From: Hyphococcus sp.
GTDB lineage: Bacteria; Pseudomonadota; Alphaproteobacteria; Caulobacterales; Parvularculaceae
Assembly (NCBI GenBank): GCA_021776415.1
Contig: JAJFFY010000081.1
Coordinates: 1 to 64,000 of the forward strand
DNA: 64,000 bases
Direction: 5' to 3'
Shown: positions 1 to 64,000 of the stretch, piece by piece
How positions within the stretch are numbered: the stretch's first letter is position 1
How the letters are laid out: every line of letters begins with the position of its first letter
Notes under the pieces: model-generated
Told to the model about the DNA's origin: nothing
Database searches by the model: none
Seen by the model: only the letters and a program-made list of their open reading frames with translations
Made by a program: the position numbers and the translations under genes

Positions 1-2
1 TG

Positions 3-134
3 GCGGTCCTGTTGGTGGGATTTGAAATTATTTCTCTCGGCCCGGATGGATTGATGATGGTCGTTAATACAACGCTAGTTCTGGCGCTGTTGTCATATTT
101 GACCGAACCCATTTTCGGAAAATATGTGAAGTAA
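3..134 (+). CDS. C-terminal end of an unidentified hydrophobic protein (5' truncated by window edge)
   Basis: Open frame from base 3 to TAA at 132-134: AVLLVGFEIISLGPDGLMMVVNTTLVLALLSYLTEPIFGKYVK*. Confidence 0.5.
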   Translation, partial: AVLLVGFEIISLGPDGLMMVVNTTLVLALLSYLTEPIFGKYVK

Positions 135-175
135 CAAAATATTTTTTTGGAACGCAAACCACCAGGGTTGTGTCA

Positions 176-571
176 TCACACAAGCGGCCCAGCGGTTGCG
201 AACCACTCACGTAATGCTTCCAGAGTAAGCCGGTCGAGGATTACAAGAAAAGCGATCCCCAACGCACCGCCGAAAACAAAAAGCAGGCGATACTTCATTT
301 CATCACGATGAATATGAGCGCTCACAGCGATGATGCTGAAAACGAAGGCGCCAACGATCGCGCCGATGATAGCGCCCAGCCTTGCCGCCTCGAACAATAT
401 CAGCGCGTTGACAGTACCGATGGAGGCATGAAACAGCGTAAAGACAGCGCCAAATACCGGGCACATAAGCATGGCGAAGAACCCGGCGAAAACCGGGTTA
501 GCAAAAAGGAAAGACGGAAGCGGCCCCATCTGAGAGGCTGCATCGATAAGCGGTTTTTCTTTAATCGACAT
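176..571 (-). CDS. small membrane protein, hypothetical
   Basis: 131-aa frame starting MSIKEKPLIDAASQMGPLP with several hydrophobic segments; the longer ORF-track start runs through a tRNA and is not credible. Confidence 0.65.
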   Translation of the reverse strand: MSIKEKPLIDAASQMGPLPSFLFANPVFAGFFAMLMCPVFGAVFTLFHASIGTVNALILFEAARLGAIIGAIVGAFVFSIIAVSAHIHRDEMKYRLLFVFGGALGIAFLVILDRLTLEALREWFATAGPLV

Positions 572-629
572 TGCGAGTTGCCTTTCCCCATCGGAGGCTT
601 CGCGAAGCGAATAGCCGCGAGGTAAAAAA

Positions 630-706
630 TGGCGACCCCGGCAGGACTTGAACCTGCAACCCTCGGCTTCGAAGGCCGATGCTCTATCCAATTGAGCTAC
701 GGAGCC
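630..706 (-). tRNA. tRNA-Arg (anticodon TCG)
   Basis: Reverse complement GGCTCCGTAGCTCAATTGGATAGAGCATCGGCCTTCGAAGCCGAGGGTTGCAGGTTCAAGTCCTGCCGGGGTCGCCA folds as cloverleaf, loop CTTCGAA, CCA encoded. Confidence 0.95.
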
Positions 707-864
707 AGCCCGCGTTTCATACAGCGGAGAGGAGGGAATGGCGAGCCGGCTTTGGCGGGCCAGAAAACGCCAATAGAAATCGGCCAACGCGCCCGACCGG
801 GCGCCGCGCGGGCAGCGCGCCCCATCGGAGGCTTCGCGAAGCGAATAGCCGTGAGATAAAATAA

Positions 865-941
865 TGGCGACCCCGGCAGGAATCGAACCTGCAACCCCCG
901 GCTTAGAAGGCCGGTGCTCTATCCAGTTGAGCTACGGGGCC
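865..941 (-). tRNA. tRNA-Arg (anticodon TCT)
   Basis: Reverse complement GGCCCCGTAGCTCAACTGGATAGAGCACCGGCCTTCTAAGCCGGGGGTTGCAGGTTCGATTCCTGCCGGGGTCGCCA; loop CTTCTAA, CCA encoded. Confidence 0.96.
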
Positions 942-996
942 GTGATGCGTGCGCAGAATTTAGAGCAGTCCTCGGGGGAAGTAAAAGCCAACCTAC

Positions 997-1305
997 TTAA
1001 TGCGTCCAGGGCTTGCGCCGGTGGAAGGCGAAATTATCGGAATAGGCCTTGGGCGCCGCAGTCGGGCGGTGGTCCGGCTCGACCCGGAAAGGAATGCCGT
1101 TATTTTTCGCGTAGGCGATGGCTTCGCCCTCGCTGTCGAAGGACAGATGGACCTCGCTGGAGGTCATATCATCGGCGCTGGTCCAGCCCATCAGCGGGTC
1201 GATGCGCCTTGCGGTCTCGGCGTCAAACTCCAGCAGCCAGGATTTGGTGTGCGCCTTGCCTGATTGCATCGCAGTCTTTGAGGGGCGGTAAATGCGCGCA
1301 AACAT
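997..1305 (-). CDS. ETC complex I subunit (NDUFS4-like) family protein
   Basis: MFARIYRPSKTAMQSGKAHTKSWLLEFDAETARRIDPLMGWTSADDM...; typical alphaproteobacterial NDUFS4-like protein. Confidence 0.9.
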   Translation of the reverse strand: MFARIYRPSKTAMQSGKAHTKSWLLEFDAETARRIDPLMGWTSADDMTSSEVHLSFDSEGEAIAYAKNNGIPFRVEPDHRPTAAPKAYSDNFAFHRRKPWTH

Positions 1306-1358
1306 AGCGGCCTGCTCTTTCTGTCCTTGCTCGCGGCCGATTTTCGGTGCGATCAAAA

Positions 1359-1435
<77 letters not shown>

Positions 1436-1518
1436 ACTAGGGTTCGACAACGGCCCGTGAAGGCCGCGCGCCGGGTCATCGTCTATCTTGGCGCGGATGT
1501 AAAGACCATTAAGGTGGT

Positions 1519-1623
1519 TAGAGCGCCGGACGAAAAAGTGGAAACCGGTTTTTCGTATAAATCCGGCGCACAACAAAGAATCTAGAGTATCGGGCGATTC
1601 CTCTAAATCGCCCGATACTCTAG
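1519..1623 (+). repeat. two-hairpin interspersed repeat, copy A
   Basis: TAGAGCGCCGGA-CGAAAAAGTGGAAACCGGTTTTTCG-TATAAATCCGGCGC-ACAACAAAGAATCTAGAG-TATCGGGCGATT...AATCGCCCGATACTCTAG. Confidence 0.9.
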
Positions 1624-2108
1624 TTGTTATTGAATAGCGGGTGACGGACGCGGTCGCCCTCATTTATTCCCAGGGCCGCAAAGGTCCCGCCATTAACCTC
1701 AAGCACGGAAAGCACGATGGCGCCCGACGGCATGGATTCCAGCGACTTTGGCGTTGCGTCGGCGGTGATGCGTTTGATGACGCCGGCCTCGTCGATGAAG
1801 GCGATATCGAGGGGGATCAGAGTGTTTTTCATCCAGATGCCGACCTGCTGCGGCTGTTCGAAATCGAACAACATGCCCGCATCGGCGGCAAGCTCGGTGC
1901 GATACATCAGCCCCACCCGGCGGGTTTCCGGCGTGTCAACGATTTCAACTATGAAGACATGATCGCCGGACGCAGTTTCAATCACCAGCCTTGATGTCGC
2001 CTTACCGGGGACGCCAAGTCGGTCAGACTGCGCACAGGCGGCAGTCGCGAAAATCGTCAGTAGGAAAATGAATTTTGCAAAAGCGGCGGTTACGCGAAAC
2101 TGGGTCAT
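1620..2108 (-). CDS. DUF192 domain-containing exported protein
   Basis: Signal peptide then ...VEIVDTPETRRVGLMYRTELAADAGMLFDFEQPQQVGIWMKNTLIPLDIAFID... Confidence 0.93.
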   Translation of the reverse strand: MTQFRVTAAFAKFIFLLTIFATAACAQSDRLGVPGKATSRLVIETASGDHVFIVEIVDTPETRRVGLMYRTELAADAGMLFDFEQPQQVGIWMKNTLIPLDIAFIDEAGVIKRITADATPKSLESMPSGAIVLSVLEVNGGTFAALGINEGDRVRHPLFNNN

Positions 2109-2120
2109 GGCTTTTCTTGG

Positions 2121-2672
2121 TTAGTTATCGGGATCCGGTCTTATTTCCACGGCCAGCAGACCTTTGCGGCCTTCGCCGAAGGATACCTGTACGCGCTGGC
2201 CCGGAACAAGCTCGCCCATGCCGCAATTACGCACCGTCTCCATATGAATGAAGATGTCAGGCGTGCCCTCGCCCCGGGTCAAAAAACCAAAACCCTTGGC
2301 GCGGTTGAACCACTTGACCTCAGCCCGGGCAAAATCACCGGCAGGGGTCTGACTGATGATCGGCGTTTGCGCAATCAGCGGCGTCGCGGTTGATTCATCA
2401 ATGTCCAAAAGCTTCAGCGCCTGAAGTCCTTTATTGCGGCGGATCACTTCGCATTCGATGGTCGCGCCCTCCCGGGCGGTCTCGCGCCCGGCCGCCTTCA
2501 GGCAAGACGAGTGAATCAGAACATCGCCCTCGCCGTTAGGATTATCCGGAACGATAAAGCCGTACCCCTTGGTGGGGTCGAACCATTTCACAATGCCCTT
2601 CAGGGTGAAAGTTTCTTCTTCTTCGTCCTGCGGCTGATCAATGTCCGGAGTAGATACACCTTGCTCATCCAT
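2121..2672 (-). CDS. cold-shock protein with two CSD domains
   Basis: Two copies of the CSD signature: GIVKWFDPTKGYGFIVPD and AEVKWFNRAKGFGFLTRGEGTPDIFIHMETV. Confidence 0.95.
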   Translation of the reverse strand: MDEQGVSTPDIDQPQDEEEETFTLKGIVKWFDPTKGYGFIVPDNPNGEGDVLIHSSCLKAAGRETAREGATIECEVIRRNKGLQALKLLDIDESTATPLIAQTPIISQTPAGDFARAEVKWFNRAKGFGFLTRGEGTPDIFIHMETVRNCGMGELVPGQRVQVSFGEGRKGLLAVEIRPDPDN

Positions 2673-2872
2673 ACTTGGTCTGACACCCCCCAGTCGCGCG
2701 CTGAGTTAACTTTGTTTTGATTAACTATAATCTAGAACCGTCAATCCGTCATTCCCCCCTGCGCAAAGAATACACCCTTTTCGTTTAATTATTTTGGGTT
2801 TTCCCCAGAAAGTTGCAGTTACTAGATAACATTACGCAATCCAGATGGGGCTGTTAGCTCGCACTCTCAGGT

Positions 2873-3325
2873 TTAAGCGATCGCTTGCGATTCCAGATCC
2901 GACAGGAATTTACCAATCAGCATAAGGAAGACGTCAAAATCTGATTCAATATTTTCCGCCGAAACCCCGCCGCTGGAATTGCGGTCCATTTGCAGGCGGA
3001 TGTCGCCATCATTATCGACAAAAGCACGGCCGAATTTCACGTCATTATTAAACTTGTTGAGAATCTTATAGCCGACTTCATCGGCGGTAATCCCAGGCAA
3101 GTAGGTAATATAGGAAACATCACCATCGGCGCCGGCTATCCAGACAATGATGCGATATCCACTAGCGTCGACAATAACTTTGTCGGCTTGGAATTCTTGC
3201 GCGTTATAGCCTTGGCTAGAGAGAATGCTGACAATCTGCGATTGTGAAATACCCGCAGCGATTGCCGAATTAAGCGGTGAAAACGCCAGCATCACTGTGG
3301 CGACTAATACTATAATGACTCTCAT
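2873..3325 (-). CDS. exported YbjN-domain-like protein
   Basis: Signal peptide plus GISQSQIVSILSSQGYNAQEFQADKVIVDASGYRIIVWIAGADGDVSYITYLPG, YbjN-like pattern. Confidence 0.7.
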   Translation of the reverse strand: MRVIIVLVATVMLAFSPLNSAIAAGISQSQIVSILSSQGYNAQEFQADKVIVDASGYRIIVWIAGADGDVSYITYLPGITADEVGYKILNKFNNDVKFGRAFVDNDGDIRLQMDRNSSGGVSAENIESDFDVFLMLIGKFLSDLESQAIA

Positions 3326-3526
3326 TGCCCCGACCCCTTTGCAGACACGACCATGTTTAACAAGGGTCCAATTAACGGCAATTTCGCGGTGAAATCAATT
3401 GCTGGCCCCGGTTTTATCGAAATCCCGGGGGCTGGGGCCCGGTTCAGCGGTTTTTCCCCTCAAAAATCGGCAATTCCACCTGCGCAGGCCGCTTCCCCTA
3501 ACCGCGGCAAATAGTAATATGGCGCG

Positions 3527-4702
3527 ATGTTTACAAAGTTTTTTCATGAGTTGAAATCAGCGGGCCTGCCGGTCTCCTTGCGCGAATATCTAACGCTGAT
3601 GGAGGCGATGGACGCCGACCTGGCGGGCCGCAAGGTTGAGGACTTTTATTATCTGTCGCGCTCAACGCTGGTCAAAGACGAGCGCAATCTCGACAAATTC
3701 GACCGCGTCTTTGGCCATGTCTTCAAGGGGATTGAGACCGTTGAGGACGCCGCCGCTGCGGAAATTCCCGAAGCGTGGTTGAAACTTCTCACCGAGAAAT
3801 ATTTCACCGAAGAAGAAAAGAAACAGATCGACGCGCTCGGCAGCTGGGACAAACTGATGGAGACGCTGCAACAGCGTCTTAAGGAACAGGAAAAGCGTCA
3901 TCAGGGCGGCTCGAAATGGATCGGGACCGGCGGGACGTCGCCCTTCGGATCAGGCGGTTACAACCCCGAAGGCATCCGCATAGGCAATCAAGGCAAACGT
4001 CAGGGCCGCGCGGTCAAGGTTTGGGAAAAACGTGAATACAAAAATCTCGATGACAATGTTGAGCTTGGTACACGGAACATAAAAGTGGCGCTGCGCCGGC
4101 TGCGACGCTTCGCCCGCAAGGGTGCGCATGACGAGTTTGATCTCGACAGCACAATCGACGCAACCGCCCGTTCAGGTTATCTCGACATTCAAATGCGCCC
4201 AGAACGCCGCAATGCGATCAAGGTGTTGTTGTTCTTTGATGCTGGCGGGTCGATGGATCCGTTCGTGCGCACCTGCGAGGAGTTGTTCTCGGCAGCGCGG
4301 ACGGAATTTAAGCACATGGAGTATTTCTACTTCCACAATTGCATTTACGACTATGTGTGGAAAGACAATCGCCGGCGCTGGACGGAGAAAATTCCGACCT
4401 GGGAGATCATGCATAAATACCCCCATGATTATAAAATCATCTTTGTCGGCGACGCCTCCATGAGCCCCTATGAGATTACAGTACCCGGCGGTTCGGTTGA
4501 GTATTTCAACGAAGAACCGGGCGCGATCTGGCTGAAGCGGCTGACCGACATTTATGAAAGCGTCGTCTGGTTGAACCCCATACAAAAAAACAGCTGGGAT
4601 TACGTACCGTCAACGCAGCTGATCCGGGAGCTGGTCAGTGATCGGATGTATCCTTTAACGCTGGGCGGGATCGCCAGCGCTATGACCGAGCTAAAACGTT
4701 AA
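3527..4702 (+). CDS. VWA domain-containing CoxE-like protein
   Basis: MFTKFFHELKSAGLPVSLREYLTLMEAM...; MIDAS-like LLFFDAGGSMDPFV. Confidence 0.88.
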   Translation: MFTKFFHELKSAGLPVSLREYLTLMEAMDADLAGRKVEDFYYLSRSTLVKDERNLDKFDRVFGHVFKGIETVEDAAAAEIPEAWLKLLTEKYFTEEEKKQIDALGSWDKLMETLQQRLKEQEKRHQGGSKWIGTGGTSPFGSGGYNPEGIRIGNQGKRQGRAVKVWEKREYKNLDDNVELGTRNIKVALRRLRRFARKGAHDEFDLDSTIDATARSGYLDIQMRPERRNAIKVLLFFDAGGSMDPFVRTCEELFSAARTEFKHMEYFYFHNCIYDYVWKDNRRRWTEKIPTWEIMHKYPHDYKIIFVGDASMSPYEITVPGGSVEYFNEEPGAIWLKRLTDIYESVVWLNPIQKNSWDYVPSTQLIRELVSDRMYPLTLGGIASAMTELKR

Positions 4703-5050
4703 TCAGTTGAGATCGCGCAGGCGCCTGGCCTCGCCAAGGGTGGTTTCCAGCTGGCGGCGCAGCGACACCAGCAATGCCGCACGCTTCTCGCTCTTGCCGG
4801 GGATTTTTCCCGTCAAAGCTTCGGCTTCAGCGCACAAGTCGCCCAAAACCCAGGCGCCGATGCCGCGCGCGGCGCCTTTAATCGAATGCGCGGTGTCGCC
4901 CCACCCTTCATCGCTCTGGTCAATAGAAAACTGCTCGCTCATTTGCTGAACCTGATCGCCAAAGATAGCGAGAATCTCATCTCTGAGCGCAACATCACCC
5001 ACAACGTATTTTTCCAGGTGATCTAGGTCTATCAAGACAGCCGCAGTCAT
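4703..5050 (-). CDS. stand-alone Hpt (histidine phosphotransfer) domain protein
   Basis: Hpt motif AHSIKGAARGIGA in a 115-aa protein. Confidence 0.88.
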   Translation of the reverse strand: MTAAVLIDLDHLEKYVVGDVALRDEILAIFGDQVQQMSEQFSIDQSDEGWGDTAHSIKGAARGIGAWVLGDLCAEAEALTGKIPGKSEKRAALLVSLRRQLETTLGEARRLRDLN

Positions 5051-5151
5051 GCCGTTTTCCTCTGTGTATTTCTCATTGCGGCGTAAACTAAACAGTGTCC
5101 GCTACAATTGTGTTAAAATTTTATACGTCTTGATGAACAGAGTGTTAACAA

Positions 5152-5189
5152 AACGCCGCCCTCCAGCACGGAGAGCGGCGTTATTGTGT
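5152..5189 (-). terminator. putative intrinsic terminator downstream of the 5304-5804 gene
   Basis: AACGCCGC-cctccagcacggaga-GCGGCGTT; on the minus strand followed by TTTTGTT. Confidence 0.5.
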
Positions 5190-5206
5190 TCTTGCGGCGG
5201 CTTCAA

Positions 5207-5307
5207 GAGCATTTCCGAATAAGTGTGACGCGGTTATCCGATAGAAATGCGGCAAACAAAGAATCTAGAGCAAATCCGTGATTCAATTTAACTCGGATTT
5301 TCTCTAG
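5207..5307 (+). repeat. two-hairpin interspersed repeat, copy B
   Basis: GAGCATTTC-CGAATAAGTGTGACGCGGTTATCCG-ATAGAAATGC-GGCAAACAAAGAATCTAGAG-CAAATCCG...CGGATTTTCTCTAG. Confidence 0.88.
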
Positions 5308-5804
5308 TTGCCGTCGCTTGGCGCTTCCGCCTCTTCGACGGCTTCTTCTTCCGCCGGCGCCTCAACTTCGGCTGCCGCTTCTTCTACGACTACATCAGCT
5401 GCATCACCGGCGCCTTCCGCGGCGTCACTGACCACTTCGACAGCGGCGTCAACCGTGTCAGAGGCCTCGCCCGCAACATCGCCAGCGGCGTCGACAACCT
5501 CTGCCGCCTCCTCGCCTGCGACATCCATCGCGTCATCCGCCACGGCGTCGACCGCATCCCCAACTTCCTCTGCTGGCTCGCCAGCCATGCTCTCGCTTGC
5601 ATCTTCCGCAGCGCCAGCAATGCCATCGTCAGCTGCTTGCGCGCCATCGGTTGCAGCGGCTCCCCCCTCATCGGCGGCATGGCCGGTCGCTTCCGCACTC
5701 TCGTCAATCGCCTCGCCTGCATCCGGCGCCACTGGGCGCGTTAATTTCGTCAGTCCAATAATCACCGCCAACGCAACGGCGATAACGAGTATCAATCTAA
5801 ACAT
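5304..5804 (-). CDS. N-terminally anchored, acidic Ala/Glu/Asp-rich low-complexity protein
   Basis: MFRLILVIAVALAVIIGLTKL TM helix followed by ~140 aa of A/D/E/V-rich sequence. Confidence 0.75.
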   Translation of the reverse strand: MFRLILVIAVALAVIIGLTKLTRPVAPDAGEAIDESAEATGHAADEGGAAATDGAQAADDGIAGAAEDASESMAGEPAEEVGDAVDAVADDAMDVAGEEAAEVVDAAGDVAGEASDTVDAAVEVVSDAAEGAGDAADVVVEEAAAEVEAPAEEEAVEEAEAPSDGN

Positions 5805-6064
5805 GGTAACCCTTCTTTCTGTCTGCCCATTCCTCACGCAGATAATTTGGCCTCACGTGATTTTCTGGAGCGTCCCTACCCCGCGCGAGACAGTGGAAAT
5901 TACCGGATTTTCCTGCATTGGTAAATGATTTCTTGGCCGCACCGTTGGCGGGAAAACCGCTGATTTGTCGCAGGTCTGCGGCAATTGCCTCTTGCTGTCG
6001 CTCGCGCAGCCCCTTATCGATCGACGTTTTATGGCGACCGCGTGGCGCCGCCGGCGGAGATATC

Positions 6065-7546
6065 ATGACGGAAAACGCAATTTTTCTTGGCAAAAGCAAG
6101 CGCCCTGAATATCTCAATCTGAAATACGCCAATCGTCATGGGCTGATCGCTGGCGCTACCGGTACGGGCAAAACCGTCACGTTACAGATTATCGCCGAGG
6201 GCCTGTCTGACGCCGGGGTGCCGGTGTTTGTCGCCGACGTGAAAGGTGATTTGTCAGGCATATCTCAGCCGGTAAAGATGAAAGACTTTCTCACCAACCG
6301 CGCGAAGGTGGTCGGGCTCGACCCCTATGAGCCGGCCGGATATCCGGTGTGCTTCTGGGATTTGTTCGGCAAACAAGGACACCCGATCCGCGCAACCGTG
6401 ACCGAAATGGGCCCATTGCTGCTAGCCTCGCTTTTGGGTCTTAACGACACACAGGAAGGCGTGTTGACGCTTGCGTTTCGTCTCGCTGACGATGAGGGGT
6501 TGTTGCTTCTGGACCTGAAGGATTTGCGGGCGCTGCTGGTTGAGGTGGCGAACCGGTCGAAGGAATTGTCGGTGGAATATGGCCATGTTTCCAAAGCCAG
6601 CGTCGGCGCCATTCAGCGGCGCCTCTTGGCTCTGGAAGAACAGGGCGCCAACAAGTTCTTTGGCGAGCCGGCGCTTGAACTTGATGATTTTTTACGCACC
6701 GATGAGGCCGGCGCGGGGATCATCAACATCCTCGCCGCCGACAGACTGATGCAGACGCCGAAACTCTACGCCACGTTCTTGTTGTGGTTGTTGTCTGAGC
6801 TGTTTGAGGAATTGCCGGAAATCGGCGATCCGGAAAAACCCAAGCTGGTGTTCTTCTTCGACGAAGCGCATTTACTGTTTAACGACGCGCCCAAGGCGCT
6901 GCTCAAAAAGGTTGAACAGGTTGTTCGTCTGATCCGTTCCAAAGGCGTCAGCGTCTTCTTTGTAACGCAAAACCCGCTTGATGTGCCGGACAGCGTCTCC
7001 AGCCAGCTTGGCAATCGCGTACAACATGCTCTGCGCGCCTATACGCCGCGCGAGCAACGCGTTGTCCGCGCCGCGGCGGAGACGTTTCGCGCCAATCCGG
7101 ATTTCAAAACCGTCGATGTGATTACCGAACTTGGTATTGGCGAGGCGCTGGTCTCGACGCTGGCCAGCAAAGGTGCGCCCGGCATTGTCCAGCAAACGCT
7201 GATCCGTCCGCCCGCCTCGCGCATGGGAACGGTCACCAAAGCCGAGCGCAGAGCCGTGCTTCAGACCTCTGAGATGGCCGAAAAATATGATCAAACCATC
7301 GACCGCAAATCCGCCTACGAAGTGCTGCACAAACGCGCCGAGCGCATTGCGGAAAACCAAGAAAAAGAACAGCTTCGCGCAGAGAAAGAAAAAGCCCGCA
7401 AGACAAGCCGAAGGGCCCCGAGGAGAGCGCCAAGGCGACGCCGCTCGAACCGTCAGACCGTCAGCGAGGCCGCATTCAAAACCGCAGCGCGCACGCTCGC
7501 GCGCGAGCTTGTACGCGGGCTTTTTGGCACGCTGAAGCGCCGGTAA
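6065..7546 (+). CDS. HerA-like/DUF853 ATPase
   Basis: [65 protein letters not shown]; Walker A GATGTGKT, Walker [10 protein letters not shown]. Confidence 0.93.
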
Positions 7547-7555
7547 ATATCGCAA

Positions 7556-8170
7556 ATGCAACCTGATCAAACACAGCCTGAGGCGTCAGAGCAAAAGATA
7601 TTTGCAACCGTCGTCGGCGGCACGGTGGTTATGGGCATTGCCGCCATTGTGCTGGGCTGGCTGGTTGGAACGCCGTTGCTTCCGCAATTGTCTGTCTCCA
7701 TCAATGCCGCCCTGGTGGGGGTCATCGCGACATTACCGCTGGCTCTGTTCCTGTGGTGGTTCTCCAACACACAAAACCCGACCCTTGCCGAGTTCCGTCA
7801 CAGCCAGATTAAATTTTTCGCCGAAATCGGTTTTGAGTTCACCCTGCCGCGCATCATCGTGATGGCGATTGTCGCCGGGGTCTCGGAAGAGTTTTTATTT
7901 CGCGGTGTTATACAAAGCTGGATCGGCGGATTTGCACCGGTTGCTGTCGCGCTCATCGCGTCGAATATCATCTTCGGCTTACTGCATATGCGCACCGTGC
8001 TTTACGCGGTCATAGCCGGTCTCGTTGGCCTATATCTTGGCGTTGTTTATATCTATACGGATAGTTTGCTGGCGCCGATAATCACCCATGGGCTTTATGA
8101 CTATGTAGCGCTGATTTACACCAAGCGCGCTATTGATGCGTATCGGCAGCTCGATCGCCCGGTTGCCTAG
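7556..8170 (+). CDS. CPBP family intramembrane metalloprotease
   Basis: Motifs EEFLFRG, FGLLHM and ITHGLYDY in a multi-TM protein. Confidence 0.9.
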   Translation: MQPDQTQPEASEQKIFATVVGGTVVMGIAAIVLGWLVGTPLLPQLSVSINAALVGVIATLPLALFLWWFSNTQNPTLAEFRHSQIKFFAEIGFEFTLPRIIVMAIVAGVSEEFLFRGVIQSWIGGFAPVAVALIASNIIFGLLHMRTVLYAVIAGLVGLYLGVVYIYTDSLLAPIITHGLYDYVALIYTKRAIDAYRQLDRPVA

Positions 8171-8176
8171 CTACGG

Positions 8177-8965
8177 CTAAGTCCGAAAAGCCGTTTCCAG
8201 CGCTTCTTCGATAATCGGATAGCCGAGATTGTCCGGAATGGTGACATATTTCTTGCCGTCACGCTCGATGATTTCAGGTTGCACCAACTCTATTGTCCGC
8301 TCCCCGGCAAAAGCTATTGCGGCGTCAGCATTCTCTCTGGCGCCCAGCAACTCAACATTGCGAGAGGTCGGGAAAATCATCTTGCGCTCGCCGCTATCAC
8401 GCGCCGCAACCGCGGCGCTGGGCGTTGACCAGATCGCGTCAGTCGCCTCATTGCCGTCCTCGCGCGCGTTTTGCCCTGCCGGTGTTTTGGCCGCGAAGAA
8501 CCAGGTATCGAAACGACGGTGAAGCACCTGCGCCGGCGGCGCCCAGCGCGCAAAAAGGTGCAATTGATCGCATGCAAGAACAAGCTGCTCGGCTTTGATA
8601 AGGTCGAGAAATCTGGCGTCATCATCTTCGACAATTTTGCGTTGCGGCGTCAGTGATTGGACATACGCATCGTCAACATAGGCGCCGTCGCCTTCGCGCA
8701 TCGCCAGCAATATTCCGGTTTCTTCAAACGCCTCGCGGATCGCGGCAATGCGCGGCGCGCGCTGTTCATCAGTAATCGCGTCAAAGCCGCTGGCGCTGTC
8801 CCCCCAGGCCGTATCGTAATCACCCTTGGCAATGCGCCCGCCCGGAAACACCAGCGCGCCGCCAGCAAAGGCGATATTGGCGTGGCGCTCAATCATCAAC
8901 ACTTCAAAGGATGGTAGATCGCGCAGCAGTAAAATTGTCGCCGCCGGAATGGACTGGTTAGTCAC
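8177..8965 (-). CDS. NUDIX hydrolase
   Basis: GTG start; GGALVFPGGRIAKGD...REAFEETGILLA Nudix box. Confidence 0.88.
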   Translation of the reverse strand: MTNQSIPAATILLLRDLPSFEVLMIERHANIAFAGGALVFPGGRIAKGDYDTAWGDSASGFDAITDEQRAPRIAAIREAFEETGILLAMREGDGAYVDDAYVQSLTPQRKIVEDDDARFLDLIKAEQLVLACDQLHLFARWAPPAQVLHRRFDTWFFAAKTPAGQNAREDGNEATDAIWSTPSAAVAARDSGERKMIFPTSRNVELLGARENADAAIAFAGERTIELVQPEIIERDGKKYVTIPDNLGYPIIEEALETAFRT

Positions 8966-9374
8966 CGAATAAATCCTTCGCGTTGTTCGCCGCCGGATAA
9001 GCCATCCGCGCCTTAAGAAGTTTGACCGCCGCCAGCGCACCAGCGCCAGTCGCCAGCGCAGAGACAGGCCACAAAACCCAGCTCAGGGAAAATGACATCA
9101 GCGTCATGATGGCGGAAAAAAACATCGCCGCGCCAGCAAGGAAGCCGAGCGGCGCCCAGCGCTTGCCTAAGAGCAGTGCAATCGCCGCGGCGGAAAAAGC
9201 GCCCGCCAACCAGCCGGCGCCAAGGAGCAGACTATAAGGCAGCGATGCGCCCTCCTCGCCGCTGAGAATGCCCGCGCCATCGCCTAATAACGCGGCGCCC
9301 GCGCCCTCGACGAATTTTGCCGTTGTCAGCCCGATGATGACCGCAACGATGATGGAGAGGAGCGAGCGAAGCAT
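8958..9374 (-). CDS. hypothetical membrane protein
   Basis: 138-aa multi-TM ORF; its 3' end overlaps the NUDIX start. Confidence 0.7.
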   Translation of the reverse strand: MLRSLLSIIVAVIIGLTTAKFVEGAGAALLGDGAGILSGEEGASLPYSLLLGAGWLAGAFSAAAIALLLGKRWAPLGFLAGAAMFFSAIMTLMSFSLSWVLWPVSALATGAGALAAVKLLKARMAYPAANNAKDLFGD

Positions 9375-9393
9375 AATCTATAAATCCGATCGC

Positions 9394-10347
9394 TCAGTGC
9401 GCCGCCGCATCGCGGACCGAAAGAGCGTTGATGGCTTCTATGATTTTTTCAGTTTGTGAATGGTGCAATGCGTGGCCGGTGTCAGGAAACAGCGTCAGCA
9501 TCGCGCCGTCGATTTGCGTCGCCAGGGTTTTTGAATGAATCTCGGGGCTGACAGTGGTATCGCTGGTCCCGGTCATGATCGCCACCATCAATTGCAACTC
9601 GCCATAGCGGTTCTGTTGCCGGATAATTTCTTGCTTGAGGTGAGCGATGTCGGCGGCGTTGCTCTTAAAATCGCCGGGCCGAAAAAGCAGCGCCAGACCG
9701 GAGCGTCGATAGTAGTTCTCCGGCGCCGTATCGGGCAGGAAAGTGTCCTCAATGCCGTCTTCGGCGGCCAGCTGGCCATAAACCGGAATAACCAGCCTAC
9801 GCAGCAAGAACCCGATCAGTGGAATTTGCGATGCGCGATTATACCACGCGATGCCGCCCGGCCATTCATGGCTCACTGGCGCCAATAAAACAAGGCCGCC
9901 CATTTCCTCTTGATACTGAAGAGCGTAATTCAGCGCGACAGCGCCGCCGAGGCTCTGCCCGACGATCAGCGGGTCTTTAAGGCCAAAGGTATTGACGACT
10001 TCGTGAATGTAGCGCGCTTGAACATCCAGGGCATATCCATGTTTCGGCCGGTCGGAATATCCCCGGCCGGGCCGATCGATCATCACCACAAAGCGATCTT
10101 GTGATAGCGCCTCGCCAAGCGACATCTGCATATCGAGCAAATTCGCACTGGCGCCGTGAATGAGAACCACCGGCGGCAAATCCCCATCGCGCGGACCTGC
10201 GGTAAAGGCGTGCATGCGCTCGCCATCGACATCGATCCATTCGCCGATCATCGGCGCATTGCGTTCCGCGTTCCAGGTCGCGCAGCCAGTGAGCCCCGTA
10301 ATGGCTACAAACAGGATGCCGAAGAACAAAAAAGTAATCACGCGCAT
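9394..10347 (-). CDS. alpha/beta hydrolase (lipoprotein signal)
   Basis: Lipobox LTGC; VVLIHGASANLLDMQ, IVGQSLGGAVAL, DTGHALHHS. Confidence 0.9.
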   Translation of the reverse strand: MRVITFLFFGILFVAITGLTGCATWNAERNAPMIGEWIDVDGERMHAFTAGPRDGDLPPVVLIHGASANLLDMQMSLGEALSQDRFVVMIDRPGRGYSDRPKHGYALDVQARYIHEVVNTFGLKDPLIVGQSLGGAVALNYALQYQEEMGGLVLLAPVSHEWPGGIAWYNRASQIPLIGFLLRRLVIPVYGQLAAEDGIEDTFLPDTAPENYYRRSGLALLFRPGDFKSNAADIAHLKQEIIRQQNRYGELQLMVAIMTGTSDTTVSPEIHSKTLATQIDGAMLTLFPDTGHALHHSQTEKIIEAINALSVRDAAAH

Positions 10348-10357
10348 AGCCTGTCCA

Positions 10358-11101
10358 TTATTGTTTGCCGCCGCCCGCCATGACGATCTGATAAAAGTCG
10401 TCGGCCTTCAAACTGGCGCCGCCGACCAGGGCGCCGTTGACATCATCGATGGCGAGGATTTCTTGCGCATTACCGGGTTTGACCGAGCCGCCATAAAGGA
10501 TGCGCACATCAATGCGCGTCTTCGATCTGATAAAGGCGTGCATTTCGGCAATATCCGCCAGTGTCGGCGTCAGCCCGGTGCCGATCGCCCAGACCGGCTC
10601 ATAGGCGATGACAAAGTCATCGCTGGTCTCGGGCAATGATCCGGCGAGCTGTGCGCCGACAACCTCTAGCGCCGCGCCCGCCTTGCGCTGCGCTTCGCTC
10701 TCGCCGACACAGATGATTGGCGTCAGCCCCGCCCGCAACACTGCCTCAGCCTTGCGGCGGACATCCGCATCGCCCTCATTGTGCCCGCCTTCACCGAAAT
10801 TGGCGCGCCGTTCCGAATGGCCGACAATCACGAAGGCCGCGCCGGCGTCGGCAAACATCTCAGCGCTGATATCGCCAGTATGGGCCCCGCTCGGGTCAGC
10901 GTGGCAGTCCTGTCCGCCAAATTGGATGGCGCTGCCGGAAAATTTCGCCGTGAAAGCGGCGACACGTGTCGCCGGCGGGCAGATCAGGACATCGGCGTCC
11001 GTGGGCGCAGCGTCCTTCATTTTAGCCGCCAGCGTCGCAATCTCGCTCGCCGACGCGGCGAGACCGTGCATTTTCCAGTTCCCCGCAATCAAAGCCCGCA
11101 T
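10358..11101 (-). CDS. tpiA: triosephosphate isomerase
   Basis: [47 protein letters not shown]. Confidence 0.98.
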
Positions 11102-11287
11102 TAAAGCCTCCAGAATTGAACGTCCGGGTTAGGCGATGGCTTGTACCCTGTCCAGAGCGGCCAGCTGGACCCGGCGCCTCTAAAACCATCTTCTCACCAT
11201 TGCCGCCTTGTCCCCAAACGAGGGCGCGTCTAGGTTACCCGCCGATTTGAACGGCGGCGCAACACAGCCGCAAATAGTGAGGCGAAT

Positions 11288-13183
11288 ATGCTTAGTCAGG
11301 TGCGCAGTGCGCTTAAAGGCGCAGGGGCTTGGATTGTGGTGATCTTATTGATCCTGGCCTTCGCGCTTTGGGGCGTGCCGGATATGGGCCAGCTTTCCGG
11401 AACCGCCGCGGTGACCGTCGGCGGCAAGAGCTTTTCGCAGCAATATGTCCAGAACGAATTTAATCGCGCTATTCAATCCCAGCGTAATCAATCCGGCGGC
11501 TCTTATACCCAGGAAGATGCGGTCGCCTCTGGCCTGCACAATCAGGTCGTCTCCGCCATCACCACCACCTCGGCGCTCGACCAGTTCGCCGATAAAATGC
11601 AACTCGCCATGCCGCGCGAACTGGTAGCGGATTTTCTGCAGGAAAATGAAAACTATCAAAACCAGGCAACCGGAAAATTCGATCCAACGATCCTCGATAG
11701 CATCCTTCGCCAGAACAATCTGACGGTCAAAGATTTTGAACGCCGGGTTGGCGAAGACCTGAGGCGAAATCAACTGGTCAACGCGCTTGCCGCGCGCGCA
11801 TCCGCGCCCGATCCATTCGTTGAAGCGATGTTGTTGCGCGATACTGAACGTCGCGACATCGGATATCTGATCGTCACCGACGAGATGTCCGGCAAAGCCG
11901 CAGAACCGATGCCGGCGGATCTGGAAACCTATTATCAGGAAAACCCGGCGGCCTTCACGGCGCCGGAGTATCGCACATTCGATCTGTTGGTTCTGAAGAA
12001 CGCAGACTTCCGCGAAAACCTTGAAGCGCCGGAAGAAGAAATCAGGCGGCTTTACGATCTTAGCAAAGAGCGCCTTTACGATAAGCCGGAACGGCGCACG
12101 GTCTATCAAATTACGTTTAAAACCGAAGCCGAAGCCCAGGCTGCAAGCGCTACATTACGTCAGGGCAAGCCGTTTGAAAATATCGCCAGCGAACGCGGGC
12201 TTGATCTGGCCGCGGTGACCTTCACCGATGCCCAAAAGCGCGACATTCTCGACCCGGCGGTCGCGGATGCGGCTTTTGCCGACGGGCTGGAAGAAGGCGC
12301 GATTGTTGATCCGGTGCGCAGCTCGTTCGGCTGGACCGTCGTGCAGATCGCCAATGTCACGCCGCCTGAAACGACAACCTTTGAAGAAGTGCGCGATGAA
12401 ATCGAAGCGCAATTTCTCGATCAGGATACAAGGCGCGCGCTTTTGAGCACTGTCGATGCGATAGAAGAAGTGCGCGACAGCGGCGCCGGTCTGCGTGTCG
12501 CCGCAGAAGAGGCCGGTTTAGAAATTCAAACCTTCGGCCCGATCGACCGCTACAGCTTCGCCCCCGGCGGCGCCATTATCGACAAGGTCCCCGGCGAAGC
12601 ATTGTCGGAAGTCTTTGCTCTGGATGTGGACGAAGAATCTGAAGCGCTAGACCTTGCCGCCCGCGATGGATATTTCTTCGTTGCGTTAAGTGAAATCACG
12701 GCGCCCGCGATCAAACCCTTTGCCGGTGTGCAAGATGATGTCGACCAAAACTGGCGCAAGCAAGAACGCCAGCAGCGGATTTCCGACACGGTGCGCGGCA
12801 TACGCGATGCCGTCGCTGGCGGCCAAAGCCTTGATGTGGCGGCAAGCCAGTTTAACCGCGCGCCGACGCAATTGCTGATTGACCGGCGTTTTGAGAACGA
12901 GGCGATATCGCTGCCCTTCAACCAACAGATATTTACCGCGACCAAGGGTGATCTGGTCTCCGGCCCTGCGGCTTTGGGCGAGGCGCAAGTCATCGTTGAA
13001 ATTCGCCAGATCGGTTATTCGCCAAACCAGATCCCTCCAGAGCAGGTGGATGCTTTTGAACAATATCTGGGGTATCAGTTGGATCAGGAACTGATCGACG
13101 CCTTCGTCACAGCGGTGCGTGATGATTTTGATGTGAAGATCAATCAGGTGCGGCTCGATGCGATTTTCGGCGAGGGCCAGTGA
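11288..13183 (+). CDS. peptidylprolyl isomerase / periplasmic folding chaperone (PpiD-like, SurA-N)
   Basis: N-terminal TM MLSQVRSALKGAGAWIVVILLILAFALWGV and parvulin-like region; directly upstream of trpE. Confidence 0.9.
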   Translation: MLSQVRSALKGAGAWIVVILLILAFALWGVPDMGQLSGTAAVTVGGKSFSQQYVQNEFNRAIQSQRNQSGGSYTQEDAVASGLHNQVVSAITTTSALDQFADKMQLAMPRELVADFLQENENYQNQATGKFDPTILDSILRQNNLTVKDFERRVGEDLRRNQLVNALAARASAPDPFVEAMLLRDTERRDIGYLIVTDEMSGKAAEPMPADLETYYQENPAAFTAPEYRTFDLLVLKNADFRENLEAPEEEIRRLYDLSKERLYDKPERRTVYQITFKTEAEAQAASATLRQGKPFENIASERGLDLAAVTFTDAQKRDILDPAVADAAFADGLEEGAIVDPVRSSFGWTVVQIANVTPPETTTFEEVRDEIEAQFLDQDTRRALLSTVDAIEEVRDSGAGLRVAAEEAGLEIQTFGPIDRYSFAPGGAIIDKVPGEALSEVFALDVDEESEALDLAARDGYFFVALSEITAPAIKPFAGVQDDVDQNWRKQERQQRISDTVRGIRDAVAGGQSLDVAASQFNRAPTQLLIDRRFENEAISLPFNQQIFTATKGDLVSGPAALGEAQVIVEIRQIGYSPNQIPPEQVDAFEQYLGYQLDQELIDAFVTAVRDDFDVKINQVRLDAIFGEGQ

Positions 13184-14697
13184 CGCTGACGCCGGACTTC
13201 CCCGAATTTGAAAAAAATTACGATGAAGGCCGCGCCCAGCTTGTCTGGCGCAGCCTGGTCAGCGATCTCGAAACGCCGGTGTCAGCGTTCTTGAAACTTG
13301 CGGGCTCCCGCAGCAACGCCATCCTTCTGGAATCGGTTGAAGGCGGCGAGCAGCTCGGGCGCTATTCTATCATCGGTTTCAAGCCGGATATTTTGTGGCG
13401 CAGCTTTGGCGGGCGCTCGCAGATCAATCGCAATGCGGCAAGTGACAGGTCGGCGTTTGTCGATGAAGAAGGCGCGCCGCTGGTGAATTTAAAACGCTTA
13501 TTCGCCGAATCCGAGATCGAGCCGCCGCCTGGTTTGCCGCCCCCCATCCTGCCCCCTATGGCGGCGGGCGTTTTTGGATATCTCGGTTACGACATGGTGC
13601 GGCAGATGGAGCATCTGGGGCCGCGTCCTGCGGGCGGCCTTGACAGCCCCGACGCGATTTTCATTCGCCCGACGCTGGTTGCGGTGTTTGACAATATCTT
13701 TCAGGAGATTTCGCTGTTTGCGCCGGCGCGCCCGGAGCCCGGCGTTTCGGCCCGCGCCGCTTACGCCAGAGCCGGCGAACGCCTGGCCGAAGCCGTCGAG
13801 AACCTGGCGGCGCCCTTAGCGCTCCCCATAGGCGAAAAACTACCCGCCAATCAAAACATCGAGATTACATCGGATACGGATGAAACCGAGTTCCGCAACA
13901 AGGTTGCGCGCGCCAAAGACTATATCACCGCTGGCGATATTTTTCAGGTGGTGTTGAGCCAGCGCTTCTCAACCGAGTTTACCGCGCCGCCTTTCGAACT
14001 ATATCGTACGCTACGCCGCTCGAACCCCTCGCCGTTTTTGTTTTATCTGAACTTCGATGATTTTGCGCTAGTCGGCTCCAGCCCGGAAATTCTGGTCCGC
14101 GTTCGCGATGGCGAGGTCACCATCCGGCCGATTGCGGGCACCCGTCCACGCGGGGCGACGCCGGCGCAAGACAAAGCGCTGGAGGCGGAATTGCTCGCCG
14201 ATCCGAAAGAGCGGGCTGAACATCTGATGCTTCTCGATCTCGGACGCAACGATGTCGGCCGGTCGGCGAAAATCGGCTCGGTGCGCGTGACCGAGAGCTT
14301 CAATGTCGAGCGTTACAGCCACGTCATGCATATCGCCTCCAATGTCGTTGGCGATTTACGCGACGACGTGCACCCGGTGGATGCCGTCGCTGCAGGCTTT
14401 CCCGCTGGCACGGTGACCGGCGCGCCAAAAATCCGCGCCATGGAAATCATCGATGAGTTGGAAGGCGCCGCACGCGGCGTATATGGCGGAGCAATCGGGT
14501 ATTTTTCCGCCGACGGCAATGTCGACACCTGCATTGCGCTGCGAACCGCTATCGTCAAGGACGGGCGCATGTATGTCCAGGCCGGCGCCGGCATTGTCGC
14601 CGATTCCGATCCGGAAATGGAACAACGTGAATGCGAGAATAAAGCCAAAGCTTTGTTCGCTGCAGCCAAAGCTGCGCTTGAACATAGAGGGAATTAG
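13180..14697 (+). CDS. trpE: anthranilate synthase component I
   Basis: GTG start overlapping upstream TGA; PVSAFLKLAGSRSNAILLESVEGGEQLGRYSIIGF and FPAGTVTGAPKIRAMEIIDELE. Confidence 0.97.
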   Translation: MTLTPDFPEFEKNYDEGRAQLVWRSLVSDLETPVSAFLKLAGSRSNAILLESVEGGEQLGRYSIIGFKPDILWRSFGGRSQINRNAASDRSAFVDEEGAPLVNLKRLFAESEIEPPPGLPPPILPPMAAGVFGYLGYDMVRQMEHLGPRPAGGLDSPDAIFIRPTLVAVFDNIFQEISLFAPARPEPGVSARAAYARAGERLAEAVENLAAPLALPIGEKLPANQNIEITSDTDETEFRNKVARAKDYITAGDIFQVVLSQRFSTEFTAPPFELYRTLRRSNPSPFLFYLNFDDFALVGSSPEILVRVRDGEVTIRPIAGTRPRGATPAQDKALEAELLADPKERAEHLMLLDLGRNDVGRSAKIGSVRVTESFNVERYSHVMHIASNVVGDLRDDVHPVDAVAAGFPAGTVTGAPKIRAMEIIDELEGAARGVYGGAIGYFSADGNVDTCIALRTAIVKDGRMYVQAGAGIVADSDPEMEQRECENKAKALFAAAKAALEHRGN

Positions 14698-14848
14698 GAC
14701 GAAAAACCTCACACCTTTGCGATGAATCGCCTCACATCCGCGACGAGGCAGTAAGCAGTACGCCCTAAATACGCTATGACATATAATATTGTGACGGGCT
14801 TAGCGGCCTTGGGCAGTTATACAGAACCAAAAAATAAAGGGGCACACG

Positions 14849-16702
14849 ATGACCAACAAATTGAAAATCTGGCTCGCCGCGACGAGCGCACTCGTCATGA
14901 TCGCCAATCCACTTGCCTACGCGCAAGAGGCCGAGCAATCGACTGAGGAAGCAGCCGAGCAAACCGAAGACCAAAAACTCTCAACCTTCTTTGAAGAAAT
15001 CTTTCAGCGCAATATCGCCAATTCGCCACTCTTTCAGGCCCAGCTCGGCATGAAGACTGAGCGCTATGGCGAGTGGGATGATTTTTCCGACGCGGAGGCC
15101 ATTCGTCAACACGAAGAAACAAAGCAAGACCTTGTGCGCCTTCACGCAGACATCGATCGTGAAAAACTCTCCGAAGCGTCACAGGTCAGTTACAGAATCT
15201 TTGAGTTTCTTCAAAAACGCGCCATTGCCGGGCACGCTTATCGTTTTCATGGCTATGCATTTTCAACCATGAACAATCCGATGACCTTCCCGATCACCTT
15301 CATGCAGAACATTCACCGTGTTGATAATGTCTCCGATGCGGAGGCGTATATTTCGCGCCTTAACGGCCTTAAAGTCGCTGGCGAGCAACTGATTGAAGGC
15401 ATTGATATGGCCGCTGAGCGCGGCATCGTTCCAACATCTTTTTCATTCGACCCGGTCATCACGGATGCACAAAACGTCATAACTGGCGCACCTTTCGATG
15501 ACAGCGAAGAGGACTCGGCCATCCTTGCCGATTTTCGCGGCAAGGTGGACGCGTTAGAGGTTAGCGATTCTGAAAAAGAACAGCTGATCAATGATGCGGT
15601 CGCCGCCCTTGAGGGCCCTTTCCAGCAAACCGTGAATGCCTTCGTCGCCAAGGTTGAATCACTGCGCGGTCAATCTCATGGCGCCAACGGCGTTTGGGCG
15701 TTGCCGGACGGCAAGGCGTTTTACGAAAGCCGGATGACTTTCTGGACAACCGAAAAAGATATGACGGCGAAAGAAATTCACAAGACTGGCCTCAAAGACG
15801 TCAAGCGTATTCGCGGCGAAATGGAAGCGATCATGGAGACGGTCGGCTTCGACGGCTCGTTGCAGGAATTTTTCACGTTTCTGCGAACTGATCCGTCAAA
15901 CTTCTTCCCGGATACAGAGGAAGGTAAACAAGCCTATCTTGATCAGTCCAAGGCTTATATCGATGCGATCTACGCTGACGTTGATAAATATTTCAATGTC
16001 CTGCCAAAAGCATCGCTGGAAGTGCGCGCCGTAGAACAATGGCGCGAGGAAACTGCCCCAATCGCGTTTTACAATCGTCCGACGCCCGACGGGTCGCGCC
16101 CAGGCATTTACTACACCAATCTCAAAGACATGACGACAAAGCAAAAGCACGAAATGGAAACCATAGCCTATCATGAAGGCGCGCCGGGACACCATTTCCA
16201 GATCGCGATACAGCAGGAGCTGACTGGCGTACCGATGTTCCAGAAATTTGCATTCTTTGGCGCCTATACGGAAGGCTGGGGCCTTTACTCTGAACGCCTC
16301 GCCAAAGAGCAAGGCCGGTTTACCGATCCTATGCAGGATTTCGGACGCCTTCAAAACGAAATGCTGCGCGCCGCCCGTCTGGTGGTCGATACCGGCGTTC
16401 ATTCGAAAAAGTGGTCGCGCGAGAAAGCTATCAAATTTATGCTCGACAACAATCCGATGACCGAAGAGGACGCAACCAAGGAAATCGAACGCTATATCGA
16501 TCTACCGGGCCAGGCGTTGTCCTATAAGATCGGTATGTTCAAGATTTTGGAACTCCGCGAGAAAGCAAAAACAGAGCTTGGCGATGATTTTGACATTCGT
16601 GATTTTCATGACGTCGTCTTGAAAAGCGGCGCTGTCGCGCTGCCCATATTGGAAGAACTCATCGACGCATACATCGCCAAGAAAAAAGCCGAAGCGGCGT
16701 AA
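14849..16702 (+). CDS. DUF885 domain-containing exported protein (putative metallopeptidase)
   Basis: Signal peptide; ETIAYHEGAPGHHFQIAIQQEL and TEGWGLYSERLAKE. Confidence 0.9.
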   Translation: MTNKLKIWLAATSALVMIANPLAYAQEAEQSTEEAAEQTEDQKLSTFFEEIFQRNIANSPLFQAQLGMKTERYGEWDDFSDAEAIRQHEETKQDLVRLHADIDREKLSEASQVSYRIFEFLQKRAIAGHAYRFHGYAFSTMNNPMTFPITFMQNIHRVDNVSDAEAYISRLNGLKVAGEQLIEGIDMAAERGIVPTSFSFDPVITDAQNVITGAPFDDSEEDSAILADFRGKVDALEVSDSEKEQLINDAVAALEGPFQQTVNAFVAKVESLRGQSHGANGVWALPDGKAFYESRMTFWTTEKDMTAKEIHKTGLKDVKRIRGEMEAIMETVGFDGSLQEFFTFLRTDPSNFFPDTEEGKQAYLDQSKAYIDAIYADVDKYFNVLPKASLEVRAVEQWREETAPIAFYNRPTPDGSRPGIYYTNLKDMTTKQKHEMETIAYHEGAPGHHFQIAIQQELTGVPMFQKFAFFGAYTEGWGLYSERLAKEQGRFTDPMQDFGRLQNEMLRAARLVVDTGVHSKKWSREKAIKFMLDNNPMTEEDATKEIERYIDLPGQALSYKIGMFKILELREKAKTELGDDFDIRDFHDVVLKSGAVALPILEELIDAYIAKKKAEAA

Positions 16703-16724
16703 TCGTCTTTGCATTTATGACTTT

Positions 16725-16755
16725 GGGCGCAGCAGTATGCTGCGCCCATTTTTTT
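16725..16755 (+). terminator. Rho-independent terminator
   Basis: GGGCGCAGCA-GTA-TGCTGCGCCC followed by ATTTTTTT. Confidence 0.88.
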
Positions 16756-16782
16756 ATGCGTGAATTTATCGACGCCTCAAGG

Positions 16783-17835
16783 CTACAGTCGCAGTGATGG
16801 CGCCTTAGTTGCCAGCGCCTGAATTTTTTCCTGCCGTCTAATTGTCTCCAGCACCGTCACTGACGCCAGCTCAAACCCGCGCTCGGGCGCGGAGGTCAGC
16901 CATGGGCCCAACACTTCGAGCGTTTCCTTGCGCGGGTGACAGATCGCTACGGCGTATCCGGTCTCTCTGGCGATCCGCTCAACCAGGCGGAGTTGTTTTC
17001 TGATGGCGGGCTTGTCGCCGGCCTCAGCGTCGAGAAATACATCGCGCGAGAACACCTCGGCGCCGACCCGGGCGGCGGCGCTGCGTACTTTGGTGTCGCC
17101 GGTGGTCACACTGTCTAAAAAGAACACGCCCTCTTGCTTAAGGTAAGCCAGCACGGTTTTCATCGCCGCTTCATCGGCGGTCAGCTTTGAGCCCATATGG
17201 TTGTTGACCGCGACATAGCCGTCAAAACGATCAAGGTTCCAAATCAACGCATCCAGGAACGCAACCCCCGTCATCTTTGACGTCAGCGCCACCGGTCCCG
17301 GATCGGCCTCGCCTTCCGGCTCCATGGGCAAATGCAACATCACCGTGCGGCCCGCCTTGCGTGCCGCAGCCGCGAGCAGATCAACATCATTGGCATAGGG
17401 CAAGAACGACAATGTCAGCGGACCGGGAAGCGCGAGCGTGTTTTCAAACGCGCGCTTATCAATGCCCATATCGTCAAAAATAATGATGATTTTCGGCTTC
17501 GGCTTGCCAGGCGTCATCTGCGGCGGCGCCAGACGCTCCAGACCGGGCGACGCCCAATCGGCGGACGCCAGAACCCGCCGGACGATCTCCTCACGCTTGT
17601 GATAGGCAAGATCAAAGAGCGGGTCGTCGCGGATCGGCGCATTGAGGGCTGAGATTTTAGTAGCGCTCGCCACCGCGCCCAGTTCGCTGACATAGGCGGA
17701 AATCGCGCCAATCATCACCCCGATAAGAGCAATGACGACGGATGCAATCACGCCAGCGCCGCCGGCCACGCCTATCCGCCTCCTGGCGGGGGCCGGCCGG
17801 CTGGCCTCGAAATTATGGTCTCGCTCGTAATTCAA
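16783..17835 (-). CDS. divergent polysaccharide deacetylase family protein
   Basis: PKIIIIFDDMGIDKRAFENTLALPGPLTLSFLPYA...VMLHLPMEP...VAVNNHMGSKLTAD. Confidence 0.92.
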   Translation of the reverse strand: MNYERDHNFEASRPAPARRRIGVAGGAGVIASVVIALIGVMIGAISAYVSELGAVASATKISALNAPIRDDPLFDLAYHKREEIVRRVLASADWASPGLERLAPPQMTPGKPKPKIIIIFDDMGIDKRAFENTLALPGPLTLSFLPYANDVDLLAAAARKAGRTVMLHLPMEPEGEADPGPVALTSKMTGVAFLDALIWNLDRFDGYVAVNNHMGSKLTADEAAMKTVLAYLKQEGVFFLDSVTTGDTKVRSAAARVGAEVFSRDVFLDAEAGDKPAIRKQLRLVERIARETGYAVAICHPRKETLEVLGPWLTSAPERGFELASVTVLETIRRQEKIQALATKAPSLRL

Positions 17836-17945
17836 TCGATCACATACCTGTTAGCGTCGCCCATACATATTGGCGGCCGCTTGCGCCCTCGCGCCGCAAC
17901 GTTAAACCTGCCAGTCTCCTACATTCGCTGATTCTCGAGATTTCG

Positions 17946-18527
17946 ATGATTTTGCTGATCGATAATTATGACAGCTTCACCCACAACCTTGTTCACCTGG
18001 TTGGCGGCGCGACCGATCAAGAGGTTGTGGTCAAGCGCAATGACGTGATCAGCGCTGAGCAAGCCGTAGGCTTGGACGCCACCGCCATCGTCATCTCGCC
18101 CGGCCCGCGCACGCCGACCGAGGCGGGCATATGCCTTGACCTCGTCGCTGCCGCGGCGGCGGCGCGCAAACCGGTATTCGGCGTTTGCCTCGGTATGCAG
18201 GCTATCGTCCAGCATTTCGGCGGGCGCATCGTCCGGGCTGAACATTTGATGCACGGCAAGACCTGCAACATCGTCCATGACGGCGGCGCTCTGTTCGACG
18301 GCCTGCCCTCGCCTTTCACCGCAACGCGCTATCATTCGCTGGTGGCGGAGCGCGCCAGCCTGCCGGCGGATATGATCACGGCGGCATCCGCCGAGGACGA
18401 TGATGAGGTTATGGCGGTAGTTCATAAAACATTGCCGATCGTCGGGGTTCAGTTTCACCCCGAGAGCATCGCGTCGGACTATGGGCCTGAAATTTTCGCG
18501 AACTTCATGAAGATGGCGACGCGATGA
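17946..18527 (+). CDS. trpG: anthranilate synthase component II (glutamine amidotransferase)
   Basis: MILLIDNYDSFTHNLVH, PVFGVCLGMQAI, VGVQFHPESIAS. Confidence 0.96.
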   Translation: MILLIDNYDSFTHNLVHLVGGATDQEVVVKRNDVISAEQAVGLDATAIVISPGPRTPTEAGICLDLVAAAAAARKPVFGVCLGMQAIVQHFGGRIVRAEHLMHGKTCNIVHDGGALFDGLPSPFTATRYHSLVAERASLPADMITAASAEDDDEVMAVVHKTLPIVGVQFHPESIASDYGPEIFANFMKMATR

Positions 18528-19543
18528 GCGGATTTACGCCATTTCTGAGATTGGCGGTTTCCGGCCAGCCGCTAACCCCGGGCGAGATGCGCGGCGCTAT
18601 GGACACGATCCTTTCCGGCGCGGCAAGCGATATGGAAATTGCCGGGTTCCTCACCGCGTTGCGCGCACGCGGCGAAACGGTTGCGGAGATCACCGCTGCC
18701 GCACAAGCTATGCGCGCCATGGCGCTGCGGGTCGATGCGCCGGCCGATGCGATCGACACCTGTGGCACCGGCGGCGACGGCGCCGGCACTTACAATATAT
18801 CAACCGCCGCCGCGCTGATTGTCGCCGGTTGCGGCGTGCCGGTCGCCAAACATGGCAACAAGGCGGCGTCGTCCAAATCCGGCTCATCGGAGGTGCTGGT
18901 CGCCCTTGGCGTCAAGCTGGAGATTGAACCGGCGTTGATTTCACGCTGCATCCATGAGGCAAAAGTCGGCTTCATGTTTGCGCCGCTTCACCACAAGGCG
19001 GCGGGCAATGCGGCTGCGGCGCGCAAGGCGCTCGGCGTGCGCACCTTGTTTAATGTGCTCGGCCCGCTTTCAAATCCGGCCAGCGCCAAGCGACAGCTGA
19101 TGGGGGTATTTGCCCGCGATCTCATTTTACCGATCGCGCAAACCCTGCCCAAGCTCGGCGTTGAAGCCGCCTGGGTGGTGCACGGTAGTGATGGTCTTGA
19201 TGAATTGACCACCACCGGGCCGACTTATGTGGCGGCGTTGCGGAACGGTGTGGTCGAAGAGTTTGAAGTCACGCCGGAAGACGCCGGGCTCGCGCGCACG
19301 ACCATGGCGGAGCTGAAAGGCGGCGACCCGACCGAGAACGCCGCGGCGCTTGCGCGCCTGCTCGACGGCGCAAGCGGCGCCTATCGCGACATCGCCGTCC
19401 TCAACGCCGCCGGCGCATTGATCGTCGCCGGCAAAGCCAAAAACCTAAGCGATGCGGCCAGAATTGCGGAGCGCGCGATTGACGATGGCGCCGCCAAATC
19501 CGCGCTGGCCAAGCTTGTTGAACTCTCAAACGGCCCGGCATGA
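18524..19543 (+). CDS. trpD: anthranilate phosphoribosyltransferase
   Basis: [35 protein letters not shown]; 4-bp overlaps with neighbours. Confidence 0.97.
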
Positions 19544-20334
19544 GTATTCTTGACGACATCATCGCCTATAAGCGCAAAGAGGTCGCGAGCGCCAAGGCGA
19601 ATGCGCCGATAGGCGCGCTGGAGACGCTCGCGAAAGAAGCCAGACCGCGCGGGTTTCGCAATGCCCTGGTCAAAAAGGCCACGGACGGATTTGCGCTGAT
19701 TGCGGAGATTAAAAAGGCCAGCCCCTCCAAAGGGTTGATCCGGCCGGATTTCGATCCCGCCGATCACGCGCGCGCATACGCAGCTGGCGGCGCGGCGTGT
19801 CTGTCTGTGCTGACCGATGGGCCAAGCTTTCAAGGCTCGCCCGATTTCCTCAAAGCCGCGCGCGGCGCCTGTTCGTTGCCGGTCCTGCGCAAGGATTTCA
19901 TGATTGACCCCTACCAGATTGTCGAATCACGGGCCTGGGGCGCGGACTGTATATTGCTGATTATGGCTTGCCTGTCGGATTCTCAAGCGGGTGAGCTCTA
20001 TCAAACGGCGCGCGATATGGCGCTCGATGTGCTGGTCGAGGTCCATAATCGCGCCGAGATGGATCGCGCAATTAACCTTAATGCAAACTTAATCGGTATA
20101 AATAACCGCAATCTAAATACATTTGATACTTCACTTCAGGTAACCGCTGAGCTTTGTACGGCCACGCCGCGCGGCGCCGTTGTGGTCAGCGAAAGCGGCA
20201 TATCCACCCATGAGGATCTGGTTGCGCTTCGCGACTATGGCGCCTCGGCGTTCCTGGTCGGAGAAAGCCTGATGCGCCAGGCCGATGTCGAGGCGGCTAC
20301 CCGGGCGTTACTGACGCCGCCGGCTCTCGCCTGA
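19540..20334 (+). CDS. trpC: indole-3-glycerol-phosphate synthase
   Basis: [44 protein letters not shown]. Confidence 0.97.
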
Positions 20335-20385
20335 CGCAATTGCACCAAGCAGGCTCAGCTTTTTACCCCTGTTGACGCGTAATTA

Positions 20386-20400
20386 GAACATGCATAGAAC
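20386..20400 (+). promoter_or_regulatory. SOS (LexA) box in lexA promoter
   Basis: GAAC-ATGCATA-GAAC, exact match to the alphaproteobacterial GAAC-N7-GAAC consensus; degenerate second site GTTC-TTCTGTC-GTTT at 20415-20429. Confidence 0.85.
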
Positions 20401-20504
20401 ATCGTTGTTGTTTTGTTCTTCTGTCGTTTCGGCGGTGGAAACAGCCTTAGGTTGAGGGCTTAGCAAAAACAACGGCCAAGGAGAGGCTGCGCAGCCCAGG
20501 AGAG

Positions 20505-21230
20505 ATGATGCTTACGAAGAAACAACATGAGCTGCTGTTATATATCAATGACCAGATCACTGAGACTGGCGTGTCGCCGTCCTTTGACGAAATGAAGGAT
20601 GCGCTGGGTTTGCGGTCAAAATCCGGGATCCACCGGCTGATTACCGCCCTTGAAGAGCGCGAGTTTATTCGCCGCTTGCCCAATCGCGCCCGAGCGCTGG
20701 AGGTTGTGCGCCTGCCCGACGAGATGGCGGCGGCGAATACCCCGTCGGCGCCGCGATTCTCTCCCTCCGTGGTCGCCGGTAATTTCAAAAGCCGGGGCCG
20801 CCGCGCACCAGCCGCTAGCCTCAGTCATGAAAGTATGGGCCATGAAGGTATGACCGAATTGCCGGTGCTTGGCCGTATCGCCGCTGGCACGCCTATCGAG
20901 GCGATCCAGCACGAAATTGACCGCATTCCCGCGCCCGGCGCGTTGATCGGTTCGGGCGAGCACTACATTCTTGAGGTGGACGGCGAGTCGATGATCAATG
21001 CCGGTATTCACAATGGCGACCTGGCGATTATCAAACGCTGCAATGACGCTACCAGCGGCGATATTGTGGTCGCGCTGGTGGACGCGGAAGAAGCGACCCT
21101 GAAACGGCTGCGCAAAAAGGGCGCCTCGATTGCGTTGGAAGCCGCCAATCCCGCCTATGAAACCCGCATCTATGGGCCGGACCGGGTCTCGGTCCAGGGC
21201 AGACTGGTCGCGCTGATGCGGCGCTACTAG
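20505..21230 (+). CDS. lexA: SOS repressor LexA
   Basis: [46 protein letters not shown]...; [19 protein letters not shown] catalytic Ser region. Confidence 0.97.
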
Positions 21231-21246
21231 CTGATGCGCTGCAAAA

Positions 21247-21350
21247 AGACTGCGTTCACTTTTTGTCGAATCGGGAACGCAGTCTAGATTCTTTAGTGAT
21301 CGCGTGTTCGAACCCAAAAACCGCCCACACTTTTTGTGAACACGCTCTAA
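21247..21350 (-). repeat. two-hairpin interspersed repeat, copy C
   Basis: Reverse complement TTAGAGCGTGTTC-ACAAAAAGTGTGGGCGGTTTTTGG-GTTCGAACACGC-GATCACTAAAGAATCTAGAC-TGCGTTC...GAACGCAGTCT. Confidence 0.88.
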
Positions 21351-23506
21351 TTGCCAGTCCACGGACGTCGGCCCAACTGCTCTGCGACAGTCATCACCTT
21401 GATAGCCCCGTCGGGCTTGAACCATACAGCATGAGCGCCGCGTCGCCATATCGAGCGACGATCGATGAGAACCGCGTCGCAGTGGCGCCAGTCAGCGCCG
21501 CTGACCGGGAAGAACGCCACCACAATATCTGCGCGCTCACAATCTTCGGCCAGCACGGAGCGGTCTGAGATAAACGCCGCAATTTTCACATTGATGTTTA
21601 AAATACAGCCGCGCGCATCGCAGGCGCCAACTTCATTCATCGCCAGCGGCTTTGCGCTGTCGCGATCAAAGCCGGCCGCCTCCCCCCAGACAGACGCAGA
21701 AAATCGGTCGCGCCTGGTGCTGAAGACCGCCATTTTGTTGTCACCGTCCGGCAAGATCACGCCGGCGTTTAAGCCCGATGCGGCGACAAATATTTGCGGC
21801 GGCGGCGCGGCAGTGACTAACAGGACGGTCAGGGGGATCGCCGCAATACCGGCCAGCCGCAATGGCGAACGCGCCAGACAAAACCACAACCCGCCGATGG
21901 TCATCGTCAACAAGGCGACGGGCGGCCATTGCCAGGTAAACGAAACCGCGCCGCGCCAGCTGGAAACCTCCGTTGCAATCGCCAGCATCGCCTCAACGCC
22001 CTGCGCCGATAATCGCCACGCCCAGCCATCGAGCCCAAGCGGCGCAAGCATCAGCGCCAAAATCGCCGCCGGGATCACCCAAAAGCCCATCAGCGGCATC
22101 GCCAGAACATTTGCCGGCAGCGAATAAAGCGCAACGCGGTTGAAATGATAAAGCGCAAATGGCGCGGTCGCGACAGCGGCGATGGTGTCGGTGACGCCAA
22201 GCGCAATCGCATATCGCCTGGCCCGCGCCAACGGTGAAAAACTCCGGTCCGGATCGGCGCTGCGGCCATACCATTCATAACCGGCAATCAAAGCCGTGAC
22301 GGCCGCAAACGACATTTGAAAGCCCGGATGAAACAGCGCTTCCGGCGTCGTCAGCAAAATGAAGGCGGCGGCGATGGCGACATTTCTGAGCGACAATGCG
22401 CGCCGGTCAACCAAAATCGCCGCAAACATAATCGCCGCAGTGATAAAGGCGCGCCGCGCCGACCATCCGCCACCGGACAATATCAGATATATAAAACCCG
22501 ATAACAACGCCGCCGACGCCGCCCATTTTTTAATCGGATAATGCAGCGCCAGCGGCTCGATCGCCGCCAAGCCAAAACGGATGAGAAAAAAAATCAGCCC
22601 GGTAGCGATCCCCATATGCATCCCGGAAATCGCCAGCATATGCGCGAGCCCCGCATCGCGCAGCGCCGCCCTTGAGCGCGGCGTGATCGCATCGCGCTTA
22701 CCGGTGACAATGGCGGCGACAATCGCGCCTCCTTCCCCCGGTGCGGCATCAGTTATTCTATGTAGCAGGTTGGCGCGGACAGTCTCAATTTGTGTGCGGA
22801 GCATGCCGCCCCGCCCGGTTTCCGCTTTGACGATGATTTGCGGCGGGCTCACGGCAAAACCGACCGCGCCGATCTTCTGGAAATATAGCTGGCGCGAAAA
22901 ATTGAACGTACCGGGCGCGGCCGGCGCCGGCGGCGGGCTGAGCCCCGCGCGCAAGCGGATGATATCGCCGGGTGCGGCGTTAAATTCCCCGCCACGCCAG
23001 CTGATGCGCGCCCGCGCCGGCAAGTCTTCCTCGCTCACCCCGCCAACGCCATGGAGTGCAACAATCATGCGCCGCATACGCGTTCTGTCTTCAATGCTGA
23101 TCAGCTCGCCCGTCACCGACCGAATACTCAACTCGCGCTCAAGAACCGGCGCCGCTACTTGCGCCGTGCGCCAATCCGCCGCCGCAAATCCAAGCGCCGC
23201 GAGAACCAGCCCCGCAAATACCTTACCGCCCGGCCCGTGGCGGCCATGGGAGAAAATCGCCAACCCCAAAGCGCTGAGCAACAGCGTGATCGCGAGCGCT
23301 GCATGGGGTTCGGTTTTCAGCCCGAAGTAAATGCCGGCGCCAGCGCCAATGGCGACCGGCGACCAAACGCCAAGCGATGCTAGATCGAGTTTTACCCAGG
23401 CGCTGAGCCGCTCGGGCGCAATAAAAGCCAGACGCCGCCACAAGCGCCGCAACACGCTGGAGCTAAGGTCCGGATCGGCAAATTGTTCTGCTGCTCTAAC
23501 TGTCAT
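21347..23506 (-). CDS. comEC: ComEC/Rec2 family competence protein
   Basis: GLAHMLAISGMHMGIATGLIFF, SARRAFITAAIMF; comEC between lexA and gltX. Confidence 0.93.
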   Translation of the reverse strand: MTVRAAEQFADPDLSSSVLRRLWRRLAFIAPERLSAWVKLDLASLGVWSPVAIGAGAGIYFGLKTEPHAALAITLLLSALGLAIFSHGRHGPGGKVFAGLVLAALGFAAADWRTAQVAAPVLERELSIRSVTGELISIEDRTRMRRMIVALHGVGGVSEEDLPARARISWRGGEFNAAPGDIIRLRAGLSPPPAPAAPGTFNFSRQLYFQKIGAVGFAVSPPQIIVKAETGRGGMLRTQIETVRANLLHRITDAAPGEGGAIVAAIVTGKRDAITPRSRAALRDAGLAHMLAISGMHMGIATGLIFFLIRFGLAAIEPLALHYPIKKWAASAALLSGFIYLILSGGGWSARRAFITAAIMFAAILVDRRALSLRNVAIAAAFILLTTPEALFHPGFQMSFAAVTALIAGYEWYGRSADPDRSFSPLARARRYAIALGVTDTIAAVATAPFALYHFNRVALYSLPANVLAMPLMGFWVIPAAILALMLAPLGLDGWAWRLSAQGVEAMLAIATEVSSWRGAVSFTWQWPPVALLTMTIGGLWFCLARSPLRLAGIAAIPLTVLLVTAAPPPQIFVAASGLNAGVILPDGDNKMAVFSTRRDRFSASVWGEAAGFDRDSAKPLAMNEVGACDARGCILNINVKIAAFISDRSVLAEDCERADIVVAFFPVSGADWRHCDAVLIDRRSIWRRGAHAVWFKPDGAIKVMTVAEQLGRRPWTGN

Positions 23507-23615
23507 GTGGAATTGGGCATGGAAACATAGGCGCCGGTTAGATCGATGTGCTAACAACGCCGCACGAAACCTTGATTCTTATCATCTCACAGCAATCGGA
23601 GCCGGTCTGCAAGCC

Positions 23616-25043
23616 ATGCCGCAACCCGCTAAAAATACCCAAGCCGTCGTTACCCGCTTTGCCCCATCGCCGACCGGCTACTTGCATATCGGCGGCGCGC
23701 GCACGGCGCTGTTTAACTGGCTTTATGCGCGCGGGCGTGGCGGCAAATTTCTGTTGCGCATCGAGGACACCGATCGCGCCCGCCACACCGAAGCCGCGGT
23801 TGAGGCCATATTGGACGGGCTCGCCTGGCTCGGGATTGACTGGGATGGCGATCCCGGATCGCAATTTTCCCGGCGCGAGCGCCATATTGAAATCGCCAAT
23901 CAGCTTCTCGCTGTGGCAAAAGCCTATCGCTGCTATCTGACACCGGAGGAGCTGACGGCTGCGCGGGACAAAGCCCGCGCCGACGGGGTTCGCTTTGAAA
24001 GCCCTTGGCGTGAGCGCGACCCGTCGCAAGCGCCAGACGGCGCGCCGTTTGCGATCCGCTTTCTCGCCCCGCGCGATGGATCAACCACCATCCAGGATGC
24101 CGTACAGGGCGATGTTTCGTTCCCCAATTCGGCGCTCGACGATCTGATAATTTTGCGAGGCAATGGCGATCCGACCTATAATCTGGCGGTGGTCGCAGAC
24201 GATCATGATATGGCAGTCACCCATGTCATCCGCGGCGACGACCACCTCAACAATGCGGCGCGCCAACAGCAGATTTATGATGCGCTAGATTGGCCAGCGC
24301 CGGTGTTCGCCCATGTGCCGCTGATCCATGGCGGCGATGGCGCAAAGTTATCCAAACGCCACGGCGCCCTCGGCGTCGAGGCATATCGCGACATGGGCTA
24401 TCTCGCCGACGGGCTTGCCAACTATCTCATTCGTCTCGGCTGGTCCCATGGCGATGACGAAATCATCCCGCGCGACAAGGCATTGGAGTGGTTTAATCTT
24501 GCCGGCGTCAACAAAGCCCCGGCAAGGCTCGACCTCGACAAACTCAACCATATCAACGCGCATTATGTGGCCGCGCTTGACGATATGGAATTTGTGCGCC
24601 TGTCTGTCCCCTTCCTCGAAAAAGCTGACATTAATCTCGGTACAGATAATACCGCTCGACTAGAGCGCGCCGCGCCATTTTTAAAAACCCGCTGCGCAAC
24701 GCTTGCCGACATTGTCGTCGTCGGCGCATTCCTCTTCCTCGCCCGGCCGTTCACGGTTGAGGGCAAAGCGGCCAAGCCGTTACGAAAAGACGGCGCCGTG
24801 GACATGCTCAAAGAGATCAAAGAGATTTTGAACGACGAAGGGTTATGGTCAACGCCCGAGGCGCTGGAACAGCGACTGCAAAGCCTGGCGGCGGCAAAAG
24901 ATATCGGCTTTGGGGCCATCGGCGCGCCGCTCCGCGCCGCGCTTACGGCCGGACGGCCTTCGCCTTCCATTGGCGAGGTGTTATACAGCCTCGGTCGTGT
25001 TGAGTCGCTGGCGCGTATTGGCGACCAAATTCACTGCCAGTGA
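23616..25043 (+). CDS. gltX: glutamate--tRNA ligase
   Basis: VTRFAPSPTGYLHIGGARTALFNWLYAR, GAKLSKRHGALGVE (KLSKR). Confidence 0.97.
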   Translation: MPQPAKNTQAVVTRFAPSPTGYLHIGGARTALFNWLYARGRGGKFLLRIEDTDRARHTEAAVEAILDGLAWLGIDWDGDPGSQFSRRERHIEIANQLLAVAKAYRCYLTPEELTAARDKARADGVRFESPWRERDPSQAPDGAPFAIRFLAPRDGSTTIQDAVQGDVSFPNSALDDLIILRGNGDPTYNLAVVADDHDMAVTHVIRGDDHLNNAARQQQIYDALDWPAPVFAHVPLIHGGDGAKLSKRHGALGVEAYRDMGYLADGLANYLIRLGWSHGDDEIIPRDKALEWFNLAGVNKAPARLDLDKLNHINAHYVAALDDMEFVRLSVPFLEKADINLGTDNTARLERAAPFLKTRCATLADIVVVGAFLFLARPFTVEGKAAKPLRKDGAVDMLKEIKEILNDEGLWSTPEALEQRLQSLAAAKDIGFGAIGAPLRAALTAGRPSPSIGEVLYSLGRVESLARIGDQIHCQ

Positions 25044-25120
25044 AGCTGGAATAGCCGAAATATTGCCGTATAATGCGCTGCAACATAAATGATGCACCGC
25101 AAACCTAAAAGGCTGATTTG

Positions 25121-26431
25121 ATGAAAAGCGATCTGAAACCCTCCGGCACGATCTCCCTCACCCATGAGGGCGGGACCGTCGAGTTTCCCGTCTATAAGCC
25201 GACCCACGGGCCAGACGTTTTTGATATTCGCAGCCTCTATAAAGACACCGGCGCTTTTACCTTTGATCCCGGTTTCACCTCGACCGCGAGTTGCGAGTCT
25301 AAAATCACCTTCATCGATGGCGACGAAGGCATACTGCTTTATCGCGGCTATCCCATCGACCAACTCGCAGAGAACTCCGACTTTCTTGAGACCGCTTATG
25401 TGTTGTTAAATGGCGAGCTGCCCGATCCGGAAAAGCGCAAATGGTTTGAAAATTCCATCACCATGCACACCATGGTGCATGAGCAGCTCAAGCATTTCTA
25501 TAACGGGTTCCGGCGCGACGCACACCCGATGGCGATTATGGTCGGCGTGGTTGGCGCCTTGTCGGCATTCTATCACGACTCCACCGACATCACCGATCCG
25601 AAACAGCGCCTGATCGCGAGCCATCGCATGATCGCCAAAATGCCGACGATTGCGGCGATGGCGTATAAATATTCAATCGGCCAGTCTTTCGTCTTCCCGC
25701 GCAATGATCTCGACTACACCTCGAATTTCATGCGCATGTGCTTTGCGGTGTCCAGCGAAGACTATGAGTGCAACCCGGTTCTGTGTGATGCACTCGACAA
25801 GATCTTCATCTTGCATATGGACCACGAGCAAAACGCCTCGACCTCAACGGTGCGGCTAGCCGGCTCGTCTGGCGCCAACCCATTCGCCTGCATCGCCGCC
25901 GGCATCGCCTCGCTTTGGGGTCCGGCCCATGGCGGCGCTAATGAGGCGGCGCTGAACATGCTCGAGGAAATCGGCACAGTTGACCGTATTCCGGAATTCA
26001 TCGCCCGCGCCAAAGATAAGGACGATCCGTTCCGGCTGATGGGCTTTGGCCACCGGGTCTATAAAAACTACGATCCGCGCGCCAAAGTCATGCGCGATGC
26101 CTGTCACGAAGTGCTTGACGCGCTCGGCATTCGCGATGAACCGTTGTTGCAAGTAGCCATGGAGCTGGAGCGAATAGCGCTTGAGGACGAATATTTTGTA
26201 TCGAAAAAGCTTTATCCGAATATCGACTTCTATTCCGGCATCACCCTGCGCGCGCTCGGCTTCCCGACTGATATGTTCACGGTTCTGTTTGCGCTCGCGC
26301 GCACCGTCGGCTGGATTGCGCAATGGTCGGAGATGATCGTCGATCCAAACCAGAAAATCGGTCGCCCGCGCCAGATCTATACCGGCGCGCCGCAACGCGA
26401 TTATGTGTCGATGGAAAAGCGGCCAGCGTAG
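25121..26431 (+). CDS. gltA: citrate synthase
   Basis: [68 protein letters not shown]. Confidence 0.98.
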
Positions 26432-26442
26432 CGCCTAGAAAG

Positions 26443-27429
26443 TTATTCGTCCGAAAAGACCTCGTCGCCGACATATACGACGCCGCCGCCATAATGGGTG
26501 ATGCGGCCATTGACGGATTTCATCCGCACTTCGCTGGAGCCAAACAGCCGTAATTCCGGCTGAGTAACCGCGCCGCCAAAATAGATCCCGCCGGAGCCGT
26601 CAATATGCGCCCGCAACCTGTCGGCGCGCCCGCCTTTCACCGCAACGCCGCCGGATCCTGCAATTCGCGCGGTCATGGGACCATCAAGCCGCGTCGCCCG
26701 GACAATGCCCGAGCCGGCGATGGAAACGTCGAACATACCGTTAATGTCGCCGATAATCACATCCCCCGGCCCGGCGATATCAATATCAACCATCTGCGTA
26801 TCGCCCACCATAATGTCGGCCTCGCCGGAAATATCGATCTCCAGCCCGGCGTTGACGTCGCCCATAACCAGGCGACTGCCGTCAACAAGGCCGACAATCG
26901 CCTCATCAACGTCGCCGGTTTGTCCGTATACATAGCAGCTATCGAGCAGCAGCGCGCCGTTCAGGCGCTCCATGTCGAGGAGTATCCAGGCGTCAATAAA
27001 ATCAACGTCGCTATTCACCGGTATCGCAACGATAATCGTCGGATAGTCGTCAAAGAAATCCCGCTCGACCGGTTTGCCTGTCGTCAGTTTGCGATCTTTG
27101 CGGCCATGAAATTCGCGTCTGATGCGCCTGTCACAACAGTTGCGCGTCTCATCATCGCGCCATTTCTCGCCGATGATGACGACAACGCCATCTTTTTCAC
27201 TGACCTCAAGCGGCTGGTGCTTTTTGCCCTGGCGAATTTCAACATCGATCTCATCGCCACTGGTGGTGACGATTTCGACCGCCCCGGTGACGTCCCGAAA
27301 TGAGATTTTGTTGGCGTCAAAAGTCGCCGCCGATGCGGCACTGATGAGCGCGATGATGCTGGCGGCAAAGACCAAGCCGCCGATGACCGCCCGCTTGGCG
27401 CCGTTCTGTTCAATATTAACCATGGCCAT
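26443..27429 (-). CDS. DUF2807-like (GIN domain) exported protein
   Basis: Signal segment then repeated short beta-strands AGSGIVRATRLDGPMTARIAGSGGVAVKGG...DGSGGIYFGG. Confidence 0.75.
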   Translation of the reverse strand: MAMVNIEQNGAKRAVIGGLVFAASIIALISAASAATFDANKISFRDVTGAVEIVTTSGDEIDVEIRQGKKHQPLEVSEKDGVVVIIGEKWRDDETRNCCDRRIRREFHGRKDRKLTTGKPVERDFFDDYPTIIVAIPVNSDVDFIDAWILLDMERLNGALLLDSCYVYGQTGDVDEAIVGLVDGSRLVMGDVNAGLEIDISGEADIMVGDTQMVDIDIAGPGDVIIGDINGMFDVSIAGSGIVRATRLDGPMTARIAGSGGVAVKGGRADRLRAHIDGSGGIYFGGAVTQPELRLFGSSEVRMKSVNGRITHYGGGVVYVGDEVFSDE

Positions 27430-27519
27430 GCCCTACTGAAGTGTGATTGCAGGGGTTAAACAGCAAAATCTGCGCCGGAAGCTTAAGAGGCTTTAGCGGA
27501 TCAATCAGATTTGCAAATA

Positions 27520-27987
27520 TCACTGTGCATCTGTCACATGATCCCTCAATTTTCCCAGACAAAACTGAAAATATAGCCCGCCTAGGAATGATGGAATTCC
27601 AAATAAGGCTATCGGAGCGATGGTGATTACTAGCATCAAAAGAACTGTCGATTCACGATCCCGTTCTCCAAAGATTTGCATCAGAATCGCCAGCACTACT
27701 ACTGATCCAGCACCTGTGAATGAAAATTTCCTGAGCCATCTAGATGGCGCAATGCGCAATACTACAGATTCTGAATGCTCGATTGTTTGAAATTCGTGAT
27801 GGTGCGTAAAGCTTTTAATATACCCCAGATAAATACGCTCAGTCAGAGGATATTTTTGTGACAGTGTTCTATTTGCGTCTTCTGTTGATAGTGGTTTGCC
27901 GTTTTTTTGAAACTCGCTGAGTGGAATATCAAACGTACCGAGATTTAAGATTGATGATATAAATTGCATATACATCACGGCCTTCAA
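27520..27987 (-). CDS. hypothetical membrane protein, AT-rich
   Basis: 155-aa ORF with two hydrophobic segments near the C-terminus; start 2 nt after the hutG stop. Confidence 0.55.
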   Translation of the reverse strand: MKAVMYMQFISSILNLGTFDIPLSEFQKNGKPLSTEDANRTLSQKYPLTERIYLGYIKSFTHHHEFQTIEHSESVVLRIAPSRWLRKFSFTGAGSVVVLAILMQIFGERDRESTVLLMLVITIAPIALFGIPSFLGGLYFQFCLGKLRDHVTDAQ

Positions 27988-27989
27988 CT

Positions 27990-28895
27990 TTAGCGGGTCT
28001 GGAACCCGGCCAGAAGCTCGCCAAACCAGCGCCCGGCGACAAGGGCTGTGATATCGCTGACATCGCAGGCAGGATCAAACTCCGTAAGATCGACCGCGCA
28101 CACTTTGCTGTGTGCGCCGACTGCTCTAGCGGCATGGAAGAAGTCCGTCGTCGTCATCCCGCCGGGACGAGCGCCCGGCGCGCCCGGCGCCAGCCCGCGC
28201 TCAATCACATCGATATCGAAATCGACGTAAATCCGGTCGCACCGCGCGGCGATTGTCTCGAACGCATCCGCAAGCACCGCCTCGACGCCGCGGCTATGGC
28301 ACTCGCCCATTGTGTAAACGCTGATGCCTTCGGCCTTGGCGGTCTCATGCATATAGGCGGCATTGGCGAACGGCGCGATGCCGATCTGCGCGATATGCGC
28401 GCCGGGCAGACCATCATCGAGCAGCGCCTGCACCGGATTGCCGTTGAGCAGACCTGCTGATGTATCGCGCAGGTCAAAATGCGCATCCAGCGTGATCAGC
28501 CCGACATTTTTCAGGCGTGGATCAACGCTATGAACCCCGGGCCGGGTGACGGCGTTATTGCCGCCAATCAGTATGCTGAGTTCATGCCTGTCGGTCAGTG
28601 CAGAAAAGGCGCCCGCAATCGGCGCAAAACTCGTCTCGGGCGACAGATCCTTCAGCGCCACATCCCCGGCGTCATGGGCGCTGAGGCCTTGCAGCTCTTG
28701 GCCCGTCTCCACATCATAGGTGCTGATGCGCTTGAGCGCTGAACGAAACACCGTCGGTGCGCGGTCGCATTCCCCCGGCGTCACCGCGCCGCCGGCCATG
28801 GGCGCGCCAAGCAGTGCAATCGGCGCATCCGGCCCAGCAGATAACAGTCCCGCCAATGAATGCCATTGTTTTTCTGCGCGATCGCCTGAGGTCAT
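27990..28895 (-). CDS. hutG: formimidoylglutamase (arginase/ureohydrolase family)
   Basis: [51 protein letters not shown]; divergent to hutIHU. Confidence 0.9.
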
Positions 28896-28990
28896 TTTCC
28901 CGTCCTACACGAAAGAACCGCGCCCTTTATTCACAAGCCCGGCAGCTGTGTCTATACGTCGTCAGGCAACAACGGCGCGGCTGGCAATTT

Positions 28991-30211
28991 ATGTGGGACA
29001 CATTGTGGATCGATGGGCGGATTGCGACGCTCGATCCGGATATTGACGCCGCCTATGGGATGATCACGCCCGGCGCGGTAGCCGCCGAGGCCGGAAAGAT
29101 TGCCTGGGTCGGCGCCATGGCTGACCTGCCGGCGGCGCCGGAGGCGCTGGCCCGCAAGGTGATCTCCCTTGACGGCGCGTTGATGACCCCCGGCCTGATC
29201 GATTGCCACACGCATCTGGTTTACGCCGGCGACCGGGCTGGCGAGTTCGAGGCCCGCCTCAACGGCAAATCCTATGAGGAAATCGCCGCGGCCGGCGGCG
29301 GCATCATGTCCACCGTCAAGGCGACGCGCGCCGCCAGCCAGTCTGAATTGGTGCAAATCGCGCTGCCCCGACTTGACTCCCTACTCGCAGAGGGCGTGAC
29401 AACGATCGAAATCAAATCCGGCTATGGGCTCGATTTGGAGACCGAATTAAAAATGCTGCGCGCCGCGCGTAATCTTGGTGAGGCGCGGCGCATCAATATC
29501 AAAACCACATTTCTCGGCGCCCATGCCGTGCCGCCGGAATATGCCGGCCGCAGCGATGATTATATCGACCATGTCTGCAACGATCTATTGCCGGCGGCGC
29601 ATAGTGAGGCGCTGGTTGATGCTGTCGATGGTTTTTGCGAGGGGATCGGTTTCTCGCCCGCGCAGATCGAGCGGGTTTTCAAAACAGCCCGCGCGCTTGG
29701 CCTACCGGTAAAGCTGCATGCGGAACAATTGTCCGATCTCGGCGGCGCCCGGCTCGCGGCGCAATATGACGCTCTGTCGGCGGATCATCTTGAATATCTC
29801 AAAGACGCCGATGCGCGTGTGCTGGCGAAGGCCGGAACCGTCGCCGTCATGTTGCCCGGGGCGTACTACTATCTGCGCGAGACCAAACTGCCGCCGATTG
29901 AGGCTTTACGCGCGGCCCATGTTCCGATAGCGGTCGCCACCGACAGCAACCCCGGCACCTCGCCCATGACCTCGCTCTTGCTGGCCATGAACATGGCGTG
30001 CACGCTCTTTCGCCTGACCCCGGAGGAGGCGCTGGCCGGCGTCACCCGTATCGCGGCCACAGCGCTCGGCCTGGCGGGTGAGACCGGCGCGATCACACCC
30101 GGAAAATCTGCCGATCTGGCGATCTGGGGCCTATCGGAGCCTTCCGCCCTTTCCTACCATATTGGGTATAACCCTCTGAAAACGAGAATTTTTGCAGGCG
30201 AGACGTTATGA
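28991..30211 (+). CDS. hutI: imidazolonepropionase
   Basis: [16 protein letters not shown]...[41 protein letters not shown]. Confidence 0.96.
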
Positions 30212-31761
30212 TGATTGTAACACCCGGCGAGGTCAGCCTAAGTGCGCTCGAAGATATTTACCGCAACGGCGCGCCGGTGGCGCTGGATAAAAGCTGCCAC
30301 GCTGCGATCAACGCGTCGTCCGCCATCATCGCCAAAGCGGCGACCGGCGCCGATCCGGTCTACGGCGTTAATACCGGGTTCGGCAAACTCGCCAATCGGC
30401 GCATTGAACCCGACGATGTTGAAACCCTTCAGCGTAATCTGATCTTGTCTCACTGCGCCGGCGTTGGCGACCCGCTCGATATTGAGACCGCACGTTTGAT
30501 CATGGTGCTGAAGCTCATCTCTCTCGGGCGCGGCGTATCGGGCGTTCGTATGGGAACGATTGCGCAGATCGAGGCGATGCTAGAGCGCGGGGTGACGCCG
30601 GTGATCCCCGGTCAGGGCTCGGTTGGCGCATCGGGTGATCTCGCTCCGCTTGCGCATATGGCCGCAGCGATGATCGGCGAAGGCGAGGCGTGGTATAACG
30701 ATGCCCGCATGCCGACAAAAGACGCGCTTGCCGCCGCCAAGTTAAAGCCGGTTGTGCTCGGTCCGAAGGAAGGTCTTGGCCTGATCAACGGCACGCAAGT
30801 TTCAACCGCGCTGGCGTTGGTCGGGTTGTTCAATGCGTGGTGTGCGATGCATGCAAGCCTGGTCACCGGCGCCTTGTCGACCGATGCGGCGATGGCCTCC
30901 GCGGCGCCGTTTCGCGATGAAATCCATGCGGTGCGCGGCCATCAGGGCCAGATCGATGCAGCGCATTTTCTCCGTGCGATCATGGCCGGATCGAAAATCC
31001 GCGAAAGTCATCGCGACGGTGATGAACGCGTGCAGGACCCCTATTGCATCCGCTGCCAGCCCCAGGTGATGGGCGCTTGTATCGATCTTCTGCGCCAGGC
31101 GGCAGCCACGCTTCAGATCGAGGCCAATGCGGCGACCGACAATCCGCTTGTCTTTGCTGATGGTTCAATCCTTTCCGGTGGTAACTTCCATGCAGAACCG
31201 GTTGCGTTCGCAGCGGACCAAATTGCGCTGGCGATCGCTGAAATCGGCTCGATAACGCAGCGGCGCATCGCGCTGATGGTTGACCCGGTATTGTCTTACG
31301 GGCTGCCGGCGTTTTTAACGCCGGACCCCGGCGTTAATTCCGGTTTCATGATCGCCGAGGTGACCTCCGCCGCACTGATGTCAGAAAACAAACACCGCGC
31401 CGCGCCCTGTTCGGTCGATTCGACGCCAACATCGTGCAATCAGGAAGACCATGTCTCCATGGCGTGTCACGCCGCGCGCCGGCTGATCGATATGAACAAA
31501 AACCTCGCGCAGATTATCGGCATTGAACTCTTAACGGCCGCGCAAGGAATTGAATTTCGAAAACCTCTAAACACAAGCCCGACATTGCAAGGGGTGATTG
31601 CGAAGCTGCGCGAGAAAATTCCGGCGCTTAAGGGAGACCGGTTCATGGCCGATGATATGGCTAAGGCTAGCGCACAAATCGCAAGCGGCGCCTTATGCGA
31701 TTCTACATCTGCAATAGTATCATCACCGGCGTTGATGGTTCCCATCCATCAAAGCCGGTGA
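30208..31761 (+). CDS. hutH: histidine ammonia-lyase
   Basis: [31 protein letters not shown] (MIO Ala-Ser-Gly); ATGATGA overlap with hutI. Confidence 0.97.
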
Positions 31762-31798
31762 TCCAGACTGGATTGCCGGACCAACTCCGGCAATGACG
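31722..31798. repeat. double-palindrome intergenic repeat overlapping hutH 3' end
   Basis: ATCACCGGC-gTTGATGG...CCATCAAa-GCCGGTGAT / CCAGACTGG / ATTGCCGG-accaact-CCGGCAAT-GACG. Confidence 0.8.
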
Positions 31799-31820
31799 AA
31801 GAACACATAAGGATTTGCGT

Positions 31821-33503
31821 ATGACTGACCCCCGCAAAAACGCCCGCACTGTTCGCGCACCGCGCGGGAGTGAGATTACCGCCAAGCACTGGGTCACCGA
31901 AGCGCCCATGCGCATGTTGATGAACAATCTCGATCCGGATGTCGCGGAAAACCCCCATGAGCTGGTTGTCTATGGCGGCATCGGCCGCGCCGCGCGGACG
32001 TGGAACGATTTCGATAAAATCGTCGCGTCGCTGAAAGAGCTGAACGACGATGAAACCCTGCTGGTGCAGTCGGGCAAGCCGGTCGGGGTTTTCAAAACCC
32101 ATAAAGATGCGCCCCGCGTCCTCATCGCTAATTCCAATCTCGTGCCGCACTGGGCGACCTGGGATCATTTCAATGAACTCGATCGCAAGGGCCTGATGAT
32201 GTACGGCCAGATGACGGCGGGCTCGTGGATTTATATTGGCAGCCAGGGTATTGTTCAGGGCACGTATGAAACATTCATGGAAGCCGGCCGACAGCACTTT
32301 GGCGGCGCTTTAAAAGGCAAATGGATATTGACCGCCGGCCTTGGCGGCATGGGTGGGGCCCAGCCCCTTGCAGCCGCGCTGGCGGGCGCCTCAAGCCTGA
32401 CGGTTGAATGCGATGAAGACCACATCGATTTCCGTCTGCGCACCGGCTATGTCGACGCCAAGGCGACCAGCCTCGACGAAGCGCTGGCGATGATCAACGG
32501 CTGGACCGCTGCGGGCGAGGCAAAATCTGTCGGCCTTCTCGGCAACGCCGCCGATATTTTTCCTGAACTGGCGGCGCGCGCCAAAGACGATCCCAAAGCG
32601 CGACCGGACATCGTCACCGACCAGACCTCCGCCCATGATGTTCGCAACGGCTATCTGCCGCAAGGCTGGACCATGGCGCAGTGGCGCGAGAAACGTGAGA
32701 GCGCGCCGGGCGAAGTTGAACGCGCCGCGCGCGCCTCAATCAAAGTCCATGTACAGGCGATGCTGGATTTCTGGCATGCAGGCGTGCCGACGCTCGATTA
32801 TGGCAACAATATTCGTCAGGTCGCCAAGGAAGAAGGGCTGGAGAATGCGTTCGACTTTCCGGGCTTCGTACCGGCATATGTTCGGCCGCTGTTCTGCCGC
32901 GGTATTGGTCCGTTTCGTTGGGCGGCGCTCTCCGGCGACCCAGAAGATATTTACAAGACAGATGCGAAGGTCAAAGAGATGATCCCCGACGATCCGCACC
33001 TTCACAACTGGCTCGACATGGCGCGAGAGCGGATTTCGTTTCAGGGCCTGCCCGCGCGCATCTGTTGGGTTGGCCTCGGCCAGCGCCATCGGCTCGGCCT
33101 TGCGTTTAACGAAATGGTGAAGTCCGGCGAATTATCCGCCCCCGTCGTTATCGGCCGCGACCATCTAGATTCCGGCTCGGTCGCCTCGCCCAACCGCGAG
33201 ACCGAGGCGATGCTGGATGGGTCCGACGCGGTCTCCGACTGGCCGTTGTTGAATGCATTGCTCAACTGCGCCTCGGGCGCCACCTGGGTATCGCTGCATC
33301 ATGGCGGCGGCGTCGGTATGGGCTTTTCACAACATGCCGGCATGGTGATCGTTGCGGACGGCACCGACGACGCGGCGCGGCGTATTGAGCGCGTGTTGTG
33401 GAACGATCCGGCATCGGGCGTGATGCGCCATGCCGATGCCGGCTATGAAATCGCCAAAGACTGCGCGGTTGAACATGGCCTCAACCTGCCTGGCATTATC
33501 TAA
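31821..33503 (+). CDS. hutU: urocanate hydratase
   Basis: [65 protein letters not shown]. Confidence 0.97.
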
Positions 33504-34294
33504 TGCCCGATCTATCAGTAAGCGGAATATCACTCCACTATGAGGTCGAAGGCAGTGGTCCACCGCTGGTCCTTGTCGCCGGGCTCAGCAGCGACGGCGC
33601 CAGTTGGGCGCCGGTGACGCCACATTTGACGCCCCACGCCAAGCTAATCCTGCCAGACAATCGCGGCTGCGGGCAAACACAAACCAACGCTGGCGAAGTG
33701 ACGATTGAAGCGATTGCCGATGATATTATCGCCCTGCTCGATCACCTTGAAATTGAACAGGCGAACATCCTCGGTCACTCCATGGGCGGCGTCATCGCCA
33801 TGACCATCGCCGCGCGGCGCCCGGACCGATTGCGCCGGCTGGTCCTGTCGGCGACAACCCCGACGGTCCCGCCGCGGGCGCGCTCGATCATTGAAACCCT
33901 GGTCAGCCTACGCGAGGCCGGCGCCCCGGAAGAAGACTGGTATCGTTCATTCTTCCACTGGTTGTTTCACCCGGCATTTTTCGAAAGCGAAGCAGCGGTC
34001 GCCGCCGCCATCGCCATGGCCAGAGCCTACCCCCACGCCCAAAGCCCCGGCGATATGCGCCGGCAAGTTGATGCGCTGCGGGATTATGACGCCAGCGCCC
34101 TGCCCGCGCAGATTAAAGCCGAAACACTAATTCTCGCCGGTGAAGCTGATCTTCTGTTTCCGCCGCAGGCGATTGCGCAAAACTTCCGCCCACTGAAGAA
34201 CCATCGGATTGAAATCCTGCCCGACGCCGCACACTCGCAGCAATGGGACCAGCCGCAAGCCTTTGCGCGCGCTGTTGTTCGGTTTTTGAGGTAG
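33503..34294 (+). CDS. alpha/beta hydrolase, cotranscribed with hutU
   Basis: TAATG overlap with hutU; LVLVAGLSSDGASWAPV, ILGHSMGGVIAMTI, DAAHSQQWDQP. Confidence 0.9.
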   Translation: MPDLSVSGISLHYEVEGSGPPLVLVAGLSSDGASWAPVTPHLTPHAKLILPDNRGCGQTQTNAGEVTIEAIADDIIALLDHLEIEQANILGHSMGGVIAMTIAARRPDRLRRLVLSATTPTVPPRARSIIETLVSLREAGAPEEDWYRSFFHWLFHPAFFESEAAVAAAIAMARAYPHAQSPGDMRRQVDALRDYDASALPAQIKAETLILAGEADLLFPPQAIAQNFRPLKNHRIEILPDAAHSQQWDQPQAFARAVVRFLR

Positions 34295-34354
34295 AGGATT
34301 GCCGTGAATTTTCGATGTATAAAATGTTTCATGGTTGCACCACCTTACCCACTA

Positions 34355-34485
34355 CGTCATCCCGGATGCAATGCAGCATGAAATGCTGCTTCGCTGGTCC
34401 GGGATCTCTCGAGGGTTCGGACCTGTCGCAAGAGATCCCGTGCTAGCAGTGCATCACTTCGTGCTGCACAGCACACGGGATGACG
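34355..34485. repeat. 131-bp composite palindromic intergenic repeat
   Basis: Outer inverted repeat CGTCATCCCG...CGGGATGACG enclosing internal hairpins GCAGCAT-gaa-ATGCTGC, GATCTC...GAGATC and CCCGTGC...GCACACGGG. Confidence 0.85.
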
Positions 34486-35068
34486 AAGATGGATAGAGGG
34501 GCAGGATAACGGCGGGCGAAAAACGCCAAATCCACACAACCCCGACACGAATCGAATCTTCGATTTTGCAACCCTGAGAGGGTAGTCTTTGATAAAACCT
34601 ATATTTGGTGAAAAGTTATCCTCACGGGTTTTAGTGGTCTTATGCTCTCTCCCAACGTCGAAATGCGGCCCTGACACCGGCGACATGGCTCACGAAGAGC
34701 GTCGCGAAAACCAACCGGCTCTTTCAGCGTTCATGCGCAGGGAATGCGAGTTCGCTTGCGTGGGCTCTTTGACATTGTGAATATGTAGGCGGCGACGACG
34801 GTTCGCGCATTGCGGGCTCTCTTTTTAAGGTGGGACCGTTGCGCCGTTACAGCGAGGATATTGGCCCTCAACGGTTCCAGTTGAGTATGCGCAGTTTTTG
34901 CGCTAAATCTCAGTCTGCGAAACGGATAGCGCTCGTTGCCAAGAAAAATGGCCGCCCAAAAGATCTGGGTGTCAGAGCGCGGACCGGGAACGCCTTGGCG
35001 TTGAGAAAAATCAACGCTATAGGGCGCGCCGTCGCAACCGGTCGAAGCGCTGCGGCTGCGAGAAAAAT

Positions 35069-35109
35069 GCTCGCCAACGCACTTTGTAACCAGACAAAGT
35101 TGGGCGAGC
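35069..35109 (+). promoter_or_regulatory. strong hairpin in 5' leader immediately before TonB-receptor start
   Basis: GCTCGCC-aacgc-ACTTTGT-aaccag-ACAAAGT-tg-GGCGAGC, ending 4 nt before ATG at 35114. Confidence 0.55.
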
Positions 35110-35113
35110 CCCC

Positions 35114-37348
35114 ATGAAAAACCTGATGAGCTGCACCGCTCTGGCGAGCGGGCTATTTTACAGTAGCGCCTTTGCGCAAACCGAAACGCAAACCACACTG
35201 CCGGTGACTAGAGATGTGATCACCGTGACGGCCCTGCGCCGTGTGCAGTCGCCGCAAGATGTCAGCGTCGCCTTGAGCGTGCTGTCTGGCGCAGAGCTGA
35301 TTGATCTTGGCGTCGATACGCTCAACGGGCTTGAGAATTTCACGCCCAATCTCGAGATCGAAAGCCAGTTTGGCGGCGGCCAGCCGAGTTATTCCATTCG
35401 CGGCGTCGGGTTTCGCGACTATGCGACGTTGAACGCGCCAACTGTCGGCATTTACGTTGACGATGTAGCGTTTCCGGTTCCGGTGATGACGCAAGGGGTG
35501 CTGTTCGATGTGGAGCGCGTCGAAATTTTGCGCGGACCGCAAGGCACGCTTTATGGCCGCAACACAACCGGCGGCGCGATTAAGGTCATCTCCGCGCGCC
35601 CGACCGACGAATTCCATGCCGGCCTGGTGGTTGAAGGCGGACGCTTTGGCCGCGTCGATACGGAAGGGTTTGTTTCCGGTCCGGTGAGCGAGACCGTCCG
35701 CATCAGGCTCTCCGGCGCCAGCGCCCATGGCGGCGGCTGGCAAACCAACCGTGAGACCGGCGAGGAAATCGGCGATGCGGAGAAATATGCCCTGCGCGGC
35801 CTCATTGAGGTCGACTTATCGGAAAATATTGAGGCGCTGATCAATCTCCATGGCTTTATGGATGATTCCGACGGGCTTGGCTTGCAGCTGTTCAACCCGT
35901 CCGTCTTCGGCCCGGCCGCTCATACGGACCGTCGCGAGACCAGTTTTGGCTCGTCCGATGAATTTGCAACGCTGGTCGGTTTTGACGCCTGGCAACATCC
36001 GTTCCGCAACAACGAAGGCTGGGGTGCAAGCCTGACGCTTAACGCCGCGCTCGGCGATGTTGATCTCACCTATATCGGCTCCTTTGAGACACTAAACCGA
36101 AAAGAATTCAACGACTGGGATGCGCTGACCATTGGCGCCGCCGGGGTGTTCTTCCAAAGCAGCGTTGAGGTGACCTCGCATGAGCTTCGCATCAGCGGCG
36201 AGACGGCAAATCAGATTCGCTGGGTCGGCGGGTTTTATTATAGCGACGAAGACCTGAATGAGATCTATCAGTCCGATTTTGTTGCAAGCTTCGGCCCCGG
36301 CTTCGCCGTCACCACGCCTTACAAGCAAGACGTCCGCACGCTCGCAGCTTATCTGCATACAGATTTCGATATCACCGATAGGGTCACTCTCGTTGCCGGC
36401 GTCCGTTATGAGGATGAAGAACGACGTCTTCGTGATCTTGGCACGTTTGCTACCGGTTTTGACACACTCAACTTTGCCAATGGGACGGTGGATGGCACTC
36501 TGGAGAACCGGGACCTCAATTCCGACAATGTCAGTGGCAAGATCGGCGTCAATATCAAGCCCGCAAAGGATATCCTGCTCTATGCATCCTACAGCCGCGG
36601 CATAAAATCAGGCGGATTTACCGCCTACAATACGCTCAACCCTCGCGCGGTAGACCCTTTTACGCCAGAAAAGCTCAACGCCTATGAGGCGGGGTTTAAA
36701 ACCCAATTTGCCGATGGCGTAGTGACGATGAACGGCGCGGTTTATTACTATGATTATAAGGACCAGCAAGTTCAGTCGGCGATCTTCGACGCCGGGACCG
36801 GCGCGATTGTCGGCCGTATCGTCAATGCCCCGGAAAGCGAAATCTATGGTGCGGAGTTGGAGCTCACCTATCGCCCGGCGCCATGGCTGACGATTGGACA
36901 ATCGCTCGGCTACAAGAGCGGCGAGTTTCAATCCTTCACCGATCTCGACACCGCCGCAACCGCTGCAGCATCAACCGAGATTCTGATCGACCGGGCGGGA
37001 CAGGATTTGGGTTTTCCAAATCTCGGCTATAAAGGCTTCGTCGCCGCGCAAATACCGGTTGCGCAAACATGGCGCCTGGGCGGACGGGTGGACTATTCCT
37101 ATCGCGACGAGCTTGCCTTGCCGCTACTTGGCTCGGATTATCTGGTCGATGATTACTGGCTCACTAACGCACAACTCACTTTCGGGCCGCAAAATGATCG
37201 CTGGGAAATCGCGCTTTGGGGCCGCAATATTTTCAATACCGATTTCGATGAAACCCGCAATTTCTTCATCGCCCCCGGCGGCGTCGCCGATGTCGCCGCG
37301 CCCGGCCAGCCAGCAATCTATGGCGCACGGCTGTCGATCCGGCATTGA
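35114..37348 (+). CDS. TonB-dependent receptor
   Basis: Signal peptide, TonB box-like DVITVTA, plug QGTLYGRNTTGGAIKVIS, C-terminal barrel strands ending GARLSIRH. Confidence 0.95.
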   Translation: MKNLMSCTALASGLFYSSAFAQTETQTTLPVTRDVITVTALRRVQSPQDVSVALSVLSGAELIDLGVDTLNGLENFTPNLEIESQFGGGQPSYSIRGVGFRDYATLNAPTVGIYVDDVAFPVPVMTQGVLFDVERVEILRGPQGTLYGRNTTGGAIKVISARPTDEFHAGLVVEGGRFGRVDTEGFVSGPVSETVRIRLSGASAHGGGWQTNRETGEEIGDAEKYALRGLIEVDLSENIEALINLHGFMDDSDGLGLQLFNPSVFGPAAHTDRRETSFGSSDEFATLVGFDAWQHPFRNNEGWGASLTLNAALGDVDLTYIGSFETLNRKEFNDWDALTIGAAGVFFQSSVEVTSHELRISGETANQIRWVGGFYYSDEDLNEIYQSDFVASFGPGFAVTTPYKQDVRTLAAYLHTDFDITDRVTLVAGVRYEDEERRLRDLGTFATGFDTLNFANGTVDGTLENRDLNSDNVSGKIGVNIKPAKDILLYASYSRGIKSGGFTAYNTLNPRAVDPFTPEKLNAYEAGFKTQFADGVVTMNGAVYYYDYKDQQVQSAIFDAGTGAIVGRIVNAPESEIYGAELELTYRPAPWLTIGQSLGYKSGEFQSFTDLDTAATAAASTEILIDRAGQDLGFPNLGYKGFVAAQIPVAQTWRLGGRVDYSYRDELALPLLGSDYLVDDYWLTNAQLTFGPQNDRWEIALWGRNIFNTDFDETRNFFIAPGGVADVAAPGQPAIYGARLSIRH

Positions 37349-37411
37349 GGGATTATCGCTAGTTTTGAGGATAAGAATCAGGCGCTTATGCTAGCTTCTT
37401 GATATTGCCTT

Positions 37412-37514
37412 TAGAGCGCCGGGCGAAAAAGTGGGAACCGGTTTTTCGTAAAACCGGCGCGCAACAAAGAAACTAGAGCCCCGGGCGATTCCAATTAATC
37501 GCCCGGGGCTCTAG
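37412..37514 (+). repeat. two-hairpin interspersed repeat, copy D
   Basis: TAGAGCGCCGGG-CGAAAAAGTGGGAACCGGTTTTTCG-TAAAACCGGCGC-GCAACAAAGAAACTAGAG-CCCCGGGCGATT...AATCGCCCGGGGCTCTAG. Confidence 0.9.
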
Positions 37515-37559
37515 GCGATGTAAACGGGCGCGGCGCGCCCAAAAAAGTGATGGAGACCC

Positions 37560-40145
37560 ATGGCTGGGCGAGCGACCACTGTGATTGCGTTGAGCCTGCG
37601 CGGAGTTGTCGCCTTCGTCGCCTGGCTTTGCATTGTTGCGGCCGCAGGGATTGCTTTGTCACCGGCGAACGCCGCTGGCGCGCTCAATGTCGGCCTCCAG
37701 CTTGAGCCGCCCAATCTCGATCCGACCAGCGGCGCGGCGGCGGCGATTGATGACATTGTCTACGCTAATGTTTTTGAAGGGCTGACCCGGATCACCGAAG
37801 ACGGCAATGTCGCGCCGGCGCTGGCTACGCGCTGGACCATATCCGCAGACGGACGGATTTACGAATTTAAGCTTCGCCGCAATGTGCGTTTTCATGACGG
37901 CTCAGATTTTGGCGCCGACGATGTCGTCTTCACTTTTGATCGCGCTCGAAGTGCAACATCGACTAACGCCCAGCGGCCAATTTTTGAGCGCATTGAAACC
38001 GTGACGGCGGTTAATCCGTTCACGGTTCGCATCACCTTAAAAGAACCGCTCGGCGCCTTTCCGATTTATCTCGGTTGGGGCGATGCTGTGATAGTTGCGC
38101 AAAACAGCGCCGCGAGTAATGCAACCCACCCGATCGGGACCGGGCCGTTCAAATTTCAACGCTGGCGCAAGGGCGCCTCGGTCACGCTTGTGCGCAATGA
38201 AAACTATTGGGGCGCACGCGCGCATCTTGATCAAATCAACTTCATTTTCATCCCCGATCCGACCGCCGCCTTCGCCGCACTGATGGCTGGCGATGTCGAT
38301 GGCTTTCCCAATTACCCGGCGGCGGAAAACCTGGCGCTAATCGAAAGAGATCAACGATTTCAAATCGTTTTCGGCGCCGGCGAAGGTGAAATGTTAGTCG
38401 CGATAAACAACGCTAAGGCGCCTTTTAACGATATTCGCATCCGCCGTGCGCTGAATTATGCGATCGACAAGCAGGCGGTGATCGACGCTGGCCTGTTCGG
38501 TTACGGCACGCCCCTCGGCAGCCATTTCTCGCCACATCATCCGGCCTATATCGACCTTTCAAATCGCTACGCCTACGCCCCGGTGCAAGCGCGCCGCGTT
38601 CTCACTGATGCGGGCTTTGCCGACGGCTTTACAACAACACTGACCCTGCCGCCGCCGGCATATGCGCGGCGCGGCGGCGAGATTATCGCCGCACAGCTGG
38701 AGGCTGTCGGCATCGATGTGACGATCCGCAATCTTGAATGGGCGCAGTGGCTTGAACAGGTGTTTTCAAACAAAGCGTATGATCTGACCATCGTCTCGCA
38801 CACCGAGCCGCTTGATATCGATATCTATGCGCGCGACGATTATTATTTTCAGTACAACAACGAAAACTTCAATCACCTAATCGCTGAATTGCGCAAGACC
38901 TCTGATGAAGCACAGCGCAACCAACTCTATGGCGAGGCGCAACGCATCCTCGCTGACGACGCCGTCAATATCTGGCTAGCCTCGTCTCCAAAGATCGCGG
39001 TGTGGTCCAAAGATGTCTCCGGCGTCTGGGCTCATGCGCCGTTGCAGGCGAATGATTTTACCAAAGCCGACATCGCCAATCGCGCGCCCGTGCTTGCTGC
39101 GGGCGAGGCAAAGCCTGCCCTGCCCGCTTTTACGATTTTGTTCGTGTTAGCGGCGGCGGCGGCCATTGCGGTGATCTATTTCAGCCGCGCCAGCCCAGCG
39201 TTTCTCGCCAGCCGCCTCGCCGGGATGGCGGCGACGCTGGCGGCCGCGTCAGTGGTCATATTTTTGCTGATCGAAGTGGCGCCGGGCGATCCGGCTGCGT
39301 ACATGATGGGCCTGAACGCCGATCCGGCGTCGATCGCGGCGCTGAAAGCCGAACTCGGCCTCAATCAGCCGGCTTATATTCGATATTTCACCTGGATCGG
39401 CGGGTTGATGACCGGTGATTTCGGCGTCAGCTACACCTATCGCGTGCCGGTCGCCGATTTGATCGCCGAGCGGTTTTGGGTGTCGCTGCCGTTGGCGATG
39501 TTGGCGTTTGTAATTTCCACAGCGATCGGCATCCCCGCCGGCGTCATGGCGGCCGCGCGTAGGGGCCGGCCCGGCGGCCGCGCCATCATTACCGCGGCGC
39601 AGGCCGGGGTCGCGGTTCCAAATTTCTGGCTGGCAATCTTGCTGGTGTTGATCTTTGCGGTCGGCATCCGATGGTTTTCCGCCGGCGGCTTTCCGGGATG
39701 GGACGCCGGGCTCCTGCCCGGACTAAAGGCGTTGTTCCTGCCGTCGATTGCACTAGCCTTGCCGCAAGCGGCGATCCTGACACAAATCATGCGCACATCA
39801 ATGCTCGATGTTATGGACAATGATTATGTCCGCACCGCGCGCGCCAAGGGCCTTTCCCAGACCCAAGTCCTGCGCCGTCATGCGCTGCGCAATGCATTGA
39901 TCCCGGTCCTGACCATTCTTGGTCTGCAATTTGGCTTTCTGCTCGCAGGCAGCATCATCGTCGAGAATGTGTTCTATCTTCCGGGCCTCGGCCGGCTGGT
40001 GTTTCAGAGCATTGTCCAGCGCGACCTGATCGTCGTTAAAAGCATCGTTATCGTTCTGGTCTTTGCGGTTATTGCGACCGCGTTTTTCATTGACCTCGCC
40101 TATGGCATCGTCGATCCGCGCCTGCGACGGCGAGGCGCATCATGA
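37560..40145 (+). CDS. fusion: family-5 peptide substrate-binding protein + DppB-type ABC permease
   Basis: N-half GALNVGLQLEPPNLDPTSGAAAAIDDIVYANVFEGLTRI; C-half permease VRTARAKGLSQTQVLRRHALRNALIPVLTILGLQFGFLLAGSIIVENVF; no stop between. Confidence 0.93.
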   Translation: MAGRATTVIALSLRGVVAFVAWLCIVAAAGIALSPANAAGALNVGLQLEPPNLDPTSGAAAAIDDIVYANVFEGLTRITEDGNVAPALATRWTISADGRIYEFKLRRNVRFHDGSDFGADDVVFTFDRARSATSTNAQRPIFERIETVTAVNPFTVRITLKEPLGAFPIYLGWGDAVIVAQNSAASNATHPIGTGPFKFQRWRKGASVTLVRNENYWGARAHLDQINFIFIPDPTAAFAALMAGDVDGFPNYPAAENLALIERDQRFQIVFGAGEGEMLVAINNAKAPFNDIRIRRALNYAIDKQAVIDAGLFGYGTPLGSHFSPHHPAYIDLSNRYAYAPVQARRVLTDAGFADGFTTTLTLPPPAYARRGGEIIAAQLEAVGIDVTIRNLEWAQWLEQVFSNKAYDLTIVSHTEPLDIDIYARDDYYFQYNNENFNHLIAELRKTSDEAQRNQLYGEAQRILADDAVNIWLASSPKIAVWSKDVSGVWAHAPLQANDFTKADIANRAPVLAAGEAKPALPAFTILFVLAAAAAIAVIYFSRASPAFLASRLAGMAATLAAASVVIFLLIEVAPGDPAAYMMGLNADPASIAALKAELGLNQPAYIRYFTWIGGLMTGDFGVSYTYRVPVADLIAERFWVSLPLAMLAFVISTAIGIPAGVMAAARRGRPGGRAIITAAQAGVAVPNFWLAILLVLIFAVGIRWFSAGGFPGWDAGLLPGLKALFLPSIALALPQAAILTQIMRTSMLDVMDNDYVRTARAKGLSQTQVLRRHALRNALIPVLTILGLQFGFLLAGSIIVENVFYLPGLGRLVFQSIVQRDLIVVKSIVIVLVFAVIATAFFIDLAYGIVDPRLRRRGAS

Positions 40146-40984
40146 CCGGCGCCGTCTCCGCAACAAAGCGTCGAAGCGATCCCAGCTTTCTCGCCGGCGC
40201 CGCGATCACCGTGACATTCATCGCTTTGGCGTTCGCGTCCTTGGTATGGACGCCTTATGATGTCGCAGCGCTTGATATCGGGGCGCAGTTTTCCGCGCCC
40301 TCGCCCAGCCATTGGTTCGGCACCAACCATCTTGGCCGCGATGTCTTGTCGATGATCATGGTCGGCGCGCAAACCTCTATCGCGGTCGCCTTTCTGGCGG
40401 TCGGCATCGGGCTCGCCGTCGGCGTCCCGCTCGGCCTTTGCGCCGCCGCCTCTGGCGGGTTTGCCGACGAGGCGCTGATGCGCTCAGGCGATCTGATCTT
40501 TGCTTTTCCGGCGATTATCCTGGCGATTTTAATCACCGCGATCTTCGGCGCGACGGCAACCAATGCGATCATCGCGATCGGGGTTTTCAATATTCCGGTG
40601 TTTGCCCGGCTGAGCCGCGGCGCTGCCCTGCCTTTGTGGACAGCTGGCTATGTTATGGCGGCGCGCACGGTGGGAAAAAATCGCTTTGAAATTTCTGTTG
40701 AGCATATCTTCCCGAACCTCGCTCATCTTCTGATTGTTCAGGCTACGATCCAATTTTCCCTCGCCATTCTGGCCGAGGCCGGGCTTGCCTATGTCGGGCT
40801 TGGCGCTCAGCCGCCAACGCCAAGTTGGGGGCGCATGCTGGCCGAGAGCCAGACCATGGTCAGCTTTGCACCATGGCTGGTTTTATTTCCTGGCCTTGCG
40901 ATCTTTGTGTTTGTGCTCGGCTTGAACCTCCTTGGCGACGGCCTGCGTCATCGGCTGGACCCACGACGTGAGCGGGGGCATTAG
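40142..40984 (+). CDS. DppC-type ABC permease
   Basis: WFGTNHLGRDVLSMIMVGAQTSIAVAF...MAARTVGKNRFEISVEHIFPNLAHLLIVQATIQFSLAILAEAGLAYVGLGAQPPTPSWG. Confidence 0.94.
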   Translation: MTGAVSATKRRSDPSFLAGAAITVTFIALAFASLVWTPYDVAALDIGAQFSAPSPSHWFGTNHLGRDVLSMIMVGAQTSIAVAFLAVGIGLAVGVPLGLCAAASGGFADEALMRSGDLIFAFPAIILAILITAIFGATATNAIIAIGVFNIPVFARLSRGAALPLWTAGYVMAARTVGKNRFEISVEHIFPNLAHLLIVQATIQFSLAILAEAGLAYVGLGAQPPTPSWGRMLAESQTMVSFAPWLVLFPGLAIFVFVLGLNLLGDGLRHRLDPRRERGH

Positions 40985-42580
40985 ATGGACAAGGTGCTGG
41001 ACATCAAAGATCTGCGCTTGACGATCAACGGCGACACAACCCTCAACGGCGTCAATCTCTCGCTGGCGGCAGGAAAAATTACCGGTCTGGTCGGTCGGTC
41101 CGGCTCCGGCAAGTCGATGACCGGGCTCGCCGCCCTCGGGCTGACGCCTGCGGGCTCAGTCCTCTCGGGCGCGATTATGTTAAACGGGCATAGCTTGTTT
41201 GATCTTTCAGAGCGTGAGATGTGCGCGCTGCGCGGGCGTGATTTGGCGATGATTTTTCAAGAGCCGATGACCGCGCTCAACCCGCTGCAAACTATTGCCA
41301 CGCAGATTGCCGAGACCATCACCATTCATGGAGACACACCGAAGGCGCAAGCCCTTGATGAGGCTATCGCCTTAATGCGCCGGGTCGGGCTCGACCCCGA
41401 TGTCATCTCTCCAGGACGGTTCCCGCACGAACTTTCCGGCGGCCAACGCCAACGGGTGATGATCGCGGCGGCAGTCGCCATGAAGCCGACCGTCTTGATC
41501 GCCGACGAGCCAACCACAGCGCTCGATGTCACCACCCAGGCGGAAATTTTGAATCTGCTGCGCCGGCTGGTCAAGGAAGACGAGATTGCGCTTTTGTTTA
41601 TCACCCATGATCTGGCGGTGATTTCAAATATGGCGGACGAGATCGCGGTGATGGACAAGGGCCGTATCGTTGACACCGACACGCCAGATAATTTTTTCAA
41701 AAAAGGGCTCGGCGGCGCCCTGTCTGGCCTTGTCATCCAGTCGACAAAGAAACGCCAGGCTCAGAAGTCCTCAGCCGACTTTGAGACCGTTGTAGAAGCG
41801 CGAGATATCGTTTGCGCCTATCCGACCGCCAGGCAAAATCTGTTTACGCCCGCACCGCCGGTTCGCGCGGTGAAAGGGGTCACTTTATCACTAAAGCGCG
41901 GCGAAAATCTTGGCCTGGTCGGCGAGTCCGGATGCGGCAAGTCTACGCTCGCCAGAGCACTGTTGGGATTGCAGCCGGTAAGTGAAGGCGCGGTCGAGAT
42001 CGACGGCGTAGGTTTTGCGTCCGTCGGCAAGGCGGCCATGCGATTGATGCGCAAAAAAATACAAATCGTCTTTCAAGATCCCTATTCGAGTTTTAACCCG
42101 CGCCACAAAGTCGGAAAAATTATTGGCGAGCCGTTTCACCTGTTTGACAAACTGCCAAGCGGCGCAGAGCAGCGCGAAATGATCAGCGATGTGCTGGCCT
42201 CTGTCGGTATGGAACCGACGGATATGGAAAAATACCCGCATGAGTTTTCTGGCGGCCAGCGCCAGCGGATAGCGATTGCACGCGCGCTGATTACCGAGCC
42301 GTCGGTTATCATCCTCGATGAAGCCACTTCCGCGCTCGATGTCGGGTCGCGCAACCGGGTGCTCAACTTGTTGATGGCCCTTTCCGATCAACGCGGCGTC
42401 AGCTATCTTTTTGTCACCCATGATATGACGATTATCCGGGACGTTACCGACCGGGTGCTGGTGATGAAGGATGGACAAATTGTTGAACAAGGCGCGACCA
42501 GCGACATACTGGGCCATCCCAGCCATGACTATTCGCGCAGCCTGATTGAGGCGACCCCAAAGATAAACTGGCCGCAATGA
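40985..42580 (+). CDS. duplicated ABC ATPase (DppD-DppF fusion)
   Basis: Two Walker A motifs (GRSGSGKS, GESGCGKS) and two signatures (LSGGQRQRV, FSGGQRQRI). Confidence 0.96.
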   Translation: MDKVLDIKDLRLTINGDTTLNGVNLSLAAGKITGLVGRSGSGKSMTGLAALGLTPAGSVLSGAIMLNGHSLFDLSEREMCALRGRDLAMIFQEPMTALNPLQTIATQIAETITIHGDTPKAQALDEAIALMRRVGLDPDVISPGRFPHELSGGQRQRVMIAAAVAMKPTVLIADEPTTALDVTTQAEILNLLRRLVKEDEIALLFITHDLAVISNMADEIAVMDKGRIVDTDTPDNFFKKGLGGALSGLVIQSTKKRQAQKSSADFETVVEARDIVCAYPTARQNLFTPAPPVRAVKGVTLSLKRGENLGLVGESGCGKSTLARALLGLQPVSEGAVEIDGVGFASVGKAAMRLMRKKIQIVFQDPYSSFNPRHKVGKIIGEPFHLFDKLPSGAEQREMISDVLASVGMEPTDMEKYPHEFSGGQRQRIAIARALITEPSVIILDEATSALDVGSRNRVLNLLMALSDQRGVSYLFVTHDMTIIRDVTDRVLVMKDGQIVEQGATSDILGHPSHDYSRSLIEATPKINWPQ

Positions 42581-42625
42581 GGCGGCGCATTATGATATAC
42601 GCAAATACATATCGGAGGCTCGCCA

Positions 42626-43615
42626 ATGCCCAAACCCGGCGCGCATAATCTCATCACCGACATTGCCGGCCTGACGGTTGGCAATGCGACGGATGAAAAA
42701 ATCAAAACCGGGGTCACGGTGTTACGCTGCCGCGAGCCATTTGTGGCGGCGGTTGATGTGCGCGGCGGCGCGCCCGGCGTTCGTGAGACCGATACGCTGG
42801 CGCCGGAGAACCTTGTGGGCCGCGTCGATGCGATTGTGCTGACCGGCGGTTCGGTGTTTGGTCTCGCCGCCGCCGACGGCGTCGCCAATGCATTGTCGCA
42901 TAGCGGCGTCGGTTTGAAACTTTCAGACGCCGGGCCGGCGATCCCCATCGTCCCGGCGGCGGTGCTCCATGATCTCGGCAATGACGGCGACAAAAACTGG
43001 GGGGCTATGTCACCTTACAACAAGCTGGGCGGGCAAGCGCTTGCCGCGGCGTCGGAAACATTTACGCTCGGCTCGGTCGGGGCTGGGCGCGGCGCCATGG
43101 CCGGTACCGTCAAAGGCGGCCTCGGCTCGGCGTCGATGGTCCTCAATGACGGCGTCATGGTTGGCGCGCTGGTCACGGCCAATCCGGTTGGCTCAGTATT
43201 CATGCCCGACGGCAAGACATTTTACGCCTGGCCGTGGGAGCAGGATGGAGAGTTCGGCGCGAGGCCTGTGCCGCAGGAACGCGATTGCGTCGGGCCAATC
43301 CCGCCACTGTCGCGGTTGGCGCAAACCACAAAACCGGGCGCCAATACCACCATCGCGATTGTCGCCACATCGGCGGCGCTTACCGGCGTTGAGGCCAAGC
43401 GCATCGCGATGATGGCCCATGACGGCATCGCCAGAGCCGTGCGGCCGGCGCATACGCCGCTCGATGGCGATATTGTTTTTGCAATTTCATCCGGGGCGCA
43501 GCCAATACCGGATGGAGCCGATGCGTTTCGGCCGATGATGCTCGCCGAGATTGGCGCCGCCGCCGCCGACTGTCTCGCCCGGGCGACCGCGCGCGCGGTT
43601 TACGAAGCGACCTAG
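42626..43615 (+). CDS. P1 family peptidase (DmpA/BapA-type aminopeptidase)
   Basis: NLITDIAGLTVGNATDEKIKTGVTVLRC...VDVRGGAPGVRETDTL...VLTGGSVFGLAAADGV. Confidence 0.94.
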   Translation: MPKPGAHNLITDIAGLTVGNATDEKIKTGVTVLRCREPFVAAVDVRGGAPGVRETDTLAPENLVGRVDAIVLTGGSVFGLAAADGVANALSHSGVGLKLSDAGPAIPIVPAAVLHDLGNDGDKNWGAMSPYNKLGGQALAAASETFTLGSVGAGRGAMAGTVKGGLGSASMVLNDGVMVGALVTANPVGSVFMPDGKTFYAWPWEQDGEFGARPVPQERDCVGPIPPLSRLAQTTKPGANTTIAIVATSAALTGVEAKRIAMMAHDGIARAVRPAHTPLDGDIVFAISSGAQPIPDGADAFRPMMLAEIGAAAADCLARATARAVYEAT

Positions 43616-43713
43616 CGTTAACCAACTTGCCCGTGAAATAACGAATTTCATCGGCGCCGCCGGTTCTCGGCCTGTTCCTTGAATATTAAGGAGCAGAAGC
43701 GGAACCCAAGCCC

Positions 43714-45093
43714 ATGCGCGACGTCATTCTTATCGGTTTTATCGCGTTGTGTCTCGCAACGGCGATCCGCTATCCCTTTGCGGGGCTGTTAACCTGGGCC
43801 TGGTTTACCATAATGACGCCGCATCAGGCCGCCTTCGGCGTCTTTGGCCTCCCCCTCAATCTTATCATCGCGGCGGTAACCATCACCGCCTATGTGCTTT
43901 CAAACGAGATCTCGCGCTTCAAAGTCGATGCGATCACCGGGCTCATACTGGTGTTTGCCGGCTGGCTGACGCTGTCGCAACTCTTCTCACTCGATCCGCA
44001 AAATTCTGAGCCCTATTTCGAGCGGATGATTAAAACCCTGATCTTCGTTCTCCTCTGCATCCAGATGGCGACCGACAAGCTGCGCTTTAACGCGCTGGTC
44101 TGGATCGTCGTGCTCGGCGTCGGGTTCTTCGCCGCCAAGGGCGCGGCGTTCACCTTCGCAACGTTCGGCGCCTATCGCGTGCAGGGGCTGGCGCAGACAG
44201 TTCTTGAAGATAACAACCATTTCGGTATTGCCGTCGCGACCATCCTGCCGCTGATCTTATACTTACGCGGTCAAGTGTCAGGCCTGTGGCTGCGCCGGGG
44301 TTTGCTGGCTTTGTTTTGCCTGTCGATTGTCGCGATCATCGGCACTCATTCGCGCGGCGCCTTTCTGGCGCTTCTGGCTTTTGGCGGTGTCTTCTGGTGG
44401 GGATCAAAATATAAAGTTTCAATTGTCGCTGGGCTCGCCCTGTTGATGATCCCGACCATCGCCTTCATGCCGGCCAAATGGACCGAACGCATGAGTACGA
44501 TTGGCGAGGCGACGCAAGACGCCTCGTTCATGGGTCGGGTCGACGCCTGGGTGATCAACACCAAGCTGGCGCAGGAAAACCCGTTCACCGGCGCCGGGCT
44601 TCGCAATTCCTATCAGCCAGATATCGCCAAAGAGGTGGATGCAAAACGCGCGCAAAGCGCAAAGGCGGCGCACAGTATCTATTTTGAAATCCTGGGCGGC
44701 GCGGGTTTTGTCGGGCTGGCCTTCTACCTTTCGATTTTTGCCGCCGCATTTATCGGCGCCAGGCGGGTTCTGTCTGCAAAAGCCGCCGCCCCCGCATTGG
44801 CGCCATGGCAATCGGAGTTTGCGCGCTACGCACAAATATCATTGATGGTGTTTATGGTCGGCGGCGCCTCGACATCTATGGAAATGTGGGACGGTTATTG
44901 GATTGTCATCGCGCTGATGGCCGCCCTGACGAGGATGAGCCAGACCAGCGCACGGACCGGTGCAGCTCTGGAGCAGGCGCGCAGAACCTCGTGGCGACAA
45001 CAACAACGAATTAGAGGCGTTATGGCCCGCCAAACAGCCAGCAGCCTTACGGCTTCTGCGTCGCAAAGGCTGGGCCGGTCTGATCATTACTGA
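43714..45093 (+). CDS. O-antigen ligase-like; putative exosortase A-associated O-glycosylation ligase
   Basis: Multi-TM; MTPHQAAFGVFGLPLN, GTHSRGAFLAL, HSIYFEILGGAGFVGLAFYL. Confidence 0.83.
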   Translation: MRDVILIGFIALCLATAIRYPFAGLLTWAWFTIMTPHQAAFGVFGLPLNLIIAAVTITAYVLSNEISRFKVDAITGLILVFAGWLTLSQLFSLDPQNSEPYFERMIKTLIFVLLCIQMATDKLRFNALVWIVVLGVGFFAAKGAAFTFATFGAYRVQGLAQTVLEDNNHFGIAVATILPLILYLRGQVSGLWLRRGLLALFCLSIVAIIGTHSRGAFLALLAFGGVFWWGSKYKVSIVAGLALLMIPTIAFMPAKWTERMSTIGEATQDASFMGRVDAWVINTKLAQENPFTGAGLRNSYQPDIAKEVDAKRAQSAKAAHSIYFEILGGAGFVGLAFYLSIFAAAFIGARRVLSAKAAAPALAPWQSEFARYAQISLMVFMVGGASTSMEMWDGYWIVIALMAALTRMSQTSARTGAALEQARRTSWRQQQRIRGVMARQTASSLTASASQRLGRSDHY

Positions 45094-46042
45094 CGGTATT
45101 GTCGCTCGCAACACGCAGCAAGCTCGGCGCCGACGACAAATCATCGGGTTGCTTATCCTGGTCCGGGCATTCCCCGCCAACTTCAACCTGAATGGTCGAA
45201 TGATGGATGTCGTATTTCTGATCGAGATATTGCTTGGCGGCGGCAAGCGCAGCGGCGGCGTCGGCGGCGTTATCCACGCACGCATGAAGCGTCAGCCGCG
45301 GCTGGTCTGGCGTAATCTGCGAGATCTGAACGTGATGGACGTTGCGGATCAAGGGCGATGCTTTTTTTAGCCCTTCGGCAAGCTCGGCAACGTCAATATC
45401 TGACGGCGCGCCCTCCAGCAAAATGAAGCCGGATTCGCGCACCAGACGAAATGCGGAGACGCCAATCAAGCATGCAACCAGCAACGACAATAGCGGGTCA
45501 ATCTGCATCCAGCCGGTAGTCCAGATAACGACAGCGGCAATGATGGCGGCGACCGATCCCATCAGATCGCCGATCACATGTAACAGCGCGCCGCGCATAT
45601 TAAGATCGCGCTCGCCCGGCGAATGTAGAATGAAAAACGCAACCACATTGGCGGCAAGGCCAATGACCGCGACCCCCAACATCAACGGCGCGTCAACCTC
45701 AATCGGATTGAGCGATCGCCGGATCGCCTCAAACACAATCCACGCCAGCAACACCGCCATCAAAATGCCGTTGACAAAAGCGGACAGAACCTGAGCCCGG
45801 CGATAACCAAAATGTAATTTTTTATCCGCCGGGCGAGCGGCCAGCAATTGTGCGCTGGCGGCCAGCGCCAGGGCGAAGCCATCCGTCAGCATGTGGGTCG
45901 CATCGGCCAATAAAGCCAGCGATCCTGACAATACTCCGCCAATAATCTCGACGAGCATAAAGACAACGATAACGCCCAAAGCCCACAAAAGGCGGCGAGT
46001 ATTGTTGTTTTCTTTCAACTGGTGGTGGTCGCAATCAGCCAC
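45047..46042 (-). CDS. cation diffusion facilitator (CDF) transporter
   Basis: SLALLADATHMLTDGFALALA (HxxxD), LLHVIGDLMGSVAAI. Confidence 0.95.
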   Translation of the reverse strand: MADCDHHQLKENNNTRRLLWALGVIVVFMLVEIIGGVLSGSLALLADATHMLTDGFALALAASAQLLAARPADKKLHFGYRRAQVLSAFVNGILMAVLLAWIVFEAIRRSLNPIEVDAPLMLGVAVIGLAANVVAFFILHSPGERDLNMRGALLHVIGDLMGSVAAIIAAVVIWTTGWMQIDPLLSLLVACLIGVSAFRLVRESGFILLEGAPSDIDVAELAEGLKKASPLIRNVHHVQISQITPDQPRLTLHACVDNAADAAAALAAAKQYLDQKYDIHHSTIQVEVGGECPDQDKQPDDLSSAPSLLRVASDNTVSNDQTGPAFATQKP

Positions 46043-46190
46043 ACGCCCGTCCTGTTATTTCGTTGCCGATGTTCAGGTATTACCTTCGCTGGACAATACT
46101 CCGCCTTGTTCGCGAAGGGCAAGCAACCTGCACAATCGACACGGGAATATCTGCATTTGAGCAATTTTCATAACGTTCTTTTAACCGGTA

Positions 46191-46214
46191 AAAATAGTGA
46201 CGTGATAACATTTT
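46191..46214. promoter_or_regulatory. candidate Zur/Fur-type operator (degenerate dyad) between CDF and ZIP genes
   Basis: AAAATAGTGAC-GT-GATAACATTTT. Confidence 0.35.
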
Positions 46215-46286
46215 AATTGCTATCTTGCCTCTTTGGGACCATTGCCAATGGCGACGGTCGCACGCGCCTTGAAGGGATAACGCATT

Positions 46287-47036
46287 TTGTTTGGGGAATT
46301 GCAGGCCATTCCTGGCTTGGGGGCAAGTATTGTTGCCGCCGCTATAAGCCTGGCCGGCGTTATGGCGATCGCCGCGTTTGGCGCGGCGGCCCAGCGTAAC
46401 AGCGCCTATATTTCCGCCTTCGCAGTTGGATTGCTTACCGTCAGCGTCTTGTTTCATTTACTGCTTGAAGCACTCAACATTTCGTTCAATGCACTCGGTT
46501 GGGTTGCTGGCGGGTTTGCCTTGATGGTGCTTATCGGAATCAGTGTTCAGACCGCCGTCAACCGCCGCGCAGACGGCGCCGCCCTCACCTTCGGCTATGC
46601 GTCCATTATCGCCCTTGCAGCACATTCGACCCTCGACGGATTTATTTATGCGGCGGCTTTCCAGAACGAGACCTTTACCGGCTGGCTGGCTGTTGGCGGT
46701 TTGTTGTTTCATGAATTTCCCGAAGGCGTCATCGCGTTCTTTCTGTTGAGCGAGGCGGGAATGCGGCGGGCAAGCGCAACCTTGCTGGCGTTTTTTGCCG
46801 CAGGCGGAACAACCGTACTCGGAACATTAGGCGCCAGCTCGCTCCTGGACACAGCTGAGGTTATTCCGATGACAGCATTGTTGGGCGGCGCGGCGGGCGC
46901 TTTGTCCTATGTATTAATCTTTCACCTCGCGCCCCACGCACTCAAGGCGCCAAGCAAAGGTGGCTTTAGAGCCGTCAGCTTTGGCGTTGTGATTGGCGTC
47001 ATTGGCGTGATTTTAAATACGTTTGGCGGGTACTGA
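46287..47036 (+). CDS. ZIP family metal transporter (TTG start)
   Basis: ALAAHSTLDGFIYA and LLFHEFPEGVIAFFLL (HExPEG motif). Confidence 0.88.
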   Translation: MFGELQAIPGLGASIVAAAISLAGVMAIAAFGAAAQRNSAYISAFAVGLLTVSVLFHLLLEALNISFNALGWVAGGFALMVLIGISVQTAVNRRADGAALTFGYASIIALAAHSTLDGFIYAAAFQNETFTGWLAVGGLLFHEFPEGVIAFFLLSEAGMRRASATLLAFFAAGGTTVLGTLGASSLLDTAEVIPMTALLGGAAGALSYVLIFHLAPHALKAPSKGGFRAVSFGVVIGVIGVILNTFGGY

Positions 47037-47069
47037 CTGGGCGCCAAATGATCGCGTCAGCCAAAAAAC

Positions 47070-47840
47070 CTATTTGCCTTTGAAAACCGGTTGGCGCTTT
47101 TGAAGCAACGCCATTGCGCCCTCAACGCAATCTTCCGTCGTGATCGCCGTGCGCTGAACCATCGCCTCGAACGCCATGGCGTTGCGAAGTTCTGATTGGG
47201 CGGCGGCGCGGAAGGTGCGCTTTGTCAGCGCCATCGCCATCGGCGCCCGCTGCGTTAAGGACTGCGCCCATTCGAGCGCATTTTCTAAAACCTGCGCGCC
47301 CGCAACCGTCCGATTAACAAGACCCCATTCGAGCGCGCGCGCAGCGTCGATTTTTTCAGCCTCGATAGCGAGCTGGTAGGCTCTGGCGTAACCAATCTGT
47401 TGGGTCAGCAACAATGACAGGCCGCCATCGGGGACCAGTCCGATATTCGCGAACGCGCTCATCAGATAGGCGTCCTCGCCCATGACGCGCAGATCGCAGG
47501 TCAGCGCGAGCGTCATGCCGATCCCGGCGGCGGGGCCGTTAATCGCAGCGATCACTGGTTTTGGCATGGTCGCGATCGCACTCAAAAACCCGCCATATTC
47601 GGTATTGAGGATGTCTTCGACATTATATTTGTCGTTGACCACGCTGATATCGGCGCCGGCGGAAAACCCTCGCCTGGCGCCGGTTATAACGACAGCGCGA
47701 ATGTCCGCATCAGCCGAAGCACGTTGGGTTGCGTCCATCAATTCCAGGCGCATCTCCCGGTTAAACGCATTCAGCTTGTCCGGGCGGCTCAACGTAATCA
47801 GGCATACGCCGTCGCTCGGTGTTTCATAATTGACCGTCAT
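47070..47840 (-). CDS. enoyl-CoA hydratase/isomerase family protein
   Basis: RPDKLNAFNREMRLEL, AVVITGARRGFSAGADIS, AINGPAAGIGMTLAL. Confidence 0.93.
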   Translation of the reverse strand: MTVNYETPSDGVCLITLSRPDKLNAFNREMRLELMDATQRASADADIRAVVITGARRGFSAGADISVVNDKYNVEDILNTEYGGFLSAIATMPKPVIAAINGPAAGIGMTLALTCDLRVMGEDAYLMSAFANIGLVPDGGLSLLLTQQIGYARAYQLAIEAEKIDAARALEWGLVNRTVAGAQVLENALEWAQSLTQRAPMAMALTKRTFRAAAQSELRNAMAFEAMVQRTAITTEDCVEGAMALLQKRQPVFKGK

Positions 47841-47891
47841 AGGGCATCTCCCGAGGCTGGTTCATCGGCGCTGTAAAGCGGAAGCGTCCCG

Positions 47892-48344
47892 CTAGTCTTC
47901 ACCTACGCTGCGGAACGAAATAATTTTCGTCGGGTTCTCAGGCGGCTCGCCGCGCGCGGCTTCATCGACATGTTCCATGCCTTCAACGACCTTACCCCAG
48001 GCCGTATACTGACCATCCAGAAAAGACGCATCATCAAAGCAGATGAAAAACTGGCTGTCGCCACTGTCAGGGTCTTGCGCGCGCGCCATCGAGCATATGC
48101 CGCGCTGATGATTGGTGTCGTTGAATTCCGCTTCAATCTTTTCGCCGGAACCGCCGGTTCCATCGCCGCGCGGACAGCCGCATTGCGCCATAAAGCCTTC
48201 AATGACGCGGTGAAAAGTCAGGCCATCGTAAAAGCCATCATCCGCCAGCTGTTTTATCCGCGCAATATGCCCGGGGGCTTTGTCTGCAAAGGTCTCAATC
48301 GTGACGTCGCCGGTGTCTAGTTTCAATATCAGCCTGTCGCTCAT
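47892..48344 (-). CDS. cyclophilin-type peptidylprolyl isomerase (cytosolic)
   Basis: GLTFHRVIEGFMAQCGCPRGDGTGG...SQFFICFDDASFLDGQYTAWGKVVEGMEHVD. Confidence 0.94.
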   Translation of the reverse strand: MSDRLILKLDTGDVTIETFADKAPGHIARIKQLADDGFYDGLTFHRVIEGFMAQCGCPRGDGTGGSGEKIEAEFNDTNHQRGICSMARAQDPDSGDSQFFICFDDASFLDGQYTAWGKVVEGMEHVDEAARGEPPENPTKIISFRSVGED

Positions 48345-49255
48345 CTCTCAATTTCTCCGTTGATGCGCGCCGGAATTTTGATTTCGCATATGTCTTTAAC
48401 AAAGCCGGTGTCATCAACATCGCCGCGCGCTTTAATATATCTCATAAATGTCTCGCTATTGGTGCGCATCACTTCTACCTCGCGGCGATCAGCATCCGGC
48501 ACATCGGCGGCAACACGAACCCGCATGATCGGCGTAGGACGCGTCGGCGGCTCACCCCTGGCGATGCGGCGGCTGGCTTCAAACCCGTCAACAATCCATC
48601 CCCATGCTGTGTATCGCCGGTCAAGATTGAGACGAGCGTCGCCGATCATCAGGAAGAACTGGCTGTTGGCGCTGTTTGGGTCTCCCGTGCGGGCCATCGA
48701 CATGGTCCCCGGACAATGCAGCGGCCACAAATCTACGTGCCGGTCAGCCTTGAAGGCGCGCAGCTCCTCCGGCTGGGCCCCGAATGGCATGCCGTTGATG
48801 AAGCCTACCCTTGGCGCAACACGGTCGCGGCCAATTTCTACAAATTCGTCCGTATCCGATGTATCGCGCGAAAATTCCGCAATGAGGTCGGGAAGCTCAG
48901 AGCCGCCGGCGCCGGTCCCCGCCGGGTCGCCGCCCTGGGCCATAAATCCTTCTATCACCCGGTGGAAACTGAGCCCGTTGTAAAACCCGTCCCGGACCAG
49001 CGTTTTTATCTGCTTAACATGGCCCGGCGCGAAGTCAGCTCTGAGCTCAATAATGACCAACCCCGCCGGCAGGTCCATATAGATGGTATTTTCAGGGTCG
49101 ATCTTGCGCCAAACCGTTTCCGGCGCAGCTTCAATGATCTGCGCGGGTGTTAGAGTTTCCGCCGGTTCATCCTTAGCGCTGGCGCCCGTCGTCGCCATGC
49201 CCGCCGCCAATATCATCACGCTGCACGCGCTCAGCACTACTCGCCGAATACTCAT
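48341..49255 (-). CDS. cyclophilin-type peptidylprolyl isomerase (exported)
   Basis: Signal peptide; GLSFHRVIEGFMAQGGDPAGTGAGG...NSQFFLMIGDARLNLDRRYTAWGWIVDG. Confidence 0.92.
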   Translation of the reverse strand: MSIRRVVLSACSVMILAAGMATTGASAKDEPAETLTPAQIIEAAPETVWRKIDPENTIYMDLPAGLVIIELRADFAPGHVKQIKTLVRDGFYNGLSFHRVIEGFMAQGGDPAGTGAGGSELPDLIAEFSRDTSDTDEFVEIGRDRVAPRVGFINGMPFGAQPEELRAFKADRHVDLWPLHCPGTMSMARTGDPNSANSQFFLMIGDARLNLDRRYTAWGWIVDGFEASRRIARGEPPTRPTPIMRVRVAADVPDADRREVEVMRTNSETFMRYIKARGDVDDTGFVKDICEIKIPARINGEIER

Positions 49256-49330
49256 CAACAAACTCCTTCCGGCTTTTTCGCCCGGCCCAATCGGCCCGAC
49301 GCCTACCGCTTCTTGCAAGCCACCAGCCCG

Positions 49331-49817
49331 TTAAAACTTATCTCGAAGTCTCTTTGCCACATGAACGGGAACGAATGTATCAATATTTCCGCCAAGGCGG
49401 GCAATTTCTTTGACCAGGCGCGAGGCGATTGACTGATAGCGCGCATCCGCCATCAAAAACACCGTTTCAATCTCGTCATTGAGCGCCTGGTTCATGCCGA
49501 CCATCTGAAATTCATATTCAAAGTCGGAGACCGCACGGAGACCGCGAATGATGATCGAGGCGCCGACATCTTCGGCGAATTTCATCAGCAGGATTTCAAA
49601 CGGCGTCACCCGGATCGGCACGCCGCTGGCTTTTGTAATCCTGGCTGCTTCCTGTTCGGCCATGCCGACACGCTCTTCAAGCGAGAAGAGCGGGTTTTTA
49701 TCGCGGTTGATGGCGACGCCGATGACCAGCTCGTCAACCAGCTTCACCGCCCGCTCGATCAGATCGCCATGCCCCCTTGTCAGGGGGTCAAAAGTGCCGG
49801 GATAAAGTCCTATGCGC

Positions 49818-49825
<8 letters not shown>
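49331..49825 (-). CDS. coaD: pantetheine-phosphate adenylyltransferase
   Basis: [43 protein letters not shown]. Confidence 0.97.
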
Positions 49826-52622
<2,797 letters not shown>

Positions 52623-52772
52623 GCGGGGAACCTTCCGGAATCAGATGGGAAATTTAGCGTCTCGCTTAGCATTGGGCCCCGCCAAAGCCAAGCATTTGCG
52701 CGCGTTTCCGGTCGGTTTATTCCCTGCCCGTCATGGGCTATAATCAATTGCTGTCGTTGCCTGGGGAAAACT

Positions 52773-53396
52773 GTGAGCCGGATTAGAAAATTACTATTAA
52801 TTACAACTGGTTCCGTGCTGGCGCTGAGCGCCTGCGGGAATGGCGGCGAAAACGCCACGGCGCAAGGGGCCGGCGCCGCCTTGCTGGACGAGCTTGCGCC
52901 CGCCAGTTGGGCTGACGCCGCCGGGCAGTTTATCGGCGTCGATGGTGCGCCAATGGGCCATGTGGTGCTCACCAACACCCCCCGCGCGGGCGTGTTGATG
53001 CGCGTCGATCTCGCCGGCATTAGCGAGGGCTGGCACGCGCTGCATTTACACAAAGTCGGTAATTGCAGTGACTACGCAGACGGCTTTAAAGCCTCCGGCA
53101 GCCATGTTGATCCCGATGATCAGCCGCACGGGCTGTTGAACATCTACGGGCCGGAACGCGCCGATATGCCGAATATTTATGCCGGCGCCGACGGGCGTGC
53201 AACGGCGGAGCTGTTTAACGGAACCGTGGCGTTGTTCGCCAGCGAAGCCAGCGCCGCAGAGGCCGGTCCGTTTCCACTTTTTGATGATGACGGTTTTGCC
53301 ATCATTATTCACGAGAGCGCCGATGATCATACGACGCAGCCGATCGGCGGCGCCGGAAAACGCATTGCCTGCGCGGCGATTAGCGGGGCGGGATAG
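52773..53396 (+). CDS. sodC: Cu-Zn superoxide dismutase-like lipoprotein (atypical Zn site)
   Basis: GTG start, lipobox LSAC, ALHLHKVGNCS, GSHVDPDDQPHG, IIIHESADDHTTQPIGGAGKRIACAAI. Confidence 0.88.
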   Translation: MSRIRKLLLITTGSVLALSACGNGGENATAQGAGAALLDELAPASWADAAGQFIGVDGAPMGHVVLTNTPRAGVLMRVDLAGISEGWHALHLHKVGNCSDYADGFKASGSHVDPDDQPHGLLNIYGPERADMPNIYAGADGRATAELFNGTVALFASEASAAEAGPFPLFDDDGFAIIIHESADDHTTQPIGGAGKRIACAAISGAG

Positions 53397-53397
53397 A

Positions 53398-53502
53398 TGG
53401 AGCGTGTTCACAAAAAGCATGAGCGGTTTTTGGTTTCGAACACGCGACCGATCAAGAATCTAGACAGCGTTCTTGATTTGATAAAAAGCGAACGCAGTCT
53501 AG
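53398..53502 (+). repeat. two-hairpin interspersed repeat, copy E
   Basis: GGAGCGTGTTC-ACAAAAAGCATGAGCGGTTTTTGG-TTTCGAACACGC-GACCGATCAAGAATCTAGAC-AGCGTTC...GAACGCAGTCTAG. Confidence 0.88.
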
Positions 53503-53526
53503 GTGTCTTTTGAGTAGGGGAATATC

Positions 53527-54594
53527 ATGACCAGGATTAATCGGCGCGCGATTGTCGCCGGCGGCGGCGCAGCAATGATCGCGGCGACTTGTAGCACGCC
53601 CGCATTTGCCCATGACGGCGACGGCCCGGTCGGCGCCTGGACGCCGTTGGCGGATATGCCCTTCCCGGTTCAGGAAATTTATCCGGCGCCGTTCTGGAAG
53701 GCGCCGGGCGCAACGTCTGGTCTGAAGCCGCGAGCCTACAATATTCTTATCAATGCCGGCGGCCTCATTCCGGGCGGCCAATATAATGTCACTGACGCCG
53801 TTACCTATTACGACCCGGCCGACAACCAATGGCGCTATGGCGCAAAGCTGCCAGAAGCGCGCCACCATATCGCCCTGGTCAACAATAACGGCTATTTGTA
53901 CGGCGTCGGCGGCTTCGCGCGCGATGCCGGCGGCGGCTGGCGGATGCGCGCCAACTGCTGGCGTATGAGCGCGATTGATGCGCCGTGGGAGACCATGGCG
54001 TCCCTGCCCCACCCCCAGGCGGAAGCGGTTTGCGCATCTCTTGGCGGGCGCATCCACTTTGTCGGCGGCCGCGCGCCAGCCGGGAGCCAGAACCGAAACT
54101 GGTCCGATCACATCGACACGGACGAACACTGGGCTTATGACGCGGCCGCCAATCGTTGGCGCGCCCTGGCGCCCCTGCTGACGCCGCGAAATTCCGCCGC
54201 CGGCGCTGTTGTCGGCAGCGTCCTTTACGTTATCGGCGGGCGCACCGTGAATGACGGCAATACCGGCGTTGTTGAAGTCTATGATCCGATGTCGGACCGC
54301 TGGGAGACGGCAAGCCCAATGCCGCAGGCGCAAGCCGGCCTCGCCGCAGCGGTGTTGGGCGGGAAAATCTATGTCTTTGGCGGCGAATATTTCTCGCCCG
54401 GCGGCGGCGGCGTTTACGCGCAAGCCTGGGAATATGATCCGCGCAAAGATAAATGGCGCGCCGTCGCCGCCATGCCCCACCCCCGCCACGGCCTCGGCGC
54501 AGTGACAATCAACAACACCATCTACGTCCTCGGCGGAGCCTTAAAAGCCGGCGGCGAAGACACATCGGCGGTGTTGGACAAGTTTGAGATTTGA
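53527..54594 (+). CDS. exported kelch-repeat beta-propeller protein
   Basis: Tat-like RINRRAIVAGGGAAM leader; repeated kelch blades such as LYVIGGRTVNDGNTGVVEVYDPMSDRWETASPMPQ. Confidence 0.9.
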   Translation: MTRINRRAIVAGGGAAMIAATCSTPAFAHDGDGPVGAWTPLADMPFPVQEIYPAPFWKAPGATSGLKPRAYNILINAGGLIPGGQYNVTDAVTYYDPADNQWRYGAKLPEARHHIALVNNNGYLYGVGGFARDAGGGWRMRANCWRMSAIDAPWETMASLPHPQAEAVCASLGGRIHFVGGRAPAGSQNRNWSDHIDTDEHWAYDAAANRWRALAPLLTPRNSAAGAVVGSVLYVIGGRTVNDGNTGVVEVYDPMSDRWETASPMPQAQAGLAAAVLGGKIYVFGGEYFSPGGGGVYAQAWEYDPRKDKWRAVAAMPHPRHGLGAVTINNTIYVLGGALKAGGEDTSAVLDKFEI

Positions 54595-54762
54595 TTGAGT
54601 ATCGAATGTTGGCCACCGGAGCGAGTGAAAAACAATATTGGACAGCGGTGAGTGCCCGAGCCAAAAAATATACCAGACTCCAGCGGCTTATTGCATTTTC
54701 GGACGGATATCCCGAGAAGGGTTTGACAGGGCTGTGATAGCCATCTATCGCACGCCACTCGT

Positions 54763-54849
54763 GCCCAGGTGGCGGAATTGGTAGACGCGCTGCGTTCAGG
54801 TCGCAGTGGCCGAAAGGTCGTGGAAGTTCGAGTCTTCTCCTGGGCACCA
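54763..54849 (+). tRNA. tRNA-Leu (anticodon CAG)
   Basis: GCCCAGGTGGCGGAATTGGTAGACGCGCTGCGTTCAGGTCGCAGTGGCCGAAAGGTCGTGGAAGTTCGAGTCTTCTCCTGGGCACCA, with long variable arm. Confidence 0.97.
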
Positions 54850-54953
54850 GAACATAATCCTACCAAGTACGTTTCAGTAAAATAACCCAAATAAAACAAT
54901 TATATAGCTGTAATTCAGCACTTCGCAAGTGCGGTAATGTCCGGCTTGGTGTG

Positions 54954-55042
54954 TTGGTATCCAGCTAAATTGTTGGTATATTTGTTGGTAATAGCGGGTT
55001 GATGTTCCTATCTGTTAGGAGTGGTACCAACGGAAATACCAA
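54954..55042. promoter_or_regulatory. cluster of TTGGTA/TACCAA iterons (putative integrase arm sites)
   Basis: TTGGTAT at 54954 and 54973, TTGGTAA at 54985, TACCAA at 55025, ATACCAA at 55036. Confidence 0.6.
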
Positions 55043-55044
55043 CA

Positions 55045-56247
55045 ATGCCTCTCACTGATATTCAAGTTCGCAGCCTGAAGCCGGAAGCCAAGCCCTTTCG
55101 AAAGAGCGACGGTGGCGGGCTATTTGTGGAAGTCAGACCCAATGGCTCGAAGCTGTGGCGGATGGCCTATCGCCATGGTGGAAAGCAAAAGCTGCTTTCC
55201 TTTGGAGCGTATCCCGATACCACCCTCGCCAGGGCCCGAGCTAAACGCCAGCAAGCCAAAACACTACTCGCTGACGGGCTCGATCCAATGGCCAGTGCAA
55301 AGGCCGAGCAAGAACAGCAAAGAGCCCTGAGCGAGCACACATTCGGCAAAATCGCAGCCGAGCTTGTCGCCAAAGGCGAAAAGGAGGGGCTAGCCGCAAG
55401 AACAATCGAAAAGAAGCGGTGGGTGCTGAGCATGGCGAAAGCCGATCTCGGTAACCTACCGATTGAATCTATCACTGCTGCTGAAGTGCTAGCCGTTCTT
55501 CGCAAGGTGGAGGCGAAAGGGAACTATGAGACGGCGAAGCGTATGCGCTCAATCATTGGGCAAGTATTCCGTTACGCCGTCGCCACCGCGCGCGCCTCGA
55601 ATGACCCGACATTCGGGCTTCGTGGCGCCCTGATTACCCCTAAAACCGTACACTTGTCGGCGCTGACGGATTGGGAAGATTTTGCCGGATTGATTAGGGC
55701 GGTCTGGGGCTATCAGTCTGGCGCACCAGAAACGCGCACTGCACTGAAGCTGATGGCGCTTTTATATCCCCGCCCCGGCGAATTGAGGCAAGCCAAATGG
55801 CATGAATTTGATCTAGACGCCGCGACCTGGAATATTCCCAAAGAGCGCATGAAAATGCGCCGCCCTCATATCAAACCCCTACCCACACAAGCCATCGAAT
55901 TGCTCAAAGAATTGCGGTTGGTGAATCCCGATGGTGATTTGGTCTTCCCGTCAGCATGGGCGAACAGCAAGCCAATTAGCGACAACACTATGAACACCGC
56001 ATTGCGCCGGATGGGCTTCACGAGAGAAGAATGCACATCGCACGGATTTCGCGCCAGCGCCTCCAGCCTGCTGAATGAAAGCGGCAAGTGGTCGCCTGAC
56101 GCCATCGAGGCAGAACTTGCCCATGTCGGCGCGGACGAAATCCGCCGCGCCTACCACCGCGCCACATATTGGGATGAACGGGTGAAGATGGCTCAATGGT
56201 GGGCGGATAAAGTCGAAAGCGCGTGGAAAAATACTCAGACCACATAG
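55045..56247 (+). CDS. int: P4-type tyrosine recombinase/integrase (DUF4102 arm-binding domain)
   Basis: MPLTDIQVRSLKPEAKPFRKSDGGGLFVEVRPNGSKLWRMAYR; YPRPGELR, HGFRASASSLLNE, YHRATYWDERVKMAQWWADKV. Confidence 0.96.
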   Translation: MPLTDIQVRSLKPEAKPFRKSDGGGLFVEVRPNGSKLWRMAYRHGGKQKLLSFGAYPDTTLARARAKRQQAKTLLADGLDPMASAKAEQEQQRALSEHTFGKIAAELVAKGEKEGLAARTIEKKRWVLSMAKADLGNLPIESITAAEVLAVLRKVEAKGNYETAKRMRSIIGQVFRYAVATARASNDPTFGLRGALITPKTVHLSALTDWEDFAGLIRAVWGYQSGAPETRTALKLMALLYPRPGELRQAKWHEFDLDAATWNIPKERMKMRRPHIKPLPTQAIELLKELRLVNPDGDLVFPSAWANSKPISDNTMNTALRRMGFTREECTSHGFRASASSLLNESGKWSPDAIEAELAHVGADEIRRAYHRATYWDERVKMAQWWADKVESAWKNTQTT

Positions 56248-56303
56248 GGTGAAATAGGACATAATGATACTTATATTTCGGTTCCCTTTAGTTCGGAGCC
56301 AAC

Positions 56304-57005
56304 ATGGAAAGCATAGATTTTTGGAAGCTGTGCGACCAATTAAGCATTGTGCATGCCGCATTGCTTATCGTCGGTCATAACCCGTCAGAACACCAAGCCG
56401 TCGAGGATCAAGATTCAAGCCGTCAACCGGTTGGATATGACGGCGCGAAACACGCAATAATATCTGGATTAAGGAAAGAGAAGATCGAAGGTAAGTTGTT
56501 GTATGATCAGCCATATAACGATGACGGCGATCCATATTTAAGCGTTGTTCGATCATATGTTGATGTTGAGAGTCTTAAAGTGTGGCTATTATCCAAGAAT
56601 TTGAGGGAACACTTTTTCTTCTTTCCAGAAGCTAAGGTCAGCGAGTTTTTGGATAAAGATCACTCCAGATATTCTTCCAAGCTGGCCGCCGCTGTGACCG
56701 CATGGAACTGGCTTGACGACGAATCAAAGCTTGAAGGCAGGACGCCAAAACAGGCCGTTCAGAAATGGCTTCGCAAGAATGCTGCTGAGTACGGTATTTG
56801 CGATGAAGATGGTAAGCCCAATGAGTCGGTTGTTGCCAACATCTCTCAAATGGTGAATTGGCAAACAAAGGGCGGCGCCCCTCGCACCCCTACCAAGAAA
56901 GTTGCTTCCGATATATCTACTGGGCCGAAAACCCAAATGTCTGTATCCGATCCATCGTCTGCTTCTATGCAATCCTATGAAATGGATGACGATATACCAT
57001 TCTAA
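56304..57005 (+). CDS. hypothetical island protein with SSB-like C-terminal tip
   Basis: 233 aa; AAAVTAWNWLDDESKLEGRTPKQAVQKWLRKNAAEYGICDEDGKPNESVVANISQMVNWQTKGGAP, low-complexity linker, terminal YEMDDDIPF. Confidence 0.8.
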   Translation: MESIDFWKLCDQLSIVHAALLIVGHNPSEHQAVEDQDSSRQPVGYDGAKHAIISGLRKEKIEGKLLYDQPYNDDGDPYLSVVRSYVDVESLKVWLLSKNLREHFFFFPEAKVSEFLDKDHSRYSSKLAAAVTAWNWLDDESKLEGRTPKQAVQKWLRKNAAEYGICDEDGKPNESVVANISQMVNWQTKGGAPRTPTKKVASDISTGPKTQMSVSDPSSASMQSYEMDDDIPF

Positions 57006-57148
57006 AATATTGAAGTTCCTATATGAATTGCTGTTTAAATATCAATATGCAGTATGTTAGCTGTGAATCTGCAACATAACATCATCCTTTCCACTGCAGG
57101 TTTTCTGCAAAATAAAGCCTATTTTCAGCGCCAACTTTTCTAAAATTC

Positions 57149-57179
57149 TTATGCGACGCAACCAATCGGAGTCGCATAA
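57149..57179. promoter_or_regulatory. perfect 9-bp dyad overlapping alpA-like start codon
   Basis: TTATGCGAC-gcaaccaatcgga-GTCGCATAA, ATG at 57179-57181. Confidence 0.6.
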
Positions 57180-57397
57180 TGATCAACGCAGCTACACTAC
57201 CTCACACCGGCTTTGTCCGCCTTAAACATATTCTTTCCCCTGAAGGGCCTATCCCAGTTTCTAAATCCACATGGTGGGCGGGCGTGAAGGATGGGCGTTT
57301 TCCAAAACCGCTGAAGTTTGGCGCCCGCGTGACTGTGTGGCGGGTGGAAGAAATCCACGCGCTCATCGCTAACGGCGTTCCCGGCGATGGCGCGTAA
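57179..57397 (+). CDS. AlpA family HTH regulator/excisionase-like
   Basis: FVRLKHILSPEGPIPVSKSTWWAGVKDGRFPKPLKFGARVTVWRVEEIHALIANG. Confidence 0.9.
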   Translation: MINAATLPHTGFVRLKHILSPEGPIPVSKSTWWAGVKDGRFPKPLKFGARVTVWRVEEIHALIANGVPGDGA

Positions 57398-57848
57398 GCT
57401 GGTTGGTCGGTCTATCAGCATTCATCGCAGCTATCCTGTGAAAGACATTGCCGACGCCCTTCGCGTTCATAAGGGCACGGTGTTGCGGTGGATCAGAAAC
57501 GGTGATTTGATGCCCATCGATGACGGCAGGCCAATTCTTGTCCAAGGCAAAACGCTTCGCGCCTATCTGGAATGGCGTAAGCCGAAAAAGCAGAAATGCG
57601 CACTGGACGAGTGGTATTGCTTGAAGTGTCGCGAGCCGCGCCATGCCGCCTTCGAGGAAGGCGAGATCGTGTCAGCCAATCGCCGAACTTGCAACATCCG
57701 GGCGCTTTGCTGCCAGTGCGCAACGGTGATGCATAAGCGGTTTTCAATACCTACCCTCACTAACCTTACCGCGTCCGTACGCCTTTCGGCTCAACATCAC
57801 CTCAAACACCTAATTGAATGCAAACAACCCTGCCTGAGTGTTCACTAA
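57387..57848 (+). CDS. HTH (excisionase-like) protein with C-terminal zinc-ribbon-like Cys cluster
   Basis: YPVKDIADALRVHKGTVLRWIRNGDLMPIDDGRPILVQGKTLRAYL; WYCLKCREPR...LCCQCATVMHKR. Confidence 0.8.
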   Translation: MARKLVGRSISIHRSYPVKDIADALRVHKGTVLRWIRNGDLMPIDDGRPILVQGKTLRAYLEWRKPKKQKCALDEWYCLKCREPRHAAFEEGEIVSANRRTCNIRALCCQCATVMHKRFSIPTLTNLTASVRLSAQHHLKHLIECKQPCLSVH

Positions 57849-57865
57849 AATGAGGAGTTAAAGGC

Positions 57866-58966
57866 ATGGCGAAGTTTCATGCAAAGAACGAGCGTATTAA
57901 GCAAAAATATTTGACCTGGCTAGAAGACGCGAGGCGCAAGGACGTGAAGACGACGACGCAGGTTGCCGCTGCGATTTCCCTGTTTGAACGGTCAACGCGC
58001 CACCGCGATTTTGCCGCCTTCCACTTTGAACAGGCGCGCAAATTCAAGGGTGATCTGGAAGCCGCCAAGAATGAACGTACCGGCAAGCCGTTATCGCAGG
58101 CGACGATCCGCGCGCGCCTCAACATGGTCAAAGCGTTCTTTGAATGGTTGTCAGATCAGCCCGGCTACAAAAGCAAAGTCGACTATACGGACGCCGCATA
58201 TTTCAGTCCGTCGGCAAGGCAAGACCGTATCGCCAGCGCCGTTCGCGATACGCCTGTCCCAACGATTGATCAAATCAGGCATGTAGTAACCACCGCGCCG
58301 GATCAATCAGCGGTGGAAAAGAGAGATCGTGCTTTGATCGCATTCACCCTGCTGACAGGCATGAGGGACGCCGCTATCGCGTCAATGCCATTAGGAAAGG
58401 TGAACCTAGCCCGTCGCGAAGTGTTTCAAGATGCGCGCATGGTAGTAACGAAAAACGCAAAAACCATGACCACTTTCTTCTTTCCCGTGGGCGACGAATT
58501 TGTAGAGATTATCAAAGACTGGATCGACTATCTGAAAACAGAATTGCTATTCGCCGAAACTGACCCACTTTTTCCACAACCGGAAATGAAGCATGACCGC
58601 GATAGTTCCTTTAAAGTCGCAGGCCTGAAACGCGCCTACTGGCGGGATGCATCGGCGATTCGCAGAATTTTTCGGGAACGGTTTGAGGCGGCAGGATTGC
58701 CCTATTTCCACCCGCACAGTATCCGCAAGACGCTGGCGCACCTAGCTTACGAATTAAATTTAGGACTGAGAGAATCAAAAGCGTGGAGCCAAAACCTTGG
58801 CCATGAAAAGCCAATGACGACGTGGACTAGCTACGGCAAAATTGACGACAATCAGACTGGGGAAATCATGGCCGGGTTCGCCACGTTAGACCATTCGGCA
58901 GGCGACTCACCACCACCCGAAGTCATGGAATGGCTTGCAAAGGTGACAAAGAATCGGCAACTCTGA
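57866..58966 (+). CDS. tyrosine-type recombinase, second integrase
   Basis: TGMRDAAI, HPHSIRKTLAHL, LGHEKPMTTWTSYGKI give R...HxxR...H...Y. Confidence 0.92.
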   Translation: MAKFHAKNERIKQKYLTWLEDARRKDVKTTTQVAAAISLFERSTRHRDFAAFHFEQARKFKGDLEAAKNERTGKPLSQATIRARLNMVKAFFEWLSDQPGYKSKVDYTDAAYFSPSARQDRIASAVRDTPVPTIDQIRHVVTTAPDQSAVEKRDRALIAFTLLTGMRDAAIASMPLGKVNLARREVFQDARMVVTKNAKTMTTFFFPVGDEFVEIIKDWIDYLKTELLFAETDPLFPQPEMKHDRDSSFKVAGLKRAYWRDASAIRRIFRERFEAAGLPYFHPHSIRKTLAHLAYELNLGLRESKAWSQNLGHEKPMTTWTSYGKIDDNQTGEIMAGFATLDHSAGDSPPPEVMEWLAKVTKNRQL

Positions 58967-58968
58967 AG

Positions 58969-61900
58969 TTAAAGATATCGAAGCGAGATTTCTGCCTGAG
59001 CAAGCACCAGTTGAACCGCGTCATTAGATAGATCAGGCGGGTAACCGTATTTTTTCAATATGCGTTTGACAAGAATGCGCATATGGGCGCGCGCGCTTTC
59101 TTTACGATGCCAGTCAACGCTTGCATTGCTACGAAGTTTTTCGAGGAGTTCATGAGCGATAAGCCTTAAGCGCTCATTCCCCATGGCTTCAACAGCGCTC
59201 TTATTCTCCGCTAAAGCGTCGTAAAAAGCCTTCTCTTCCGGACTTAACCCAAGTTCTTCGCCTCGCGCTTTTGATGCTTTGAGGTCTTTGGCTATGGTTA
59301 TCAGTTCCTGGATCATTTCAAGCGCTGAAATAGCATTTGCGTGATAGCGTGCGACGGCGTCTTCAAGCCTCGTCGAGAACGCACGCGCCTCAACATGATT
59401 GGTTTTTGATCTGGCGGAGATTTCGCCATTCAAAAGCTTCTTTAGCGCTTCGAGCGCCAGGTTTTTGTGTTTTAGATTCTGTACCTCTTCGAGAAACTCA
59501 TCGGACAGGATCGATATATCCGGCGCATCCATTCCTACAGACTGTAGGATGTCAACGATCTCAGATGAGGCAACGGCCAGGTCGATGAGTTGCTGGATGG
59601 CGAACGTGCGGTCTTGGGTGGAAATTTTCCCGGTGGCGGTGGTTTTCTGCAGGGTCGCCCTTACTGCTTGGAAGAAGCCGATTTCGTCGCGCACAGTTGC
59701 CGCATAGTCGCTCGCGGCGGCAAGGGCGAAGGCCTTTGAGAGATTAAGCACCAAGTCATTGAACGCGCGGTGCGCTTTTTTCTTCTCATCCTCACGGGTT
59801 TTTTGCGCCGCTTCCCGTTCTTGCCATTGAAGAACCCAATCCAGCGCCTTTGCGAGCGCTGCCAGTTTTTGTTGCGGCGCGCCTGTCAAACCGTCGGAAT
59901 AATCATGCCCGTGAAAAATCAGGCGTGTGCGCTCGAAACATTCCTGCAGCGCTGCAACGGCGTCTTCCTCATTGATGCCTGTTTGCGAACGATCTGTTTC
60001 GCTATAATCGGCAAGCGCTTTTTTCAGGTTCTGCGCAATCCCGATATAGTCAACAATCAGGCCGCCTGGCTTGTTTTTGAAAACCCGGTTCACGCGCGCA
60101 ATAGCCTGCATAAGGCCATGGCCGCGCATGGGTTTGTCGACATACATCGTGTTCATGCACGGCGCGTCAAAGCCGGTCAGCCACATGTCGCGCACAATCA
60201 CTAGCTTAAGCGGATCGTTTGGGTCTCTGGCCCGTTTGGCGAGGGCGTCGCGGCGGCGTTTATTGCCGATATGCGGTTGCCAATCCAGCGGATCAGACGC
60301 CGCGCCGCTCATCACGATTTTAATCGCGCCAGTTTCGTCATCGTCGGTGTGCCAGTTCGGGCGGAGCGCAACAAATTCATTATAGAGCGCAACGCAGATG
60401 CGGCGGCTCATGCAGACAGCCATGGCTTTTCCGTCGAGGGCTTCGATGCGCCGCTCCAGGTGGTTGACCAAATCCGCCGCTACTTGCTTCAGGCGTTTAT
60501 TCGCACCGACAAGCGCCTCTACGCTTGACCATTTGGCTTTGAATTTTTCGGCTTCGGTAAGCGTATCGTCTTCAGTAAGCGCTTCAATTTCTGCGTCGAT
60601 GAGCGGTTTCTGGTAATCGTCCAGTTCGATCCGTGCAAGGCGGCTTTCGTAGTAGATCGGCACGGTGGCGCCATCGATCACCGCGCGCGTGATGTCGTAG
60701 ATGTCAATATAGTCACCAAAGATCGCGGGCGTATTGACGTCGCTGCCCTCAATCGGCGTGCCTGTGAAGCCGATAAAGGAGGCGTTGGGCAGGGCTTGGC
60801 GAATATAGTGCGCATAGCCATAGCGTTTGACGCCGGAGCTTGCGTCGATCTTCGCCGAGAGGCCATATTGGCTGCGGTGGGCTTCGTCGGCGATGATGAT
60901 GACGTTTTTGCGGTCGGTCAGTAACGGGAAGTTTTCCTCGCCCGGCTCCGGTGAGAATTTTTGCACTGTCGAGAAAATGACGCCGCCCGCCGATGCGTCC
61001 AGCAACTCTTTCAAGTCTTCGCGGCTTGTCGCCTGTTTCGGCGTCTGACGGATCAGATCGCGGCAAGTGCTGAACGTGCCGAAGAGCTGGTCATCGAGAT
61101 CATTGCGGTCAGTCAGTATGAGAAGCGTCGGATTCTCCAACGCCTTTGCATTGACGGCTAACCCGGCAAAGAACGCCATCAGGAAGCTTTTGCCAGAGCC
61201 TTGCGTATGCCAGATAACGCCGATCTTGCGGTCGCCGTTGGGGGCGGTCGCCTCGACGGCTTCGCGCAAGGCTTTCTTTGCGCCGTGATATTGATGGTAA
61301 CCGGCGATAATCTTGAACAACCCATCGCCCCTGTCGCCAAAGACGGTGAAGTCGCGGATGATGTCGAGGAAAACCTCGCGGTTGAACACCCCCTGCAACA
61401 GAGTTTCCATCTCCGGCGTGCCGGGTTCGGCGTAGGTTTCGCCGTCGATAGTTCGCCATGGCATGAAGCGTTCTTCATTGGCGGTGAGGGAGCCGATGCG
61501 GGCCTGCATGCCGTCGGAAGTCACCAGAATAGCGTTGGTGCGAAACAGGCTGGGGATTTGTTCTTTATAGGTTTGAAGCTGATTGTAGGCGCCCTTCAGC
61601 GTCGCGTTTTCGTCAGCGGCGTTTTTCAACTCCAGCACCGCGACGGGCAAGCCGTTCAAAAAGCAAACCAGATCGGGGCGGCGGTTGCGCTGACCTTCAA
61701 TCACGGTGAACTGGTTCGTTACCAGCCAGTCATTCGCCCCCACATTGTCAAAGTCGATCAGCCAGACGCGGTCGCTTTTAATCGCACCATCATCGGCGCG
61801 ATATTCAACGCCGACGCCATCGGTGATGAGGCGATGAATACGCCGGTTTTCCTCGATCAGATTTGGTTTGTCCGTGGTCAGAACACGGGCCAGCACTGCC

Positions 61901-62103
61901 TCTATCGCGTCATCGGGGACGTTCGGATTCAGCGCGCGCACTGCCCGGTCAAAACGTTTGGTGAGGATCACATCGCCAAAGCTGGTGCGCTGCGGCGCAG
62001 CCCCATCGGGTGAGATCGCGCCGCTATCGAGATACACCCAGCCGAGACTTTTAAGCGTTTCAATGCCCGCCTGTTCAACGTGGTCTTCGGAGAAACCACT
62101 CAT
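58969..62103 (-). CDS. hsdR: type I restriction endonuclease subunit R
   Basis: [61 protein letters not shown]-like helicase motifs. Confidence 0.96.
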
Positions 62104-63380
62104 GCCGCCACCATCGCTTTGGCGCCGGCCGCGCGGACGTGGCCTGACATGAGTTTGGGCAGGAGGTAGTCGCGAGTTTGGGCGAGGGTTTGGTTTTCTT
62201 TGCTTCTGTGCCGAATATGCTCAAACATCACTTTGGAAAGGCTGTCGAATGCTTTGAGGATGGGATTAGGTGGGAGAGCGAACTCATAGGCCGCCAATGC
62301 CGAAGCCTGCGCGCGCTGGCGACCAGATGTTCCGGTCATACTTTGGATGGCGGCGACTTTAAACTCGGGATGGCGCGTTAGGCAATAAGCCAAAACTTTT
62401 GGGACATCCGATCGAGTTCTCAAAACGATAAATTCTGTTGAGCCCCAACCGATGGTTTGGGTGTCTGGTAAGAAATCAACAAAGGCCGCTTTGCCGTTCT
62501 CAAGGCAAGGGGTTATTCGAGCAAGTAGTGCGTCGCCATTCCGAAATTTCATCCCAGATCCAAATTTGCGAGGTATTGGGGGGCTAGCAATTGACCCTTT
62601 TGTCGGCAAAGAACTCATATCAGAATAGAGCGATAAATCTCCTTTTCTGAGCGTTTCTTTGGGGTTGAAGTCTATAAGATCTCTTGCTGCACCAAGCACC
62701 CACCCCACCGGCAAGCCGTTGTCGCCGAGTGTTTCGGGGAAGAGGGCGGCGAGTTTGGCGGCTTCGTCAGGGTTCTGAATAAGACCGCCGAGGATTTGGC
62801 CCGCGTCGCGCGCGCCCTCCATCTTGCGTTTAACCGGGCCGAAATCGACAAACCAGTCGCGGAACAGCGCCTGCGCCATAGCCTCCAGCGTCTCATTCGC
62901 CCGCCGGTTCAACTCGATCTTGTCGTCGAGGGCGGAGAGGAAGTTGGCGATCTGCGTTTCAGAACCGCCGATACTTTGTGGCCAGTATATGCCGTTAAGT
63001 TGATTAGCTGAAACGTTTGGAAACGTAGAGCCTGTCGCCGCCGCCAATAGGTCGGGTAAGTAATATTCTACGACAGCACGCACGATTCTATTCAGGTCGC
63101 TTCGTTTGTGACGTATCGCAGCTATACCCCGCCCGATAGCATATCGTTGATCCGCCCAGTTCATTCGCCCAGTGGTTGAGCCGCGAACACAAAATAGTAG
63201 ATCACCAGGTTCGGCTACTTTTCTTACTTCTGTTGTAAACTGAATAGGCGTAGGATGATGACTTCCAAATTCGGTCGGACCATTAAGAAGCGGAAGCCCA
63301 TCGCCAAAAACATTGCAGGCATTACCAGGTGGGGACTGCCCCATTATTACTTCAGCGTGATCTGAAAGTGTCTCACCCAT
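62100..63380 (-). CDS. hsdS: type I restriction subunit S (two half-TRD architecture)
   Basis: [23 protein letters not shown]...[40 protein letters not shown]...[19 protein letters not shown] overlap with hsdR. Confidence 0.94.
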
Positions 63381-63483
63381 CCTCGCGCACTCCCGCCAGC
63401 GCCGCCTCGATCCGCGCTTCCAGCTTGCGCCCCTCAGTGAATTGCTCCGCCAGCCTCTTGTGCGGCGCTGTAGCATTTTCCAT
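63373..63483 (-). CDS. 36-aa ORF translationally coupled to both Fic gene and hsdS
   Basis: [41 protein letters not shown] with upstream Fic stop, ATGGGTGA overlap with hsdS start. Confidence 0.6.
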   Translation of the reverse strand: MENATAPHKRLAEQFTEGRKLEARIEAALAGVREDG

Positions 63484-64000
63484 TACCGATTCCCCACGCT
63501 GATAAAAAGCTCGGCCAGCGCTTCATTGATATAATAATTATTCCGGCCCTGGCGTATCTTGGTCAAAAGCCCCGCCTCGGCAAGAAGGTCCAGATATTTC
63601 GTCGCCGTCGGGCGCGAGACGCCGAGGTCTTTTTGCACAAACTCCACCCTTGTATAGGGGTGGCGAAACAAATTATTCAGCAAGTCCTGGCTGTAGATGT
63701 TTTTGTCCGCCAGCACCCCGTCCCGCATGGCGCTTTTCAACCCGGCCATTTGCGCACGCATGCCTTTCACCAGCCTGATGGTGGCATGCGCAGTTTCGGC
63801 GACGGCCTCTAGTAAAAAAACCACCCATTCTTCCCACGCTTTTTGCAGGTCTTCGGGGGCTGCCTCCCTTGGCGCCTGCAACAGACGGTAATAATCGCCC
63901 TTGTGCGCATTGATGGCGCGGCTGAGATAGAGGATAGGCGTTTCAAGCAGCCCCGCCTTGCACAGGTAGAGCACGTTCAACATCCGTCCAACCCGGCCAT
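63483..64000 (-). CDS. Fic family protein, C-terminal portion with wHTH (5' truncated by window edge)
   Basis: Frame opens GRVGRMLNVLYL (end of HPFxxGNGRxGR motif), SQDLLNNLFRHPYTRVEFVQKDLGVSRPTATKYLDLLAEAGLLTKIRQGRNNYYIN. Confidence 0.92.
   Translation of the reverse strand, partial: GRVGRMLNVLYLCKAGLLETPILYLSRAINAHKGDYYRLLQAPREAAPEDLQKAWEEWVVFLLEAVAETAHATIRLVKGMRAQMAGLKSAMRDGVLADKNIYSQDLLNNLFRHPYTRVEFVQKDLGVSRPTATKYLDLLAEAGLLTKIRQGRNNYYINEALAELFISVGNR

Follow-up and report, generated by a model that had tools for sequence, protein, structure and literature searches.

The gene treated here, called X, belongs to a previously unannotated family found in tRNA-inserted islands with restriction and defence cargo. 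Its product ends in an SSB-type tail, and the SSB of the same genome, which ends GGQSYEMDDDIPF, has its last 11 residues in common with X. From these sequences we propose, with an even chance of being right, that X would be an accessory of the island's integrase operon that shows a copy of the host SSB tail and so recruits the proteins that bind SSB (the SSB partners). The first-pass annotation of this DNA had described an SSB-type tip (YEMDDDIPF, then the stop) on a protein with no evident OB fold. That observation is confirmed, and it is stronger than first described. Its interpretation (redirection of SSB partners to the island, or a decoy for nucleases) is partly supported as a whole: homologues, gene order, the structure model and the match to the host SSB bear out the tip, the non-SSB nature of X and its link to an integrase. 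Positions refer to the window, the whole stretch of 64,000 nucleotides that was analysed, unless the contig is named (Table 1).

Table 1. Features of the X island in the window
Feature	Position	Strand	Basis or remark
tRNA-Leu(CAG), insertion site	54763..54849	+	candidate left att at its 3' end
Three TGTTGGTA repeats, probable integrase arm sites	54948..54994 (54952, 54971, 54983)	+	
int1, arm-type tyrosine integrase	55021..56247	+	PF13356, PF22022, PF00589
Gene X	56304..57005	+	ORF, ATG start, 233 aa, C-terminus SMQSYEMDDDIPF followed by stop
X, N-terminal alpha/beta domain (residues 1-108), possibly winged-helix-like	56304..56627	+	AlphaFold2
X, C-terminal helical domain (residues 112-194), ends in NWxxxGGAPxT	56637..56885	+	alignment A6
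X, linker, Ser/Thr/Pro-rich, disordered, not conserved	56886..56969	+	pLDDT 43-53; pN 0.40 vs L003
X, SSB-type tail QSYEMDDDIPF	56970..57002	+	identical to last 11 residues of host SSB (G000:C76, L040)
AlpA-family regulator	57179..57397	+	PF05930, E 1.4e-5
HTH_17 protein with Cys-rich C-terminal part, member of conserved module	57387..57848	+	PF12728, E 2.2e-8
int2, second tyrosine recombinase of module	57866..58966	+	PF00589, E 3.2e-13
Cargo, type I restriction R subunit	58969..62103	-	Pfam
Cargo, type I restriction S subunit	62100..63476	-	Pfam

The island and the X family

The start of X is 56 bp from the stop of int1, and the AlpA-family gene lies downstream, so that X does stand right after int and before alpA, as first annotated. 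In addition to the three TGTTGGTA repeats next to the tRNA, two further copies occur at contig positions 66712 and 66724, and beside them an imperfect repeat of the tRNA end (contig ~66784-66808) is the right att candidate. With TGTTGGTA repeats near both ends and the imperfect tRNA-end copy on the right, the length of the island would be ~12 kb. We did not find an exact 15-base att repeat for it. The M gene of the type I restriction cargo is beyond the end of the window.

Profile searches placed X in 26 of 397 genomes at the level of the host order; for the class the count is 7 of 386, and for the phylum 5 of 399, fragments and weak matches included. The phage records searched contain no X. 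The only plasmid match is a distant one, in Sinorhizobium pSymB, again between integrase and AlpA, and the one viral contig that matches X has an integrase itself. The gene order of the islands is integrase, X, AlpA and, in part of them, an HTH protein and a second recombinase. A linkage to integrases had been raised for the family and holds: an integrase lies directly upstream of X on the same strand in 28 of the 31 loci (locus counts were tallied by hand from tables). AlpA follows X in 26 loci (for one locus, according to the annotation in its record), a second recombinase is present in 18, and a tRNA gene adjoins the end of the element in 26. In the sampled islands, the cargo comprises type I, III and IIG restriction-modification and the Hma system; conjugation genes were not seen in X islands.

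Protein X is not built like SSB

The AlphaFold2 model of X (27 homologues) has a mean pLDDT of 80.9 and contains two domains, with block pLDDT mostly 84-97. Modelled alone, the N-domain (residues 1-108) reaches a pLDDT of 90.0 and a pTM of 0.82. The protein outside tail and linker had been taken for helical; this stands for approximately residues 125-184, the only all-helical stretch, but not for residues 1-108, which form an alpha/beta domain. The C-terminal helical domain is the most conserved part of X (61% mean column identity in alignment A6), and N185, W186, G190 and G191 are invariant in that alignment. The disorder that had been ascribed to the Ser/Pro/Thr-rich linker is reproduced in the model, and the tail has a pLDDT of ~50 or lower.

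Neither an OB fold nor a beta barrel is present in the AlphaFold2 models of the whole X and of the N-domain alone, and there is no meaningful family match for X in Pfam, NCBIfam, PHROGs or PADLOC (the best PHROG match, for one member, has an E of 0.0046). On the model, X is a non-SSB protein. Structure-based fold searches with X gave nothing below E 0.05. The N-domain has no match among PDB folds with E <0.2, and its top non-significant matches are mostly winged-helix (PadR, RQC domain, TFE). Topology and context suggest that the core of X may bind DNA, a guess only, since the fold matches are non-significant. A sequence match in the PDB to an ABC transporter permease fusion (best E 0.0044) was rejected as chance.

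The tip is an add-on under selection

The X tip has the features of an SSB-Ct: a free C-terminal Phe, a Pro before it, acidic residues upstream and a disordered linker. In SSB partners, the free C-terminal Phe is taken by a pocket with basic residues; loss of the Phe abolishes partner binding and the change of Pro to Ser weakens it (PMC10164576). An acidic...PF tip occurs at the C-terminus of 19 of the 28 full-length members of X. Its conservation is good within the host order (18 of 20) but does not extend to the family, nine of the 28 homologues being tipless, among them seven of the eight from outside the order. Most tipless X stop directly after GGAPKTP. Since such homologues exist, the tip is no defining part of the family but an addition found mainly in a single bacterial order; and because they also live in ordinary islands, the core can function without the tip. 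On the tree of X cores, tip presence and absence need 7 changes, at least 3 of which are forced by well-supported branches. Some tips are degenerate (NSIPF, EEPDPF, EEPPFL). The homologue of Sinorhizobium meliloti pSymB (CP090106.1; locus L016, 7974-8816) ends in EDEEPPFL, one residue beyond the Phe, which should deprive the partners of the free carboxyl group that they need.

Three observations argue that the tip is not due to chance. It stands at the very C-terminus of homologues that have diverged to 29-74% identity, though the linker, which varies from almost none to ~45 residues across the family, is unalignable. Among 12,914 open frames in 695 kb (stop-terminated frames of ≥30 aa), the tip pattern fits 18, and all 18 are X. 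In the comparison of the window's X with L003, its closest relative, pN is 0.00 over the last 9 residues and 0.40 in the linker; other close pairs offer few tip codons and are less clear. Judged by such codon comparisons, the tip is under purifying selection in homologues.

The tip follows the SSB of the resident host

As far as the sequences tell, X tips resemble the SSB of their resident host more than other SSBs, with exceptions. The sharing reaches beyond the generic DDDIPF: in other hosts, X and SSB have GPREDFS, SFEL or KRSF in common. Pairs of X and SSB tails are GPREDFSADLDGEIPF / GPREDFSADLNDEIPF, GPREDFSHNMDDDIPF / GPREDFSQDMDDDIPF and KRSFLEDLDSEAPF / KRSFAADLEDDIPF, and in two further pairs the X tail and the SSB tail are identical (SFELDDEIPF in one pair, DYDLDDDIPF in the other). 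In the 19 tip-bearing genomes, the mean BLOSUM score over the last 14 residues is 43.3 with the own SSB, 37.7 with SSBs of the same family and 28.7 with those of other families. For the stretch that precedes the generic motif (positions 7-14 counted from the C-terminus), the corresponding values are 14.6, 10.1 and 1.5. When hosts were shuffled, over all of them or within families, at most 1 in 20,000 shuffles equalled the observed match.

One family, f3, was searched after the pattern had been seen, and it yielded two new X for which the host SSB could be read. For each of them, the own SSB is the top match among 30 (PPRETFPPDLDDEIPF / GPKESFPADLDDEIPF and HLREDFSASLDDEIPF / APREDFSANLDDEIPF). 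With all 21 X, and likewise with one X per genus (16), none of 100,000 shuffles reached the host match. In four genomes the own SSB is not the best match: G100 (rank 23 of 30), G1090 (rank 18 of 30), G071 and G040.

Recruitment, blocking or sensing

As a recruitment hub, the SSB tail is essential to bacteria; it is read by HolC/chi, PriA, RecO, RecG, RecQ, ExoI, DnaG and other SSB-interacting proteins. HolC is encoded in all 16 host genomes tested, and RecO in the genome of the window. We infer that X binds SSB partners, that its core contacts DNA and that the tail serves recruitment, not inhibition. The folded core would act on the island itself, most likely on island DNA or on the integrase complex, and the flexible linker would display the copy of the host tail. 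X could then bring one or more SSB partners to the island while it excises, replicates as an excised circle or reintegrates, because the pockets of these partners read the same tail on SSB; such recruitment would need neither single-stranded DNA nor SSB on site. More generally, the islands may repeatedly equip a non-SSB protein with the tail of the resident SSB and keep it tuned to the host, drawing SSB partners to island DNA independently of SSB and of single-stranded DNA, a generalization that we consider equally apt to prove right or wrong.

Blocking of the SSB partners by X is less likely than their recruitment. The X tail would in that case fill the pockets of partners such as RecG, RecO, ExoI or RecQ, and so keep repair or nucleases from acting against the excised island, or against an infecting competitor. 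The evidence from the tail (host match, X-specific tip) is the same as for recruitment, the cargo is anti-phage, and an abundant protein with a free copy of the tail would be a competitor. But the tail is monovalent unless X oligomerises, while SSB is an abundant tetramer, and X would therefore have to be highly expressed; X is in the operon of the integrase, and integrase operons rarely are. The two conserved domains of the core would also be superfluous for a pure decoy. Altogether we regard blocking as rather unlikely.

A little less probable again is a regulatory use, with X a DNA-binding regulator or directionality factor that would sense SSB-coated strands or stalled forks by competing for SSB partners, thereby coupling excision to replication stress. 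The place of X between int and alpA, with other regulators near, is consistent with this, as are the winged-helix-like fold matches, non-significant as they are; direct signs of sensing are absent, however, and sequence does not separate sensing from recruitment.

Origin of the tip

In the residues shared by X and SSB, synonymous codons agree at 0.32 between X and its own ssb and at 0.40 between X and other ssb genes. Since the codons of X and of its own ssb are no more alike than in the cross comparison, a recent capture of the 3' end of ssb at the DNA level was rejected. An origin of the tip through insertion beside ssb was rejected too, since X and ssb are found on separate contigs or at a great distance from each other. 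Synonymous sites are close to saturated: even in the closest pair (the X of the window and L003), the core has a pS of 0.91. The tip would thus go back to an old capture or to co-adaptation at the protein level, which are not separable because synonymous sites saturate fast.

Whether descent of X together with its hosts explains the whole pattern was examined by AU tests on the tree of X cores: host families f1 (p 0.014) and f5 (p 0.0004) are rejected as clades, and f2, g475, g16 and f4 are not rejected at 0.05. In f1 and f5, the cores are not sorted by host family, yet the tips follow the host. Repeated independent capture is likely on these trees, but it is not proven group by group, because the clades of f1 and f5 are rejected and those of the four other groups are not. 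The simplest account is that the islands move between hosts and that the tail is re-acquired or re-tuned.

The tips might also be passive remnants without function, left by recombination with the 3' end of the host ssb. The likeness to the resident SSB does extend to linker-like residues, for example GPREDFS, and tips have been gained and lost on the tree. Codon agreement between X and ssb does not exceed chance, however, so that any capture must be old, and still the amino acids have been kept; and in the closest pair the substitutions that changed the linker spared the tip. A remnant is quite improbable. That X is merely a divergent SSB is hardly conceivable: the tail itself and a single weak NCBIfam SSB match (E 0.023, in 1 of the 14 members) are all that point to it, whereas the Pfam SSB family matches 0 of the 14 and the model lacks a beta barrel.

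Relation to known systems

X shares with the bacterial SSB-Ct the terminal motif, the free C-terminal Phe, the flexible linker and the very tail of the resident host. Unlike SSB, it has no OB fold and is borne by a mobile island. Mobile elements hijack replication hubs through short motifs, as by the sliding-clamp-binding motifs on phage and transposon proteins. There, as in X, a short motif on a protein of the element copies the ligand of a host hub, but what X copies is the SSB tail, in a form that fits the resident host. The X islands resemble tRNA/tmRNA-inserted islands such as the intY/AlpA islands of Pseudomonas (PMC12595487) in their insertion at a tRNA end, tyrosine integrase, AlpA, restriction/defence cargo and lack of any conjugation genes seen; they differ in having X between int and alpA and, often, the HTH protein and the second recombinase. 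Searching the text of that paper turned up no mention of SSB.

Each of the parts is of a known kind: the SSB tail, the tRNA island that has AlpA and defence genes, and the mimicry of motifs by mobile elements. Searches of the open-access literature turned up neither their combination, a family without annotation that is linked to integrases and bears an SSB tail matched to the host, nor any SSB-tail mimic in mobile elements, which leaves novelty unproven. If the proposed recruitment is true, these islands plug into the SSB hub with a tail in the host's own version that sits on an unrelated core, and the residues upstream of DDDIPF, usually regarded as free linker, carry host-specific information. 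The tail match may also serve as a sequence signature of the residence time of an element in a host lineage.

Other genes of the islands

The only clear exceptions to the order of int and X are L045, L050 and L070. In L045 (12973-13662 and 5423-6700), X is at the end of the island opposite the int1-like gene and on the other strand. The HTH protein and int2 accompany int1, X and AlpA in 18 of the 31 loci. It is unusual for a single small island to have two recombinases. The HTH protein with the Cys-rich C-terminal part has a weak PADLOC match to mad1 (E 1e-6). In elements without the HTH/int2 pair, a protein of ~195-209 aa that starts with MGG(Y/L)GSG is conserved after alpA (L061, 8970-9563; L069, 7982-8563; L071; L042); it has no match in Pfam or PADLOC. 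Between the hsdS-like and hsdM genes of the window island lies an ORF of 373 aa (contig 63483-64604, with 63483-64000 inside the window), whose start (ETLAIYKALVEAKAGLAELKG) resembles, as judged by eye, the N-terminus of the Fic family.
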